Assembly (NCBI RefSeq): GCF_000759025.1
Contig: NZ_JPOS01000029.1
Coordinates: 1-64,000 of the forward strand
Reading direction: 5' to 3'
DNA length: 64,000 nt
Source: Phaeodactylibacter xiamenensis
Lineage (GTDB): Bacteria > Bacteroidota > Bacteroidia > Chitinophagales > Saprospiraceae
In this document: positions 1-64,000 of the stretch, in pieces
Layout of the letters: each line of letters begins with the position of its first letter
How positions within the stretch are numbered: position 1 is the first letter of the stretch
Notes under the pieces: model-generated
Databases searched by the model: none
What the model was told of the DNA's origin: nothing
What the model saw: the letters and a program-made list of their open reading frames with translations, nothing else
Position numbers and translations under genes: made by a program

Positions 1-3000
1 AACATGGTGCCTTGTGAGCTGACCGCCATGACTTCAGATCCGGTTTGCAACGGCGCATACGATGACGCTACGGGCATCTGGACAATCGGCGATCTTGCCA
101 TGGGCGCGTCCGTAAGCCTTGAGATCACGGCTTCCGTCAACGCCACAGGCGACTACTTCAACGTAGCCGAAGTGAGCGAAGCGAACGAAGACGACACCGA
201 CTCGACACCAGACAACGACGACGGCGACCAGTCAGAGGACGACGAGGACAGCGCGGAGACTTCTCCGAACCCGGTCATCGACCTTGAGCTGACGAAAGTC
301 GTAGACAATAGCACGCCAAACGTCGGCGAAGAAGTGACCTTCACAGTCACCGTAGAGAACCAGGGCCCGAGCGACGCCACGGGCGTAGCGGTGCGGGACA
401 ACCTGCCGAGCGGCTACACCTTTGTGAGCAGCAACGGCGCGTACGATGACGCTACGGGCATCTGGACAATCGGTGATCTGGCCAACGGCGCGTCCGTAAG
501 CTTAGAGGTCACGGCTTCGGTGAACGCCACAGGCGACTACTTCAACGTAGCTGAAGTGAGCGAAGCGAACGAAGACGACACCGACTCGACACCAGATAAC
601 GACGACGGCGACCAGTCTGAGGACGATGAGGACAGCGCGGAGACGACTCCAAACCCAATCATCGACCTTGAGCTGACGAAAGTCGTAGACAACGCCACGC
701 CGAACGTCGGCGAAGAAGTGACCTTCACAGTCACGGTAGAGAACCAGGGCCCGAGCGACGCCACGGGCGTAGCAGTGCGGGACAACCTGCCGAGCGGCTA
801 CACCTTTGTGAGCAGCAACGGCGCATACGATGACGCTACGGGCATCTGGACAATCGGCGATCTTGCCAACGGCGCGTCCGTAAGCTTAGAGATCACGGCT
901 TCAGTGAACGCCACAGGCGACTACTTCAACGTAGCCGAAGTGAGCGAAGCGAACGAAGACGACACCGACTCCACACCAGACAACGACGACGGCGACCAGT
1001 CTGAGGACGATGAGGACAGCGCGGAGACCACTCCGAACCCGATCATCGACCTTGAGCTGACGAAAGTAGTGGACAACGCTACGCCGAACGTCGGCGAGGA
1101 AGTGACCTTCACGGTCACGGTAGAGAACCAGGGCCCAAGCGACGCCACCGGCGTAGCGGTGCGGGACAACCTTCCAAGCGGCTACACTTTTGTAAGCAGC
1201 AACGGCGCGTACGATGACGCCACGGGCATCTGGACAATCGGTGATCTTGCCAACGGCGCGTCCGTAAGCCTTGAGATCACGGCTTCGGTGAACGCCACAG
1301 GCGACTACTTCAACGTAGCCGAAGTGAGCGAAGCGAACGAAGACGACACCGACTCGACACCAGATAACGACGACGGCGACCAGTCGGAGGACGATGAGGA
1401 CAGCGCGGAGACGACTCCAAACCCAATCATCGACCTTGAGCTGACGAAAGTAGTGGACAACGCTACGCCGAACGTCGGCGAGGAAGTGACCTTCACGGTC
1501 ACGGTAGAGAACCAGGGCCCAAGCGACGCCACCGGCGTAGCAGTGCGCGACAACCTTCCAAGCGGCTACACGTTCGTAAGCAGCAACGGCGCGTACGATG
1601 ACGCCACGGGCATCTGGACAATCGGTGATCTTGCCAACGGCGCGTCCGTAAGCTTAGAGATCACAGCGAGCGTTAACGCCACAGGCGACTACTTCAACGT
1701 AGCCGAAGTGAGCGAAGCGAACGAAGACGACACCGACTCCACACCAGACAACGACGACGGCGACCAGTCAGAGGACGACGAGGACAGCGCGGAGACCACT
1801 CCAAACCCAGTCATCGACCTTGAGCTGGACAAGCGAATCAACAATCAGTTCCCGGTTATTGGTGAGGAAATCACCTTTACGATTGAAGTGGTGAACCAGG
1901 GACCAAGTACCGCCACAGGTGTGGTCGTTGAAGACAAGCTTCCAAGTGGTTATATCTACACCGGCTTCTCAGCGGACCAAGGTGACTACAATGCAAACAC
2001 AGGATTGTGGAACATTGGCACACTGCCCGCAGGTGAAATGGTGACGCTGCTGATTACTGCGGAAGTGAAATTCGGTGGCAACCACCTCAACCTGGCTGAA
2101 GTAGTAGACGCTAATGAAGACGATATTGATTCTACCCCTGATAATGGAGTAGATACCGATGGAGATAACAACGTACAGAACGACCCGGATGATGAAGACG
2201 ATGGTGACGGCGTGCCTGTTAACGTTCAGAAACTCATTGACCTTGAGTTGACGAAAGTGGTAGACAACCCGAATCCAACCGTTGGTGAAACGGTGGCCTT
2301 CACGCTGACCCTGATCAACCAGGGACCAGATAATGCAACCGGTATCACGGTACGTGACAACCTGCCAAGTGGCTATAACTTCGTACAGTCTGGCGGAGGT
2401 AACTATGATGCAGCTACCGGCATCTGGCAAGTGCCAAACACCCCTCCAGGTGTGGAGCGTACACTGGTTATCCTGGCAACCGTCAATGCTGATGGAGATT
2501 ACTTTAACATCGCTGAAGTGGCTTCTGCGAACGAGGACGATGTGGACTCCACGCCAGACAACGACGACGGCGACCAGTCGGAAGACGATGAGGATAGCGC
2601 GGAAGTGGAAATCGATGTGGTCATTGACCTGGAGCTCGAAAAGAGCATCCTGGGCAGCAGCAACGTAGAAGCTGGTGACCTTGTAACTTTCCAGATTGAT
2701 CTGGTCAACCAGGGACCAAGTGAAGCCACCGGTGTTGTGGTTACCGACCAATTGCCTTCTGGCTACACTTACAATAGCGACTCCGGTAACGGTGCATACG
2801 ACGCTTCCACAGGTGACTGGGAGGTTGGAACACTGGCAGCTGGCGAATCAGTCAGCCTGACCATCACAGCAACAGTTAACCTGACCGGTGATTACATCAA
2901 CCTGGCAGAAGTGACCAATGCGAACGAGGATGACATCGACTCCACGCCAGACAACGGAGTGGATACCGATGGCGATGGTGACGTTGACGATGACAACGGT

Positions 3001-6000
3001 GACGAAGACGATGGCGACGGTGTTGAGGTCAATGTGGACTGCGACATTGAAGTGATCATTACGGATATTACCTGTGATGACAACGGTACCTCCTCAGACC
3101 CAACTGATGATGTGTACAGCTTCACGCTCGAAGTGGTTAATAACGGTGGTGCAGGCACAACCTGGACGACTATGATCAATGGTGCAGAGGTGTCGGGAAG
3201 CTACGGCGAACCTGTAACCTTCGGCCCATACAGCATTGCTCAGATAGGTGATCAGACGTTTATGGTCAACGATGAGGATGTAAATGGCTGCCTGACCATG
3301 GCGGTTGTAGAAGCACCTGAGCCTTGTTCCAATGACTGTGCTATTCAAATCACTCAATCTTCTACGGTTTGTGATGACAACGGCACGCCATCTGACCCAA
3401 GTGACGACCTGTTCTTCTTCACCGTCAAAGCCGGAGGCAATAACCTCAGCGGTGGCTTTAGCGTAAGCGTGAACGGAGAGGTCGCTGTACCGAGCGTGAG
3501 CTATGGCGGTGGTCAAATCCTTGCGGCAAATGTAGGCCCGTACGCAATCGCTGATGGCCCAATCGAAGTAACGGTTACAGACCTTGGCGACCCGGATTGC
3601 CAGGCTTCTGTTACACTTGATCCGCCGGCAACCTGCTCCGAGGAGTGTGGTATCCTGCCTGAGCTTGTGCTGACGAAGTGCGACGATAATGGTACACCAT
3701 CAGATCCGTCTGATGATGTGTTTACAGCGACTATACTGGTGAATGCCAATAACCCGGCAGGAAATACCTGGGTGGCAAGTACTGGCGCAACCGGTACTTA
3801 TGGTGCAACCTTCACCACGGTTTCCTTCCCAATTGCGGCAGGCGATGTGACGATTACCTTCAGTGATCAGGCGGATCCGAACTGCGTAGGCAGCCTGACG
3901 GTGACACCACCGGAAACTTGTTCAGATGCTTGTGACATCACTTCTGCTCAGGCTGTAAATGTCGAGTGCAGTGATAACGGCACGCCTTCAGATCCAAGCG
4001 ACGACACCTTCACTTTTGAGGTCATCGTGACCGGTGTGAATACTTCAGCTACCTGGACGGACAACCTGGGCAACACAGGCACTTACGGTGTGCCGGTTTC
4101 CTACGGCCCATTCAGTATCGCTGCTAACCCAACCGTCACTCTGGATATTACAGACGCAGCGGATGGTATCTGCACCGCTCAGGTGGTTGCAGTTGCGCCT
4201 CCGACCTGCTCAGACGTTTGCGACATCAACGCGACAATCGTACAGGGGCCATACTGTAATGATAATGGCACCCCATCCAACCCGAATGACGATGTCTACT
4301 TCATTGATGTGCAAGTGACTGGTAATAATACAGGCTCAGGATGGAATGCTAACGGTTCCACAGCCGGTACAACTGCCGGTGGGTACGATCAGGTGGTCAC
4401 TTTTGGCCCCTATCAGCCAGGTGCGAACGTCCTGATTAACTTCACAGATACGAACGATGGCGATTGCGTGGCCACCATTATGGAGAGCATTCCGGACGAG
4501 TCTTGCTCGGAAGAGTGTAACGTCTTCATCACAAGCGTCAACACCATCTGCCTGAATAACGGAACGCCATTCAATGGCAATGACGATCAGTTCTTTGTGA
4601 CCTTGATCGTGAATGGCAGCAACACCAGCAATTCCTGGAACGGAACAGGCGGCGCAAGCGGTACCTATGGTATGCCAGCTTCCTTCGGTCCATTCCCGAT
4701 TAGCATGGGGCAGGTATCCATTTCGGTGAATGACTCGAACGACCCAAGCTGTAATGCATCTGTCCTTGTAACAGCGCCACCGCCTTGCATCGACTGCGAG
4801 GTGACGCCAGAGTTGCTGAGCATTGACTGTGACGATAACGGCACATCGGCTGATCCTTCCGATGACCTGTACTATGCAACGGTGGAAGTGAGCAGTCAGG
4901 GCGCAACATCAAGCCTCGGCTGGCGCTACCGGGTACTGCCTACGGGCAGCTACGTGGGCCACTTCCCATACGATCAGCCTGTACAAATTGGTCCATTCTC
5001 CATTGAGGGTGGTAACGTCAATGTTCGCATTGCAGATGCTGGAGATGGTAGCTGCAACGAAACACTGTCTCTACAGGCTCCGGCACCATGTTCCGACCTG
5101 CCTTGTGAGCTGACCGCCATGACTTCAGATCCGGTTTGCAACAACAACGGCACACCAACGGATCCAAGTGACGATACGTACAGCTTCGAGCTGACTGTCA
5201 CTGCAGTCAACACGTCAGCAGCTGAATTTACAGCCACTGTAAACGGAACCACGTATACCGAACCATTTGGTACGCTGATCATCACCGGAATCCCGGCAGA
5301 CGAAGACGCCATTATTACCAACATCTCGGTAGTGGGCGAAGACGACTGCTCAGCTGAGGACATTACGGTGCCGGCTACCGGCGAATGCTCTGATGATTGC
5401 CTGATCGAAGTGGTCGCGGCTGATCCGGTATGTGATTTCAACGGCACTACTGACCCAGGTGACGATACGTACAGCTTCGAACTGACGGTAACTCCTGTCA
5501 ATGAGACCGGGCAATTCTGGACCGCATCCATTAACGGGCAGGTCTTCACAGAGCCTTATGGTACAATTCTGATTACCGGAATCCCGGCAGATGAGAATAC
5601 TGTGATTTCAGGCCTGGCCGATCTAGACAACAGCAGCTGTGTAGTCAACGATGTCGTCGTACAGGCTACTGGCGAGTGCTCGCCGGAGGAACCCTGCGAG
5701 ATCACAGCCGAGCTGATCGCAGGCTCAGAGCTGTGCGATGACAACGGCACACCGGGTGATGGCGACGACGATACCTTCACCTTCGAGGTCCTTGTGACCA
5801 ATGCGGGTGCAGGCACAGGCTGGACGGCTAACGATGGAACCACGGGCATCTATGGCGATACGATCACCTTCGGCCCTTACAGTGCGGCTGATATCGGTGA
5901 TGTGTTGACCTTCACGATTACCGATAACGACGAGGCTGCTTGTGCTGATGCCTTTGAAGTAACGGTGCCTAATTGTACCAACGACTGTAACCTGACGGCT

Positions 6001-9000
6001 GATGTGCTGAATATGTCTTGCAATGACGAAGGCACGCCAAATGACCCAACCGACGATACCTATACTTTCGATCTGATCATCCATGGTACGCACGTTGGTG
6101 ATACCTGGACCGCAGACGACGGTACTACGGGTAATTTCGGTGATACGATCAGCTTCGGCCCGTACCTCATCACAGATGGCAACACGACCTTCGATGTCGT
6201 GCCGGACGCGAATGACAACTGTGTGCTCACCGTACTGGTCACTGCGCCTCAGCCTTGTTCTGAAGCCTGTGATATCGAAGCAGCCATCTCTAATGTGACC
6301 TGCGACGACAACGGTACACCTGGAGACAGCAGCGATGATACCTTCAGCTTCACCGCACTGGTTACTGGCGATGATATCAGCAACAGCTGGATTGCGCTGG
6401 ACGAAAATGGTATGCCTATTCAGTTTGGCATGACAGGAATGCCCACCGTATTCAACCTGGGCAGCCTGATTGCAGACGGGCCGGTCAGCATTACCTTCCG
6501 GGATATTAGCAACCCAGACTGTGAAGTGACGGTAGAAATCACACCTCCTGCACCATGCTCCGTCGCACCATGCACCATCTCCGCGGATGTGGCAATCGAA
6601 TCCTGCGACAATAACGGCAATGCAGATCCCGCTGATGACACCTTCACCTTTACTATTACGGTTAACGGTGACGATGCGGACGGCAGCTGGACGGCAGACT
6701 TTGATAACCTGAGCGGTGAATACGGAACCACCTATACCTTCGGGCCATATCCTGTGGGTACAGACCTCGACTTCACCATCTCTAATGTTGGTAATGCCCT
6801 GTGCAGCTCGAATGTGTTGGTTGATGCACCAGATGAATGTCCTGAAACACTGGATTGTGACATCATCTCCGCATCTGCTTTCAATATCGAGTGTGATGAC
6901 ATGGGTACAGCAGCGCCTGAAGATGACATCTTTGTCTTCCAGGTACTGGTAGCCGCACTGGATGAGAATGGCATACCATCAACGGGGGCCTGGGCGATCG
7001 ATTTCGCAGGCAGCACTTTCGAAGGTATTTACAATGTGCCTTCTCAGGTATTCGAAATCCCGGTTGATGCGACTTCTTCCGAGGCAGTAGACCTGAATGT
7101 AGTGGATGCGCTGTCTGAAGATTGCTTCACCAGCCTGTCGCTCATACTGCCGATTGTACCTGAAATTGACTGTCCGGACGATACCGACTTCGCTGTGCGC
7201 ACACAGGATGTACAGTACATCGACGGGCAACTGAATACAGATGACGATACGCTGAGTACGATCTGCTGGGCTGAAGACCTGGCAGAAGGGCTCCGCTACT
7301 ACGATACGACAACAGTAGTTGCTGAAGCTTCCGACATGTTCACCTTCGTATTGCTGAGCGATATGAACCAGGTGGTGGATATGGATGGCTACGGTGCCAT
7401 TTTCGACGGAGTATACAACCACCTGATGCCTTGCTGCAACCTGGCGGATACCACACACCTGCCAGACCTCGACAATGAGCTGCTCAATCCAATGATTGAC
7501 TTCAGCTCTTACAACCTGGGCGGCCTTGTGCCCGTGGGCAGTATGTCTGTGCAGCTGACAGGTGAAGTAGCGCATACCCTGATGGTGACCACCGTAACGG
7601 CCGCAGAGACGGGCAACTACCGCTGGTTGGTCTTCAGCCAGAATGGTACACAGCTACTGGATACGAATGGTCTGCCTTATCCGGCAGAAGCGACGCAAGT
7701 CAATTACGACCTGCTTTGCACAGATGTTGATTCCCTCATTAACAACCCACTGAGCCTGGTGCTCACTGGAGAAGCAACGGTTGAAGCGTTCTGCGGCATT
7801 GATAGCCTCTTCTTCACCGATCAGCTTGCCCCGGCTAGCGAAGATTGCCTGCCTAATGTCATTAACCGCAGTTTTGTGGTCACTGATGTCCGGGGCAACA
7901 GCTTCTCCTGTGCACAGGAAATTCAGATACAGGTGCCGGCACTGGAGGATGTGAAAATGCCTAAGCTTGCCGCTATGTTCGACTGCGAAGCGGAGTTCAC
8001 CGGCGATGCCAATGGCAACCCCCACCCAAGTCTGACGGGCTACCCTTACGTTCAGTCTGCCTTCGATGTGCACCTGCTCAATGAGCCGTTCTGCAACATC
8101 TCTGCAGATTACGAAGACAGCGACCGCGAAGACATCTGCGCGGGTACCTACAGCTTCGAGCGGACCTGGACAATCACGGATCTTTGCACGCCTGATTCTG
8201 TACGGACCTTCGTACAAACGATCAAGGTAGGCGACCTGACCGGCCCGGTGGTAAGCTGCCCAATCAGCGACCACTATTGCCCGGTAGTCGAAGAGGACAT
8301 CATGTTGTTCTCCACAGATCCGTTCGATTGCACCGCTACGATCGAAGTGCCAATGCCAGAAGTAACCGATGCCTGCTCTGATGAGTGGACCGTCATCACC
8401 GAAGTAGTCAGTGTGGATATGAGCAATGATACGGTCATATACACCATCATTGACACCCTTCTGGAAGACGACCTGCGCCTGATCACCGGGCTGGAAATTG
8501 GCGAGTACAAGTTCCGCTACACCGTAACGGACGACTGTGGCAACAGCACACAGCAACTCTGCCACTTCCGCGTAGCCGACCTGTCTGAGCCGGTAGCCAT
8601 CTGTACAGGTGCACTCAATGTGTCTGTAGGCGGCTTTGGCCTGGCAAGGTTGTTTACGCACCACATCGATGCAGGCAGCTATGACAACTGCGGTATCGAC
8701 AGTATGATGGTCCGCCGCGTTTACGAGCGCGATCCGGAAGATTGCAGCGACCTGAGCACACCGTACTACTCCGCATGGGGCAACTACGTGGAGTTCAACT
8801 GCTGCGATGCCGGCACCTATGTGACCGTCGAGCTCCGCGTAGTAGATGCCGCTGGCAATGTCAACATCTGCTGGCTGGATGTACTGGTGGAAGACAAGAC
8901 AGCGCCACAGTGCATTGGACTGGAAGATGTGACGGTAGGCTGTGGCGACTTGCCGGAAGGCTTCGATCCATTCAGCCTTAACCAACTGGACAGCCTCTTC

Positions 9001-11124
9001 GGTGAGGTGCATGTGGTCGACAACTGCTCAGCAGATGCTATCGTCCTTGACCCGATCGTGGACATCAGCACTTGCGGCAGCGGTACCATCACACGCCGCT
9101 TCCTGGCAATCGACCTGGTGGGCAACATCTCTATGGATACCCTCACACAAGTGATCACTATTGGTGGAACCGGAGGCTTCAACGTACGCTTCCCCGCTGA
9201 CATACAGGTATCTGCCGATGTTTATGCGACGGATACGCTGGAAGGCGTGGCCATCACTAACCTGGGTTGCGATTCCCTCTCCATAAGCTACACCGACTCG
9301 CTGGTGGCAGCCGTAGATGGCGAGTGTTCCCGCATCCTGCGTACCTGGGAGGTAACTAACTGGTGCGACTACGATGCGATTGACACCGCAGTGGTCATCC
9401 GCCGCGATGAAGATTGCGATGGCCTGATGGGCGAAGAGGATGTATGGCTCCTGGGCCGTCCGGATTCTATCTACGTCGATGCCGACAGTTCGGTACTGAA
9501 CACCTTCCCAATGGCGGGTGTGAAAGATACCCTCTGTGACGGTACAACCAACCCGGAAGGCTACTGGAGAACAGTTGATAACACAGGACGCTGGGTTTAC
9601 ACGCAGGTGATCCGCATCGAAGACAACGGATTTGATGCTTACGCTATCTACCTGCCAGCAGACAGTACAGTATTCTGTGACGATCTGTCTGCGGATTCTG
9701 TCCGGGTGTACGGTTCAGCTTGTGACTCCATTACCATCAGCCATACGGATACGCTGATTGCGGGTGAGGGCGAAGCTTGCTACCGCATCCTGCGCACCTG
9801 GGAGGTGACCAACTGGGACGAGTACGATGGACTGTCTGATGCCATCAGTATCCGCCGCGATGAAGATTGTGACGGACAGCTGGGCGAAGATACCACATGG
9901 GTGCTCCGTCAGCTCGACACCACGTACGTTGATGCCGACAGCTTATTCCTGAACAACTTCCCGCTAGCGGGCGTTAAGGATACTATTTGCGACAGCACGA
10001 CCAATCCGGAAGGCTACTGGCGTACAAGCGCCTCCACTGGCCGCTGGATTTACACCCAGATCCTGCACGTGATAGATGAGGAGGCACCGGTAGTAGCCTT
10101 CGAGCAGCCAGATCCATTCTGCAGCTTTGAAGGAGACACCTGCGATGCTAACGTTATCTATCCATTCGCATTGGACGGCAAGTGCCTGCCAGATACCCTG
10201 CTGCCAGACTCCATGGTGGAGATGACCTTCCGGGTATTCCTGGATGCAGGAGCTGATGGCATGCTGGATATGGATGTGACAGACTCTGTGGACATTACAG
10301 GCAGCTATCCGGATTACGTGATCAATGGCAAGTTCCCAATGGGCGAACATATCCTGGAACTTAACGTAGTGGATGCCTGCGGCAACTTCACAGCAGTGAA
10401 CCTGCCATTCGAGGTGGTAGACTGCTTCGTGCGCGCACCACAGTGTTTCGATGACCTGTCTGTAGAACTGCAGCCGCTTGCCGAACCTATTGACATAGAC
10501 GGTGACGGAACGATAGACCAGGCATTTGCTGATATTACGCTGGAATACCTGCTTGAAGCCATGCCAACAGATGATTGCAACGGTCCTGTGGGTTACGCCA
10601 TGAATTTCATGGGCGAAGCCTTCAGTATGGAGCAGAACAAGCTCACGTTGACTTGCTCGGACAATGATACCTACGAGGTTGAGGTATGGGCATTCGATAA
10701 AGCAGAAAACCCATACGCACTGCAGCCCGATGGTTCTGTAGGAGGCCGCAACTCAGAGCGTTGTGTTACCCTCATCACCGTTACGAATTCTGATGCTTGT
10801 CTGGCAGGCTTGGCCGGAGCAGATAAGGATGAAGAAAAAGGCGTGGCGGCTGAGCAAGACGTTGCACCCGCACTGTACCAAAACGTGCCTAACCCGTTTG
10901 TTGACGCGACGCTGATTGACTTCTACCTGCCTCAGGCAGATGAAGTACAGTTTGAGGTACGCAATGCTGCCGGACAGGTAATGAAAGTAGTACAGGGATG
11001 GTACGATGCAGGCACGCATCAGGTACGCCTCGACCGCAGCGATTTGATAGCAACCGGAATTTACTACTACACCTTGCGCACCAGCAAGGGGGTACTGACG
11101 AAGCAGCTCATTATTGCTGAATAG
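1..11124 (+). CDS. Giant DUF11-repeat T9SS surface protein (5' partial)
   Basis: Secreted, probably cell-surface or adhesin-like protein; at least 3706 residues, open at the left window edge, stop at 11122-11124. Domains in order: a fragment of one DUF11 repeat, then seven full DUF11 (Ig-like, about 128-residue) repeats starting IDLEL at 277, 661, 1045, 1429, 1813, 2236 and 2623; fourteen Cys-bounded repeats with a D-NGTPSDPSDD-like acidic motif (3040-7158); a long region of HYR/Ig-like segments with paired cysteines (about 7160-10800); and a C-terminal T9SS type A sorting domain (about 10860-11124, with NVPNPF and a final ITKQLIIAE-like strand region). The acidic loops suggest calcium binding, which is inference. 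Repeats 3-5 are almost identical in DNA, so copy number may vary between strains or be misassembled. Its true start lies outside the window. Confidence 0.9.
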   Translation, partial: NMVPCELTAMTSDPVCNGAYDDATGIWTIGDLAMGASVSLEITASVNATGDYFNVAEVSEANEDDTDSTPDNDDGDQSEDDEDSAETSPNPVIDLELTKVVDNSTPNVGEEVTFTVTVENQGPSDATGVAVRDNLPSGYTFVSSNGAYDDATGIWTIGDLANGASVSLEVTASVNATGDYFNVAEVSEANEDDTDSTPDNDDGDQSEDDEDSAETTPNPIIDLELTKVVDNATPNVGEEVTFTVTVENQGPSDATGVAVRDNLPSGYTFVSSNGAYDDATGIWTIGDLANGASVSLEITASVNATGDYFNVAEVSEANEDDTDSTPDNDDGDQSEDDEDSAETTPNPIIDLELTKVVDNATPNVGEEVTFTVTVENQGPSDATGVAVRDNLPSGYTFVSSNGAYDDATGIWTIGDLANGASVSLEITASVNATGDYFNVAEVSEANEDDTDSTPDNDDGDQSEDDEDSAETTPNPIIDLELTKVVDNATPNVGEEVTFTVTVENQGPSDATGVAVRDNLPSGYTFVSSNGAYDDATGIWTIGDLANGASVSLEITASVNATGDYFNVAEVSEANEDDTDSTPDNDDGDQSEDDEDSAETTPNPVIDLELDKRINNQFPVIGEEITFTIEVVNQGPSTATGVVVEDKLPSGYIYTGFSADQGDYNANTGLWNIGTLPAGEMVTLLITAEVKFGGNHLNLAEVVDANEDDIDSTPDNGVDTDGDNNVQNDPDDEDDGDGVPVNVQKLIDLELTKVVDNPNPTVGETVAFTLTLINQGPDNATGITVRDNLPSGYNFVQSGGGNYDAATGIWQVPNTPPGVERTLVILATVNADGDYFNIAEVASANEDDVDSTPDNDDGDQSEDDEDSAEVEIDVVIDLELEKSILGSSNVEAGDLVTFQIDLVNQGPSEATGVVVTDQLPSGYTYNSDSGNGAYDASTGDWEVGTLAAGESVSLTITATVNLTGDYINLAEVTNANEDDIDSTPDNGVDTDGDGDVDDDNGDEDDGDGVEVNVDCDIEVIITDITCDDNGTSSDPTDDVYSFTLEVVNNGGAGTTWTTMINGAEVSGSYGEPVTFGPYSIAQIGDQTFMVNDEDVNGCLTMAVVEAPEPCSNDCAIQITQSSTVCDDNGTPSDPSDDLFFFTVKAGGNNLSGGFSVSVNGEVAVPSVSYGGGQILAANVGPYAIADGPIEVTVTDLGDPDCQASVTLDPPATCSEECGILPELVLTKCDDNGTPSDPSDDVFTATILVNANNPAGNTWVASTGATGTYGATFTTVSFPIAAGDVTITFSDQADPNCVGSLTVTPPETCSDACDITSAQAVNVECSDNGTPSDPSDDTFTFEVIVTGVNTSATWTDNLGNTGTYGVPVSYGPFSIAANPTVTLDITDAADGICTAQVVAVAPPTCSDVCDINATIVQGPYCNDNGTPSNPNDDVYFIDVQVTGNNTGSGWNANGSTAGTTAGGYDQVVTFGPYQPGANVLINFTDTNDGDCVATIMESIPDESCSEECNVFITSVNTICLNNGTPFNGNDDQFFVTLIVNGSNTSNSWNGTGGASGTYGMPASFGPFPISMGQVSISVNDSNDPSCNASVLVTAPPPCIDCEVTPELLSIDCDDNGTSADPSDDLYYATVEVSSQGATSSLGWRYRVLPTGSYVGHFPYDQPVQIGPFSIEGGNVNVRIADAGDGSCNETLSLQAPAPCSDLPCELTAMTSDPVCNNNGTPTDPSDDTYSFELTVTAVNTSAAEFTATVNGTTYTEPFGTLIITGIPADEDAIITNISVVGEDDCSAEDITVPATGECSDDCLIEVVAADPVCDFNGTTDPGDDTYSFELTVTPVNETGQFWTASINGQVFTEPYGTILITGIPADENTVISGLADLDNSSCVVNDVVVQATGECSPEEPCEITAELIAGSELCDDNGTPGDGDDDTFTFEVLVTNAGAGTGWTANDGTTGIYGDTITFGPYSAADIGDVLTFTITDNDEAACADAFEVTVPNCTNDCNLTADVLNMSCNDEGTPNDPTDDTYTFDLIIHGTHVGDTWTADDGTTGNFGDTISFGPYLITDGNTTFDVVPDANDNCVLTVLVTAPQPCSEACDIEAAISNVTCDDNGTPGDSSDDTFSFTALVTGDDISNSWIALDENGMPIQFGMTGMPTVFNLGSLIADGPVSITFRDISNPDCEVTVEITPPAPCSVAPCTISADVAIESCDNNGNADPADDTFTFTITVNGDDADGSWTADFDNLSGEYGTTYTFGPYPVGTDLDFTISNVGNALCSSNVLVDAPDECPETLDCDIISASAFNIECDDMGTAAPEDDIFVFQVLVAALDENGIPSTGAWAIDFAGSTFEGIYNVPSQVFEIPVDATSSEAVDLNVVDALSEDCFTSLSLILPIVPEIDCPDDTDFAVRTQDVQYIDGQLNTDDDTLSTICWAEDLAEGLRYYDTTTVVAEASDMFTFVLLSDMNQVVDMDGYGAIFDGVYNHLMPCCNLADTTHLPDLDNELLNPMIDFSSYNLGGLVPVGSMSVQLTGEVAHTLMVTTVTAAETGNYRWLVFSQNGTQLLDTNGLPYPAEATQVNYDLLCTDVDSLINNPLSLVLTGEATVEAFCGIDSLFFTDQLAPASEDCLPNVINRSFVVTDVRGNSFSCAQEIQIQVPALEDVKMPKLAAMFDCEAEFTGDANGNPHPSLTGYPYVQSAFDVHLLNEPFCNISADYEDSDREDICAGTYSFERTWTITDLCTPDSVRTFVQTIKVGDLTGPVVSCPISDHYCPVVEEDIMLFSTDPFDCTATIEVPMPEVTDACSDEWTVITEVVSVDMSNDTVIYTIIDTLLEDDLRLITGLEIGEYKFRYTVTDDCGNSTQQLCHFRVADLSEPVAICTGALNVSVGGFGLARLFTHHIDAGSYDNCGIDSMMVRRVYERDPEDCSDLSTPYYSAWGNYVEFNCCDAGTYVTVELRVVDAAGNVNICWLDVLVEDKTAPQCIGLEDVTVGCGDLPEGFDPFSLNQLDSLFGEVHVVDNCSADAIVLDPIVDISTCGSGTITRRFLAIDLVGNISMDTLTQVITIGGTGGFNVRFPADIQVSADVYATDTLEGVAITNLGCDSLSISYTDSLVAAVDGECSRILRTWEVTNWCDYDAIDTAVVIRRDEDCDGLMGEEDVWLLGRPDSIYVDADSSVLNTFPMAGVKDTLCDGTTNPEGYWRTVDNTGRWVYTQVIRIEDNGFDAYAIYLPADSTVFCDDLSADSVRVYGSACDSITISHTDTLIAGEGEACYRILRTWEVTNWDEYDGLSDAISIRRDEDCDGQLGEDTTWVLRQLDTTYVDADSLFLNNFPLAGVKDTICDSTTNPEGYWRTSASTGRWIYTQILHVIDEEAPVVAFEQPDPFCSFEGDTCDANVIYPFALDGKCLPDTLLPDSMVEMTFRVFLDAGADGMLDMDVTDSVDITGSYPDYVINGKFPMGEHILELNVVDACGNFTAVNLPFEVVDCFVRAPQCFDDLSVELQPLAEPIDIDGDGTIDQAFADITLEYLLEAMPTDDCNGPVGYAMNFMGEAFSMEQNKLTLTCSDNDTYEVEVWAFDKAENPYALQPDGSVGGRNSERCVTLITVTNSDACLAGLAGADKDEEKGVAAEQDVAPALYQNVPNPFVDATLIDFYLPQADEVQFEVRNAAGQVMKVVQGWYDAGTHQVRLDRSDLIATGIYYYTLRTSKGVLTKQLIIAE
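277..1812 (+). repeat. Four near-identical 384-bp tandem DUF11 units
   Basis: Units begin at 277, 661, 1045 and 1429, each exactly 384 bp (128 codons), and a fifth related fragment lies at 52-276. Differences between units are few and mostly synonymous (for example ACC/ACT, GAC/GAT). Identity falls sharply in the following units at 1813, 2236 and 2623, which match only at protein level. The repeats lie within the giant surface protein and keep its frame, so gain or loss of units would only change length. Confidence 0.95.
3040..7158 (+). repeat. Fourteen Cys/Asp-rich protein repeats
   Basis: Within the giant protein, fourteen units of about 90-105 residues each begin with C followed some ten residues later by C(D/N)(D/N)NGTP(S/T)DPSDD and F/Y-rich strand residues; most end in a PP(A/T)CS or equivalent before the next Cys. 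The paired cysteines and the D-x-N-G-x-x-x-D-x-x-D-D loop suggest disulfide-closed Ig-like modules with a calcium loop. DNA identity between units is much lower than in the DUF11 block, so they are older duplications. I do not recognise a named domain for them. Confidence 0.8.
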
Positions 11125-11200
11125 TCAATAAAGGCATTACATTCCCCGTTTTAGATCTGAGGATTTGGTCCAATCGGACCATTTCCTCGGGCTTCGGGGA

Positions 11201-11237
11201 AAGAAAAAAGCAGCACCTGAAATGATCAGGCACTGCT
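11201..11237 (-). terminator. Intrinsic terminator of the malic enzyme gene
   Basis: On the minus strand a stem (CCTGA/TCAGG closed below by GCAG/CTGC, positions 11216-11220 with 11226-11230 and 11210-11213 with 11233-11236) is followed by a T-rich tract, the complement of 11201-11209. It lies about 65 bases after the malic enzyme stop codon. Confidence 0.7.
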
Positions 11238-11271
11238 CGTAAGAATTTTGTGCATATTTGTTTTTGTTGAT

Positions 11272-11305
11272 GGGGTAGAGCTCAATGTTCTACCCCTCTT
11301 TTTTA
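11272..11305 (+). terminator. Intrinsic terminator after the giant surface-protein gene
   Basis: Perfect 8-bp stem GGGGTAGA (11272-11279) with TCTACCCC (11289-11296), then a T-rich run to about 11305. It ends inside the last codon of the convergent malic enzyme gene. A further imperfect hairpin at 11158-11188 lies closer to the stop codon. Confidence 0.7.
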
Positions 11306-12475
11306 TTTTAGCGCGGCCTCCTTTACCGCATCGGCTACTTTCCAGGCTACCTGTTCCTGCAATGAAGCCGGAATGATCGACTCCCGGGTAGGGTTGGGGA
11401 TGAAGTCTGCAATAGCGTACGCAGCAGCCAGCTTCATCGCCGGGGTGATCCGTTTGGCTCTTGCATCAAGTGCGCCCCTGAAAATGCCGGGGAAGCCAAG
11501 GACGTTATTGACCTGATTCGGTAAATCACTACGCCCGGTACCCACAATTGCCGCACCGCCCTTGTAAGCGTCTTCCGGCATGATCTCCGGATCGGGGTTC
11601 GCCAGAGCGAAGATGATGGAGTCTTTGGCCATGGTTTTGATATCCGCTGTAGTGAGCAGGTTGCCTACACTTACGCCGATGAATACATCAGCATCGACGA
11701 TAGCGTCTTTCACCGAACCGGTTCTGTTGTTGGGGTTCGTAAAGGTGAGCACCTCCTGCTTGGAGCTGTTGAGATTGTCACGGCCGCTATGGAGGATACC
11801 CTTGCTGTCGCACATAATGACTTCCCGCACGGCAATGCATTCAGAAGAATTCTGATGATCCACACATTTCAGTAGCTTTGCGATGGCTACGCCGGCAGCC
11901 CCGGCCCCGTTGATCACAACCTTGAGGTCGAATAGGCTTTTGCCTACAAGTTTGGCTGCATTGATCAGCCCGGCCAGCACCACGATAGCCGTACCATGCT
12001 GGTCATCGTGGAATACCGGAATGCCAATATCCTGTAGCCGTTGCTCAATTTCAAAACTGCGGGGTGCCGAAATATCTTCCAGATTGATGCCCCCAAAGAC
12101 CGGCGCGATCAGCTTCACGGTTTCGATGATCTTTTCTGTATCCTGCGTGTCCAGGCAAATCGGGAAGGCATCAATATTAGCAAAGCGCTTAAAAAGCATA
12201 GCTTTTCCTTCCATAACCGGGATGGCCGCATGTGGGCCAATATTGCCCAGCCCCAATACGGCTGAGCCATCAGAAACAATAGCTACGGTATTACTTTTGA
12301 TGGTGTAATCATACACCTTTTCGGGATCGGCAGCGATGGCCCGGCAAGGCTCTGCAACACCCGGCGAGTACACCAAAGACAAGTCCTCTTTAGAGCGGAC
12401 ATCCATCTTGGGCGTCATCCTGATTTTCCCTTTCAGGTATTGGTGGAGGTACAGGGATTCTTTGAAGTAGTCCAT
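11303..12475 (-). CDS. NAD(P)-dependent malic enzyme, single-domain
   Basis: Oxidative decarboxylation of malate to pyruvate in the cytoplasm, feeding anaplerosis or NAD(P)H supply. The protein has 390 residues from the ATG at 12475, chosen because MDYFKESLYLH is the usual family beginning; the frame stays open 14 codons further upstream. Visible motifs are YSPGVAEPC, the SDGSAVLGLGNIG block, the active-site lysine segment MEGKA, the metal site region FHDDQHGTA and the Rossmann motif NGAGAAG. Length matches the short YtsJ-like class and lacks the phosphotransacetylase domain of the roughly 760-residue MaeB form. Cofactor preference (NAD or NADP) cannot be read with confidence. It converges on the giant surface-protein gene and diverges from the amidase gene. 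Confidence 0.92.
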   Translation of the reverse strand: MDYFKESLYLHQYLKGKIRMTPKMDVRSKEDLSLVYSPGVAEPCRAIAADPEKVYDYTIKSNTVAIVSDGSAVLGLGNIGPHAAIPVMEGKAMLFKRFANIDAFPICLDTQDTEKIIETVKLIAPVFGGINLEDISAPRSFEIEQRLQDIGIPVFHDDQHGTAIVVLAGLINAAKLVGKSLFDLKVVINGAGAAGVAIAKLLKCVDHQNSSECIAVREVIMCDSKGILHSGRDNLNSSKQEVLTFTNPNNRTGSVKDAIVDADVFIGVSVGNLLTTADIKTMAKDSIIFALANPDPEIMPEDAYKGGAAIVGTGRSDLPNQVNNVLGFPGIFRGALDARAKRITPAMKLAAAYAIADFIPNPTRESIIPASLQEQVAWKVADAVKEAALK

Positions 12476-12649
12476 ATGTTTTGGTAATCTATGGTTACAA
12501 ATTTGGTTACAGCACAATTAAAGGTAGCAGATTTTTAGAATTCCGGCCATCCCCATGACGTATTGAGCGGATAGCATGCCGCAATCAGTGCGCGGAAAAT
12601 ATTTACCTTGTGCGTTTCGTTATTTTCTTTTTGCAACTACATACCGAAC

Positions 12650-14206
12650 ATGATTAGAACGATTACGACTACTGTACTACTACTGCTGTTTTGTACACTG
12701 AATGCCTTTGCTCAGCCAGCCCGGGCTACTATAAATGTAAGTGGGCAGCAGGCTAATGCCAGCATCCGCATACCTCTGGCCAACCCTCAGCCCTTTCTGG
12801 CCTTTTCTGCCGTATGGAAAGGGCAGGAAGGCACCCTGAATGCCCGGTTTTCTCCTGATGGAGAGCGCTGGGGGGATTGGGTGGCTTTGGGAATGGATGG
12901 CCACGCTGAGCAGTCCTCTGAAAAATACATAAGTGAACTGCACTTTGCTCCTGCGGGTAGCCAATGGGTGGAAGTTCAGCCCGCTATTGGCATGGAAAAT
13001 CTAGTCTTGCACTTTTTTAACCCCGGCCGTACAGACGAACTGGAACGCACAGGGTATCCCCCAGCCGTTACAGAGCGCTCCCCGGTCTACTGCCCCTGTG
13101 ATCAGCCTGATTTTGAAGGCCGCGAGGACTGGTGCCCCGATGGCACCTGCCCGCCTGATGCAACACCCGTTGGTACCAATCCAACCCACCTGATCATCCA
13201 TCATGCTGCCGGGACGAACAGCTCCAATGACTGGGCCGCTGTCGTCCGCGCCATATGGGATTTCCATACCGGCGTAAATGGCTGGGATGATGTAGGCTAT
13301 AACTGGCTAATTGATCCCAACGGAGTGCTGTATGAAGGCCGGGGCGATGACCGCCTGGGCGCCCACTTCTGCGGTACCAATGGCGCTACGATGGGGGTCT
13401 GCATGCTCGGCGATTACACCAGCATTACACCTACTGCGGCAGCACGGGGCACCCTGGCTCACCTCATGGCCTGGAAGAGTTGTGATATTGGCGTAGATCC
13501 ACTTGGAACAGCCTTTCACAGCAACTCCGGCCTGCAGCTGATGCGCATCTCCGGCCATCGCGATGGCTGCGCGACGGCCTGCCCTGGTGATGCTTTTTAC
13601 CCACAATTACCCGATGTACGCAACGACGTTGTGGACTTCATCGCTAATCAGTGTGCGGCTATTGCGCCACCCCAGAACCTCACCGCACAAATGACTGCCG
13701 ATACCGCCGTCCTACTGGAATGGGTGGATGAATCGGATAACGAAACCGCATTCCTCGTAGAACGGTCCAACTCTTTCTTTGGCACTTACGTACAAATTGG
13801 GGAAGCTCCTGCTAACGCGACGACCTATGAGGACTTCGATATAGAAATCGGGACCGGTTATTACTATCAGGTGAGGGCGACTACAGGTACGGATACTTCA
13901 CTCTATACCAACAAGGCATTTGTGTTTACCAATGTGGTGAGCACGGACAATCTGCTACAGGGCCAAACGGTAAAGGTCTTCCCTAACCCGACTTCCGGTG
14001 CCCTGCAGTTGCAGTGGTCAACACCGCTTGATGGACAGGTCATGCTCCGGGTCTTAGACAGCAGAGGAGTGCCCGTACAAAGTCAGCAATTGCCCGGTCA
14101 CCAACTTCAGCATCAGCTGGACCTGGGCGCGTTGCCTTCCGGGCTTTACATGGTAGAGCTCATCAATGAGTCGGAGCAGGCCATTTACCGGGTCTTCAGA
14201 AAATAA
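12650..14206 (+). CDS. T9SS-exported N-acetylmuramoyl-L-alanine amidase (PGRP type)
   Basis: Predicted to cut the amide bond between muramic acid and L-alanine in peptidoglycan, outside the inner membrane. Start chosen at the ATG at 12650 because it gives a clean signal peptide (MIRTITTTV...AFAQ); an upstream ATG at 12608 would add 14 unneeded residues. After a beta-rich N-terminal part, residues about 175-335 form an Amidase_2/PGRP domain with LIIHHAAGT, GYNWLID, GHRDG and CPGD; the two histidines and the cysteine are the expected zinc ligands. A fibronectin III-like domain follows (about 338-430) and a T9SS type A sorting domain ends the protein (VFPNPTSG ... LPSGLYMVEL). The role, cell-wall turnover or attack on other bacteria, is open. 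Confidence 0.88.
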   Translation: MIRTITTTVLLLLFCTLNAFAQPARATINVSGQQANASIRIPLANPQPFLAFSAVWKGQEGTLNARFSPDGERWGDWVALGMDGHAEQSSEKYISELHFAPAGSQWVEVQPAIGMENLVLHFFNPGRTDELERTGYPPAVTERSPVYCPCDQPDFEGREDWCPDGTCPPDATPVGTNPTHLIIHHAAGTNSSNDWAAVVRAIWDFHTGVNGWDDVGYNWLIDPNGVLYEGRGDDRLGAHFCGTNGATMGVCMLGDYTSITPTAAARGTLAHLMAWKSCDIGVDPLGTAFHSNSGLQLMRISGHRDGCATACPGDAFYPQLPDVRNDVVDFIANQCAAIAPPQNLTAQMTADTAVLLEWVDESDNETAFLVERSNSFFGTYVQIGEAPANATTYEDFDIEIGTGYYYQVRATTGTDTSLYTNKAFVFTNVVSTDNLLQGQTVKVFPNPTSGALQLQWSTPLDGQVMLRVLDSRGVPVQSQQLPGHQLQHQLDLGALPSGLYMVELINESEQAIYRVFRK

Positions 14207-14428
14207 TCTGGTCCGCCACACGTTTAAACCCTTTCCTACGGAGGTGCAAACGAACATCTATCCTAAGGAAAAGTTAGAATAGGAGGGACGAGTATTAAAA
14301 AGTGTTAACGCAAGCGGCGAATTTTCAGTTACCAGCGTTACTTGTTCCAGATGCCACGTCTATATGAGATGTAGGCATATCTACAAAAAACCGAAAACAA
14401 TTTATTTTAAACAAAATCAAAATCCATC

Positions 14429-15412
14429 ATGCAAAAATTGTTTCTGAAATTTTCCGGAGCTGCGATCCTGCTTACTCTTTTGATCGCTACCGGTTGCGGT
14501 GAAGATGATCCAATCGATCCAATCACTCAGCTGCCACCTGAGGTACGTCTGGTTGATGGTGTAGGATTTACTTCCACTGACGCTACCCTGGCTCCCGGAG
14601 AAACATTTACAGTGAATGTGGAGATACTAACGGGCGATAACCCACTTGAAACTTTCACCTTCCTGGTAGATGGTACTGCTATCAACAACACAAACATTGC
14701 TAACTACTACGCCAACGGTGAATTCGAAGTAGACGGAAGCGTGGAAACGGCCAACAACCCGGTCACGCTTTTTGGTGATGCGAAGCAGGGCGCTTCAATC
14801 GTAATTGAAGTCGTGCCATTCGAACAAATGGATGGTGAAGTCCGGACCTACACCTTCGAAGCTGCTGATGAAGCTGGCAACGTAGGTACTATTTCACTGG
14901 ACATCACTGTTGTAGATCCTACCACACCAATTGATGCTACCCTAACTGGCGTACTCTTCAATCAGGCTGGCCCTACCGGTACCGGTGGTCTTAACCTCGA
15001 TAACGGTGAAGGTACAGGCAGTGCCGATGCAGAGGCTGAAATCCGCGACCTTGGCCTGGATTGTACAGTTCCGGCTCCTGGCCTGAACTGGCGCCGTCAG
15101 ATCGGTACCGTCAATGGTGCAGATATGGTAAAGGTAGACGAGACTCAGGTTGAAAACTTCACCTTCGATAACGTTTCTGTTAAGGAAGAAATCGAAGCTG
15201 CTTACGCTACAGGTGTAGAGCTGAGCGATGGTGCTTCCCGGAACTGCGCAACTGGCACCGACACCCCGGTTACAGATGTGACGGACGAATTGGTCGTAGG
15301 CGATATGTTTGTCGTCTTTGCCAACGATACCCACTATCTGATCCGCATTGACGCCATCAATGAGACAGATAACAATAACGCAGATAACTACGAGCTGTCC
15401 ATCAAGTACTAA
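14429..15412 (+). CDS. Exported lipoprotein, function unknown
   Basis: 327 residues with a signal peptide and lipobox LLIATGCG (Cys about residue 24), so probably anchored in the outer membrane. The mature part begins with an acidic, Pro-rich linker and then an Ig-like beta region of about 120 residues (VNVEILTGDNPLETFTFLVDG, ending VGTISLDITVVD), followed by a second domain of about 150 residues with two Cys and a repeated pattern of short strands. I do not recognise a characterised family. It is monocistronic: a strong terminator follows directly, and about 220 bases without another gene precede it. Confidence 0.8.
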   Translation: MQKLFLKFSGAAILLTLLIATGCGEDDPIDPITQLPPEVRLVDGVGFTSTDATLAPGETFTVNVEILTGDNPLETFTFLVDGTAINNTNIANYYANGEFEVDGSVETANNPVTLFGDAKQGASIVIEVVPFEQMDGEVRTYTFEAADEAGNVGTISLDITVVDPTTPIDATLTGVLFNQAGPTGTGGLNLDNGEGTGSADAEAEIRDLGLDCTVPAPGLNWRRQIGTVNGADMVKVDETQVENFTFDNVSVKEEIEAAYATGVELSDGASRNCATGTDTPVTDVTDELVVGDMFVVFANDTHYLIRIDAINETDNNNADNYELSIKY

Positions 15413-15432
15413 GCAACAACGCTTATCAACTA

Positions 15433-15479
15433 CAGGAGAGCGCAGTTTCGGTCCGTCGAAGCTGCGCTCTTCCTGTTTT
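15433..15479 (+). terminator. Intrinsic terminator after the lipoprotein gene
   Basis: Long stem CAGGAGAGCGCAG against CTGCGCTCTTCCTG with one bulged base and a 16-base loop, followed by TTTT at 15476-15479; 20 bases after the stop codon. Confidence 0.8.
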
Positions 15480-15559
15480 AAGATGCAATTATCAATTTCC
15501 ACCTTCGTTTCATGTTGGTGAGTTCTGTACTTTTGTGGTCAAACCAGGAATGGCACCGT

Positions 15560-16156
15560 ATGATGAAGAAGATTTTTTCCTACCTGTTACTGATTGGCAC
15601 CCTCGGATTCTTGCTGCCACAAGCCTTGCAGGCGCAGTGTGAGTTCGCTGCAGATACTATAGACCCGTTCGATAGCACACGCCTGATCATTTCCAAGCCC
15701 ATGCCCATCGGCTTGCTGATTCCAAGCCTCTACGAAACGGTGGATGGCCCTAAGATTATTGAGGAAGCGGAAGTCGCCTTTTCATTCATGGAAGGTGATG
15801 TGGACAATATCAATTCTTTTTTCCTCACCATTGCTACGCCGGAGTATGATTTCCAGAAAATCGAGGCCGGGCGCAACGTTATCATTGCTTTTGAGGACAC
15901 CTCTGCCGTGCAGTTACTGAATTACCCGGACCGTGGCGTTTTCAGCAAGGAAACGAATATGCGCATTTACCAACATACCTGTATCGTGCCCATTGATGTG
16001 TTATACCGAATGGCCGGCTATGATATCTTAGGCATCCGAATAAGGTACGAAGGCAAAAAGCGCACGATTATGCTGAATGAAGCTCAACAGAAGGCACTCC
16101 GTCAGGCCGTAATCTGTGCCAGTGAAGCTGCCGGATTTTCCCCTTTAAATCCCTGA
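15560..16156 (+). CDS. Secreted protein, function unknown
   Basis: 198 residues from the ATG at 15560 (a second ATG follows immediately). The frame is open from 15512, but the signal peptide MMKKIFSYLLLIGTL...LQAQ is complete from the chosen start and ends at an Ala-Gln site typical of Bacteroidota. The mature protein is mixed alpha/beta with no sorting domain and no lipobox, so it is probably periplasmic. No recognised family. A hairpin at 16327-16360 (GGAGCGCT/AGCGCTCC) with a short TTTCTT tail may terminate it before the convergent aroQ gene. Confidence 0.75.
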   Translation: MMKKIFSYLLLIGTLGFLLPQALQAQCEFAADTIDPFDSTRLIISKPMPIGLLIPSLYETVDGPKIIEEAEVAFSFMEGDVDNINSFFLTIATPEYDFQKIEAGRNVIIAFEDTSAVQLLNYPDRGVFSKETNMRIYQHTCIVPIDVLYRMAGYDILGIRIRYEGKKRTIMLNEAQQKALRQAVICASEAAGFSPLNP

Positions 16157-16326
16157 CGAAACAAAAAAGATTAAATAATATTTTTTAACACCGTGCCCAC
16201 GGTGTAACCAAGGCTGGCGTAACCAAAACCTATTACAAATGACTACTCCGAAAAGGATGGAAAAATTGTGAAAGAGCAGTTCTTCTATTCCTGGCCAGGA
16301 TAGAATCTAACCGATTAAGCAAGTGT

Positions 16327-16366
16327 GGAGCGCTCTATCTGATGCCGGGTAAAGCGCTCCTTTCTT
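16327..16366 (+). terminator. Possible terminator between convergent genes
   Basis: Stem GGAGCGCT (16327-16334) with AGCGCTCC (16353-16360), 18-base loop, tail TTTCTT. The tail is short, so the call is moderate. Confidence 0.45.
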
Positions 16367-16369
16367 ATG

Positions 16370-16795
16370 TCAGGATTGATGTCCAATGATAGCCTGCACA
16401 CCAAGCGCATAGCCCTGTAGCCCCAGCCCCACGATAATGCCTGCACAGTGAGCAGAAAGGTAAGAATGATGCCGGAAAGCTTCCCGCCGGTGTACATTGG
16501 AAATATGCACTTCAATAACTGGCGTGGAAATTCCGGCTATCGCATCGCCCAGCGCAACGGAGGTGTGCGTGTAAGCGCCCGCATTAAACACAATCCCGTC
16601 GTAGGAAAAGCCCACCTCGTGTAGTTTGTCCAGCAGGGCCCCCTCATGATTGCTTTGAAAATACTCCAGCTTATGCTCATGGAACTGCGCCTGAAGCTCC
16701 CCGAAGTAGTCCTCAAAAGCCTTACGGCCATAGATTTCCGGCTCTCGCTTGCCCAGCAAGTTTAGGTTCGGCCCGTTCAGGATGAGAATACGCAT
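16370..16795 (-). CDS. aroQ: 3-dehydroquinate dehydratase, type II
   Basis: Third step of the shikimate pathway: 3-dehydroquinate to 3-dehydroshikimate in the cytoplasm. 141 residues, the usual length for the dodecameric type II enzyme. The N-terminal ILNGPNLNLLGKREPEIYG carries the catalytic Tyr (about residue 22) and the following flexible lid; NAGAYTHTS (about 71-79) and EVHISN with the catalytic His (about 101) are present, then REAFRHHSYLS. Its ATG overlaps the last base of the recQ stop codon, so the two genes are translationally close and probably in one operon. Confidence 0.95.
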   Translation of the reverse strand: MRILILNGPNLNLLGKREPEIYGRKAFEDYFGELQAQFHEHKLEYFQSNHEGALLDKLHEVGFSYDGIVFNAGAYTHTSVALGDAIAGISTPVIEVHISNVHRREAFRHHSYLSAHCAGIIVGLGLQGYALGVQAIIGHQS

Positions 16796-18996
16796 TAGTT
16801 GGCTTTGTCAGACATGAACTTAATGCGGACGAGCTGTATCTCTTCCATCGTAATGTCTTCGTCCTGAAGCTCTTTGTAGGCTTCTTCAAGGGCATCGGTC
16901 TCTGCATCCATGAAGTAGTCCTCAATCTCTTCCCGCGCGTACTCATCCAGGTTTTCGTCAATGTAATAATCGATATTCACCTTTGTACCGGAAAGTACGA
17001 TAGCGTACATCTCCTGATAGAGCTCCTCCATTGAGAGGTTATTGGCTTCGGCCAAATCTTCCATAGGCACCTTGCGGTCGATGCCCTGAATGATATTGAT
17101 TTTGACTTTAGACTTATTGGCCACCTGCTTCATCACGAAGTCATTCGGGCGGTCAATATTGTTTTCTTCTACGTATTGCTTAATCAGTTCCAGGAAAGGA
17201 CGCCCGTAGCGCATCGCTTTACCCTTGCTCACGCCTGAGATATTGCTCATATCATCCATCGTGATAGGGTAGTGGGTGGCCATATCCTCCAGAGAGGGAT
17301 CCTGAAAGATTACAAATGGTGGTACATCATGTCGCTTGGACTCTTTACGGCGCAGGTCGCGCAGCATTTTGATCAGCGTCTCGTCGAGGACAGCGGAACT
17401 ACCTTTAGATTCCTCTATATCTGCCGCTACCTCTGCATCGTAGTTGTGGTCGATAGGGATGTTGAATGGCTGTGGGTTTTTCAGAAAAGCTTTCCCTTCT
17501 TCGGTAATCTTGAGTAGCCCGTAGGTCTCGATGTCTTTGCGGAGGAGGTCGTTGAGAATGGTCTGCCGGAAAACGGAGCTCCAGTAGGTCGCGTCCTGTG
17601 CTTTGCCCGCTGCATAGAGGGGGCGTTTGTCAAAGCTGAAGTCTTTTATCACCTTCGAGGCATGCCCCCGGACGAAGTCCACCATTACCTTGATGTCGTA
17701 GTTTTCGTCCAGTTCATTCACGGCCTTGATGGCTAATACCACGTCCTCTTTAACATCGATCCGTTCTTTTGGATGCCGGCAATTGTCGCACATCTGGCTG
17801 CAATTGTCCTCGTCAAATTGCTCCCCAAAGTAGTGCAGCAGGAAGCGGCGGCGGCAGGAGGTGGTCTCAGAGTAAGACATCACTTCCTGCATCAACTGCA
17901 TGCCCATTTCGCGTTCAGCCACGGGCTTGTCGCGCAGGAACTTCTCCAGGCGCAGAATATCCTTGTAGGAATAGAACGCCACACAGCGCCCTTCCAGCCC
18001 GTCCCGCCCGGCACGCCCGGTCTCCTGATAGTAATTTTCAATACTCTTCGGGATGTCATAGTGGATGACAAACCGCACATCGGGCTTATCAATACCCATG
18101 CCAAAGGCAATCGTGGCCACAATGACATCCACTTCCTCCATCAGGAAGTCATCCTGGGTTTTACTACGGGTTTTGGCATCCAAACCGGCATGGTAAGGTG
18201 CGGCTTTGATGTCATTCACCTTCAATGCCCCGGCAATCTCAGCTGCTGACTTTCGGCTTTGCACATAGATGATGCCCGACTGATCTGGTATTTCCTTAAT
18301 GATCTGTACGATCTGCTTCAGCGTCTGCTCCTTTTTAAGCTTCGGACGCACCTCGTAGTAGAGGTTCTCCCGGTTGAAGGAGGAGATGAAGGTGTTGTGG
18401 TCCGTCATGTGAAGGTTCTTCACGATATCAGACTGTACCTTCGGCGTCGCTGTCGCGGTCAGGGCCACCACCGGGATATCGCCACCAATAGAATCAAGCA
18501 TAACGCGGATACGGCGGTATTCCGGCCGGAAGTCATGCCCCCATTCTGAAATACAGTGGGCTTCATCAACGGCAACAAAGGATAAGTTGACCTGCTTAAA
18601 GAACTCAATATTCTCTTCCTTAGTCAGGGTCTCCGGTGCGATAAAGAGGAGCTTGGTCTTATTGTCCATAATGTCCTGCCGCACCTGTTTCATCTGAGAT
18701 TTGGTGAGGGAGGAGTTCAGGAAGTGGGCCACATCATCGCTTTGGCTGTACCCGCGAATGGAGTCCACCTGATTTTTCATTAATGCGATCAGTGGCGAAA
18801 TGACGATAGCCGTACCCTCCAGCATAAGCGCAGGCAGCTGGTAGCAAAGCGATTTGCCACCGCCGGTAGGCATAATGACAAAGGTGTCTTTGCCACCCAG
18901 TACACTCTTGATGATAGACTCCTGTCGGCCTTTAAAGCTATCAAAACCGAAGTATTGATGAAGGGCATCGTAAAGCGTTTCTTTCGTCGTCGTCAT
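16795..18996 (-). CDS. recQ: ATP-dependent DNA helicase RecQ
   Basis: 3'-5' DNA helicase for recombination and stalled-fork repair. 733 residues. Walker A TGGGKS at 44-49, DEAH at 145-148 with the following CISEWGHDFR aromatic-rich loop, motif III TATAT about 181-185, motif VI QETGRAGRDG about 325-334. The RecQ zinc site is visible (Cys 382, 400, 404, 407). A winged helix region follows, then an HRDC-like segment (about 590-660, ISGVSKGKAMRYG) and an acidic C-terminal tail of roughly 70 residues that is longer than in the E. coli protein. Operon with aroQ downstream; divergent from kdsD. Confidence 0.95.
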   Translation of the reverse strand: MTTTKETLYDALHQYFGFDSFKGRQESIIKSVLGGKDTFVIMPTGGGKSLCYQLPALMLEGTAIVISPLIALMKNQVDSIRGYSQSDDVAHFLNSSLTKSQMKQVRQDIMDNKTKLLFIAPETLTKEENIEFFKQVNLSFVAVDEAHCISEWGHDFRPEYRRIRVMLDSIGGDIPVVALTATATPKVQSDIVKNLHMTDHNTFISSFNRENLYYEVRPKLKKEQTLKQIVQIIKEIPDQSGIIYVQSRKSAAEIAGALKVNDIKAAPYHAGLDAKTRSKTQDDFLMEEVDVIVATIAFGMGIDKPDVRFVIHYDIPKSIENYYQETGRAGRDGLEGRCVAFYSYKDILRLEKFLRDKPVAEREMGMQLMQEVMSYSETTSCRRRFLLHYFGEQFDEDNCSQMCDNCRHPKERIDVKEDVVLAIKAVNELDENYDIKVMVDFVRGHASKVIKDFSFDKRPLYAAGKAQDATYWSSVFRQTILNDLLRKDIETYGLLKITEEGKAFLKNPQPFNIPIDHNYDAEVAADIEESKGSSAVLDETLIKMLRDLRRKESKRHDVPPFVIFQDPSLEDMATHYPITMDDMSNISGVSKGKAMRYGRPFLELIKQYVEENNIDRPNDFVMKQVANKSKVKINIIQGIDRKVPMEDLAEANNLSMEELYQEMYAIVLSGTKVNIDYYIDENLDEYAREEIEDYFMDAETDALEEAYKELQDEDITMEEIQLVRIKFMSDKAN

Positions 18997-19178
18997 GGTT
19001 CGCCAGTTCTTTTTTACTTAGTTTTGCATCGGTTGTTTTGGGCAATCCGTCCTAATTTAGCCAATATTTTTCAGTTGGAATGGGTATTCAGAGCTTTTTC
19101 GACTTCCAGGAACAACTACAGGACCGATTCGTTCGATTAGGCGCTTTTTTCAAAAGCTTTCAAAAATACAAAAATCAC

Positions 19179-20150
19179 GTGATAAGCGAAGGATTAATAC
19201 GGAAAACTGCGCTGCGGACGCTGGAAATCGAGATGAAGGCGCTCCGGGCACTGCAGGAGAGCATCGATGGGGAGTTTGAGGCGTGTGTGAATGCAGTTTT
19301 TGCTTGTCAGGGGCGGTTGGTAGTGACAGGGATCGGCAAGAGTGCGCTGGTAGGTCAGAAAATCGTAGCTACCCTAAACTCCACAGGCACGCCGGCTCTG
19401 TTTATGCACGCTGCTGACGCCATCCACGGAGACCTCGGTATGATTCAGCCGGGAGACTTCGTCCTCTGCCTGTCCAAAAGCGGGGAGACACCTGAAATAC
19501 GCGTACTGGTCCCGCTGCTCAAGAACCTTGGCAATCCCATTATAGGTATGGTGGGCAACCGGGCTTCTTACCTGGGCAGGCACGCAAGTTATGTGCTTTG
19601 CACGCCGGTGGATCAGGAGGCAGACCCCAATAATCTGGCACCTACCGCAAGCACTACCGCACAAATGGCGCTGGGGGATGCGCTGGCCACTTCCTTACTG
19701 GCATTACGCGGCTTTTCTCCTCAGGATTTCGCACAGTTCCATCCGGGGGGCGCACTCGGCAAGCAGCTCTATTTGCGCGTAAGCGACCTCTACCCACAGA
19801 ATGAACGCCCTGCTGTACAGGAAGAAGACTCGCTGCAGCAAACCATTCTCGAAATGACTTCCAAACGCCTGGGCGCAACCGCCGTCCTGAACCCAACCGG
19901 GCAGCTTTCCGGAATCGTTACCGATGGCGACCTCCGCCGTATGCTCGAACGGGGCAATGGCTTCGACAACCTCCTGGCAAGAGATATCATGACTTCGGGC
20001 CCTAAAACCATTACCGAAAATGCGATGGCCGTCAAAGCGTTGCAGGTCATGCGCAAAAACAGCATCACGCAGCTGGTGGTCACCGATGAAGCAGGCACCT
20101 ACAAAGGCTTTGTCCATTTGCATGACCTGATCCGGGAGGGGCTGATATGA
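19179..20150 (+). CDS. kdsD: Arabinose-5-phosphate isomerase (KdsD/GutQ family)
   Basis: Converts ribulose-5-phosphate to arabinose-5-phosphate, the entry to Kdo synthesis for lipopolysaccharide. SIS sugar-isomerase domain about residues 10-170 (TGIGKSALVGQK, STGTPALF, LSKSGETPEI) followed by two CBS domains (about 205-320, including GIVTDGDLRR). Start: the frame opens with ATG at 19080, but a GTG at 19179 gives 323 residues, close to the family length of about 325, and places the conserved helix at the N-terminus; the 33 extra residues look unlike the family. I prefer GTG but cannot exclude ATG. Its stop overlaps the next gene by four bases (ATGA), which implies coupled expression. Confidence 0.9.
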   Translation: MISEGLIRKTALRTLEIEMKALRALQESIDGEFEACVNAVFACQGRLVVTGIGKSALVGQKIVATLNSTGTPALFMHAADAIHGDLGMIQPGDFVLCLSKSGETPEIRVLVPLLKNLGNPIIGMVGNRASYLGRHASYVLCTPVDQEADPNNLAPTASTTAQMALGDALATSLLALRGFSPQDFAQFHPGGALGKQLYLRVSDLYPQNERPAVQEEDSLQQTILEMTSKRLGATAVLNPTGQLSGIVTDGDLRRMLERGNGFDNLLARDIMTSGPKTITENAMAVKALQVMRKNSITQLVVTDEAGTYKGFVHLHDLIREGLI

Positions 20151-21196
20151 TCCGGTGGCTGAAATATGCATTCACCGGTGCTGTACTGCTCCTGCTGAGT
20201 GGGTGCCGTACGCCCTCCACTGCCACGGTGCATCCTGCCTTTTACCATTGGAAAACCACCTTCGACCCGGCGCCTGAGGCCCGGCAACTGGTGCGCGGAC
20301 TGGCTACGGAGCGCATCTATTTGCGGTTGTTTGATGTAGACTGGGACGAAAACCTGAAGGCTCCGGCGCCCCTCGCTTACCTGGAGCCCAAGCAACCGCT
20401 GAACACCTTTGAGGTAGAGTGGGTGCCTACCATATTCATCACCAACCGCAGCCTCACCCTTCTGCCTGTACAGGATGTACCCCCTTTCGCAGAAAAGCTG
20501 GTCAGCAAAGTGCTGGAGCTCACCGAAACCTTCAACCTATCGGCCGTGCCCGAGGTGCAGCTGGACTGTGACTGGACGCAGAGTACCCGGGAGGTTTACT
20601 TTCGCCTGCTGAAAATCTGCCGGGAGCGGCTCTCAGAGCAGGGCATTGCGCTGTCTGCTACTATACGGCTGCATCAGCTGCGTTATCCGGAGCAGACCGG
20701 TGTGCCTCCAGTCGACCGCGGCATGCTCATGTACTACAATATGGGGGAGGTCCGCCAATGGGAGGAGCCCAATTCCATCCTCAATCCCGCGGCGGCTGCC
20801 CCTTATTTGCAAGCCCGTCCCTATGCGCTGCCCCTTGATCTGGCCCTGCCTGCTTTTCAGTGGGGCGTCTTGTTCCGGGAGGGCGCCATGATCCGCCTGT
20901 TGAGCGGCCTTTCGGCCAATGACTTGTCGGACCCGGAGCGTTTCTATGACATGAAAGGCGGGCGGTATGAAGTGGTGCAGGGGACTTTCCTTCAAGGTCA
21001 CTATCTGTACGAAGGCGACCTCATCCGGTTGGAAACGGTAACGCAGGAAGCGCTGCACATTGCGGTGGAGCAGCTTCAGCGCTTTGAATGGCCAGAAAAA
21101 GTGTACCTCACGTTTTACGAGCTTGACAGCGCACCTGAGCTTGGGTTGGACGCTGCGGCTTTGGAGGCGGTAATCAAGGCATTTGAGGGGGAGTAG
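20147..21196 (+). CDS. Lipoprotein, possible DUF3142-like (TIM-barrel-like) protein
   Basis: 349 residues with a signal peptide and lipobox LLLLSGCR (Cys about residue 20). The rest resembles a glycosidase-like barrel: a strand IYLRLFDVDWDE, a strand VPTIFITN, a central VPEVQLDCDWTQSTRE, then LSATIRLHQLRY, and MLMYYNMGE. The VQLDCDW-type strand with its acidic residues recalls DUF3142 proteins, but this assignment is by eye and tentative; catalytic activity is unproven. It overlaps the kdsD stop by four bases, so it is made with an enzyme of lipopolysaccharide precursor synthesis; a role in envelope polysaccharide metabolism is a guess from context only. Confidence 0.75.
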   Translation: MIRWLKYAFTGAVLLLLSGCRTPSTATVHPAFYHWKTTFDPAPEARQLVRGLATERIYLRLFDVDWDENLKAPAPLAYLEPKQPLNTFEVEWVPTIFITNRSLTLLPVQDVPPFAEKLVSKVLELTETFNLSAVPEVQLDCDWTQSTREVYFRLLKICRERLSEQGIALSATIRLHQLRYPEQTGVPPVDRGMLMYYNMGEVRQWEEPNSILNPAAAAPYLQARPYALPLDLALPAFQWGVLFREGAMIRLLSGLSANDLSDPERFYDMKGGRYEVVQGTFLQGHYLYEGDLIRLETVTQEALHIAVEQLQRFEWPEKVYLTFYELDSAPELGLDAAALEAVIKAFEGE

Positions 21197-21210
21197 TTTG
21201 ATGCTTCAAG

Positions 21211-21285
21211 GTCTTTTCCCGCCGGGTGCACTCGCCGTTCGACGTAGTTTTACAACGAAGTCGATTCCTTCACCCGGCGTGCTTA
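21211..21285. repeat. Dispersed palindromic repeat, copy 1
   Basis: Arms CGCCGGGTG (21220-21228) and CACCCGGCG (21271-21279) enclose about 42 bases containing a second, weaker inverted repeat (CGAC...GTCG). The same sequence with small changes recurs at 23221-23247 and 23266-23326. It lies just after the lipoprotein gene and before the first Rpn-like gene. Confidence 0.8.
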
Positions 21286-21396
21286 AAAACGAAACAGTTC
21301 ATTCCTGTACGATCGGGCTGATTGAATTTATTTGTTTAAATTATTTTGGACCCTATTACAAGGTTTTGTATCTTAAGGGCGCTTAATCTCTGTACC

Positions 21397-22473
21397 ATGC
21401 CCTCGAGACCCAAAATACATCAACCCGATGACCGCTTCTTCCGCCACGCTATGAGCAAGCCGGAGGTAGCAAAGCGGTATATTGAGCACTTCTATCCGGA
21501 CATTGCCCGCATCACCGACCTTGGGAGCCTGAAGCTGGAAAGCAGCCTTAGCATTCAGCCCAACCTAAGAGAATTCCAAGCCGATGTCATCTACCGCTGC
21601 CGCCTCCTACAAGACGGGGAGAAGCATCTGTACTTTTGCCTGCTGCTTGAGCACAAATCACAGCCCGATAAATACGTGTCCGTACAGGTCGGGCTATACA
21701 TCATGGAGCTGATGCTGCGCTCCGTAAAAGAAGCCGGGCGGGAACTGGAGCTGGTGCTCCCCATCATATGCTACAACGGGAAAGAAAAATGGCAGCCCCT
21801 GACGCTCGCAGAGCTTTTTGCCGGCCATCCGCAGCTCGGCCTGCTGCAACCCTATATCCCGAATTTCAGTTTTGTATTTCAGGACGTCTCCCAGCTCAGC
21901 ACGGAGGAGCTGCTGCAGCTTGACCTGAGCTTTTTCAGGAGCGCCATCATGGCGTTATCCTTACGGCATCAGCCCTACTTGATTGTTAAATATCTTAGGC
22001 TTATTTTTGAAGGGGCAGACGGCAAGGCCAGTATCAGCGCACTGACCCATTACATCCTCGGGGTGGCAGAGCGCTCCGAACAAGAATTCAAAGCAATTAT
22101 TGAAAATACGGACCTCGATATAATACCAGATGTCATGAGCACACTAGAGCAAATCCTGATCCGCGGCCGCAAAGAAGGCATGGAAAAGGGCATGGAAAAG
22201 GGTATGGAAAAAGGCAAACAAAAGGAGCGCATCTTCCACCTTTTGAAGACAGCACTCAAATTTCCGGAAATGTCGGCCGTTGACCTCGCCGACTTCACCG
22301 GGCTGCCTCAGGAAACAGTGCAGGATTTTATCGATATCACTGCAAAAGGCGACAAAGGCAAGCTCCTCAAATATGTGCAGGAAGAACTACTTGCCGATAT
22401 CCCGCTCAATTCAGAAGAAATGGAGAAGCTGCAGGAGCTGGTGGAAAAGCTGCTGGCAGGCACAGACAGGTAA
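21397..22473 (+). CDS. Rpn-family PD-(D/E)XK nuclease / transposase-like protein
   Basis: Member of the Rpn/Transposase_31 group: DNA nucleases related to transposases, reported in E. coli to promote RecA-independent recombination and in some cases phage defence. 358 residues from ATG 21397 (MPSRPKIHQPDDRFF), since the upstream part of the frame has no family match. Nuclease core: DRFFRHAMS, then an Asp in FQADVIYRC (about 57-65) and the E-x-K motif in LLLEHKSQPDKY, followed by QVGLYIMEL. The middle is helical; residues about 258-275 are a low-complexity run of KGME units, and a helical tail ends the protein. A second, disrupted copy lies 1.5 kb downstream. Palindromic repeats flank the pair. 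Confidence 0.85.
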   Translation: MPSRPKIHQPDDRFFRHAMSKPEVAKRYIEHFYPDIARITDLGSLKLESSLSIQPNLREFQADVIYRCRLLQDGEKHLYFCLLLEHKSQPDKYVSVQVGLYIMELMLRSVKEAGRELELVLPIICYNGKEKWQPLTLAELFAGHPQLGLLQPYIPNFSFVFQDVSQLSTEELLQLDLSFFRSAIMALSLRHQPYLIVKYLRLIFEGADGKASISALTHYILGVAERSEQEFKAIIENTDLDIIPDVMSTLEQILIRGRKEGMEKGMEKGMEKGKQKERIFHLLKTALKFPEMSAVDLADFTGLPQETVQDFIDITAKGDKGKLLKYVQEELLADIPLNSEEMEKLQELVEKLLAGTDR

Positions 22474-22504
22474 AGCCAAATTCTGATATTTCAGTCCCCC
22501 TATG

Positions 22505-22650
22505 GTAGCCCGACTTCGTAGAACCTGTCTACCCGGCGCAGGCAGGTAGAGCCGCATCCTAATCTCTCAGCCCCCCTATGACAGCCCGACTTCGTAGAAG
22601 TCACATCTTGATCTTTCAGGCATCCAAGGCAGCTCGACTTCGTAGAGTCG
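22505..22650 (+). repeat. Three spaced copies of an AGCCCGACTTCGTAGAA word
   Basis: Copies at 22507-22523, 22583-22599 and, with two changes, 22631-22647. Each is preceded by a similar CTATGG/CTATGAC/CCAAGG segment and an upstream TCTCAG/TTTCAG word, so the unit is longer than the core. Spacing is irregular (76 and 48 bases). CGACTTCGT also occurs, as its complement, in the dispersed palindromes nearby. Not coding. Confidence 0.7.
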
Positions 22651-22732
22651 CATGTAGAACCCAGCCAGAACCAATGCTCCACCTACCCCCACCCAAACCC
22701 CAAAAAAACAACAATGTTTTCACGCCGCAACC

Positions 22733-22761
22733 TTGACATTACCACGGCCAAGTCGTATATT
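22733..22761 (+). promoter_or_regulatory. Promoter-like sequence ahead of the structured region
   Basis: TTGACA (22733-22738), exactly 17 bases, then TATATT (22756-22761). It fits the general sigma70 consensus and, read as TTG-N20-TATATT, partly fits the Bacteroidota form. It has no gene directly behind it but precedes the chain of hairpins from 22842. Confidence 0.5.
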
Positions 22762-22769
22762 ACCAATCC

Positions 22770-23255
22770 ATTGCACGAATCACTGCGCGCAGCAACATAA
22801 AAACCGGCGCTCCCTGTGTAACCGCCACACTTATACCGACGATTAAGTGGTTTGCCGAGTCAAACCCACTTAATGCTTGCCCGTGTCTCATCGCCTTTAG
22901 GCTTTGACCACCTTAAAGGCAGGAGGGTCGGCATATACGCCTTGAAGCGGTATGCCTTGGAATAGCATACCACTTCGTCATGCGTATACTTGAACAAAAA
23001 ACATAACCGCCCTGCTAAAGCCTTGAGCTATAGCAGTACTATTGGTACTGGCATTAAACAGATATGCCTGGGACAGCCGGTAGCTGAGTCCCTGCCCGTG
23101 CTATGCCCCGCTGGGCGCTTCCGGAAGCGCTACTTGCTACAGCGCCGTGACACGGGGTGCCCGTAGGGCGGGGGGGGATCCAAGTCAATTTCTATTTTTT
23201 AACACATAAAAACCTTTTCTCGCCGGGTGCACTACCTTCACCCGGCGTGCTTTTA
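22770..23255 (+). ncRNA. Candidate structured non-coding RNA (strand and ends inferred)
   Basis: No credible gene occupies 22474-23382. From 22842 to 23156 successive inverted repeats cover most of the sequence: A 22842-22874 (ATTAAGTGG/CCACTTAAT), B 22893-22920 (GCCTTTA/TAAAGGC), C 22934-22988 (outer TATACGC/GCGTATA, inner GGTATGC/GCATACC), D 23012-23036 (CTGCTA/TAGCAG), a small one at 23035-23049 (AGTAC/GTACT), E 23070-23092 (GGGAC/GTCCC) and F 23095-23156 (CCCGTG/CACGGG around GCGCTTCCGGAAGCGC). Several loops share a GCCTTGA-like word while the stems differ. A promoter-like sequence precedes it, and a hairpin with a T-rich tail (23221-23260) follows and could terminate it. It does not show the signature blocks of RNase P RNA, tmRNA or a group II intron domain V that I looked for. 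Confidence 0.5.
23221..23247. repeat. Dispersed palindromic repeat, copy 2 (short form)
   Basis: Perfect arms CGCCGGGTG (23221-23229) and CACCCGGCG (23239-23247) with a 9-base loop. The inner 40-base segment of the other copies is missing. Followed by TGCTTTTAAATCTTTT, so it could also act as a terminator. Confidence 0.8.
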
Positions 23256-23265
23256 AATCTTTTCT

Positions 23266-23326
23266 CGTCAGGTGCACTCGCCGCTCGACATAGTCTAACA
23301 ACGAAGTCGATGTCCTTCACCCGGCG
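23266..23326. repeat. Dispersed palindromic repeat, copy 3
   Basis: Arms CGTCAGGTG (23266-23274, two changes) and CACCCGGCG (23318-23326). The inner part with CTCGACATAGTCTAACAACG matches copy 1 apart from a few bases. Confidence 0.75.
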
Positions 23327-23382
23327 TACTAAAAAAATGAAACAGGCAATTCCTATTTATTCACACATAAAACCTTTCACTT

Positions 23383-23934
23383 ATGAAAAACAAACTCCTA
23401 CTCCTCACCTGGCTGCTCGCCGTGCCCCTGCTGTGGGTCGGGTGCAACAAGCCACTCTTTAAGACCGATGAAGCCTCCATCGCACAGCCCGATGAGCTGC
23501 CGCCCATCACCACGACCGGAGAGGGCACCTTCGCCTGCAAAATCAATGGGGTGAACTGGCAGCGCTGTGGGGGCGGGTTCCTTCAGAGTAGTATACTTGG
23601 AGAGTGGCACCCGGTTTATAAGATTTTTTAGATTTTTGGGATGAGACGAAGCTGTGAGGGCTTTGATGATTCGGTTTATATCGCTGCGTATGTAGATAGT
23701 GTAGGTAGATATAGCTTGCACGATGCATTCTATAACGATCGAAATCATCCTTGTCAAGAGTCAAGTGACCCTTCACGTCTGTTGGAAGGTGCTGACAACT
23801 GGGTAGAGATCCTCAATCTGGGCACCGAAGAATTTATCGTCTCTGGCACCTTTCAGTGCACAGTGGTCGATGATAACTGTGGCGACACGCTCTTTATCAC
23901 CGATGGCCGTTTCGACTTCGATTGGGCTAACTAA
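23383..23934 (+). pseudogene. Lipoprotein gene with an in-frame stop
   Basis: Signal peptide and lipobox (MKNKLLLLTWLL ... LWVGCN) begin an 82-codon frame that ends in TAG at 23629-23631; the same frame then continues without interruption to 23934 (SVYIAAYVDSVGRYSL ... VSGTFQCTVVDD ... LFITDGRFDFDWAN). Joined, it would be a 183-residue lipoprotein of a type common in Bacteroidota, with GTFACKINGVNW near the start and a terminal FITDGRFD segment. The stop sits in an imperfect tandem 9-base duplication (ATTTTTTAG ATTTTTGGG), so replication slippage is a likely cause. The product is unknown; a second start at the ATG at 23641 would lack a signal peptide. Confidence 0.7.
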
Positions 23935-24010
23935 TTGAATTCATTTGTTTAATTTATTTTGGTTTTAATACAGTGTTATGTATTTTTAGGGTGTGCTTAA
24001 CCTCTGTATC

Positions 24011-25252
24011 ATGCCCCAAAACATAAATGTCCATCAACCGGATGACCGCTTCTTCAAGTCGGCTATGAGCGACCCGGAGGTGGTCAAAGCTTATCTTCAG
24101 CATTTCTATCCTAAAATTGCAACTATTGCAGATCTTGCAAGCTGGAAGCTGGAAAACAGTGTCAGTCTGCGCCCCAGCCTGAAGCGGTTCGAAGCGGACA
24201 TCATTTACCGCTGCCGGTTTCAGGGAGAGGCGGATGACCACTTCTATTTCTGTTTGCTATTTGAGCACAAGTCCAAGCCCGATAAGTACGTTGCGGTGCA
24301 GGTTGGGCTGTACATCATGGAACTCTTATCGAGCATGGTGAAAAAACAGAGCAGGGAACTGGAGCCTGTACTGCCACTCATCTTTTACAATGGCAAGGAG
24401 AAGTGGGTGCCGCAAACCTTGGGCCAACTGTTCAAAGAGCACCCGCACCATGCTGTTTTGGAACCCTACATCCCCGACTTTCGTTTCCTTTTTCAGGACG
24501 CCACACGATTAAGCACGGAGGAGCTGCTAGAGCTTGTTGGGGTTTTGCTTTTGGAGCGAACGCAGCCAAATTTCGTTCTGATCGAGGCGCGATAAGGGAG
24601 AATAGCCATAGCTATGTGACCGAAGAGCAACGAAGAGCAGGGCGAAATTTGGCAAGAGCAGCCCAAAGGGTAAAATCCTAACAAGCTCTTTAAGCTTGAC
24701 CTGAGCTACTTCCGCAGCGTACTGATGACGATGGCTTTCCGGCACCGGCAGCACTTGATATTCAAGTACCTTCAGCTTATCTTTGAAGGGACGGACGGGA
24801 AAGAAAAAGTCAGCGCAGTGACGACCTACATCCTGGGGGTGGCAGAGCGTTCGGAAGAAGAGTTCCTAAAGCAAATCCAAGACACAAAATTCACGATAAA
24901 ACCAGAAGTCATGAGTACGTTGGAGCAAATTTTGGAAAGAGGTCGAAAAGAAGGGCTGGAGAAAGGCATGGAGAAGGGCATAGAAAAAGGCATGGACAGG
25001 GGGGCATACAAAAATAGTATTTTCAACCTGCTCAAAACCGCTGTGCGTTTTCCTCAACTAACTACCGAAGAGCTGTCTGATTTTACTGAAGTGGATTTAG
25101 AAACCGTCAACAAGTTACTGTCTGTCAAAGCACAGGGCGATGCAGCTGCGCTAAGCAATTACGTCCGCGAAGACCTGCTTGCCGATACCCCACTGAAGGC
25201 CGAAGATGAAGAAAAGCTGGATCAGCTGGTCGGGCAATTGATGGACATGTAG
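24011..25252 (+). pseudogene. Rpn-family nuclease gene broken by a small palindromic insertion
   Basis: Paralogue of the gene at 21397: MPQNINVHQPDDRFFKSAMS at the start, FEADIIYRC with the catalytic Asp and LLFEHKSKPDKY with the E-x-K motif. The frame is open to a TAA at 24593-24595, which lies inside foreign sequence; after it the same frame resumes at about 24692 (KLDLSYFRS) and runs to the stop at 25250-25252, with its own KGME-type low-complexity run (about 24955-25005). Alignment to the intact copy places the insertion between its LLQL and DLSFF residues. The 5' fragment still encodes the whole catalytic core, so a short active nuclease cannot be excluded. Confidence 0.85.
24531..24697. 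mobile_element. MITE-like palindromic insertion, net 162 bp
   Basis: Compared with the intact paralogue, 162 extra bases lie between codons at 24535 and 24698. The two ends are inverted copies: GAGCTTGTTGGGGTTTTGC on the left against GAGCTTGTTAGGATTTTAC on the complementary right end, and the similarity extends inward through GCCAAATTTCG, giving imperfect arms of about 55 bases. AGCTT is present at both boundaries (24531-24535 and 24693-24697), so the exact ends and target duplication are ambiguous. It encodes no protein. Confidence 0.75.
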
Positions 25253-25493
25253 TGCGGGGACAAGCCATTTTTGTGAATAGCGGTCTTTTCCCTGTGACCC
25301 TTTTGAAACTACCCAGGATACTGGTGATTTTTTACGCTTTTCCCTCCTCCAGGCACTACATTTTTCTGCCTTTCTGAATGTGTACTTATTGTAAAAAGTA
25401 CGGTAACAAAAATCACCCCCCAAAATGCCAAACCTTCCTTCCCTTTTATGCGCTTTATAAGTACTTTCGGCCAAACGGAATGAAATAATTACC

Positions 25494-26792
25494 ATGAAAT
25501 TTAATCCATCCTACACCGCTGTCAGCCCCGAGGAAGCGGTCGCATTAGTCAAAACCGGGGACAAGATTTTTATTCACAGTGCTACCGCAGCCCCCAAGAC
25601 ATTAATTGAGGCACTGGCCAAACGGTCAGAGGAGCTCCGGAATATCCAAATCATGCACCTGCATACTGATGCGCCGGCGCCTTACGCCGATGAAGGTATG
25701 GAAGACTCCTTCCGGGTGAATAACCTCTTCGTGGGAGGGAATCTGCGGAAAGCCGTACAAGCCGGCCGGGCAGATTATATCCCGATCTTCCTGAGTGAAG
25801 TGCCCCTGTTGTTCCGCCGAAAAATCCTTCCGTTAGATGTGGCGATGCTGCAGGTCTCTCCTCCGGATAAAAATGGTTTCTGTACACTCGGTGTTTCTGT
25901 GGATGCCAGCCTCGCCGCTGCGCAATCCGCCAAGACCGTGATCGCGGAGATCAATCCTCAAATGCCACGCACTCACGGTGATGGCGTTATTCATATCAGC
26001 AAGTTCGACCGGGTGACAGAGGTGGACTATGCACTCCCGCAAATTGCCCTGCCTGAGCCTACCGATATCGAAAAACGCATTGGTCAGCATATCGCCAACC
26101 TCGTTGAAGATGGCTCCACCCTTCAAATGGGCATTGGTACCATCCCCAATGCCGCGCTGGCTGCCATGAAAAACCATAAAGAACTGGGTATCCACACCGA
26201 GATGTTCTCCGATGGCGTCATTGAGCTGGTAGAGAAAGGGGTTATTACCAATCAGCATAAGGTAAAGCACCGCAACCACATCGTAACGGGCTTTCTGATG
26301 GGTACACAAAAAGTCTACGATTTCGTAGATGACAACCCTCTGGTCCGCTTCCTGGACATCGCTTATGTGAACGATACGGCTGTGATCCGCCAAAACCCCA
26401 AAGTTGTGGCCATCAACAGCGCCATTGAAATAGACCTGACCGGTCAGGTGTGTGCGGACTCGATCGGTACGCGCGTGTATTCCGGTGTGGGCGGGCAGAT
26501 GGACTTTATACGGGGGGCTTCTCTTTCAGAGGGCGGTAAGCCGATTATTGCATTGCCTTCTGCGACCAACAAAGGCATCAGCCGTATCACTTGTATGCTG
26601 AAGCCAGGTGCAGGCGTTGTGACGACCCGTGCGCACGTGCACTATATCGTTACGGAATATGGCGTAGCCGAAATGTTCGGCCGCAACCTCCGTCAGCGGG
26701 CTCGTCAGCTGATTTCCATTGCGCACCCCGACCACCGGGAAGAGCTGGAGAAGCAGGCTTACGAGCATTTGCACCTGAAGACCTGGAAGTAG
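25494..26792 (+). CDS. Acetyl-CoA hydrolase / CoA-transferase family protein
   Basis: Moves CoA between an acyl-CoA and a carboxylate (for example acetyl-CoA with 4-hydroxybutyrate, succinate or propionate) or hydrolyses acyl-CoA. 432 residues, typical of the single-gene family I CoA-transferases. N-terminal half: KTGDKIFIHSATAAPKTL, FVGGNLRKAV, and VSPPDKNGFCTLG; C-terminal half: QMGIGTIPNAA, the catalytic Glu about residue 236 in HTEMFSDG, then GVGGQMDFIRGA and VHYIVTEYGVA. Substrate cannot be told from sequence. The neighbouring convergent gene is a thioesterase; no operon partner on this strand. Confidence 0.9.
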   Translation: MKFNPSYTAVSPEEAVALVKTGDKIFIHSATAAPKTLIEALAKRSEELRNIQIMHLHTDAPAPYADEGMEDSFRVNNLFVGGNLRKAVQAGRADYIPIFLSEVPLLFRRKILPLDVAMLQVSPPDKNGFCTLGVSVDASLAAAQSAKTVIAEINPQMPRTHGDGVIHISKFDRVTEVDYALPQIALPEPTDIEKRIGQHIANLVEDGSTLQMGIGTIPNAALAAMKNHKELGIHTEMFSDGVIELVEKGVITNQHKVKHRNHIVTGFLMGTQKVYDFVDDNPLVRFLDIAYVNDTAVIRQNPKVVAINSAIEIDLTGQVCADSIGTRVYSGVGGQMDFIRGASLSEGGKPIIALPSATNKGISRITCMLKPGAGVVTTRAHVHYIVTEYGVAEMFGRNLRQRARQLISIAHPDHREELEKQAYEHLHLKTWK

Positions 26793-26793
26793 C

Positions 26794-27213
26794 CTACACT
26801 TTCCAGTCCTGACTTTTTCGGTACACCGTACCTTTAAATATTGCAGCCAATTGCCCATCGGCCTTACGGACTTCCACCCGGTAAAGGCCGATGCGGCGGC
26901 TGCACTGTTCTTCCGTAGCTGTGGCAGTAATGATATCTCCTGCCTTTAGGGGAGCCGTATGTGAAATGGAAGTTTCAATACTCAGCGCATGTCTGCCCTG
27001 TGAGTTGGAGGCAAAAGCCAGCGCGCTATCCGCAAGGCTGTAGCTGATCCCACCGTGCGCGATGCCAAAACCGTTGAGCATGGTTTCCCGTACCTCCATC
27101 CTTAGCACACAGTGGCCTGCTGCTACCGCTACTACTTCGATGCCCAACCACTGACTAAAAGCATCCTTACTGTACATCTGATCAACGATTCGTTCCGCTT
27201 TTTCCATAGTCAT
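26794..27213 (-). CDS. paaI: Hotdog-fold acyl-CoA thioesterase, PaaI-like
   Basis: Hydrolyses (hydroxy)phenylacetyl-CoA or similar acyl-CoA thioesters; in phenylacetate degradation it rescues CoA from dead-end products. 139 residues from the ATG at 27213 (MTMEKAERIVDQMYSKD), matching family length; the open frame further upstream has no family match. Key block NGFGIAHGGISYSLADSALAFASNS contains the catalytic Asp and the HGG motif, followed by SIETSISHTAPLKAGD. It stands 3.4 kb from paaABC, with several genes between, so it is not in that operon; the symbol rests on similarity and on the presence of the pathway. Confidence 0.8.
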   Translation of the reverse strand: MTMEKAERIVDQMYSKDAFSQWLGIEVVAVAAGHCVLRMEVRETMLNGFGIAHGGISYSLADSALAFASNSQGRHALSIETSISHTAPLKAGDIITATATEEQCSRRIGLYRVEVRKADGQLAAIFKGTVYRKSQDWKV

Positions 27214-27467
27214 TGTTTTGTCCGGAGCCACCCCAGGTCCGGAGGCATAGGGAAAATATTGATTTGTTCCAGCATAATACCATAATATTCTGTATCTTGA
27301 GTTATATTTTTTTGAATATCCAGGCAGCGTTTCCCCTGACCAAGCCATCTTAATGATAGGTTTCGCCAAGCTTAACCTCCCGCTAACCTGGGTATTTTGA
27401 ACAAACTATGGGTTCCTACATTAGGGGAAAATGCAGTGGTGTAGGGCGTATAGCTCAATAATTTCCT

Positions 27468-28004
27468 GTGACGGAAAAAGAGATTGTTCAAGGCTGTATA
27501 AAAGAAGACCGGCATTGTCAGCAAGCGCTTTTTGTGCGCTACGCTGGGAAGATGCTAGCGGTATGCATGCGGTATACCCGTCACCGGATGGAGGCGGAGG
27601 ATATACTGCAGGACGCTTTCGTGAAGGTCTTTGATAATATCCATAAATTCCAATTCAAAGGCTCCTTTGAAGGCTGGATCCGGCGAATTGTCATCAACAC
27701 CGCCCTGAAAAACTACAGCAAGAAAAGCTTTCAGCAAGAACAAATCGGTCTGGAAAACCAGCCCGAATATTCAACGGAACCAGAATCCTACAAAAACTTA
27801 GAACAAGAAGAAATGCTTCGCCTGATCAATCAGCTACCGGAAGGGTACCTCGTGGTCTTCAACCTCTACGCTATTGAGGGGTACAGCCACAAGGAAATTT
27901 CCGATATGCTGGGTATTCAGGAAAGCACATCACGATCCCAATTAGTCAAGGCCAGAAAAATGCTTCAAGGCATGATTGTTAAAATTCAAAAAATTGCAGT
28001 ATGA
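27468..28004 (+). CDS. ECF-type RNA polymerase sigma factor
   Basis: Extracytoplasmic-function sigma factor of 178 residues from a GTG at 27468. Region 2 includes ALFVRYAGKMLAVCMRYTRHRMEAEDILQDAFVKVF and the region 2.4-like FKGSFEGWIRRIVINTAL; region 4 includes LPEGYLVVFNLYAIEGYSHKEISDMLGI with the helix-turn-helix ESTSRSQLVKARKML. Target promoters are unknown. The gene overlaps the next by four bases (ATGA), which pairs it with a membrane-spanning barrel protein that may act as its regulator or be its main target. Confidence 0.92.
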   Translation: MTEKEIVQGCIKEDRHCQQALFVRYAGKMLAVCMRYTRHRMEAEDILQDAFVKVFDNIHKFQFKGSFEGWIRRIVINTALKNYSKKSFQQEQIGLENQPEYSTEPESYKNLEQEEMLRLINQLPEGYLVVFNLYAIEGYSHKEISDMLGIQESTSRSQLVKARKMLQGMIVKIQKIAV

Positions 28005-29395
28005 ACCGACAACATCCCCTGGATGATGCGTTTCGGGACAAATTGCAGGACCTGACCACCGAAACGCCAATGCATCTTTGGGAGCAAATAGACCAAAAAC
28101 GCAATTGGAAGCACCGTTTCCTAAATCAGATCCGGCATTACAGACCATTCGCAACTGTGCTGGCCTCAATGGCCGCCGCAGGGGTAGCTCTGTTGCTTTG
28201 GAACAATCAGCAGCCCACACTCACTGCTTTTCCTGTTCTCGCAACACCACACCAACCACAGGTCGCCCTCCGGGCAGCGGCCTCACCTTCTGTTACAAAA
28301 ACGATTGAACAACACAAAGAAACTGAAAGCACCGCTTTCGCAAACACCTCACGCCCTGCGGCGCGCAGCCCGCAATCCACACTCAACATTTCTGATGAGC
28401 CGTCCGTCATAGCAGTGCCTAAGGCTACTGTTGCCCAATCGGCAGCCATCACTACTCAACAATCCACTCAGCCATTGGCTTCTGCTGTATTGGATTATTC
28501 TAAAACGGAAGCCAACCCGCTAGCCACAGCGGAACAGACCACCCTTGCCGTTTCTGCATCGGTCCTGCCAAAGCCTGCGCATGAAGCGGCACTGCCCGGC
28601 ATCGCTGCCGTATACGAGCGGGAGCAGAAGGCGGTGTTGCCTGCGCTGTTCAATCCTGAGCCTAAGTGCGCACAGTTTGGCAATGGCAATTGGGGGATTT
28701 ACGTCGACCTGATGGTGTCGCCTGACCTGGCTTTTAGTGATCTCGAAGCCCGCAATGCCAACTTCGAAGACTATGCCAAGAGCCGGCGGGAAACGGAGTC
28801 TTTTGTCTTCGCCTACAGCGGTGGGGTACGCCTCTCCCTCGAAGCAGCAAACGGGCTGGCTTTCCGTACCGGGATCAACTACTCGCAGGTCAACGAAAAA
28901 TTCACCTACTTTAATGGTACAGAACGCCGGGAAATCACCGAGCCGGTCCGTGACAATCAGGGGAATATCATTGGGTATGATACGATCGTAACGGTGGGCG
29001 AGCGCTACAAAGTGAGCCGCAATACCTACCGCATGCTCGATATCCCGTTTATCGTGGGCTACGAAATGGATATGGGCAAGTTTGGGCTGTCGGTTAACGG
29101 CGGTGCGTACCTGAACCTGCTCTTCCGCCAAAGTGGCGACTTCCTTTCACCGGAAACACTTACGCCCACTCCGCTTAACCCGGAGGACCCCAATACAGTT
29201 AGTGTATTCAAGCGGCAGGCTGGTGTAGGCTACTATGGTAGCGTTGCCCTGACCTATGCTACGAAGTCAGGACTTGAACTGCTGATTGAACCGCACTTCA
29301 AGATGTTCCCGAACTCGGTCACTCAAGATCAGTTCGCTGTGCAGCAGCGCCATATGAATGCGGGTATATTTATGGGCATTCGGAAACACCTGTAG
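28001..29395 (+). CDS. Transmembrane protein with C-terminal outer-membrane barrel-like domain
   Basis: 464 residues. Residues 1-45 are hydrophilic and begin without a signal peptide; one transmembrane helix follows (about 48-66, FATVLASMAAAGVALLLW), then a Ser/Thr/Ala/Gln-rich linker of roughly 140 residues, then a beta-rich region (about 225-464) with GVRLSLEAANGLAFRTGINYSQ, GYEMDMGKFGLSVNGGAYLNL and a final GIFMGIRKHL, typical of porin-like small barrels. The N-terminus plus helix resembles anti-sigma factors, so this could be a fused inner-membrane regulator and envelope domain. Translationally coupled to the ECF sigma gene. A terminator follows at 29423. Confidence 0.8.
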   Translation: MNRQHPLDDAFRDKLQDLTTETPMHLWEQIDQKRNWKHRFLNQIRHYRPFATVLASMAAAGVALLLWNNQQPTLTAFPVLATPHQPQVALRAAASPSVTKTIEQHKETESTAFANTSRPAARSPQSTLNISDEPSVIAVPKATVAQSAAITTQQSTQPLASAVLDYSKTEANPLATAEQTTLAVSASVLPKPAHEAALPGIAAVYEREQKAVLPALFNPEPKCAQFGNGNWGIYVDLMVSPDLAFSDLEARNANFEDYAKSRRETESFVFAYSGGVRLSLEAANGLAFRTGINYSQVNEKFTYFNGTERREITEPVRDNQGNIIGYDTIVTVGERYKVSRNTYRMLDIPFIVGYEMDMGKFGLSVNGGAYLNLLFRQSGDFLSPETLTPTPLNPEDPNTVSVFKRQAGVGYYGSVALTYATKSGLELLIEPHFKMFPNSVTQDQFAVQQRHMNAGIFMGIRKHL

Positions 29396-29422
29396 GCTAT
29401 CATTCATAAAGAGTAAAAATAG

Positions 29423-29464
29423 CAGCGCTGGTTTCAAACTACTGAAGCCAGCGCTGTTTGTGTT
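29423..29464 (+). terminator. Intrinsic terminator of the sigma factor operon
   Basis: Perfect arms CAGCGCTGG (29423-29431) and CCAGCGCTG (29448-29456) with a 16-base loop, then TTTGTGTT. Confidence 0.7.
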
Positions 29465-29506
29465 ATATAACTTTCCTAAATTCGCTTTCTAACTGATAAC
29501 ACATCA

Positions 29507-30547
29507 ATGAAGTATTCAGAACTTGGCCGCACCGGCCTTAAGGTGAGCAAAATTTGCCTGGGCACTATGACTTTTGGTGAGCAGAATACCGAAGCAGAAG
29601 GGCACGAGCAACTCAGTTACGCCGTTGATCAGGGCGTCAATTTTATCGATACTGCTGAAATGTACAGTGTGCCGGGCCGCCCGGAAACGCAGGGCAGCAC
29701 TGAACGCATCATCGGCACCTGGCTCAAAGGCAGGGGCACGCGTGATGACGTTATCATAGCCACCAAGGTAACGGGCCCTTCCACCGGGCTTAAGCACATC
29801 CGCAACCCGCTGCGCTTCACGCCGGAGCAAATCCGTACCGCTATTGAGGGCAGCCTGAGCCGCCTGCAAACCGATTACGTGGACCTATACCAGCTGCACT
29901 GGCCGGAGCGCAATACCAATTGTTTCGGCAAGCGCGGCTATAAGCACAACCCCGATGAGGCATGGGAAGACAATCTGCCGCAAGTGCTGCAAACGCTGAA
30001 TGAATTAAAGGAAGAGGGGAAGATTCGCCACTACGGAGTATCTAACGAAACGCCCTGGGGCCTCATGCGCTATCACCACCTTTCGGAAGTGCATAACCTG
30101 CCCCGCATGGTGAGTATTCAGAACCCCTACAGCTTACTCAACCGTACGTTCGAGGTCGGGCTTTCAGAGGTAGCTATGCGCGAACAAACCGGGCTGCTTG
30201 CCTACTCGCCTATGGCTTTCGGGTTGCTGTCGGGCAAGTACCACCGCAAACAGGATCAGCCGCGCGACCGCATCAATAAGTTCAAGCAGCTTTCCCGGTA
30301 CAATAGCCAGAATTGCCAGGAAGCGACCGCCCGCTACCTCGCCATAGCCGAAGACTACGGGCTCAACATGGCACAAATGTCCCTCGCCTTTGTCAATCAA
30401 CAGCCTTTTACAACGGCGAACATCATCGGAGCGACCACGATGGAACAACTGCGGGAAAATATCAGTAGTATTGAAGTCACGCTCAGTCAGGATGTACTGA
30501 ACGAGATAGAAGCGGTGCACGAGGCGATTCCTAACCCTGCACCCTAA
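29507..30547 (+). CDS. Aldo/keto reductase (Tas-like)
   Basis: NADP(H)-dependent reductase of carbonyl compounds, cytoplasmic. 346 residues, the length of the Tas/YajO-type AKR family. MKYSELGRTGLKVSKICLGTMTFG is the usual start; DTAEMYSVP holds the catalytic Asp and Tyr, IIATKV the Lys, and LYQLHWPER the His. Cofactor-binding region ANIIGATTMEQLREN is near the C-terminus. Natural substrate unknown. Single gene between two terminators. Confidence 0.9.
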   Translation: MKYSELGRTGLKVSKICLGTMTFGEQNTEAEGHEQLSYAVDQGVNFIDTAEMYSVPGRPETQGSTERIIGTWLKGRGTRDDVIIATKVTGPSTGLKHIRNPLRFTPEQIRTAIEGSLSRLQTDYVDLYQLHWPERNTNCFGKRGYKHNPDEAWEDNLPQVLQTLNELKEEGKIRHYGVSNETPWGLMRYHHLSEVHNLPRMVSIQNPYSLLNRTFEVGLSEVAMREQTGLLAYSPMAFGLLSGKYHRKQDQPRDRINKFKQLSRYNSQNCQEATARYLAIAEDYGLNMAQMSLAFVNQQPFTTANIIGATTMEQLRENISSIEVTLSQDVLNEIEAVHEAIPNPAP

Positions 30548-30554
30548 AAGTAAG

Positions 30555-30593
30555 CGGGTATTGGGCATATCAATTGCTCAGTACCCGATTTTT
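30555..30593 (+). terminator. Terminator between aldo/keto reductase and paaC
   Basis: Arms CGGGTA (30555-30560) and TACCCG (30582-30587) with further inner pairing (GGGCA with TGCTC), then ATTTTT. It may serve both converging genes. Confidence 0.6.
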
Positions 30594-31355
30594 CTACCAT
30601 TCCATGTTGGGATAGGCACGCTGCACGAATTGCAGCTCAGCCAGAATGTAGCCCAGGTATTCCGTATGCATGCGGCCATCCTTGCCACCGCTTTGCATGT
30701 ACTTGACTTCCGGCTTTTGGAGGGTGGCTTGCTGCAGGATTTCGTCTATTTTGGCTTGATAGGGTGCCTGAAGCGCGGTAAGGTCCGGCCCAATTCCAGC
30801 TTCGAAGATCGTCTGATCCACGGCATCCGGGGTAAGGAGCTCACCGGTGTAGATGAAAAGATCGTCCAGTGCTGTCTGTATTTTTTGGTGGCTCTCTGCC
30901 GTCCCATCGCCCAGGCGGATCATCCACTCGGAGCTGTACCGCAGGTGATAGGTGATTTCCTTTAGTGACTTTTCAGCTATAGCTTTGAGGTGTTCGTCCT
31001 TGCTGTTGACGAGGCTTTTATGGAGGAGAAAGTTAAAGGCATCAAAGAGAAACTGCCGCACGATGGTATAGGCAAAGTTTTCATTGGGCTGTTCCACCAG
31101 GAGCACATTCCGGTATTCCATGACGTCCCGCTTGTAAGCCAAATTATCTTCCGTACGCCCTTTGCCCTCAAGCTGAGCGGCATACTGCAACAAGCTGCGT
31201 GCCTGCCCCACCTGATCAAGGGCGATGTTGGTAATTGCGATGTCCTGTTCGAGGATAGGGCCATGTCCGCACCATTCGGAAAGGCGGTGGCCAAGGATGA
31301 GGGCATTATCGCCCATGCGGAGCAGGTATTGGTATTTGGCGTCGGCTAATGTCAT
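30594..31355 (-). CDS. paaC: Phenylacetyl-CoA 1,2-epoxidase subunit PaaC
   Basis: Structural, non-catalytic subunit that pairs with PaaA in the multicomponent ring-epoxidase. 253 residues from the ATG at 31355 (a TTG two codons upstream is less likely). Ferritin-like helices carry GDNALILGHRLSEWCGHGPILEQDIAITNIALDQVGQARSLL-type sequence, characteristic of PaaC, and the C-terminus GGKDGRMHTEYLGYILAELQF is well conserved. Last gene of paaABC; 75 bases separate it from paaB. PaaD (assembly) and PaaE (reductase) do not follow. Confidence 0.93.
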   Translation of the reverse strand: MTLADAKYQYLLRMGDNALILGHRLSEWCGHGPILEQDIAITNIALDQVGQARSLLQYAAQLEGKGRTEDNLAYKRDVMEYRNVLLVEQPNENFAYTIVRQFLFDAFNFLLHKSLVNSKDEHLKAIAEKSLKEITYHLRYSSEWMIRLGDGTAESHQKIQTALDDLFIYTGELLTPDAVDQTIFEAGIGPDLTALQAPYQAKIDEILQQATLQKPEVKYMQSGGKDGRMHTEYLGYILAELQFVQRAYPNMEW

Positions 31356-31430
31356 GATCAAACGGTCTGAGACTTACAGAATCAAAGGAGGAAAAGGCAG
31401 CCCGGAAGGAGCTCCGGGCTGACAAAGCAC

Positions 31431-31721
31431 TTACATATGTTTCACTTCGTCCGGAAGATTGTAGAAGGTTGGATGGCGGTACACCTTATCATTGGCCGGG
31501 TCGAATAGAGATTCGCTTTGGTTAGGGCTTGAGGCCGTGATATGTTCGGATTCCACCACCCATATACTTATACCTTCCATACGGCGCGTGTAAACATCGC
31601 GGGCATTTTCAATCGCCATTTCAGCATCAGCAGCGTGGAGGCTGCCTACGTGCTTGTGGTTGAGGCCATTTTTGCTGCGGATAAAGATTTCCCACAGGGG
31701 CCAGTTTTTCTTTTCGCTCAT
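31431..31721 (-). CDS. paaB: Phenylacetyl-CoA 1,2-epoxidase subunit PaaB
   Basis: Small subunit of the epoxidase complex, thought to bridge PaaAC dimers. 96 residues, usual length. Characteristic LWEIFIRSKNGLNHKHVGSLHA, DVYTRRMEG, SIWVVES and a C-terminal DKVYRHPTFYNLPDEVKHM. Three bases separate it from paaA, so the two are in one transcript and likely coupled. Confidence 0.95.
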   Translation of the reverse strand: MSEKKNWPLWEIFIRSKNGLNHKHVGSLHAADAEMAIENARDVYTRRMEGISIWVVESEHITASSPNQSESLFDPANDKVYRHPTFYNLPDEVKHM

Positions 31722-31724
31722 TGG

Positions 31725-32696
31725 TTAGGCTACTTTTTGATCTTTTTTGGCAGCTTGGCGCTGTCGGCGTTTTTCAGCATGTGCCAGAGCGGCGTCGCGC
31801 ACCCACTGCCCTTCCTCGTGGGCCCGGCGGCGTGCTTTCAGGCGCTGACGGTTGCAGGGGCCCTCACCGCTGACAACCTGCCAGAACTCGTCCCAGTTGA
31901 TGGGCCCAAAGTCGTAGTGACCCGTTTCTTCGTTGTATTTCAAGTGCTCATCCGGTATCGTCAAACCAATAAATTCTGCCTGTGGCGCTGTGATGTCCAC
32001 AAAGCGCTGCCGGAGCTCGTCATTGGTGAAGCGCTTGATTTTCCAAGCCATCGACTGAGCGGTGTGCTTAGACTCTGCATCGTTGGGGCCAAACATCATC
32101 AATGAAGGCCACCACCAGCGGTTAAGGGCATCTTGCGCCATCTTTTTCTGCGCTTCGGTGCCCCGGGCAAGGGTCAGCATGATTTCATAACCCTGACGTT
32201 GGTGAAAACTCTCTTCCTTACAGACGCGGACCATCGCACGGGCATACGGCCCGTAAGAACAGCGGCATAGTGGCACCTGATTCATAATGGCAGCGCCGTC
32301 TACCAGCCAGCCAATTGCTCCGATGTCCGCCCAGCTTAGAGTAGGGTAGTTGAAAATACTGCTGTACTTGGCGTTGCCGGTGTGGAGCTCGTCGAGGAGG
32401 TCATCCCGCTCTGCGCCCAGGGTCTCGGCAGCACCGTAGAGGTACAAGCCATGCCCTGCCTCATCCTGTACCTTCGCCAGAAGGGCGACTTTTCGGCGCA
32501 GGGAAGGGGCGCGGGTTACCCAGTTGCCTTCGGGCAGCATCCCTACAATTTCGGAGTGGGCATGCTGTGAAATCTGCCGGATCAGCGTCTTTCGGTACTT
32601 GTCCGGCATCCAGTCTTTAGGCTCTATTTTTTCTTCGGCATCAATGCGTGCCTGAAATTGATCTTCGAGGTGTGCGTAGTCTGCTGGCGCTTTCAT
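31725..32696 (-). CDS. paaA: Phenylacetyl-CoA 1,2-epoxidase catalytic subunit PaaA
   Basis: Di-iron oxygenase subunit that converts phenylacetyl-CoA to its ring 1,2-epoxide. 323 residues. Ferritin-like fold; iron ligands are expected in the E-x-x-H pairs seen in [17 protein letters not shown] and in [26 protein letters not shown] and the C-terminal [15 protein letters not shown] are typical. First gene of the operon; a promoter-like element and a perfect palindrome lie 50-95 bases upstream. Confidence 0.95.
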
Positions 32697-32742
32697 GTCG
32701 TCATTAGGTTATATCAGACGGCAAAATAGCCTTTGCGATATG

Positions 32743-32789
32743 CAAATATAATAACTTGATACTATAAAAACGAACGTTTGTTCGTTTTT
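32743..32789 (-). promoter_or_regulatory. paa promoter with a TetR-type palindromic operator
   Basis: On the minus strand a -7 element TATATTTG (complement of 32743-32750) matches TAnnTTTG and stands 47 bases before the paaA start codon. Just upstream, 32766-32789 is a perfect inverted repeat: AAAAACGAAC, four bases, GTTCGTTTTT. It covers the expected -33 region. The core CGAACGTTTGTTCG resembles the CNAACGNNCGTTNG operator reported for the TetR-family regulator PaaR of Thermus with one change. No regulator gene is in the window. Confidence 0.65.
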
Positions 32790-32836
32790 GTTCGCATAAA
32801 GCGCAGCTTCGTGTAAGCATCTGTCTGTCAGGCCTG

Positions 32837-33631
32837 TTAAGACTTGAAAGCCGTTCGCACCACATTAAGGAAATCGGTGGCAATAAGCGCATTGGAAGCG
32901 AGCATTTCTCCACCATGCAACCAGTTGCCCCCGCCTTGAAAATCAGTCACTATCCCACCGGCTTCCTGTACGATCAGGGCGCCGCCAGCTACATCGTAGG
33001 GCTGCAGGCTGTATTCAAAAAAGCCGTCGAAGCGGCCGCAGGCTACATAAGCCAGGTCGACTGCAGCCGAGCCAAACCGGCGGATGCCCCGGGTGTGCTG
33101 CATGAAGTGCTCCAGGGCCTTCAGGTAGGCTTGTGTCTGATCATAATCGTAGTAGGGGAAGCCGGTAGCCAGGAGCGACTCCGGCAGGCTTGGCCGCTGA
33201 CTCACCCGGATAGAGCGCCCGTTGAGGTAGGCCCCGCCGTCTTTCCAGGCATAGAATGCTTCGCTTTGGTTGACTTCGTAAACGATGCCGAGCACAAGTT
33301 CCCCTTCCAATTCCAGCCCCAGGCTAATGGAGAACACCGGCAGCTGAAAAAGGAAATTGGTGGTGCCGTCAAGGGGGTCTACAATCCATCGCAATTCTCC
33401 TTCCGTATTCTCCACACTGTCTTCTTCAGTTAGAAAACTACAGCCGGGAGTGATGGCTTGCAGGCCTTCCACCAGCTGGACTTCAGCAGTCTTGTCGACG
33501 TAGGAAACCAGGCTGTTGAGCGCTTTTTCTTCGATTTGACTGGTGCTGACATTGCCCAGTTCCTGGCGAAGGAAGCGGGCGGTTTGTTCTGTAAGTAACA
33601 CGGCTTGCCGGCAGATGTTAGATAGGTCCAT
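32837..33631 (-). CDS. suhB: Inositol monophosphatase family protein
   Basis: Mg-dependent, Li-sensitive sugar phosphatase family. 264 residues. Motif A WIVDPLDGTTNF with metal ligands (Asp85, Asp88), the EED in LTEEDS (about 69-71), and motif B QPYDVAGGALIVQEAGG are all intact. The family includes myo-inositol-1-phosphatases and CysQ-like enzymes; substrate is not certain. It is followed on the same strand by paaA only after 140 bases containing the operator, so it is probably not co-transcribed with paa. It starts two bases after the hpt stop codon, so the two are one operon. Confidence 0.88.
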   Translation of the reverse strand: MDLSNICRQAVLLTEQTARFLRQELGNVSTSQIEEKALNSLVSYVDKTAEVQLVEGLQAITPGCSFLTEEDSVENTEGELRWIVDPLDGTTNFLFQLPVFSISLGLELEGELVLGIVYEVNQSEAFYAWKDGGAYLNGRSIRVSQRPSLPESLLATGFPYYDYDQTQAYLKALEHFMQHTRGIRRFGSAAVDLAYVACGRFDGFFEYSLQPYDVAGGALIVQEAGGIVTDFQGGGNWLHGGEMLASNALIATDFLNVVRTAFKS

Positions 33632-33633
33632 GA

Positions 33634-34173
33634 TTAGTCTTCGAGTTGATAAATGGCAGGCAGGTTGCGGCCGAGTTCATTGTAGTCGAGCCCGTACCCC
33701 ACTACGAACTTATTGGGGATTTCAAACCCGGTGTAATCGGCCTCCAATGGTTTGACCCGTGCCTCAGGCTTGGAAAGCAGTGCGGCAATGCGCACCGAAG
33801 CCGGATTTTGTGCCTGCAGCTGGGGCAGGAAAGTATGCAGGGTGCGCCCCGTGTCGATGATGTCTTCCACCAGGATAAGGTACCGCCCTTCTACAGGCGC
33901 TTTCAAGCCAATCATGGTGATGACTTCCCCTGAGGAACTCGTCCCCTCGTAGGATTTCAGGCGCACAAAGGCAAAGTCAGCATCGAAATGGCAGGCTCGG
34001 GCCAGATCAGCGGTAAACATAAATGCGCCGTTGAGGATACCAATAAAGAGCGGCTTTTTATCCTGATAGTCTGCTGCAATCTCCTGCCCGAGTTCGCGTA
34101 TGCGGGCTTGTATCTGAGCTTCGCTTAGGTAGGGCTTGAAATGGAGGTCGTGCAGTTGTATGCGTTCTGCCAT
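33634..34173 (-). CDS. hpt: Hypoxanthine phosphoribosyltransferase
   Basis: Purine salvage: hypoxanthine or guanine plus PRPP to IMP or GMP. 179 residues. PRPP-binding motif ILVEDIIDTGRTL (about 100-112), GILNGAFMF early, and the base-binding region near KFVVGYGLDYNELGRNLP. Precedes the phosphatase gene by two bases. Confidence 0.93.
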   Translation of the reverse strand: MAERIQLHDLHFKPYLSEAQIQARIRELGQEIAADYQDKKPLFIGILNGAFMFTADLARACHFDADFAFVRLKSYEGTSSSGEVITMIGLKAPVEGRYLILVEDIIDTGRTLHTFLPQLQAQNPASVRIAALLSKPEARVKPLEADYTGFEIPNKFVVGYGLDYNELGRNLPAIYQLED

Positions 34174-34251
34174 GTAGTGGGCCGTTTTGCTACAGTAATG
34201 ACTGAAAGTTAGGAATGGTTGCGGGCAACTTCCTTACCGCCCGGCGTTTTT

Positions 34252-35655
34252 TTAGTCCAGGCCGTACCGGTCAATGAGATATACCAAACTGAGCATAGAG
34301 GCCGCGCCCAGCTCTAACTCTCGTTTATTGACCACATCCGGCCCGTCAATAGGGGTGTGGTGGTAATCGAAATAGCGCTGTGAGTCCGGCTTGAAGCCAA
34401 AGAGCAACCCTTTTTGGCTTTTGAGGCCGGAGATGTCGGCACCGGAACCTCCTTTCTCAAAGTCCAGCCCATAAGGCGCAAGCAGAGGGATCCACTCGAT
34501 GACCCGCTTGAATTTTTTAGTAAACACCTCATCGTGCCCGTCCGCCGTGAAGCCCCGTGGGGTGAAGCCGCCCCGGTCGGATTCAATGGCTGCCGTATGG
34601 TATTCTTTCTGCTCGTTTGACCATTTCCAGTAGGCCCGCCCGCCACGCAGCCCGTTTTCTTCATTCATGAAAAGCACGCAGCGGATCGTCCGTTTGGGCT
34701 GATAGCCCATTAGCCGGATTTGGCGTAATACCTCCATCGCATGTACGCAGCCGGCGCCGTCGTCGTGTGCGCCCGTGCCTACATCCCAGGAATCCAGGTG
34801 CCCGCCCACAAGTATGATCTCTTCCGGGTATTCCGAACCGCGGATTTCACCGATCACATTATAGGAAAGGGCCTCGCCGAGCATGCGGCTGTTGTTGCGC
34901 ATGTACACGCGCACAGGCTCTTCCCGGAGCAGGCGGCTGAGGAGTTCTGCATCATTCGTGCTGATCGCAATGGCCGGGATGGGATCGGCCTGATCATCGT
35001 AGACTGTGGAGCCGGTATGTGGGATATCATCCAGGCGGGTGTTCAGGGAACGCACTAATGCCCCCACTGCACCGTAACGGGCCGCCCGGGATGCGCCATA
35101 CACCCGCTGCCCGGCTGCCTTGCCATATGCAGCAAAAGTATTCAGCTCAGTGGGGTCCATCGGTTGATTGAAGAAGGCGATCTTGCCACGCAGTTGCTCG
35201 CCCAGGCTGTCTACCTCATCGAGGCTGCGCAATTCCACTACCTCCGCTGTGATACCGGCAGAGCCCGTACCTACCGAATTGCCCAGAGCCAAAGCATTCA
35301 GATCTACACTGCCCATCTTCATGGAGTTGACGATGCGCACCCGTTCCGGTTCGCCCCGCTCCCAGTGCGGTACCATGACTGGTTGCAGCCATACACTATC
35401 GAGCCCGAGGGTGTCCAGCATCTGACGGGTATACTCTACCGCTGCGGCAGCCTGTGGAGAGCCCGCCAGCCGCCCCCCGATGCGCCGGGTCAGGTATTGC
35501 AGCCAGTCGTAGCACTGACTGTTGGTGAGGGTGTGGTCGTAAATTTTTCGGATGAAGAAGGCGTCCTCGTCGGTGGGACTATCCTGTGCGTGTATTAAGG
35601 GTGCTGCCAAAAGGGACAATACCAATACGCTGAGCATGATTTTGGTAGATCTCAT
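34252..35655 (-). CDS. Secreted M28-family zinc aminopeptidase/carboxypeptidase
   Basis: Exported metallopeptidase of 467 residues with signal peptide (MRSTKIMLSVLVLSLLAA ... IHAQ). A PA-like insert lies at about 130-260. The M28 catalytic set is complete: His and Asp in GGHLDSWD, the bridging Asp in GAHDDGAG, Glu-Glu in MNEENG, Asp in ESDRGGF and the last His in DYHHTP. No sorting domain or lipobox, so periplasmic location is likely. A TATCTTTG -7-like element (complement of 35660-35667) sits only four bases before this ATG; if it is the real promoter, translation would begin at the ATG at 35637 instead, which leaves a signal peptide without its basic residues. Confidence 0.9.
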   Translation of the reverse strand: MRSTKIMLSVLVLSLLAAPLIHAQDSPTDEDAFFIRKIYDHTLTNSQCYDWLQYLTRRIGGRLAGSPQAAAAVEYTRQMLDTLGLDSVWLQPVMVPHWERGEPERVRIVNSMKMGSVDLNALALGNSVGTGSAGITAEVVELRSLDEVDSLGEQLRGKIAFFNQPMDPTELNTFAAYGKAAGQRVYGASRAARYGAVGALVRSLNTRLDDIPHTGSTVYDDQADPIPAIAISTNDAELLSRLLREEPVRVYMRNNSRMLGEALSYNVIGEIRGSEYPEEIILVGGHLDSWDVGTGAHDDGAGCVHAMEVLRQIRLMGYQPKRTIRCVLFMNEENGLRGGRAYWKWSNEQKEYHTAAIESDRGGFTPRGFTADGHDEVFTKKFKRVIEWIPLLAPYGLDFEKGGSGADISGLKSQKGLLFGFKPDSQRYFDYHHTPIDGPDVVNKRELELGAASMLSLVYLIDRYGLD

Positions 35656-35751
35656 ACCTCAAAGATAATTTTTTTCATTTTTTTTCAGGAAATCTTCCGG
35701 CAAGGCAGCTGAAAATCAAACAGAACGGGGTTCGGAAATTTATTTGGTTCG

Positions 35752-35774
35752 AATTTAATGACCGGAATTAAATT
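35752..35774. promoter_or_regulatory. Perfect inverted repeat upstream of the M28 gene
   Basis: AATTTAAT (35752-35759), seven bases, ATTAAATT (35767-35774), about 100 bases before the M28 peptidase start codon in an AT-rich stretch. It may be an operator for that gene; no partner regulator is visible. Confidence 0.4.
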
Positions 35775-35912
35775 TTAGGAGGGCGCTTATTTTTTTATTA
35801 AAATATCTAGAAACCTATATATGTGCCTCTAGAATATAGTCAAATTTGATTAGAAAAGACCTTTTGTTTTAAGTTTTATAAACCCGGGCCTGCTTTTTTA
35901 ACAATTTTGTTA

Positions 35913-35943
35913 TTGTATTTTTTACACAAAGTACTTACCTTTG
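35913..35943 (+). promoter_or_regulatory. Bacteroidota-type promoter for an orphan small RNA
   Basis: TTG at 35913-35915, exactly 20 bases, then TACCTTTG at 35936-35943, a full match to TTG-N20-TAnnTTTG. No gene on this strand follows until 38.2 kb; a strong terminator ends at 36066. Confidence 0.75.
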
Positions 35944-35949
35944 TAATAT

Positions 35950-36066
35950 CGAAAGAGAGAAAAACAGAAAAGCGCTTTAAAGCTTTTCTTTGTTATAGAA
36001 GTTATAATTTGGTTTTATTTGGTTAGGGCTGAGGTAGTGCTGTGGTAGCGCTGCCTCTTTTTTTTT
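35950..36066 (+). ncRNA. Candidate small RNA of about 115 nt
   Basis: Bounded by a consensus promoter and a strong intrinsic terminator with no start codon-led frame of note between them. The 5' part is purine-rich (GAAAGAGAGAAAAACAG), followed by a hairpin AGAAAAGC (35966-35973)/GCTTTTCT (35982-35989), an A/U-rich single-stranded stretch with two TTTGGTT words, then the terminator hairpin. The rest of the gene-free interval 35656-36085 is AT-rich with no further gene. Role unknown; a trans-acting regulatory RNA is the simplest reading. Confidence 0.65.
36031..36066 (+). terminator. Strong intrinsic terminator of the candidate small RNA
   Basis: Ten-pair stem GAGGTAGTGC (36031-36040) with GCGCTGCCTC (36048-36057), two G-T pairs, 7-base loop, then nine T (36058-36066). 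The complement strand has no T run after the hairpin, so it acts on the plus strand. Confidence 0.85.
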
Positions 36067-36085
36067 GTTCTGACTTTACGGCCGC

Positions 36086-36640
36086 TCATTGCCATTTCGC
36101 TTCCACCTCAATTTCCTGTTTTTCGGAGAGCACCGTTTCCTGAGTGGTCACTAACCGGTATCCTTGGCCGGGCTGAAAATGTAAATCCTGACGGACATCG
36201 GCAACGAGGCTGTTGGTACGGTTCTCAATGTAAATGTCTGAGACCTTTCCCTGTTCGTATTGTACGCGCAGCAGCCGGGTTTTAAGGTCTTCTCCGGTAG
36301 CCGTGTAGGCGACTTGCTTCAATTGGCTCCCCTCAAAGGTGCTGTCGGCTTTGTATTTGTCGACCCAGGCTTTACGGTTGATATCAGAGTTGAGAAAGGT
36401 CTTTAGCTCCGTCCGGTAATCGAGGGAGTCAAATTGCTGAGTTTCCTGTTGCCCTTCCACCGAGATGGTCTTGCGGACCTTGGGCTGTTTCTGGTTCAAG
36501 TCGGAGATTTGACCTTCGATGTAAGCTTCAAGGTCGAAGAAAGGATCAGGTTGGTTGGCCACAGCGGCGACCTGTTCTTCGCAGGAAGTGTGGAGTAACG
36601 TGGTGAGCAGTGCCAAAGCAAGCAAAGGAGCATATTTCAT
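36086..36640 (-). CDS. Lipoprotein, function unknown
   Basis: 184 residues from the ATG at 36640, which gives a signal peptide MKYAPLLALALLTTLL and lipobox HTSCEE; the frame continues upstream to the truA stop but those residues would precede the signal peptide. The mature part is hydrophilic with mixed helix and strand (DLNQKQPKVRKTISVEG, QLKQVAYTATGEDLKTRLLRV, VSDIYIENRTNSLVADVRQDL). No family recognised. It probably shares a transcript with truA, 53 bases upstream. Confidence 0.78.
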   Translation of the reverse strand: MKYAPLLALALLTTLLHTSCEEQVAAVANQPDPFFDLEAYIEGQISDLNQKQPKVRKTISVEGQQETQQFDSLDYRTELKTFLNSDINRKAWVDKYKADSTFEGSQLKQVAYTATGEDLKTRLLRVQYEQGKVSDIYIENRTNSLVADVRQDLHFQPGQGYRLVTTQETVLSEKQEIEVEAKWQ

Positions 36641-36693
36641 CTTGATAAAGGTCTGACGGTTTTTCATATCCTTTGAGAACGCTTTTCCGCCCA

Positions 36694-37449
36694 TCAGGTT
36701 GCAGCATCGATAAACGGGTAACGGATATCCGTAAGGTAGAGCCCATCCGGAGGGGCGCTGAGGCTTTTGGGCAGGCGGGTTTGCTGCTCAAGCGCGGTGC
36801 GTACAGCTTCCAGGTCGAGCTTGCCCTGTGCGACATTCAGGCACATGCCCACGATAAGCCGTACCATACCCCTCAGAAAACGATCGGCAGCAATATGGAA
36901 GACCATGCTATGGGCTTCCCGGTCTATGATCCACTCGGCCCGGCGCAGGTCACAGCGCATCGTCTTTACATCGGTATTTGACTTGCAAAACGGGTAAAAC
37001 TCCTGGTACTCCAACAGTAACTGCGCGGCTTCTTGTAAAAGCTCCTCGTCCAGTTGCCCGGTAAAGGGAAAGAAATACCGGGTGTCTTTCCCGAAAGGGT
37101 TTTTCCGAAAGTCGATGTGGTATTCATAAGCCCGGTGGGTAGCATCGAAGCGGGCATGCGCTTCCGGCCCCACTTCGATAAACCGGTATATGGCAATATC
37201 CGGGGGCAGGAATTTGTTGATCCGCCGGTCGAAGCCCTGAGGGAAGCTGCCTTCGAAATCAAAGTGCAGGAAGTATTGTTTGGCATGAACGCCGGCATCC
37301 GTCCGCCCGCAGCCCACGACCTCAATAGGCGTATTGAGAATGGTGCTCAGCGCTTCCTCAATAGTGCCCTGTACACTACGCTGCCCGGGCTGGGACTGCC
37401 AGCCTACGTAATTGGTGCCGTTATATGCCAGTTCTGCGAAGTACCTCAT
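36694..37449 (-). CDS. truA: tRNA pseudouridine synthase A
   Basis: Forms pseudouridine at positions 38-40 of the tRNA anticodon arm. 251 residues. Catalytic Asp51 in GCGRTDAGVHA, N-terminal YNGTNYVGWQ, ARFDATHRAYEY in the middle, and FLRGMVRLIVG towards the C-terminus are all as expected. Starts 31 bases after the barrel-protein gene on the same strand. Confidence 0.95.
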   Translation of the reverse strand: MRYFAELAYNGTNYVGWQSQPGQRSVQGTIEEALSTILNTPIEVVGCGRTDAGVHAKQYFLHFDFEGSFPQGFDRRINKFLPPDIAIYRFIEVGPEAHARFDATHRAYEYHIDFRKNPFGKDTRYFFPFTGQLDEELLQEAAQLLLEYQEFYPFCKSNTDVKTMRCDLRRAEWIIDREAHSMVFHIAADRFLRGMVRLIVGMCLNVAQGKLDLEAVRTALEQQTRLPKSLSAPPDGLYLTDIRYPFIDAAT

Positions 37450-37480
37450 CGAATAGCTATGCCTGGCGCAAAGCTACAAT

Positions 37481-38092
37481 TTAATCCCAATCCCAGTAAC
37501 TGCCAAACCCGCCAAACCGGAAGGTAATGCCAACCGTTGGACTGCTGAAATCCTGATTGTCCAATCCCGGCAGGCGGCTGACGCCATTCACAATCCGGTA
37601 GCCGCCGGTCAGGCCAATGCGGAAAAACCTGGTCATGTTCAGTTCTATGCCAATCTCGGGGGTAAGGACAAAAAGGCGGTCCGAAGGCAGGTCGGCTATG
37701 TCGTGTTCCAGATCGGCCCGGCCCCAGCCCACTTTCAGGCTGGAATAGAGGTGCATCTTTTGTTCGATATCCCTCACATAGCCAAACCAAAGGCCACCGT
37801 GGCCGAAGTCAATATCCGCGTCAATTTCGGTCAGCTCCCCATCGATTGCTGTTTCAAAGTTGACTTCCGGGTAGTCGGTACCCATGCCGTAGCCGCCAAT
37901 AAAGAATTCATCAAGAATAATTGCGCCGCCGCCGCCAACGTCAGCTACCAGTTGGCCGTTAATGGAGCTGAACTCAAGGATAGGGCCACCAAAAGCACCA
38001 AAAGACGATACATCATCAAAGAGGGCTTCGTGCTGTGCCTGAAGCAATGTTGTGGCCAGAATGCAAAGAGTGAATAAGGTCGGGTATTTCAT
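37481..38092 (-). CDS. Exported outer-membrane barrel-like protein, unknown
   Basis: 203 residues with signal peptide MKYPTLFTLCILATTLLQAQ. The mature part has alternating strands and Gly-rich turns (ADVGGGGAIILDEFFIGGYGMG, GGLWFGYVRDIEQKMHLYSSLKVGWG, FRIGLTGGYRIVNG, SPTVGITFRFGG), typical of small eight- to ten-stranded barrels in Bacteroidota. No sorting domain. Function unknown. It precedes truA on the same strand with a gap of 31 bases. Confidence 0.78.
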   Translation of the reverse strand: MKYPTLFTLCILATTLLQAQHEALFDDVSSFGAFGGPILEFSSINGQLVADVGGGGAIILDEFFIGGYGMGTDYPEVNFETAIDGELTEIDADIDFGHGGLWFGYVRDIEQKMHLYSSLKVGWGRADLEHDIADLPSDRLFVLTPEIGIELNMTRFFRIGLTGGYRIVNGVSRLPGLDNQDFSSPTVGITFRFGGFGSYWDWD

Positions 38093-38220
38093 ATTGGTTG
38101 ATTTTTAATCCTTAAAGCCGGGCGCTATCCGCCCTAAACATATCCTGCTTTTATGATGTATTTTAAGAGGATATACCCCTATTGACCGATCAAACCCTTT
38201 ATTCATCAATCAAGTAGAGT

Positions 38221-38994
38221 ATGAATTTTCAAGCCGAAGTCATTGAGAAAAGCCACGAAATGCCCGTAGTGGTGGACTTTTGGGCCTCCTGGTGCGGCCC
38301 GTGCCGGGTGTTAGGCCCGACTATTGAAGCGTTAGCCGAAGAGCAGTCCGACCGTTGGGCATTGGTGAAGGTCAATACCGAAGAGGAGCAGGCCCTGGCA
38401 TCAGAATATCAGATCCGCAGTATCCCTAATGTCAAAATGTTCCACAAAGGGCGGGTGATCGCTGAATTTGCCGGCGCACTGCCCCGTACGCAGATCGAAA
38501 ACTGGCTGGCGAATAACCTGCCGGATGGCAGAAAGGAAACCCTGGACCTTATCCTGGAGCGCCTGGACGGCGATGGCGATCTTTCTGAGCTGGAGGCCTT
38601 TGTAGCGCAGTACCCGGACATGAAGGATGCCCGCCTGGCTTTGGCAATGGCGCTGGCGGTGAGTGCACCCGACCGGGCGGAATCCTTGCTGCAGCCCATC
38701 AAAGCAGGGGAACCTTCTGCAGAACAGGCCGAAGCAGTCCGGACCATCGCCGAATTGATGAAACACGAAGCGGACGACTCTGCGCCCGGACAGTCCATCG
38801 CCAAAGCCCAGGCTGCATTGAAGCAGCGGGACTGGGAGAACGGCATCAAAGCCATCATCGAAGCGGCCGGTAAGGACAAGTCCTATGCGAAAGACCTGCC
38901 ACGACGGGCAGCTATCGCCTGTTTTCATGCCTGGGGCAACGACCATCCGCTCACGAAAACCTACCGCCGGCAATTTGATATGGTACTCTATTAG
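38221..38994 (+). CDS. Thioredoxin-TPR protein, CnoX/YbbN-like
   Basis: 257 residues: thioredoxin domain 1-100 with active site WCGPC (residues 23-27 region, WASWCGPCRVLGP) and the cis-Pro in SIPNVKMF, then a helical TPR-like half (about 110-257). The architecture matches E. coli CnoX/YbbN, a chaperone-holdase that works with GroEL and protects proteins from overoxidation. Unlike the E. coli protein (SXXC) the CXXC here is complete, so it can be a redox-active thioredoxin. Single gene followed by a terminator. Confidence 0.88.
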   Translation: MNFQAEVIEKSHEMPVVVDFWASWCGPCRVLGPTIEALAEEQSDRWALVKVNTEEEQALASEYQIRSIPNVKMFHKGRVIAEFAGALPRTQIENWLANNLPDGRKETLDLILERLDGDGDLSELEAFVAQYPDMKDARLALAMALAVSAPDRAESLLQPIKAGEPSAEQAEAVRTIAELMKHEADDSAPGQSIAKAQAALKQRDWENGIKAIIEAAGKDKSYAKDLPRRAAIACFHAWGNDHPLTKTYRRQFDMVLY

Positions 38995-39076
38995 TATCTT
39001 TAACGAACAGCAGGTTTAGTGATCGAATTTGGCTTTTTGATAGGCTAAAGACTGCTTACTTTCATTTTGAAAGGGG

Positions 39077-39112
39077 CCCGTGCTGACTTGTTGGCATGGG
39101 TTTTTGTTTTTT
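39077..39112 (+). terminator. Intrinsic terminator after the thioredoxin gene
   Basis: Stem CCCGTGC (39077-39083) with GCATGGG (39094-39100), 10-base loop, then TTTTTGTTTTTT. Confidence 0.75.
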
Positions 39113-39187
39113 GGCAGGGGCGGAATAGATCACCCAAAAATCAAAGCAGTACTGACAAAAGTCATTTCACGGCCATAACCCCGCCAT

Positions 39188-39195
39188 TACATTTG
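39188..39195 (+). promoter_or_regulatory. -7 element for the 47-residue membrane protein
   Basis: TACATTTG matches TAnnTTTG and stands 26 bases before the start codon at 39222. The -33 region has only ATTTC at 39164-39168 at the right distance. Confidence 0.5.
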
Positions 39196-39221
39196 TAGTG
39201 CTTAATAAAACAACGAGCTAC

Positions 39222-39365
39222 ATGGCAACACAATCCTATTTAATGGGCGCTATTGCAGTACTGGCATCCGTTGCCGGGCAATGGTGGCTGGCTGTTTTAG
39301 CCGCATTGATGTTGCTCTACTTTGGTGTGCTGAATGCCAAGGTTTCGGAACGTCAGTCAGACTGA
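39222..39365 (+). CDS. Small single-span membrane protein (47 residues)
   Basis: ATG 39222, TGA 39363-39365. Sequence begins MATQSYLMGAIAVLASVAG, continues through WWLAVLAALMLLYFGVL as a second hydrophobic stretch and ends in a hydrophilic NAKVSERQSD tail, so one long or two short membrane segments. It has its own -7 promoter element and a strong terminator at 39466, which supports a real gene. No family recognised. Confidence 0.65.
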   Translation: MATQSYLMGAIAVLASVAGQWWLAVLAALMLLYFGVLNAKVSERQSD

Positions 39366-39465
39366 CTTCCCGTAGCTGCATGTTATTGAGCCACAAGTTT
39401 TTCATACTGCTTTTTTCAGGCACCATCAGCGTGCTGAAAAAAATTTAGTGTTATCGGTTTTAGAT

Positions 39466-39503
39466 AGAGCCCTTCATGCCAGCGAAGGGCTCTGTTTTTT
39501 TTT
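39466..39503 (+). terminator. Intrinsic terminator after the small membrane-protein gene
   Basis: Perfect ten-pair stem AGAGCCCTTC (39466-39475) with GAAGGGCTCT (39484-39493), 8-base loop, G then nine T. Upstream, 39411-39449 holds another inverted repeat (TTTTTTCAG...CTGAAAAAA), possibly a first, two-way terminator. Confidence 0.85.
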
Positions 39504-39601
39504 GCAGCTATTGAAGTCTGCCCAAGAGCACATAGTATTTTTCAATCTGCTTCGTTTACCACAATTTCCCTATCTTCAACCACAGAACTAATGCTCACCT
39601 T

Positions 39602-40534
39602 ATGCACCAACAGTGGTATGTCATCGCTAACCCCGTCTCCGGACAGGGCAAAGCGGGCAACAACTGGACCGATTTACAGCAGAAGATAGCCAGCTACCTG
39701 CCGGTTAGTGACTGGGCGGTGACCACCGAAAACGGGCATGCCACGGAGCTGACCAAACAGGCGATCGCCCAGGGCTACCGCCGTATCCTTACCGTAGGAG
39801 GCGATGGGACCAACCACGAAGTAGCCAATGGGATACTTTCTCAATCGGTGGCCCGGTCGATTGATATTCACCATGCCCTGCTTCCCGCAGGCACCGGCAA
39901 CGACTGGGCACGGACCCACAGCATCCCTACCAAACCGGATGACGCCTTGTCCATGATTGCCAAAGGGCATACCGCCTTGCAGGACGTGGGCCTGATCAAC
40001 TACCAAAGCCATGACAAGCCGGCTTCCCGTTACTTTGTCAATGTAGCCGGACTAGCTTATGATGGTTATCTGGTGCAGCGCTCTATGCAGCGCAAGCCCG
40101 GAGAAGGCGGTAAGTTGTTTTACCTCTCGCTGGTTACAAAATGCCTGTTTGAATACTACCTGCAGGAAGCGGTGGTGGAAGCCAACGGGCAGTCCTATCA
40201 GGACTTCTTCTACACCATCAATTTCGGGATTGGGAAGTACTCCGGGGGCGGCATGCAGCTTGTGCCCCACGCGGAGCCGGATAAAGGAGCTTTTGCGGTC
40301 ACCTTGGCCGGGCAGATCAGCCGGCTGGGCGTGCTGATGAATACCTATCGGTTTTATAATGGAACCATCGGGTCACACCCCAAAGTCACAACTTTCTTTG
40401 CGGAGGAGGCCGATGTGAAAGCCACGCCCGGCGCACCGCCCACCTTGCTGGAAGCCGATGGGGAATTCCTGGGCGAGACGCCCGCTCACTTCCAAATTGT
40501 GCCGAAAGCCCTGCGGATAGTGGTGCCGGAGTAG
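39602..40534 (+). CDS. Diacylglycerol kinase family lipid kinase (YegS/LCB5-like)
   Basis: ATP-dependent phosphorylation of diacylglycerol or a related lipid; in Bacteroidota such enzymes may act on sphingoid bases, which is inference. 310 residues. N-terminal IANPVSGQGKAG, nucleotide motif TVGGDGTNHEVANG (about 60-73) and LPAGTGNDWAR (about 98-108), then the C-terminal beta-sandwich with a final LEADGEFLGETPAHF. Single gene; the next, unknown, gene follows after 47 bases. Confidence 0.92.
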   Translation: MHQQWYVIANPVSGQGKAGNNWTDLQQKIASYLPVSDWAVTTENGHATELTKQAIAQGYRRILTVGGDGTNHEVANGILSQSVARSIDIHHALLPAGTGNDWARTHSIPTKPDDALSMIAKGHTALQDVGLINYQSHDKPASRYFVNVAGLAYDGYLVQRSMQRKPGEGGKLFYLSLVTKCLFEYYLQEAVVEANGQSYQDFFYTINFGIGKYSGGGMQLVPHAEPDKGAFAVTLAGQISRLGVLMNTYRFYNGTIGSHPKVTTFFAEEADVKATPGAPPTLLEADGEFLGETPAHFQIVPKALRIVVPE

Positions 40535-40581
40535 CGTGACTTATCGGCAAGAACCCGTCCTAACACCAAAACCTTACCATA

Positions 40582-41247
40582 ATGATTCGTTTTATCTGGA
40601 TTTCCATTTTCACCATTTGTGCGCTTCCCTTTACGCAGGCGCAAGTGGTGGAGCGCAGCGTGGGCATGAGTGCCGGCGTGCAAAATGCCTTAGTTCTTGA
40701 GGTCCCCGCCGTTGATGCCGGGCTGGTTTCTGACCTTTGGAAGGACTACATGAAGGATTTCTACCGCGAAAAGCCCAAATGGCAGCGCAAAGACAAAGAA
40801 TGGCTCTCTGACGATGCAGACATCGCGGCTCTGGGCATGGGCAACACGGTGGACGTCATCGCCAAAACGGAGCAAAAGGGCGATAACACCTTTATATGTA
40901 TGTGGATTGATCTGGGCGGGGCCTACCTGAATTCCAGTCAACACCGCGAGCGCTATACCGAAGCCGAGAAGATGCTGGTCCGGTTTGGGCTGGAAGTGGC
41001 CCGCGCCAAAGTCAAAATTGAACTGGAAGAACAAGAGGGTATGCTCAAGGACTTCAACCGCGACCTGGAGCGCCTCGCTGCCGACAAAGAGCGCTATGAG
41101 CGGGAAATACAACGCGCCAAAGAGACTATCGCCAAAGCCGAAAAGGACATCGAGGACAACCTTAAAGCACAGGAGGAGATGGCAGCGCGTATCAAAGCTC
41201 AGGAAGGCGTGATTAAGTCTGTGCAGAAGCGGTTGAATGATTTGTAA
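40582..41247 (+). CDS. Exported coiled-coil protein, unknown
   Basis: 221 residues with signal peptide MIRFIWISIFTICALPFTQA. An N-terminal compact domain (about 22-125, with MGNTVDVIAKTEQKGDNTFICMWIDLGG) is followed by a long charged helix (about 130-221) rich in E/K/R with heptad spacing, which predicts a coiled coil. No sorting domain or lipobox, so periplasmic. The lipid kinase gene is 47 bases upstream and the two may be co-transcribed. No family recognised. Confidence 0.78.
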   Translation: MIRFIWISIFTICALPFTQAQVVERSVGMSAGVQNALVLEVPAVDAGLVSDLWKDYMKDFYREKPKWQRKDKEWLSDDADIAALGMGNTVDVIAKTEQKGDNTFICMWIDLGGAYLNSSQHRERYTEAEKMLVRFGLEVARAKVKIELEEQEGMLKDFNRDLERLAADKERYEREIQRAKETIAKAEKDIEDNLKAQEEMAARIKAQEGVIKSVQKRLNDL

Positions 41248-41262
41248 GGCGCCGCTATCTGT

Positions 41263-41366
41263 GCTGAGGTTGAGGTTGAGAACAGGCTGGGGCTGCCGGA
41301 GCGGGATGAATAGCTCGCTATTCCCGGCAGGAAGCCATAGCAGAGGCGCTCAGCCTCAACCTCAGC
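41263..41366. repeat. Nested inverted repeat (cruciform-like)
   Basis: Outer arms of 18 bp with one mismatch (41263-41280, GCTGAGGTTGAGG..., against 41349-41366). Inside lie a second stem CTGCCGG/CCGGCAG (41293-41299 with 41324-41330) and an inner AATAG/CTATT (41309-41313 with 41318-41322). No T run follows, so it is not an ordinary terminator. It begins 16 bases after the coiled-coil protein gene. The remainder of the gene-free interval 41248-41657 holds only a promoter. Confidence 0.7.
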
Positions 41367-41488
41367 CATGCGAATACCCTGCCCCTGATTTCATGAGCAG
41401 CAAAGCCTCGCATTTTACCACACTGCGCATATGCCCGTTGCCCGCCCGTCCCCGATTTTCACTTCAGTAGCTACTACTTTCCCTAAAG

Positions 41489-41520
41489 TTTGTATTTAGC
41501 CGTTAAACCAACTACATTTG
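41489..41520 (+). promoter_or_regulatory. Promoter of the PpiD-like gene
   Basis: TTTG at 41489-41492, exactly 20 bases, TACATTTG at 41513-41520. A second -7-like TATCTTTG lies some 30 bases further on. The start codon is at 41658, leaving a leader of about 130 bases. Confidence 0.7.
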
Positions 41521-41657
41521 CATGGATTTTCGCGAAGGTAGCTTATCTTTGCGTCTCTTTAGCGTAAAGTGGAGCATTCACAAGCCGCTTCTAAACAGAA
41601 AACGCCTGTGGATGAGTAGAATTGAAACATTGATTTTCAAAAAACATCGGTCTTAAG

Positions 41658-43766
41658 ATGGCTTTGATAAGTAAAATTAGAAAGAATTCCTGGCTGCTGG
41701 TCGTACTGATCGCACTGGGTCTGATCGGGTTCATTGTAATGGACATGACTTCTGGTCAGCAAAGTGTATTTGGCAGCTCTCAGACTATTGTGGGCGATAT
41801 TGAGGGTAAAAAGCTGGACTGGAATCAGTTTTACCGCACAGAGCAGGTCTTGTACGGCAACTCTGGTGGTGACCTGTACAGCCGCCGCAGCCAACTGTGG
41901 AACTACTTCGTAGAAGAAGCACTGGTGAAGGAAGAAGCCGAAGCCCTTGGCCTCGGTGTGAGCAAAACCGAATTGCTGGACCTTCAGTTTGGCACCAACC
42001 CAAGCCCGGTCATTCAGCAGCGTTTCCGCAACCCACAAACGGGCCAGGTGGATTTTCAGCAGCTGAATCAGATTAAGACTGCTATCGAGGACGGCTCTAT
42101 TGCGGAGGACCCCCGGCTGATGTCTTACTGGGCACACCAGGAGAACGAAATCATCAAGGAGCGCCTGCAGAGCAAAATCAATACCCTGGTATCCAAGGCT
42201 ATCTATACCCCAACCTGGATGGCAGAAATGGGCCATGCCGAGCAAAATGCACCCATCAGCCTCGCTTATGTAAAGGTGCCTTTTGATGAGGTGGACAATG
42301 CCGAAGTGACGCTTTCGGATGCGGACTACGAGGCCTACCTGAAGGAAAATGCGGAGCAGTATAAGAATGACGAAGAGACGCGTATCCTGGAGTACGTGGT
42401 TTTTGAAGTAAAGCCAACGGTTGAAGACTCCGCAGCACTGCGCAACCGACTGGCGGAACTGCTTCCCGAGTTTGAAACAACCGAAGACGATACCGCCTTC
42501 ACGGAGCGCAATTATGGCGTGCCGCCGAGCACTTTCCTCACAGAGGATGCCATTAGCGCATCAATCAAGGATACGGTAATGAATATGCCGGAAGGCAGCG
42601 TTTACGGCCCTTACATCGATCAGGGCAAGTACCGTGCCGTGAAGCTGGTGGAGCGCCGTATGATCGCAGACTCTGCGGATACCCGCCACATCCTGATTCA
42701 GGCACAGGCACCCGAGCAGTTTGTATCGGCTGAGAAAACCATCGACAGCCTGCAAAACCTGCTGGAAACCAATCGGGCAAGCTTCGATTCTCTGGCAATC
42801 AGATTCAGTCAGGACCCAGGCAGTGCTTCCGATGGTGGTAAGTACGAGGGCGTGACTCCTGGTCAGTTCGTACCTGAATTCAACGAAGTCCTCTTCATTA
42901 CTGGCGATATTGGCAAACTGTACAAAGTACGGACTTCTTATGGCTGGCACCTGGTTGAAGTACTGAGCCGCAGCGCTTCCACTACACCCCGTGTGAAGGT
43001 AGCCTACCTGGAAGAGTCTATCGTTCCACTGGAAGAGACACAAGAGAATATTGAAGCGGACGTCCTGGCCTTTATCGGTGAGAACCGCGACCTGGAAACA
43101 CTGCGGGAAAACGCTGCTGCCCGTGGACTGGATATGAAGACCTCCACTGGCCTGACGCGCAATGCCTTCTCCATCGGTGAGCTGGGCGGTGGGCAGGCGA
43201 GCCGCGACATCGTTCGCTGGGCCTTCAACGCAGATGTGGGTGAAGTTTCCCCTGAGCTTTATGGCTATCAGGACCCGGTAGACTACTATACCAACAAGTA
43301 TGTGGTAGTTGGTCTTCGTGCCCGTCAGGCTGCTGGCCTGCCTGCGGTGGCGAATATCAAGAGCCAAATCGAACAGCAAGTCATCAACAAGAAAAAAGCA
43401 GAAATGCTGGCCGGAAAGATTAGCGGTACTGATCTGCAATCTATTGCTCAGCAGTTTGGTACGCAGGTGGATACTGCTCGCAATGTAGCTTTCAATGCGA
43501 CATTCGTACCCAGTCTGGGCTTCGAACCTAAGGTGATCGGAAAAGCATATACTATGGAGCAGGGCAGCGTTTCTGCACCAATCGAAGGCAAGACAGGCGT
43601 GTTTGTCGTGCAAGTCCTCAGCAAGCCTGCTGCAGGTCAGGCCAGCAACATCCCTGAGCTGCGCCGCACCATGTCTTCTCCGGTACAACAGCAAGTACCT
43701 GCCCGCCTGATTCAGGCGATGAAGAAAAACGCGGATATCGAGGACAACCGTTCTCGCTTTTACTAG
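41658..43766 (+). CDS. Peptidyl-prolyl isomerase, PpiD/SurA-like foldase
   Basis: Membrane-anchored periplasmic chaperone helping exported proteins fold. 702 residues. N-terminal anchor LLVVLIALGLIGFIVMDM (about 13-30), a SurA-N-like helical region, then a parvulin (PPIC) domain at about 339-437 with TRHILIQ, FSQDPGSASDGGKYEGVTPGQFVPEFN and GWHLVEVLS, then a second, parvulin-like half with SIGELGGG and GSVSAPIEGKTGVFVVQV. This double arrangement and size agree with PpiD. Own promoter and terminator. Confidence 0.9.
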   Translation: MALISKIRKNSWLLVVLIALGLIGFIVMDMTSGQQSVFGSSQTIVGDIEGKKLDWNQFYRTEQVLYGNSGGDLYSRRSQLWNYFVEEALVKEEAEALGLGVSKTELLDLQFGTNPSPVIQQRFRNPQTGQVDFQQLNQIKTAIEDGSIAEDPRLMSYWAHQENEIIKERLQSKINTLVSKAIYTPTWMAEMGHAEQNAPISLAYVKVPFDEVDNAEVTLSDADYEAYLKENAEQYKNDEETRILEYVVFEVKPTVEDSAALRNRLAELLPEFETTEDDTAFTERNYGVPPSTFLTEDAISASIKDTVMNMPEGSVYGPYIDQGKYRAVKLVERRMIADSADTRHILIQAQAPEQFVSAEKTIDSLQNLLETNRASFDSLAIRFSQDPGSASDGGKYEGVTPGQFVPEFNEVLFITGDIGKLYKVRTSYGWHLVEVLSRSASTTPRVKVAYLEESIVPLEETQENIEADVLAFIGENRDLETLRENAAARGLDMKTSTGLTRNAFSIGELGGGQASRDIVRWAFNADVGEVSPELYGYQDPVDYYTNKYVVVGLRARQAAGLPAVANIKSQIEQQVINKKKAEMLAGKISGTDLQSIAQQFGTQVDTARNVAFNATFVPSLGFEPKVIGKAYTMEQGSVSAPIEGKTGVFVVQVLSKPAAGQASNIPELRRTMSSPVQQQVPARLIQAMKKNADIEDNRSRFY

Positions 43767-43795
43767 GATTAGTCTCTTTGAGGACCGATCCGCAG

Positions 43796-43838
43796 AAAGC
43801 CGGCCTGTTGCCAATCAGATGCAGCAGGCCGGCTTTTT
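43796..43838 (+). terminator. Intrinsic terminator after the PpiD-like gene
   Basis: Perfect 12-pair stem AAAGCCGGCCTG (43796-43807) with CAGGCCGGCTTT (43825-43836), then T to 43838. Being A-rich on the left arm it may act in both directions. Confidence 0.85.
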
Positions 43839-43901
43839 AGATTTGGCAGGCCTTGACCCTTGCTTTGTTCACCTCAATGGGCATCAAGGCGCACAGCGGA
43901 C

Positions 43902-43932
43902 TTTGTCATTTTTAGATTTTTGTCCATCTTTG
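43902..43932 (+). promoter_or_regulatory. Promoter of the 41-residue membrane protein
   Basis: TTTG at 43902-43905, 19 bases, CATCTTTG at 43925-43932 (one mismatch to TAnnTTTG). Start codon at 43969. Confidence 0.55.
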
Positions 43933-43968
43933 CAGGCAGAATAACCATTAACACAAAAAATAGCCATC

Positions 43969-44094
43969 ATGGGTGATGAAATAAGAAATTCAGGAAAAAA
44001 AGGATACATGATACTCGGTGCCTTTATTTTCTTCCTGCTGTTTGTCATACTTGTCGTTAGCATCTACCAGTACAACTTCAAGTATATTGGTTAA
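43969..44094 (+). CDS. Small single-span membrane protein (41 residues)
   Basis: ATG 43969, TAA 44092-44094. A charged N-terminus (MGDEIRNSGKKGYM) is followed by one hydrophobic helix (ILGAFIFFLLFVILVVSIY) and a short tail QYNFKYIG. The promoter-like sequence just upstream and the positive-inside pattern support it. Such micro-proteins often join membrane complexes, but no partner can be named. Confidence 0.62.
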   Translation: MGDEIRNSGKKGYMILGAFIFFLLFVILVVSIYQYNFKYIG

Positions 44095-44188
44095 TTGGGG
44101 CCGGGCCTACAGGCTGGCTTCGGCAAGTCCGGGTAAGTATGCCCTGTCAGATGCCGCCGCTCGTTCCTGTTAATCTTTAAGTCGGTGT

Positions 44189-44280
44189 TAGGAAATCGCT
44201 CCAAAGGGTGAAACCCCGTCACCGTTTCCTACTGCTCAGGTCGGTATCGCATCAGGTATGCGGTACCGATTTGTTGTTAG
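44189..44280. other. Two hairpins between convergent genes
   Basis: First: TAGGAAA (44189-44195) with TTTCCTA (44225-44231) enclosing GGTGA (44207-44211) with TCACC (44219-44223). Second: CGGTATCGCAT-type arm (44242-44252) with 44258-44268, tail ATTTGTTGTTAG. The second may terminate the small membrane-protein gene; the first is more complex than a terminator needs to be. Confidence 0.5.
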
Positions 44281-44308
44281 TGACGGAAGTAAATGATCAA
44301 GTGAAGAA

Positions 44309-44953
44309 TTACGCTTTCCCCTTCTTTTGGTAGGCATCATGCAGCCCTTCCCCGTTCATGATTTTGTCCACACACTTTTCGATACGGGAAATCCGGGTTT
44401 TGGACTGCTTGGGGGCGGAAAAATAAAGGACATACCCTCTCTGCCTGCCTGGGGTGAGCGCTTCAAAGGCGTCTTTGAGGACAGGGTCCTGCTCCAGCCA
44501 CTCCTGCAGCTCTTCCGGCCAGGGCTCCGGGCTTTTATTGAGCTCGATTTGTAAGCCCGCATTTTCGATTGCAATAGCCTGTTGAATGAAATCATGGGTG
44601 GCTTCCCTTAGTGCCTCGACAGCATCCGGGCTGGTAAACTTCAGCAAGCGGGAGGCTTGGGAGTTAGGGCCGGGGGTGGAAAGGAGCCCTGCATCATCTT
44701 TGAGCAGCGCCCCTTTGAAGAAGCTGATCGCGCAGTGGTTTTTGAAAGCACTGAGCAAGAGCACGTTTTTGCCATTGAGGGTGTAGCAGGGCACGCCCCA
44801 CTTTGCCGTTTCTATTAAGCCGCTTTTGGACAAGATGCCCCGGAGCGCGTGCAGTTCAGCGCTCCAGGCATGCACTTTGCATCCGGGTGTACCGCCCAAC
44901 GGGCACCGGCCACAGCCTTCCGTAAGGTAACCCTCTACAGTCGTCTGCATCAT
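44309..44953 (-). CDS. YdeI/OmpD-associated (DUF1801-type) family protein
   Basis: 214 residues. N-terminal Cys cluster CGRCPLGGTPGC, then a DUF1801-like domain (about 50-120: ETAKWGVPCYTLNGKNVLLLSAFKNHCAISFFKGALLKD) and a YdeI/OmdA-like C-terminal helix set with RGYVLYFSAPKQSKTRISRIEKCVDKIMNGEG. Role unknown; E. coli-type relatives are linked to envelope stress and bacteriocin resistance in some reports. Starts two bases after the rnr stop codon, so co-transcribed with it. Confidence 0.82.
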   Translation of the reverse strand: MMQTTVEGYLTEGCGRCPLGGTPGCKVHAWSAELHALRGILSKSGLIETAKWGVPCYTLNGKNVLLLSAFKNHCAISFFKGALLKDDAGLLSTPGPNSQASRLLKFTSPDAVEALREATHDFIQQAIAIENAGLQIELNKSPEPWPEELQEWLEQDPVLKDAFEALTPGRQRGYVLYFSAPKQSKTRISRIEKCVDKIMNGEGLHDAYQKKGKA

Positions 44954-44955
44954 GT

Positions 44956-47193
44956 TTAGCGCTTCCGGCGTTTGTTGCGGTTATGGCTTTTGCCGTTGTT
45001 GCCGCCACTGCCCGCAGGCACGGTTTCTTCCCGCACCCAATCCATTTCGATTTGCCGCTTGGCGAGGTCAGCCCGGGCGATGCGCACCCGTACGCGCTGT
45101 CCCATTTTGTACTCCTTTTTGGAAAAGGCCCCAACCATGCGCAGGCGGGAATCCGATACATCAAATGGTTCATCCAGCGTTTCAAAAGGCACCATGCCTT
45201 CGATCAGGCCGGCTTCCAGCTCCACAAAGAAGCCCCGGTCCATCATGCCATTGATAAAGCCATCGAATTCTTCGCCAATGTGCTTCTCAATGTACTCCAC
45301 CTGCTTGTACTTGATGGACTCGCGCTCGGCGGTGATGGCGTTGCGCTCCTTTTTGGAAATGTGGCTGCACTGATCTTCCAGGCGCGATTTGTTGACGCGG
45401 TAGAAGTCGTTGTGGCTTAGGTTTGGCTCCAGCAATCGGTGCGCCAGTACATCAGAATAGCGCCGGATAGGGGAGGTGAAGTGGGTGTAATACTCAAAGC
45501 CCAGCCCGTAGTGCCCGATATTTTCGGTGGAGTAGGCGGCCTTGGCCATGGTACGGATGGCCAATGGGCTCAGCAGGCGCAGTTCAGGGCGCTTTTGTAC
45601 TTCCTGTGCCAGGCGGTTGTAAGCTTTGGCAACCTGCTCCGGAGAACTGATATTCATATCGAAGCCCATCTCGCGGGCAAAGCGGGAAAGCTCCATGACT
45701 TTGTCCGGGTCAGGCTCATCGTGGATACGATAGACATAGGGGATTTCCTGGTCCCGTCCTTTCAGGCTAATAAACTGTGCCACCTCCCGGTTGGCCAGCA
45801 GCATGAAGTCCTCAATCATCATGTGCGCTTCCTTGCGCTCTTTGATATAAACCTCCACGGGAACGGCGTCTTTGTCCAGTCGGAATTTTACCTCCTCTGT
45901 CTCAAAATTGATAGCGCCTTCCTTGTAGCGTTGCTTCCGCAAATGACGGGCGAGCTTAGCCAGTTGCTGAATTTCCTGGGCAAAACTGCCGCCCTGTCCT
46001 TCAATGCGCTCCTGTGCCTCTTCGTAGGTGAACCGCTGATCCGAGTGGATGACCGTTTTGCCAAACCACCGGTTAATGATCTTATTGCTCTTATTAAAGA
46101 CAAACAGAGCAGAAAAAGCCAGCCGGTCGACATTAGGGCGCAAAGAGCACAGGTCATTAGACAGGCGCTCGGGCAGCATTGGCAGCACCCGGTCCACCAG
46201 ATAAACGGAGGTGGAACGGTTGAAGGCTTCCTTGTCCAGCGGATTGCCTTCCTTGACGTAGTGCGTGACATCCGCAATGTGCACGCCAACTTCTATCTCC
46301 CCGTTTTCCAGGTGGCGGATGGACAGGGCATCGTCAAAGTCCTTGGCATCCTCGGGGTCAACGGTGATAGTGGTTACCTCCCGCAGGTCGCGGCGGCGCT
46401 TGATTTCCTCTTCGCTGATCCGCGCGGGCAGGTACTCGGCTTCCCGTTTGACATCTTGCGGGAATTCCAGGTCAAAGCCGTTGTTGACCAAAATGGTCTT
46501 CATCTCAATATCGCTGCTGCCGGCTTTGCCCAGTACCGTTGTGATTGTACCTTTCGGGTTGTGCTTGTGGCGGTCGGGCCACTCGTCTATACGTACGACT
46601 ACCCGGTCCTCATCGCTAGCCTGTGGCATATCCTTCATGTTCACCTCCACATCAATAGGGGGCACGATATCAATGGTTACTACCGCGTGCTTGGGGTACA
46701 TCCAAAGCGTGCCGATGAAGTGGTCGCGGGCACGCTCCAGGATTTGCTCGACTTCGCCTTCCGGTTTGCGGCGGCCCGAGGGCGTCCAGGTTCGAATTTT
46801 GACTTTGTCGCCATTCATAGCTGTATTCAGGTACTTGGCAGAAACGTGGACGTCCTGCTCCTGCCCTTCACAGACAATATAAGCATCGCCACTGCGAGTC
46901 ATATCCACTATGCCAGTGGCGTACTGCCCATTGCTACGGGCGGCGTGGTCCTGCCGGTTGAGCTTGAACTTGTAGTCGCCGGTGGGCTTCAGTTCGTTGC
47001 TTTCGGAAAGCTTTTCCAGCGCATCCTGCACAGAATCTCTGTTGTTGGCGACTTTTAACTTTCGGACAATCTGTTTGGGGTTCAGTTGTTTCTTTGGGTG
47101 GCGGCGGAAGAGCTTCAAAACTTCTTCGCGCAGCTGACTGGCGCTGAGTTTACGGCCAGTCTTTTTGGAGTTGTGTTTTCTGTTTTTACTCAT
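44956..47193 (-). CDS. rnr: Ribonuclease R
   Basis: Processive 3'-5' exoribonuclease that degrades structured RNA and takes part in rRNA and tmRNA-linked quality control. 745 residues. N-terminal winged-helix-like region (about 15-80), cold-shock domains (about 85-230), RNB catalytic domain with TVDPEDAKDFDDALS (metal-binding Asp residues), DEPDPDKV and HFTSPIRRYSD, an S1 domain (about 640-722) and a basic tail ending NRNKRRKR. First gene of a two-gene unit. Confidence 0.95.
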   Translation of the reverse strand: MSKNRKHNSKKTGRKLSASQLREEVLKLFRRHPKKQLNPKQIVRKLKVANNRDSVQDALEKLSESNELKPTGDYKFKLNRQDHAARSNGQYATGIVDMTRSGDAYIVCEGQEQDVHVSAKYLNTAMNGDKVKIRTWTPSGRRKPEGEVEQILERARDHFIGTLWMYPKHAVVTIDIVPPIDVEVNMKDMPQASDEDRVVVRIDEWPDRHKHNPKGTITTVLGKAGSSDIEMKTILVNNGFDLEFPQDVKREAEYLPARISEEEIKRRRDLREVTTITVDPEDAKDFDDALSIRHLENGEIEVGVHIADVTHYVKEGNPLDKEAFNRSTSVYLVDRVLPMLPERLSNDLCSLRPNVDRLAFSALFVFNKSNKIINRWFGKTVIHSDQRFTYEEAQERIEGQGGSFAQEIQQLAKLARHLRKQRYKEGAINFETEEVKFRLDKDAVPVEVYIKERKEAHMMIEDFMLLANREVAQFISLKGRDQEIPYVYRIHDEPDPDKVMELSRFAREMGFDMNISSPEQVAKAYNRLAQEVQKRPELRLLSPLAIRTMAKAAYSTENIGHYGLGFEYYTHFTSPIRRYSDVLAHRLLEPNLSHNDFYRVNKSRLEDQCSHISKKERNAITAERESIKYKQVEYIEKHIGEEFDGFINGMMDRGFFVELEAGLIEGMVPFETLDEPFDVSDSRLRMVGAFSKKEYKMGQRVRVRIARADLAKRQIEMDWVREETVPAGSGGNNGKSHNRNKRRKR

Positions 47194-47292
47194 GATATTT
47201 TTGGGTGTTTAGAAAATCGTTGTCCGGTCCTTGGCGAGGTTGGCAAGCGCAGGGCTACAGGACCGGAAATTTGTGGGTAAGTCAGTAATAAA

Positions 47293-47805
47293 TTAAATGT
47301 GTTCTGTGATTTGCCCTTCAGGCAAGAGCTCCAAACGGTTGGCAGTGCTCTTAGCCGGGTCAAACCCTTTATTTTGATTCGCCTGGCTCTGACCAGAAAC
47401 GATGTAAATCTTCCAATCGTCTTCGATTGTAGCTACTGAGGTGGTCAACGTGCCGCCCTGTGAGATGGTTCCCGCGATGACCCGTTTGTCGATTAGCTCG
47501 CCTTTTTTGTTGAAGGTCACCAGAGAATACTGATAAGACATCAGCATCGCCCGCCAGTAAATGATCGCATGAAAATCATGGGTGTCGGGGATGCGCATAC
47601 AGGGCACAAACTCTGTATAGTCGTCCATCGGCTGCCCTTCAATGGGAAGGATGAACTGCTCGATCATCACGGCCGGCAGCGGATCGTTTTTCTGACTAAA
47701 AGCATGGTGGGCTTCCTCTGCGAGCGTAATGGGCAGGGGAACTTCAGGGAACTTATCTAGAAAGTGGGAAAAACTAACTTTAGGTTGCCGTTTTGGCTTG
47801 TCCAT
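47293..47805 (-). CDS. Hypothetical cytoplasmic protein
   Basis: 170 residues, no signal peptide or membrane segment. Contains FPEVPLPITLAEEAHHAFSQKNDPLP, a PCMRIPDTHDFHAIIYWRA block and a strand-rich end TTSVATIEDDWKIYIVSGQ. I do not recognise a family. It lies 99 bases upstream of rnr on the same strand and may be expressed with it. Confidence 0.72.
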   Translation of the reverse strand: MDKPKRQPKVSFSHFLDKFPEVPLPITLAEEAHHAFSQKNDPLPAVMIEQFILPIEGQPMDDYTEFVPCMRIPDTHDFHAIIYWRAMLMSYQYSLVTFNKKGELIDKRVIAGTISQGGTLTTSVATIEDDWKIYIVSGQSQANQNKGFDPAKSTANRLELLPEGQITEHI

Positions 47806-48007
47806 AAAAATTGTAACTATTGGCAGCCGGGGCTATTTCCTGAGGAATCGGACTGCCACGATTTTCGTTTTTTTGTCTTTATTCTATCTATAGAACGATG
47901 CCAGATAGTGTTTTTGTTTGCACCCGCCCCGAGTTTAAGCATACTAATCCTGTATAATTTGAAACGATTCTAAATAACTTTTGTGATTTAAGTCAACCAA
48001 ACAATAC

Positions 48008-48039
48008 TTGGTGGTCTTTGTCAATATCCATAGATTTTG
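48008..48039 (+). promoter_or_regulatory. Promoter of sdhCAB
   Basis: TTG at 48008-48010, 20 bases, then TAGATTTTG at 48031-48039 (one extra T against TAnnTTTG). About 75 bases before the sdhC start codon. Confidence 0.5.
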
Positions 48040-48116
48040 TTACTACTTTTACGAGACTAACTAAAACGCTAAACAAGCCTCTTAGCAGGCTGCACACAAC
48101 TGAAAAAGCAAAAAAC

Positions 48117-48806
48117 ATGAGCTGGTTTTCAAATTTTTTGACATCTTCAATTGGCAGGAAGGTAGTGATGAGTCTGACCGGATTGTTTCTCATCGTTTTC
48201 CTGGTCGTTCACCTTGTTGGTAACCTGCAGCTATTGGCAGGGGACGGGGGCAAGGCGTTCAACCTTTACGCCGAGTTTATGACGACCAATCCGCTAATCA
48301 AGACAACTTCCTATTTGCTGTACGCGGGTATTTTGCTCCACGCCATTCAGGGCTGGGCACTTTGGCGCAAAAACCGGAAAGCCCGGGGCGCTGAGCGTTA
48401 TGCCGTGAAGGTAAACAAGGTGGCAGGCACCAACAGCTTTGCGGCAAGCAACATGGGCTGGCTGGGTACGATTATTTTTGTATTCATTGCCGTGCACATG
48501 TATCAGTTCTGGCTGCAAATGAAGCTCGGTGCAACACCAATGGCTACCTACGATGGTAAGGAAGTGAAGGACTTGTACGCGCTGGTATCCACGGCTTACG
48601 AAAATATCGGCTTTGTCATTTTTTACGTCGTATCTATGGTCGTGATCGGGTACCACCTGGTCCACGGTTTCCAGTCGGCTTTTCAGACGCTGGGCATCAA
48701 CCATCGCAAGTACACCCCGTTTATTCAGGGGCTTGGCAAAGCTTACGCTATACTCATCCCACTTGGTTTCGCGGTCATTCCTATCGTGATGTACCTCAGG
48801 GGTTAA
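48117..48806 (+). CDS. sdhC: Succinate dehydrogenase cytochrome b558 subunit
   Basis: Membrane anchor of complex II, holding two b-type haems and passing electrons to menaquinone. 229 residues from ATG 48117 (MSWFSNFLTSSIGRKVVMSLTG); the frame is open from 48018 but the family begins here. Five membrane helices carry candidate haem histidines in VVHLVGN, GILLHAIQG, AVHMYQF and GYHLVHGF. First gene of sdhCAB. Confidence 0.93.
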   Translation: MSWFSNFLTSSIGRKVVMSLTGLFLIVFLVVHLVGNLQLLAGDGGKAFNLYAEFMTTNPLIKTTSYLLYAGILLHAIQGWALWRKNRKARGAERYAVKVNKVAGTNSFAASNMGWLGTIIFVFIAVHMYQFWLQMKLGATPMATYDGKEVKDLYALVSTAYENIGFVIFYVVSMVVIGYHLVHGFQSAFQTLGINHRKYTPFIQGLGKAYAILIPLGFAVIPIVMYLRG

Positions 48807-48836
48807 TTTATCTGACAACTGCAAAACTTGATTGAT

Positions 48837-50837
<2,001 letters not shown>

Positions 50838-50879
50838 GCTTCCTGACACCCAATTGCTTCAACTACAAAATCAAAGAAC

Positions 50880-51632
50880 ATGAAACTCACATTAAAAATA
50901 TGGCGCCAGAAAAGCGCCAACGCTAAGGGGAAGTTTGAAACCTACACGGTAGAGGCGACCCCCCACATGTCATTCCTGGAAATGCTGGACGTCCTTAACG
51001 AGGACCTGATCTCCAAAAAAGAGGAGCCCGTTGCCTTTGAGCACGATTGCCGGGAGGGCATCTGTGGTACCTGCAGCATGGTGATCAACGGAGAGCCGCA
51101 CGGTCCTATGCAAGGTACGACTACCTGTCAGCTGCACATGCGCCACTTTAAGGACGGAGAAACCATTGTGATCGAGCCGTTCCGCGCCAGTGCATTCCCG
51201 GTCATCAAGGACCTCGTGGTTACCCGCGATTCCTTTGACCGCATCATTCAGGCAGGTGGGTACATTTCCATCAACACCGGTCAGGCACAGGACGGCAATG
51301 CCATTCCAATTGAGAAGGAAACGGCTGCCAGTGCCTTTGATGCTGCAGCGTGTATTGGCTGCGGTGCCTGTGTGGCCGCTTGCCCAAATGCTTCGGCTAT
51401 GTTGTTCGTCAGTGCCAAAGTCGCGCACCTGGGCCGTTTGCCACAGGGTGAAGTAGAGGCCAAGCGCCGCGCTCAGGCGATGGTCAAGCAGATGGACGAC
51501 GAAGGCTTTGGCATGTGCTCCAACATCACCGCATGTGAAGCAGAGTGCCCCAAAGGCATCTCCGTAGAGAATATCGCTAAGCTGAACCGCGAGTACCTGT
51601 CCTCCGCACTGGGGTCAGAGACCACGGTCTAG
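50880..51632 (+). CDS. sdhB: Succinate dehydrogenase iron-sulfur subunit
   Basis: Electron transfer from flavin to quinone through three clusters. 250 residues. [2Fe-2S] ligands in [11 protein letters not shown] with a further Cys in TTTCQLHM, [4Fe-4S] ligands in [12 protein letters not shown], and the third cluster in [15 protein letters not shown]. Last gene of the operon, followed by a strong terminator. Confidence 0.96.
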
Positions 51633-51663
51633 CAAGCCGACGAAAATTTAAGTGAATTCGCAG

Positions 51664-51701
51664 AAAAGCCGCTGTCTGTTTTGGGCAGCGGCTTTTGTTT
51701 T
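51664..51701 (+). terminator. Intrinsic terminator of sdhCAB
   Basis: Perfect 11-pair stem AAAAGCCGCTG (51664-51674) with CAGCGGCTTTT (51686-51696), then GTTTTT. Confidence 0.85.
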
Positions 51702-51740
51702 TGGTGTGTTACTTGGATTTAATCTTTACCCTTAGCAGCC

Positions 51741-52518
51741 CTACCGCTGAATCATAAGCGGAATAACGTTTTGCTCCCCTTCCGCCCGGAGGCTCAGCTG
51801 ATACCAGCCTTCCGGCAAGTGGTCCAGTTGGAAGGTGGCATTGCCGCCGAAGAGCTCCAGGGTACGTTGCCAAACCGGCTGCCCAAGGGCATTAAACAGT
51901 ATGGCCTCTGCCGTATTGGCTTCCGTCCAGCCGGTTTGAAGATGGATAGCCTCCCCTGACGAAGGATTGGGGAAAAGGGAAATGCCCTTCGCAGGAAGCA
52001 GTGTGCTGGAACTGTTGACAATACCTGGGTCACAGGGCTCACCTGGATTATCAATGGGCCCAAGGCGGTAGTTGGGGTAAATAGAGTTTGAATGTTGCCG
52101 CATGCCAAAAGGCAGCTGGATGGCATTTTGCTCGAAGTTGCAGTCTGTTCCTCCTTCGTCCGGATTATGGATGACGTGGATCGTAGTACAACTTGCACAG
52201 AAGACATAAATCCGGCAGTCCGGCCCTAATTGCATGTTTGAAAAGTGAGTAGGTACGGGGTAGGCGTACCCATCGTAAGTATCAATGAGAATGCGGCTGG
52301 CCTCAATATCAGGTGCCCAAAGGTCGTATTGGTACAGCTCAAACTTGTAGCTTGCGTAGAGGTACTGACCGCTCGGGGAAAAAGCAGTACCGGCCTGGAA
52401 CCCGTCATCCTCAGGCATTGGAAAAAACCTGGAGTTGCTGAACAGCCCGGTAGCACGATTAAAGTCAAAAAGGCGGACTCCTTCATTTTCGTTATTGACG
52501 CAGTAGGCAAACTGAGAC
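51741..52518 (-). pseudogene. T9SS-sorted propeller-like protein, 5' end removed by an IS
   Basis: The frame reads from the IS edge at 52518 (SQFAYCVNNENEGVRLFDF) to the stop at 51741, about 258 residues. It contains repeats like those of beta-propeller proteins (AGTAFSPSGQYLYASYKFELYQYDL, LGPDCRIYVFCASCTTIHVI) and a complete T9SS type A sorting domain (LFPNPSSGEAIHLQ ... LPEGWYQLSLRAEG). The start and signal peptide are missing and are not found on the far side of the IS. An internal ATG at 52418 exists, but a product from it could not be exported. Confidence 0.85.
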
Positions 52519-53892
52519 CAGCGATTCTCGGTTTGAAATAAAATTTGGTTAAAAAGTCAAAGAATATTAAGCTGCATCCAAAAAGTTGGATGTTTGATTA
52601 CTTGACAAAACAATTGGGCCAATTTTTTGGCCAGATTAAAGACCACAGGCGTTCAAATGCGAGCTATATGCTGGCCGACGTTTTAAAAGGTGCATTTGCC
52701 ATGTTTTCGCTCAAATCGCCTTCGTTGCTGATGTTTCGGCAGAATTTCCAGTGTGAAGTTCGTAAGCATAACCTGCGCACGGTCTATGGTGTTGAGCAAA
52801 TACCAGAAGACACGGCTCTTCGCGAAACTATTGACGGGGTTAATCCGACGCAATTGCATCCGGCCTTCCCTGTACTCATTGATGAGTTACGCAGCGAGGG
52901 CCTTTGGGAATCTCGTCAGGTTCTTGATGGTTATACCTCTATTAGCATCGACGGCACCGGCTATTTTTGCTCTGGTAAAAAGTCCTGTCCTCATTGTTTG
53001 GTTAAAACCCTACGCAACGGAGAAAAACGTTATTATCACCAGATGTTGGGTGCCGTACAAATGCATCCAGATGTAAAGACCGTTTTTCCTGTAGGCGGCG
53101 AAGCCATTGTCCGTCAAGATGGAGCCACTAAAAATGATTGCGAGCAAAATGCAGCAAAACGCCTTATTCCAAGAATATGCAAAGAGCTAAAGCAAGATAA
53201 ATTGCTCTTTGTGCTGGATGGGCTTTATGCTACTGGCCCCATGGTTAAACTGATCAAAGAACATCAGGCCAGCTTTGTTATTGCCATCAAAGAGGGCTAT
53301 GTCTTGGCCCAGGCTCAGCGCCTGGCTGAGCAAAATAAGCTGGAGCAACATTCCTGGTCAAACGGAAAAACGAAGAGCACCGTTCGATTTGTCAATGGCT
53401 TGATTCTCAATGGCCAGCATCAGGAACAATTGGTCAACTATGTGGAATACCAGCAAGTAGACATCAAAACGGGTAAAACCGTTTATGCCAATAGCTGGAT
53501 TACAGATATTCCAATTACTAAAGCCAATGTCAAAGAGGTCGTAGCCGTAGGTCGTTCGCGGTGGAAAATTGAAAATGAAACTTTCAACACCTTGAAAAAT
53601 CAAGGGTACCATCTGGAACATAACTATGGGCATGGTAAAAAATATCTGGCTACCAATTTTGCCCTACTCATGCTACTGGCGTTTTTGGTCGACCAAATTA
53701 GTCAGGCTTTGGATTTTGTTTTTCGAAAAGCCTGGCAAAAAAGTGGTTCCAAAAAGAACCTGTGGCAAAAAGTCCGACAAGTCTTTGATCTTATGCCTGC
53801 TTTGTCAATGAACGCTATTTATAAATTTATCGCAAAAGGACCTTCTTTAGATTTCCCTTTGCTAGAATAATATTCTAAACCGAGAATCGCTG
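52519..53892 (+). mobile_element. Insertion sequence with IS4-like DDE transposase, 1374 bp
   Basis: Terminal inverted repeats CAGCGATTCTCGGTTT at 52519-52534 and, inverted, 53877-53892, perfect over 16 bp with partial similarity further in. The flanking nine bases are AACTGAGAC on the left and AACTGCGAT on the right, only 7 of 9 identical, so a true target duplication is not proven. One intact transposase gene. Confidence 0.88.
52545..53870 (+). CDS. IS4-superfamily DDE transposase
   Basis: 441 residues. Catalytic triad visible: Asp136 in SISIDGTGYF, Asp225 in LLFVLDGLYATG and Glu343 in the RSRWKIENETFNTLK signature (R-3-E spacing of the IS4 superfamily). LEHNYGHG follows. The group also includes elements filed as ISNCY or ISDol-like, so the exact IS family is not settled. 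The gene fills nearly the entire element and appears intact. Confidence 0.88.
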   Translation: MVKKSKNIKLHPKSWMFDYLTKQLGQFFGQIKDHRRSNASYMLADVLKGAFAMFSLKSPSLLMFRQNFQCEVRKHNLRTVYGVEQIPEDTALRETIDGVNPTQLHPAFPVLIDELRSEGLWESRQVLDGYTSISIDGTGYFCSGKKSCPHCLVKTLRNGEKRYYHQMLGAVQMHPDVKTVFPVGGEAIVRQDGATKNDCEQNAAKRLIPRICKELKQDKLLFVLDGLYATGPMVKLIKEHQASFVIAIKEGYVLAQAQRLAEQNKLEQHSWSNGKTKSTVRFVNGLILNGQHQEQLVNYVEYQQVDIKTGKTVYANSWITDIPITKANVKEVVAVGRSRWKIENETFNTLKNQGYHLEHNYGHGKKYLATNFALLMLLAFLVDQISQALDFVFRKAWQKSGSKKNLWQKVRQVFDLMPALSMNAIYKFIAKGPSLDFPLLE

Positions 53893-54041
53893 AACTGCGA
53901 TAAGTCATGCGAGTAGCTCAAATCATGTTGGTTTCATTATTGTTTATAGGGTGTTATAAACCTGAAAGTAAAATCACAGGTAAATGGTATGCGCCAAATT
54001 TTGGAGTAATAACAGCATCAGATAATTTTATTGAATTTTTT

Positions 54042-55314
54042 GGCTCTTCGCCATATTTAGTGGATTTTCAAATCAAGTCCTCCGAGTTTGAAATAGATCA
54101 TAAGGATGAAATTGTGTGGGTTCCGATAGCCTCTGGCAATTCTCTTTATTTCCTGAATCTTTAGGTTTACCCCCTCAGCGAAAGCATTATTAGCCAATCT
54201 TTTGAAGTAGGTCTTTATACCGTACCAATGGTCATGGAGCATATTGACAAACTCCTGGATGGGCTTGATCCCGCTGTCCCAAGCCATCTTTATCCACTCA
54301 TTGAGCGGCTTGAGGCGCTTGGTGAACTGAGCCGCATCGAAAACTTCCCGGAATAGCTCTTTAAGACGGTAGGCCTGGCCCAGGTTAGGGAATGCTTCTT
54401 TTAACAAGTCCAGGCGCTGTTGCTGCTTTTGAGATAACTTGCTGGCATTGCGCAGCCATAAATACCGGCTGTGCTTGAGCGCCTCCTTGAACTGCTTTTG
54501 TTCTGCCCTTCGAATAGTATCAATGGCTTCATTAAGCTTTTTGACTAAATGAAAGCGGTCAAAAACCATCTCGGCTTGTGGCATGTAGGATTCGCAGGCT
54601 GCGATGTAGGAGCGTGACATATCTAGAGTCACCGACCGTACTGTGGTTCTGTCTGCGCCACGAGCTTCCATATCGATAAGTGCTTCGCCTACAGCTTTTT
54701 GGTCTTTGCCCAGAGATACGCCTACTACCTTTTTAGCTTGCCGGTCACATAGGATGGTCAGGTAGTTGTGCCCTTTCTTTCGTGAGGTCTCATCGACAGA
54801 TAGGTCCTTGACCGCTCTTAGCTCCTGAGTAGCCAAAGCGTTGCTTACATGGCGGCCCACTATACGGCTAGCTATACGGGAATCAAAGCTGTAGTGGCGG
54901 CCAACTGCAGAGGCGCTCATGCCTTTATCCATAAGCTTTAGAACGTCAAGCTCAAACAAAAGGGTAAAGGAGCTGCCCGGCTCAGCCCAGGGCACAGCTA
55001 CCAGGCGTACCTCTCCTGACTCCGTCTTCACCCGCGGCACACGTGCGTGCAGATAGCAGTCATGTTGGAAAAAACGCAGATGCCGCCAACTCCGCAATTG
55101 ATGATCGTGCACAGGGCACAGCTCGCCCTCGTACTCAAATTTGACCCGCTTATGGTGGTCTACTTCAATATGGAGCTCCTTTTCTCCTTGTGCTGCATCT
55201 CGAAAGTCAATTTTCTTGATATACCACGGTGACTTTAGCGCTAGGGCTGCTGCAAATAGTTCGGTGTCTTTCATCTGCTAAAAATACAAAACCCACTATT
55301 AATGGCGAAGAGCC
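54042..55314 (-). mobile_element. ISL3-family insertion sequence, 1273 bp, with 8-bp target duplication
   Basis: Ends GGCTCTTCGCCAT (54042) and its inverse (to 55314), similar over about 27 bases with a few mismatches. Target duplication AATTTTTT is perfect at 54034-54041 and 55315-55322. Eight bases and a GGCTCTTC-type end are typical of ISL3. Inserted into the lipoprotein gene described separately. Confidence 0.95.
54057..55274 (-). CDS. ISL3-family transposase
   Basis: 405 residues, apparently intact. N-terminal zinc-finger-like segment is weak (CPVHDHQLRSWRHL); then the DDE domain with VKDLSVDETSRKKGHNYLTI, LDMSRSYIAACESYMPQAEMVFDRFHLVK, and the C-terminal NNAFAEGVNLKIQEIKRIARGYRN signature containing the last catalytic Glu. 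Its stop codon lies within the left inverted repeat. Confidence 0.95.
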   Translation of the reverse strand: MKDTELFAAALALKSPWYIKKIDFRDAAQGEKELHIEVDHHKRVKFEYEGELCPVHDHQLRSWRHLRFFQHDCYLHARVPRVKTESGEVRLVAVPWAEPGSSFTLLFELDVLKLMDKGMSASAVGRHYSFDSRIASRIVGRHVSNALATQELRAVKDLSVDETSRKKGHNYLTILCDRQAKKVVGVSLGKDQKAVGEALIDMEARGADRTTVRSVTLDMSRSYIAACESYMPQAEMVFDRFHLVKKLNEAIDTIRRAEQKQFKEALKHSRYLWLRNASKLSQKQQQRLDLLKEAFPNLGQAYRLKELFREVFDAAQFTKRLKPLNEWIKMAWDSGIKPIQEFVNMLHDHWYGIKTYFKRLANNAFAEGVNLKIQEIKRIARGYRNPHNFILMIYFKLGGLDLKIH

Positions 55315-55908
55315 AATTTTTTCCCCTAAACACTCCTCCGGAAAAATGGATGTACGACGAAAAGACAAAGGCATACAAGTACGAGGGGACTTATTATCGA
55401 CATTGTGATATCGATCAGTCCTCAAATTTATTGATAAGAGTGAAAGATGTGGATTCCCAAACCATACAATTACATGCTGAAGACAGCTGTTTGCTGGCAA
55501 CTCCATTTACATCAGATTTAATTCTGCATAGAATTCCAAATGAGATAATACTTGATTTTAATTATTTATCTAATATCCAATTTGAAGATGGAAAGTTCAA
55601 TGAAATTAGATTGTCTCCAAAAGATATCACCATAAGCGACACCAGCTGTGGCAGTTTTTCATTAGAAGAAAAGCTATGGATTATGTTTTCCAGCGGGGTA
55701 ATTAATAACTCAAATGGAAATAGGTTTGAAACAATTGAGGTTAAACTGGTTGGTGACGGATTTATTATTAAGAAAAGGGTTAGCATCGCGGAGTTGCCAT
55801 GTTATCTAAAAGGGCTCATCAACAATGTTAATCAATAGTTCTCTGGAGGTACTCTTACTCTAACCCCCACCAAGAGCTATTGACGCTTAATCCAAATTTA
55901 TCTTTAGG

Positions 55909-56460
55909 ATGTTAAGACTCATTTGCCTAATCGGACTAACGGTTTGCTTAAGTGCTTGTTATTCAGGGAGTGGAGGTGTCAATCCATTGATAGAGCAAAT
56001 AATAGAAGATATTGTTATTGAGGGCAAAAGTAAGTTTAGGATAAGGAAAGACCTGGCTAAGCAGTCGTCTGCACGAATCGGTTTGGTAAATGTGTTGATA
56101 CGTAAGGACTCTTCTATGCTTTCCGGTTTGCTAGGTTTATCCAACTATGACTTTTCTATATCTTCTTTTAATATTGAGGCGCTTAATGCACGATTTAAAG
56201 AGGTTGAGATTATTGAAGTCTCCGCAGATGACTTTGAGGAAAAAGGCTTTGATTACTACACGGCCTCCTTTATGATGCAAAATAGGCTGAATGCAATATT
56301 AGTATGCTCTGACCGCTATCGTATAGAAGATGCAGCAGACGATGGTACCTCATTCATTAATGCCTGCTTTTTTTGGAATAAAAACGTGCGGCTTATTCAG
56401 TATGAAGTCCTGAGTGAAAATGGGGGCTATCGATTAGGAGAGAGCAGGTTTTTGAATTGA
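55909..56460 (+). CDS. Lipoprotein, function unknown
   Basis: 183 residues, signal peptide MLRLICLIGLTVCL and lipobox LSACYSG. The mature part is mixed alpha/beta (IIEDIVIEGKSKFRIRKDLAKQ, RIGLVNVLIRKDS, NAILVCSDRYRIEDAADD). No family recognised. AT-rich like the split gene before it, and 70 bases after it; both may come from the same transferred segment. Confidence 0.75.
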   Translation: MLRLICLIGLTVCLSACYSGSGGVNPLIEQIIEDIVIEGKSKFRIRKDLAKQSSARIGLVNVLIRKDSSMLSGLLGLSNYDFSISSFNIEALNARFKEVEIIEVSADDFEEKGFDYYTASFMMQNRLNAILVCSDRYRIEDAADDGTSFINACFFWNKNVRLIQYEVLSENGGYRLGESRFLN

Positions 56461-56594
56461 GATACCTTTTTAGGGTTGGACAAATCTAGGGACAACTGCA
56501 TTAAATTAGGCTTCAAGTCAGGTGGCGACATAAGAATCGCAACCTGACTAAGCGGTCTTAGCATAACATAATAGTGAACCCATCAGGGTGTAGC

Positions 56595-57341
56595 ATGAAA
56601 TCAGCTCAAAGCACAGTATTATGGATCATTGCCCTTCTGATCATAGTCGAGGCAGGTTGCCAATCTTCTCCTTTGCCTTCCTCGCACTGGGTATCCAGCG
56701 ATTTGGCAACCCTAACCTTTTCAACCAATGAGGTGGTCATTACAGAAAACACAATTTCCAGGACTTTTCCCTACACTATTAAAGGCGGTCAGCTCCAAAT
56801 TATGTATGGACAAGACACTGCGATTTTCCACTTCACCCAAACCAATGACTCCCTGTTTTTGGAGCTTTTAGCGGTCAACCCGTCCAAACACCGAAACCTG
56901 TTTGAGTACCTGGGAGGGCAACAGTTTGTAAGGTTATCCAGTTGGAACGGACAAACGAATTGGGATTCTGTTTTGGTGGAACGGCACTACTGGATTAATC
57001 AAAAGAAAGCATCACTGGCGGAAAAGATAGTGCTATATCCAAACGGACATGCACAAATACAGTCCGTGTTGAAGGAGCATTTGAAGCCAGGCACGACTAT
57101 TCACACCTGCAAAGTTCGCGATGAAATAAAGGAACAACTTTCAACAGAACTGAGCCGAATCAACCCAACTACTTTCCATCTTTGGCAGGGGCCAGCCGAG
57201 GATGCATTACTGATGAATACGGTTACCCTCTACAGCTCCTCCGGGGTTGATACCTTTTCCGGCTTCGATGTGCCCTTAGCGTACCCACTGCTCCATGATT
57301 TGCTCAGCCGGATGCCGGAAATATTGTATTGTGAAAAGTAG
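56595..57341 (+). CDS. Lipoprotein, function unknown
   Basis: 248 residues from ATG 56595 (an ATG seven codons earlier adds no signal). Signal peptide STVLWIIALLIIVEAGC with lipobox VEAGCQ. The first half resembles small beta-barrel lipoproteins (HWVSSDLATLTFSTNEVVI, TFPYTIKGGQLQIMYGQDTAIFHF), the second half is mixed with Cys-containing TIHTCKVRDE. Third small lipoprotein in a row, no family recognised. Confidence 0.75.
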   Translation: MKSAQSTVLWIIALLIIVEAGCQSSPLPSSHWVSSDLATLTFSTNEVVITENTISRTFPYTIKGGQLQIMYGQDTAIFHFTQTNDSLFLELLAVNPSKHRNLFEYLGGQQFVRLSSWNGQTNWDSVLVERHYWINQKKASLAEKIVLYPNGHAQIQSVLKEHLKPGTTIHTCKVRDEIKEQLSTELSRINPTTFHLWQGPAEDALLMNTVTLYSSSGVDTFSGFDVPLAYPLLHDLLSRMPEILYCEK

Positions 57342-57357
57342 ACCCCCGTATTGAGGA

Positions 57358-59781
57358 TCAACGCATCACCACCTTTTCCACCCATATCCCCATTTCCATC
57401 CGCGCCCGGAGAGTATAAAGCCCCGCCGGCAGCCCGCTCAAATCCAGCGTATGCTGCTCATGGAAGGGGCCCTGCGCGCGGCGAACAGCCTGTCCGGTGC
57501 TGTTCCAGACTTCCAGTTGTTCCACCTGCTGCCCGGGGAATTGTACGTGGAGCTGCCCGATGGTGGGGTTGGGGAAGAGGTGGAGGGGAGCGATTTGTTC
57601 ATTATCGGTGGAGATCGGCTGTTCTTCTGTGAAAAAAGTCCGGGTATTGGCACCGAGAAGAATATACGTCCCGTCAAACATAATACCCCAAGGGTTTTTG
57701 ATGCGGAATTCTACCTGGTCTCCGGGGAGGTCTTCTTCCGGGAGCAGACTTAGAAAAATCCTGATGATTTCACCGGAGAGAGGGACCGATTCGTCCGGGT
57801 GTGCTACTGCAATATCTATTGCGCCCTCTTCAATCCGTTCCCGGTAAAACAAGGTCCGGTCGGGCTCAATCCTGATGGGGAAGAAGTCTTCATCCAGATA
57901 GAGGGTTGAAATGTTTTTCACATAGCCCGTATCAAACTCCAGCGTGAAAGCCAGCGCGGCAAGCCCGGGAATCTCCCGCAAGTCAATGTTTATTTTGTTG
58001 GCTAGTTGATTGTTTTGATTAAATACATCACTCCAGGGCGGAGCGTTCCCAAATCCCTTGATGAGGAGGTCGGGACCGGAGGGGTAGTTAGCGGCAGGTG
58101 GTATATAATCTGATAGGGCCTTGCCTAGGTTGAGCCCACAAACCCGGGCGTCTTGCAGGTCAATAGTGCCATCACCATTAGCATCAGCGTGTTTGAGGTT
58201 TTGTCCCGAAACCTGTGTCCCCGACCATGGAGCCGCAAGCTGAGGCGCCCAGAAGAAGCCGCTACGCTCCGGACCTGTGGTGCCCTGCCAGGCAGCAATA
58301 GGGAGCAAGTCGTAATGGTTTGCAATACCGTCTTTATTGGTGTCTCCGGGCCAGACACAGTCTGTTTCGCAAATCTGTTGTTCACAGGCTGTTGCGAACC
58401 GGTCGGCATAACCTTCGTGTAATGCATCAAGCTGCCCGTACATCGCGTTGACATTTTCCATGTGGTTCAACCCAGGCTCCCTTACGTACAACCGGGCAGT
58501 ATGCACCTCCTTTGCTTCTCCTGGTGCCAGGCTTCCGAGCCAGGTACTGCCTACACCTTTGAAGTTTGAATAATCATTGTAGATGGTTTCGGATCTCATA
58601 GACCATTCAGAAAGGTTGTTAGGGTTCCCGTAGAAAGCAAAACTGGTAACAGGTGCAGTGCCCCAATAGCCATCGCCGATAGCTGTGAGAGGTGTGCCAT
58701 CCCGCCATCGGGCTGTCATATAGTTGAAGCAGTGTTGTGATTTTTTAGGTCTCGATTTTTCAGAATGCTTATTGAGGTTGTGATAAGTAAAGGATGTCAT
58801 CGGATGGTTCAGAAATACTGTTGCTAAAACGGGTGGATTTTCCCCAAATCCAGGATGTTCATTTTGCCCACACTCAACAGGCTGGGTATTTTGCCAGTCG
58901 TAGGTAAAAAATGCATGATGGTCAGGAGAGGATCCAACATATTCAATTAAAGAACAGCCAATTTTAAAGGAATTGAAAATTGCCAGATGCATAGAATCCA
59001 GTGTCGTAGGACTACGATTAATGACCTTAAAGTCAACAAATATAGTCCGGTCTAGCGGATGCCCTCCGCAGCCAAGGGTCCAAACGGTGCGCTGTACCTC
59101 CATATTCATAGGTGGTGTATCTACAATACTGGATTGTCCCTGAGCATCGTTAAAGACCGTCCAGATGATTTGAGCAGGGATTGCATCTGTTGCCTCAACA
59201 GAGGGGTAGTCTCCCTCCATAGGCTCATACCATCCGTCTTCATCAAGATCAGCAAATGGAGCAAGCCCATTTTCATCTTCTGGCAGCTCAAAGCCAAACT
59301 GTTCCAAAAAATGAGGATTGCCCCGTGCGGGCCATTGTAAAATAGCATCAATGGGTTCGTCAATAATGCCATTATCTTCAAAGTCGGCAATGTGTGCCTG
59401 TATGTCCATGCCCCGGACACTCCATAGCCGGTCCCACTGCGCACAATAAGCAGAATCAAGTGGGCCTTCTCCTTGGGGAAGTGGCCCTGGGTGGTAGCCG
59501 TGCTGCCCGTTTTTTCTTCCAAAAGTTTGGGCTGCTACACGGAGTTGTCCATCGGGTGTTTTCCCTCCCAGCCAAAGAGCTTCAGACTCTAGTGGACTAG
59601 CCTGATTGAATAGTGCGGCATCGTAGAATTTAAATCCCCAAAATCCATCTCCGCCACTCTTAATCATAGCCTGCATCTCATTTCCAAACAGAAGGGCCTC
59701 GGCCTCAGGCGGGGCACACTGCGCCCGCAAAAAAGCAGGCAATAATAGCCCCAATAAAAACAAACTGTAAATTCTCATCAT
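57358..59781 (-). CDS. T9SS-exported multidomain protein with dockerin-like repeats
   Basis: 807 residues, signal peptide MMRIYSLFLLGLLLPAFLRAQ. A large N-terminal part (about 30-460) resembles its neighbour at 59807. At about 470-560 two EF-hand-like, dockerin-type loops occur (WPGDTNKDGIANHYDLL and KHADANGDGTIDLQDA), each with D-x-N-x-DG-x-x-x-x-x-D spacing for calcium. A cohesin-like strand region follows (about 585-690), then a T9SS type A sorting domain (LHLFPNPTIGQ ... LPAGLYTLRA). Function unknown; dockerin-like repeats in Bacteroidota are not proof of cellulosomes. It lies 25 bases after its paralogue, so one operon is likely. Confidence 0.88.
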   Translation of the reverse strand: MMRIYSLFLLGLLLPAFLRAQCAPPEAEALLFGNEMQAMIKSGGDGFWGFKFYDAALFNQASPLESEALWLGGKTPDGQLRVAAQTFGRKNGQHGYHPGPLPQGEGPLDSAYCAQWDRLWSVRGMDIQAHIADFEDNGIIDEPIDAILQWPARGNPHFLEQFGFELPEDENGLAPFADLDEDGWYEPMEGDYPSVEATDAIPAQIIWTVFNDAQGQSSIVDTPPMNMEVQRTVWTLGCGGHPLDRTIFVDFKVINRSPTTLDSMHLAIFNSFKIGCSLIEYVGSSPDHHAFFTYDWQNTQPVECGQNEHPGFGENPPVLATVFLNHPMTSFTYHNLNKHSEKSRPKKSQHCFNYMTARWRDGTPLTAIGDGYWGTAPVTSFAFYGNPNNLSEWSMRSETIYNDYSNFKGVGSTWLGSLAPGEAKEVHTARLYVREPGLNHMENVNAMYGQLDALHEGYADRFATACEQQICETDCVWPGDTNKDGIANHYDLLPIAAWQGTTGPERSGFFWAPQLAAPWSGTQVSGQNLKHADANGDGTIDLQDARVCGLNLGKALSDYIPPAANYPSGPDLLIKGFGNAPPWSDVFNQNNQLANKINIDLREIPGLAALAFTLEFDTGYVKNISTLYLDEDFFPIRIEPDRTLFYRERIEEGAIDIAVAHPDESVPLSGEIIRIFLSLLPEEDLPGDQVEFRIKNPWGIMFDGTYILLGANTRTFFTEEQPISTDNEQIAPLHLFPNPTIGQLHVQFPGQQVEQLEVWNSTGQAVRRAQGPFHEQHTLDLSGLPAGLYTLRARMEMGIWVEKVVMR
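57396..57575 (-). repeat. Sorting-domain DNA repeat, copy A
   Basis: About 180 bp encoding most of the T9SS sorting domain; aligned by eye with 59848-60027 (offset 2452) it shows about a dozen differences, several silent, while the flanking coding sequence is strongly diverged. Confidence 0.85.
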
Positions 59782-59806
59782 GCAAAGCTTACTTTATTGT
59801 ATACTA

Positions 59807-62206
59807 TCAAGGCTGTACCACCACCTTCTCTACCCGCATCCCTGTTGCCATCCGCGCCCGCAGGGTATAAAGCCCCGCCGGCAGCCCGCTCAAATCCAGC
59901 GTATGTTGCTCATGGAAGGGCCCCTGCGCGCGGCGTACAGCCTGTCCGGTGCTGTTCCAGACTTCCAGTTGTTCCACCTGCTGCCCGGGGAAGTTTACGT
60001 GCAATTGCCCGGTAGTGGGGTTGGGGAAAACCTGAAGCTGCTCTTGCGCTGGCACATCTTCTGTGTCCACAAAGACCCCGTTAAAGATCACGGGTACGGT
60101 CATGCCGCCAATGGGGATCAGGCTGCCATCTTCCCGCACTGCAACGATATCCCGAAAGCGCAGGTAGGAGGTATCTGAAGGGACTGGAATGTCGAAATAT
60201 TCCCGGACTTGCATCGTGAAGAGTTCGTAGGTGCCGGTGCCCTCAATTAAGGTGCCTGGTGCCATTTTATACCGGGCGAAGCCAATAAGTCCTTCCTCAT
60301 TGAGGGGCATCCTGGCGTATAGTTCTTCCGAACTGCCAGAAATAGTAGCAGGATGGATGGTCCCATCAAAGTATCGGGTATCAAATTCGATGGAAAAGGA
60401 CAATCCTTTGAGCTCCGAAACGTCAGCCAGAGAAATACGCGTAAGTACGATACTACCCGCATTTACACCGTTAAAACCATTTGGGAAAGCCGGGCCAACC
60501 TGTAATTCCGGGCCTTCCACGTAAGTCGGGCTTTCCACATAGTCGGGCCGCCGCAGATTGTAGTTGAGGTGGGTGACTTCCACATCAGCGGTGTCAATAC
60601 TGCCATTTCCATCGGTATCGGCATGTTTGACCAAATCGGTGGACCAGTCATCGGCTACTTTGGGGCCCCAGAACAAACCGCCATCGCGGGTAGGGCCCGT
60701 GGTTGTTGCGTTCAGCCCGATAGCGAGCAGGTCCTCCTGATTGGCAATACCATCGGCATTGGCATCCCCGGGCCAGACGCAGTCGTTGGTGCAAAGCGGC
60801 TGTTGCGGGCAGGCATCTTCAAAGCCATTGGCGTAAGCCTCGTGCAGGGCATCAAGTTCGCCGTACATAGCGGAGACGTTTTCGAGGAAGTCATTGCCGG
60901 GCACGCGGGTGTAGAGCCGGGCGGTGGCAACAGTTACCGATTCGTTTGGGCTTAAGCTGCCCAGTCGTACGCCACCTACGCCACGCCAGTCTCGACCCAT
61001 AAGCTGTTCTGAATACAAAGACCATCCCTCCGGATCGTTCGGGTCATCAGGGAACATAAAAGTGGTTTCTTCTGTAGAACTCATATAACCATTGCCTCCC
61101 ACAGTGATGGGTGTATCATCCAGCCATCTGCCATTCATATAATGGTAATAGCTTGTCGGCTGTCCGGGGTTGCTTGTACCAGGCGGACCATTACCGCCAG
61201 TGAAGAGTATATAGGATGACAGTGGGTGACTGAGGATAACCGAGGATTGCACGGGCGGATTTTCTCCAAAACTGTCTACGCCCTGCGGGCATGGGTTTTG
61301 GTCAATGGGATTGTCGTTGTACACAAAGAAAGCATTGTATTCGGGAGCGGAGCCGACATAATCATCGGTATAGCAACCCAGGTCAAAGTCAGTCCAAATG
61401 GCAAACCGTAAAGAGTCCAGCAATTCCACTCCGCGGTTGATGAGTTGGTACTGAACAAAAACCGTCCGGTCCAGGATGCTGCCTCCGCAACTGACGGCCC
61501 AGGAAGTCCGCTGTATCTCCATGTTTAGCGGATTTCCTAATGTCTGACCATGAACATCGCCAGCATCATTGAATACACTCCAAATCATTTGCTCAGGTGT
61601 CACCGCCACTTCTTCCAGGGCCGGATAGTCCCCCGCCATGGGGTCGTACAGCCCATCGCCATCGGTATCGGCAAAGGGGGCGAGACCGTGCTCGTCATTA
61701 GGCAGAGGGAAGCCAAACGCCTCCTCGAAGTAAGGGTTGCCCTTGCCTGGCCATTCCAGGATAGCGGGTTGGGGAGTGTCAACTGTACCGTTGTCGGCAA
61801 AGTCGGCAAGGTGAGCCTCAATTTCATACCTGCGCACACTCCAGGTGCGGTCCCAGTTGGCACAGGCATCGGCATCGATGGCGCCACCGCTAGGCAATGG
61901 GCCCGGAAAGTAATCGCTCTCTCCACTGGCTCTGCCATAGGTTTGAGCAGATACCTTCAGGTTGCCGGCGGGGTCAATACCGCCCAGCCACAGCCCTTCC
62001 GCAAAAATAGTACTGGGCATACCCGGAGTGCTTGTAATGCGAAATCTCGCATCGTTGCCATCCCAAAACAGGTCGCCACCCGTAGTGATCCGGGCCTGGA
62101 TTTCATTCCCAAACAAGTCGCTCATATTTTCAGGCGGCCCGCACTGTGCATTCAGGAGGTGGTGCAAGCCTAAGGCGGTAAGAAGTAGAAGTATCCGGGT
62201 CTGCAT
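59807..62206 (-). CDS. T9SS-exported multidomain protein, paralogue of its neighbour
   Basis: 799 residues from the ATG at 62206, which gives signal peptide MQTRILLLLTALGLHHLLNAQ; 47 upstream codons in frame look non-coding. Same layout as the gene at 57358: large N-terminal domain, dockerin-like calcium loops (WPGDANADGIANQEDLL and KHADTDGNGSIDTADV), cohesin-like region and sorting domain (LQVFPNPTTGQ). Proteins are clearly homologous but diverged except for the last 60 residues, which are almost identical down to the DNA. Likely the first gene of a two-gene operon. Confidence 0.88.
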   Translation of the reverse strand: MQTRILLLLTALGLHHLLNAQCGPPENMSDLFGNEIQARITTGGDLFWDGNDARFRITSTPGMPSTIFAEGLWLGGIDPAGNLKVSAQTYGRASGESDYFPGPLPSGGAIDADACANWDRTWSVRRYEIEAHLADFADNGTVDTPQPAILEWPGKGNPYFEEAFGFPLPNDEHGLAPFADTDGDGLYDPMAGDYPALEEVAVTPEQMIWSVFNDAGDVHGQTLGNPLNMEIQRTSWAVSCGGSILDRTVFVQYQLINRGVELLDSLRFAIWTDFDLGCYTDDYVGSAPEYNAFFVYNDNPIDQNPCPQGVDSFGENPPVQSSVILSHPLSSYILFTGGNGPPGTSNPGQPTSYYHYMNGRWLDDTPITVGGNGYMSSTEETTFMFPDDPNDPEGWSLYSEQLMGRDWRGVGGVRLGSLSPNESVTVATARLYTRVPGNDFLENVSAMYGELDALHEAYANGFEDACPQQPLCTNDCVWPGDANADGIANQEDLLAIGLNATTTGPTRDGGLFWGPKVADDWSTDLVKHADTDGNGSIDTADVEVTHLNYNLRRPDYVESPTYVEGPELQVGPAFPNGFNGVNAGSIVLTRISLADVSELKGLSFSIEFDTRYFDGTIHPATISGSSEELYARMPLNEEGLIGFARYKMAPGTLIEGTGTYELFTMQVREYFDIPVPSDTSYLRFRDIVAVREDGSLIPIGGMTVPVIFNGVFVDTEDVPAQEQLQVFPNPTTGQLHVNFPGQQVEQLEVWNSTGQAVRRAQGPFHEQHTLDLSGLPAGLYTLRARMATGMRVEKVVVQP
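59848..60027 (-). repeat. Sorting-domain DNA repeat, copy B
   Basis: Partner of the copy at 57396-57575; the identity begins at CCATCCGCGCCCG and ends at GGGGTTGGGGAA. Confidence 0.85.
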
Positions 62207-62423
62207 ACGCTGGTATTTTTGATGTGTATTCCAATATGGCCATTTTCCCTGGCGGCTGCCATCTGCAATGAGTGAGTGCTTCTCTGGAATGGCTGAATGA
62301 GTGCTTTCAGGGTGTAAGTTTACCTTGCCACCTGGTTGGATCAGCATTCAGCATCGGTACGAACTACGGGTTTTCCAACTGAAAGATACTGGTTTTTCGG
62401 ACAAACAGGCAATGTGGAGTTGT

Positions 62424-62442
62424 GAAGTCATATTTTGACTTC
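62424..62442. promoter_or_regulatory. Inverted repeat upstream of hisF
   Basis: GAAGTCA (62424-62430), five bases, TGACTTC (62436-62442), about 70 bases before the hisF start codon. A weak -7-like TACCTTCG lies at about 62483. Possible operator; nothing more can be said. Confidence 0.35.
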
Positions 62443-62509
62443 GTGCGTACAGTCCCTGAATGTGTGAGCAACGCAATTTTCCTACCTTCGCGAAAAGTAA
62501 CGTTTTCAA

Positions 62510-63265
62510 ATGCTAGCCAAACGCATCATACCTTGCCTGGATATCAAGGACGGGCGCACCGTAAAGGGTGTCAATTTTGTCAACCTGCGCGATGCAGGTG
62601 ACCCTGTGGAACTGGGCGCCCTCTACAGCGAACAGGGGGCCGACGAACTGGTCTTCCTGGATATCACCGCCACGCACGAAAAACGCAAAACCCTGGCGGC
62701 GCTGGCCCACGATATCGCCGAGCACCTGAGCATCCCCTTCACCATCGGCGGGGGCATCAAATCCGTTGAGGATGTGGACGTCCTCCTGGCCTCCGGGGCA
62801 GATAAGATTTCCATCAACTCGGCAGCAGTGCGTAACCCGCAGCTGATCGAAGACCTCGCGAAGCGCTTTGGGAGTCAGTTTGTGGTGGTAGCCGTGGATG
62901 CCAAGTCTATTGATGGCGACTGGTTTGTCCACCTCAACGGGGGACGGCTCGCTACCGAGGTGCGGCTGCTCGATTGGGTAAAGGAAGCCGAAGACCGGGG
63001 GGCGGGGGAAATCCTCTTCACCTCCATGAACCACGATGGCACTAAGAATGGCTTTGCCAATGGTATCACCGCCCGGGTATCCGAAACGGTTTCCATTCCG
63101 GTCATTGCTTCAGGCGGTGCCGGGAACATGGAGCACTTCTATGATGTTTTCACGGAAGGTAAGGCCGATGCCGGGCTGGCGGCTAGTATTTTCCACTTTC
63201 GTGAAATCGGCATCACCGACCTGAAGTCCTATCTTAGGGATAAGGGTGTGACGGTGCGGCTTTAA
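62510..63265 (+). CDS. hisF: Imidazole glycerol phosphate synthase cyclase subunit
   Basis: With HisH converts PRFAR and glutamine-derived ammonia to imidazole glycerol phosphate and AICAR in histidine synthesis. 251 residues, TIM barrel. Catalytic Asp11 ([10 protein letters not shown]) and Asp130 (VVVAVDAKS) are present, as are [15 protein letters not shown] and [11 protein letters not shown]. No other his gene is in the window, so it is not in a visible his operon. Confidence 0.96.
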
Positions 63266-63297
63266 AACCCGAATAACCTGTTGCCTTCGAAGATAAA

Positions 63298-64000
63298 ATG
63301 GGATTCGCAATGAAATACAGATGGGACCAGGGGCGGTTATTATACTTCCAATATAATGTCCTTAGGGATATAGCTTCGGTTTTTGATAGTTTGGAAGGTA
63401 TAAGCCCCAATCAAGACGATAATCTTTTCAGAAGAGCTCTTGAAAATACTACGGGAATGCCATTTTCCCCAAGTTCGTATAAAGTTTGGCGTAATTATAA
63501 GAGAGTTTTTGAGTGCTCAATGCTTGGAACTACCATTGGTGGTAACCTTTTTGTTTCTAACGTAGCAAAATCAATTATTAACAGTGATTTTGATGTTGAT
63601 TCATATTTGGCAGAAGTAATAAGGCGATTTAGGTATCCGTTTCCTGCGTTTACCGAAACGTATAAAATAGACCGTCCGGTTTATCCATTCTGCGCCTTTA
63701 TTAAGTTTATGATCAGTCAGAGATTAAACTTGGATCAAAATGGATTCGAGCTTAAAGACTTTTTTCAATTTGTTATTGGGAATAATCTTAGAGGAACAGA
63801 GAACTTAAGTGAATATGCCAAATTAACAAGAACCAACCGAAGCCCAATAGGTGATGAAAAAAGACAGGTCCGCGAGATGCTAATGTTCTTGGGGCAAATG
63901 AGCATTTTTAAAATTATCAACCGCAAAATCTACTTAGATTTTACAGCGGAGGACTTGGGGCTAAACAATAATTTCATTGACCTTGCTAGTCCAATAGTAA
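63298..64000 (+). CDS. Possible restriction-type endonuclease, N-terminal part (3' partial)
   Basis: Open from ATG 63298 to the window edge, 234 codons with no stop; a second ATG at 63310 (MKYRWDQGRLLYFQYNVLRD) may be the true start. Recognisable stretches are MPFSPSSYKVWRNYKRVFEC, FRYPFPAF and a later RQVREMLMFLGQMSIFK. From memory these resemble the N-terminal part of HNH-type restriction endonucleases of Bacteroidota, whose catalytic HNH lies further C-terminal, outside this window; that is tentative. Base composition changes sharply: 63721-63780 has 18 G+C of 60, against 39 of 60 in hisF at 62701-62760. Starts 33 bases after hisF, likely the edge of transferred DNA. Confidence 0.75.
   Translation, partial: MGFAMKYRWDQGRLLYFQYNVLRDIASVFDSLEGISPNQDDNLFRRALENTTGMPFSPSSYKVWRNYKRVFECSMLGTTIGGNLFVSNVAKSIINSDFDVDSYLAEVIRRFRYPFPAFTETYKIDRPVYPFCAFIKFMISQRLNLDQNGFELKDFFQFVIGNNLRGTENLSEYAKLTRTNRSPIGDEKRQVREMLMFLGQMSIFKIINRKIYLDFTAEDLGLNNNFIDLASPIV

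Follow-up and report, generated by a model that had tools for sequence, protein, structure and literature searches.

A hairpin chain in a lipoprotein gene leader of Phaeodactylibacter xiamenensis is best explained by a modular MITE-like repeat

RUP elements of Streptococcus pneumoniae and Correia elements of Neisseria both insert at TA. A resident IS630 element is presumed to mobilise RUP (PMC3049150), and further bacterial MITEs are listed in PMC10969869. BOX elements of S. pneumoniae and S. suis are 67-637 bp long, with 125 copies given for one genome (PMC3049150). BrickBuilt of Porphyromonas gingivalis, a MITE of the Bacteroidota, has between its leader and its tail a tandem array whose copy number varies (PMC4596501). 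Among the papers listed by literature searches, none was seen to describe the repeat reported here, which does not imply its absence from print.

A stretch of 64 kb from P. xiamenensis (the window), part of a draft genome of 7.87 Mb in 164 contigs, was analysed. In a preliminary description, positions 22842-23156 had been proposed as a new structured RNA of about 315 nt on the plus strand, with promoter-like boxes ahead and a hairpin plus T-rich tail behind. The chain of hairpins is very probably a non-autonomous mobile DNA repeat (MITE) that was inserted at a TA in the 5' leader of a duplicated lipoprotein gene. The proposed RNA is two things side by side, namely a mobile repeat and a lipoprotein leader. 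The features of the locus are as follows:

21346-22473, plus strand: Transposase_31 (Rpn-type) gene
22700-22831, plus strand: conserved lipoprotein leader, upstream part
22733-22761, plus strand: promoter-like TTGACA-N17-TATATT, which belongs to the leader family and is present or nearly so in other leaders
22832-22988, plus strand: MITE-like repeat, 157 bp long when the TA at each end (22832-22833 and 22987-22988) is counted, recognised by its ends, copies and empty sites
22842-22874, plus strand: left hairpin of the repeat, with arms 22842-22853 and 22863-22874
22875-22926, plus strand: slot-1 hairpin module of 52 nt, missing at the same site in the congener G002
22944-22976, plus strand: right hairpin of the repeat
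22989-23216, plus strand: conserved lipoprotein leader, downstream part; in paralogues its T-rich stretch lies in front of the start codon
23383-23934, plus strand: remains of a lipoprotein gene, split into two open pieces (23383-23631 and 23641-23934), with open paralogues elsewhere
23993-25252, plus strand: second Transposase_31 (Rpn-type) gene, split into two open pieces (23993-24595 and 24725-25252), the first of which was examined with Pfam

The position between two Transposase_31/Rpn-type genes, as given in the preliminary description, was borne out, with the second gene in two open pieces. The promoter-like boxes were also found as described, TTGACA at 22733-22738 being separated by 17 bases from TATATT at 22756-22761. 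The interval between the leader and the lipoprotein start (23201-23382) is bounded by a 34-bp repeat and is 84.5% alike, over 97 bases, to positions 21212-21306 in front of the upstream Transposase_31 gene.

A genome search with the stretch yielded at least 44 full or partial matches, for which 40 of 101 candidates were scored. The middle part alone, whole or partial, accounts for 32 of these 44. Nearly all of 22702-23216 is found at 94-96% at one place each on contigs C3 and C12. At four places (contigs C38, C37, C3 and C12) the outer parts are adjacent without the middle.

The ends of the middle part are well defined. The left end TATACYGACGATTAAGTGGTTTGCC occurs 62 times in the own genome and the right end, the reverse complement of TATACGCAATACGAAGTGGTTTGC, 48 times (up to 3 mismatches each), and backwards control sequences gave no match for either end. 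For 43 of the 62 left ends, a facing right end is located 52-403 bp away, in 13 cases at 105 bp; there is one neighbour in the same orientation and one that diverges, and five of the 48 right ends are unpaired. For the remaining 19 left ends, a right end is in most cases present but more diverged. With a looser right-end rule, 58 of the 61 readable copies possess both ends, one of the 62 having been left out for an incomplete locus. Complete copies start with TATAC in 55 of 58 cases and finish with GTATA in 52. The terminal inverted repeats are imperfect; by eye, the two 24-base ends agree at 18 of 24 positions. The repeat is therefore short, non-coding, present in many copies and delimited by defined ends with terminal inverted repeats, which is what characterizes a MITE.

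Empty sites were found for the leader itself. Filled leaders read CCACACT-TATACC...GCGTATA-CTTGAAC, while empty leaders hold a single TA, namely CCACACTTACTTGAAC in two paralogues, CCACACGTACTTGAAC in two other paralogues and CTACACTTAATTGAAC in P. luteus. A Transposase_31-like gene start is likewise interrupted (ATGCCCCAAAATCTAAA-TATAC...); among three other such starts caught, two have TA and one has TG. At a further candidate empty site, C39:91527 compared with the relative G004, the 2-nt gap reads CA, not TA. The sequences at filled and empty sites fit a TA target-site duplication and, formally, also a cut beside TA without duplication, which would look alike at these sites. The target preference over 42 distinct sites is weak and symmetric, with T before the insertion in 21 of 42 and A after it in 20 of 42. 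It resembles that of TA-targeting DDE transposases.

The preliminary description had listed a mobile-element relic among its options, and with a left end at 62 places and empty paralogous leaders this option turned out to be right for the structured part. Its other options, an independent ncRNA or an RNA partner of the nuclease, were not supported, as the structured part is missing from four paralogous leaders and from P. luteus. It is scarcely conceivable that the copies represent an old segmental duplication and not transposition: the three leaders of the own genome that contain the repeat do share one common site, at which it spread with the gene unit, but 42 of the 43 paired copies have distinct left flanks, the ends lie at TA and empty sites are known.

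The outer parts of the stretch (22700-22831 and 22989-23216) belong to a lipoprotein gene family, as its promoter region and leader. In all eight other leaders read, the conserved block continues into ATGAAAAACAAA and the T-rich stretch directly precedes the lipoprotein ATG, which argues against the reading of the hairpin and T-rich tail as a terminator. Behind these eight leaders, seven lipoprotein frames extend to a natural stop and one (C12, L032:3793) has an early stop. Two of the three repeat-carrying leaders of the own genome, on C3 (196 aa) and C12 (183 aa), precede open genes, so that the repeat is tolerated there. Any RNA copy of it in the leader would be a passenger of the lipoprotein mRNA.

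Between copies, and also across species, the 225 bases upstream of the start codon are 84-98% alike (C38 and C37: 100%), and the lipoprotein coding bodies are 49-98% alike, several of them having a nucleotide identity of about 50%. Compared in steps of 50 bp, divergent pairs such as C12 and P. luteus are 88-100% alike from -350 to +50 and 32-54% alike thereafter; two other pairs with P. luteus reach 62-98% over the same front. For one between-species pair the values are 97.8% for the leader and 54.6% for the coding region. The reverse pattern is seen for C38 and G002 (leader 87.0%, coding region 95.2%). Two divergent bodies have 38% of their residues in common, and both match NCBIfam Riean_0653. 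Across L031-L034, L167 and L168 (C3, C12, C38 and C37 of the own genome, P. luteus and G002), promoter, leader and signal peptide are nearly constant, and in several pairs the mature lipoprotein diverges right after the lipobox cysteine. The constant front may have been homogenised by recombination, with recombination-driven diversification behind it, or may be a constrained, regulatory leader. This near-constant block before divergent lipoprotein bodies is a separate lead.

To characterize the folding of the stretch, z scores against dinucleotide shuffles were calculated for both strands. The proposed 315 nt (22842-23156) fold better than all 100 shuffles used for this region, with z scores of -3.55 on the plus strand and -5.23 on the minus strand. 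The claim of a region filled with stems is thereby upheld in part: the excess is confined to the repeat (22832-22988; -4.56 plus, -5.62 minus), and the downstream leader (22989-23156; -1.11 plus, -0.94 minus) is near chance, as is the upstream leader (22700-22831; 0.23 and 0.36). The better fold of the minus strand is at odds with the plus strand as the RNA strand. The repeat-free leader of C38 gave -1.33 on the plus strand and -2.17 on the minus strand, and the leader may thus have a mild fold excess on the minus strand. A search of the 64-kb window against Rfam gave no match at gathering score. With E values up to 10, five sub-threshold matches were obtained within 22450-23400, the best being a microRNA model with 24.8 bits against a cut-off of 62.5. 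The loop word GCCTTG, which had been described as repeated, occurs three times in 22700-23260, compared with 21 occurrences on one strand of the window and 17 on the other; of the three, the inserted repeat contains two and the leader one.

Compensatory changes, which had been expected where structure rather than sequence is kept, are rare. Among eight of the nine leaders (C37 was left out, being identical to the leader of C38), three of 52 pairs were changed on both sides and several other pairs were broken in one or two sequences, these copies being too alike for a strong test. Among 57 distinct left hairpins, five of 741 pair cells had two-sided changes and 106 were broken, in an ungapped count that scores copies with an extra loop hairpin as broken; the most striking matching of hairpin arms resembles a single template-switch event. 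With few two-sided and many broken stem pairs, RNA-level selection on the stems is not clearly indicated. Excess folding together with compensatory changes, as in a conserved structured RNA, was found neither for 22989-23156 nor for the left hairpin. A structured RNA over the whole 315 nt was rejected, since one half, which holds the structure, is a mobile insert and the other folds near chance. A new structured ncRNA or riboswitch that spans 22842-23156 on the plus strand is accordingly most improbable. It could draw on the promoter-like boxes upstream, on the slight minus-strand excess of the C38 leader and on the constancy of the leader before divergent bodies, by which the leader may be a cis-regulatory region; against it stand the mobile half that four paralogues and P. 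luteus lack, the near-chance fold and broken pairs of the other half, the Rfam result and the better-folding minus strand. The striking hairpin chain is explained without a new RNA class.

The interior of the repeat is modular. The 52-bp form consists of one hairpin and the 105-bp form of the left and right hairpins. In longer forms, hairpin modules are located in fixed slots: one of two main types follows the left hairpin, the right hairpin holds zero to five copies of a 31-nt unit in its loop, and further on there are zero to five copies of another unit, about 28 nt long, with CCAGACGATGAATGTCTGG. These counts tolerate mismatches and are approximate; none of the five scanned motifs is found in 19 of 58 copies. 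The hairpin modules also occur outside this MITE, among other places within two repeat families whose ends are unlike (20 stretches were read). Among the hairpin variants found outside, the CCCGAC..GTCGGG pairing is kept by a two-sided change and CCTGAC..GTCTGG has a mismatch. The hairpin GACGATRAATGTC is found in two dispersed families (L223, L225-L227 and L229-L233) whose ends resemble AGACTATGTTTGGAGC and AGACTGTGTTGGGATTTC, and one variant of it there has a compensated outer pair.

Orthologous sites were identified by matching both flanks of the copies in the own genome to a limited set of loci from relatives. With the leader counted once, twelve sites carry the repeat in both genomes, ten in comparison with G002 and two with G004. 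Six of them are equal in length and six, all in comparison with G002, differ by whole modules, with lengths in the own genome and G002 of 157 and 105 bp (leader), 136 and 105 bp (C38:6759), 219 and 168 bp (C2), 168 and 157 bp (C39:371354), 194 and 217 bp (C90:185255, where the left-flank match is only 33 bases) and 172 and 167 bp (C101). As the own genome is a draft and G002, on which all six differences depend, is a MAG of 61% completeness, assembly error is possible for the longer copies and their module arrays. If reads spanned them, the leader and C38:6759 are the safest cases. At the leader site, bases private to the window copy are kept, by eye, within about 8-10 bases of both junctions of the 52-nt module. 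The copies at C34:189640 do not differ in length, yet in G004 the left hairpin has become a perfect palindrome, a mark expected of template switching during replication (PMC8794818). Matched stem changes in repeat-derived hairpins, as in this palindrome, need not mean RNA-level selection.

Modules would change in place through slippage within tandem arrays and through recombination among copies, and template switching would perfect the hairpin arms. At L200, two repeat copies lie 644 bp apart in G002, and C10:49901-50099 in the own genome (G000) holds one copy with both outer 10-base flanks, as expected of a deletion through recombination between copies. It is a tentative and rather unlikely proposal that the hairpin modules are cassettes exchanged precisely in place between MITE copies that stay fixed, and even across unrelated families, by hairpin-directed copying (e.g. 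template switching) and not by ordinary transposition. If in-place exchange did occur, the genus would be a natural system for watching palindromic DNA being copied between sites.

Left ends of the repeat were found in all six genomes of the genus searched (62, 23, 21, 6, 1 and 1). With a full copy as query, eight of 197 genomes matched, the own genome included; six are those of the genus and two match only 24 bases of a module. A full copy is also present in L204 (JAGGDU010000006.1), labelled as a Trichodesmium erythraeum MAG; this contig may come from an associated bacterium and have been mis-binned. At about 16 places by eye (loci L259, L260, L262-L265, L267-L271, L273, L275 and L277), there is a sister repeat that has its first 11 bases (TATACCGACGA) in common with the MITE but differs in body and right end. 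One of its copies lies inside an ORF at L259:3600-4154. In L259:688-6127, ORFs for a Y1 transposase and a reverse transcriptase are found together with three ORFs presumed to be FGE-sulfatase-like, an arrangement that resembles a diversity-generating retroelement locus.

With regard to mobilisation, a TA-targeting DDE transposase (IS630/mariner-like), acting in trans, would have inserted the repeat at TA. In the own genome, the search for IS630 (DDE_3) gave 10 matches, whose readable ends form three groups that are all CTAG and none TATAC; two of the three groups end in CTAGTGG and the third in CTAGTGCC, and one copy at a contig edge gave no ends. Three more IS630 copies were found in the genus, those of G001 and G005 ending in CTAG and one being a fragment without readable ends. 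G005 is taken as P. luteus KCTC 42180, since its repeat copy and flank coincide with those of NZ_VOOR01000004.1. For an IS630/mariner derivation, the TA target was found, and ends shared with the IS630 copies of the genome and genus were not (two partial copies are unreadable). None of the readable IS630 copies was accepted as mobiliser, every readable end in the own genome and genus being of the CTAG type. A resident autonomous element with matching ends, which not every MITE needs to have, was not found among the DDE_3 and Y1 families searched.

Alternatively, the repeat could have been moved as single-stranded DNA by a Y1 transposase (IS200/IS605, RAYT-like) that recognises the end hairpins. 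Both ends are hairpins, a cut beside TA without duplication would give the same picture, and the own genome has three Y1 genes, one of which (C25:1882-2424) lies between two outward-facing copies of the sister repeat, whose first 11 bases are those of the MITE. The distances of these copies to the Y1 ORF, however, are about 0.2 and 1.3 kb, with another ORF in between for the second copy; this locus is the only one of the three with a loose end match, and at the other two no end-like or module-like match was found in the 3.3 kb scanned. In addition, IS200/IS605 targets are one-sided, unlike the weak and symmetric preference of the repeat. Movement by a Y1 transposase is therefore considered unlikely.

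Pneumococcal BOX elements and BrickBuilt of Porphyromonas are the closest precedents of the repeat. Its plan of end modules with zero to n internal modules is BOX-like, and BOX elements likewise combine fixed end modules and variable internal modules with terminal inverted repeats, target duplication and strong folding (PMC3049150). In S. suis, boxB modules are found between two different pairs of end modules (PMC3049150); here, one hairpin module is found inside other repeat families. The present repeat differs from BOX in belonging to another phylum and in having several slots with different module types. It is filed as a new family of a known kind, MITEs, and not as BOX, since the two were compared by building plan alone. 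BrickBuilt has 23-nt bricks, GAGACC-like ends and target duplications that vary in length and sequence (PMC4596501), whereas the repeat has hairpin units of 31 and about 28 nt, TATAC ends and a TA target. With RUP (PMC3049150) and Correia (PMC10969869), it has in common a length of about 100-200 bp, many copies and stable folding. RUP ends resemble those of IS630-Spn1 (PMC3049150), whereas the readable IS630 ends of the genus do not match the repeat. REP/RAYT systems (PMC3733652) are similar in being dispersed palindromes, and the hairpin modules described here also occur outside the MITE. The tag at the hairpin foot of REP/RAYT systems is GTAG or CGTC; by eye, the ends of the repeat show no GTAG, a CGTC is located near the foot of the left hairpin, and one of the three Y1 genes lies between copies of the sister repeat. 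The repeat differs from REP/RAYT systems in its paired ends and TA target.
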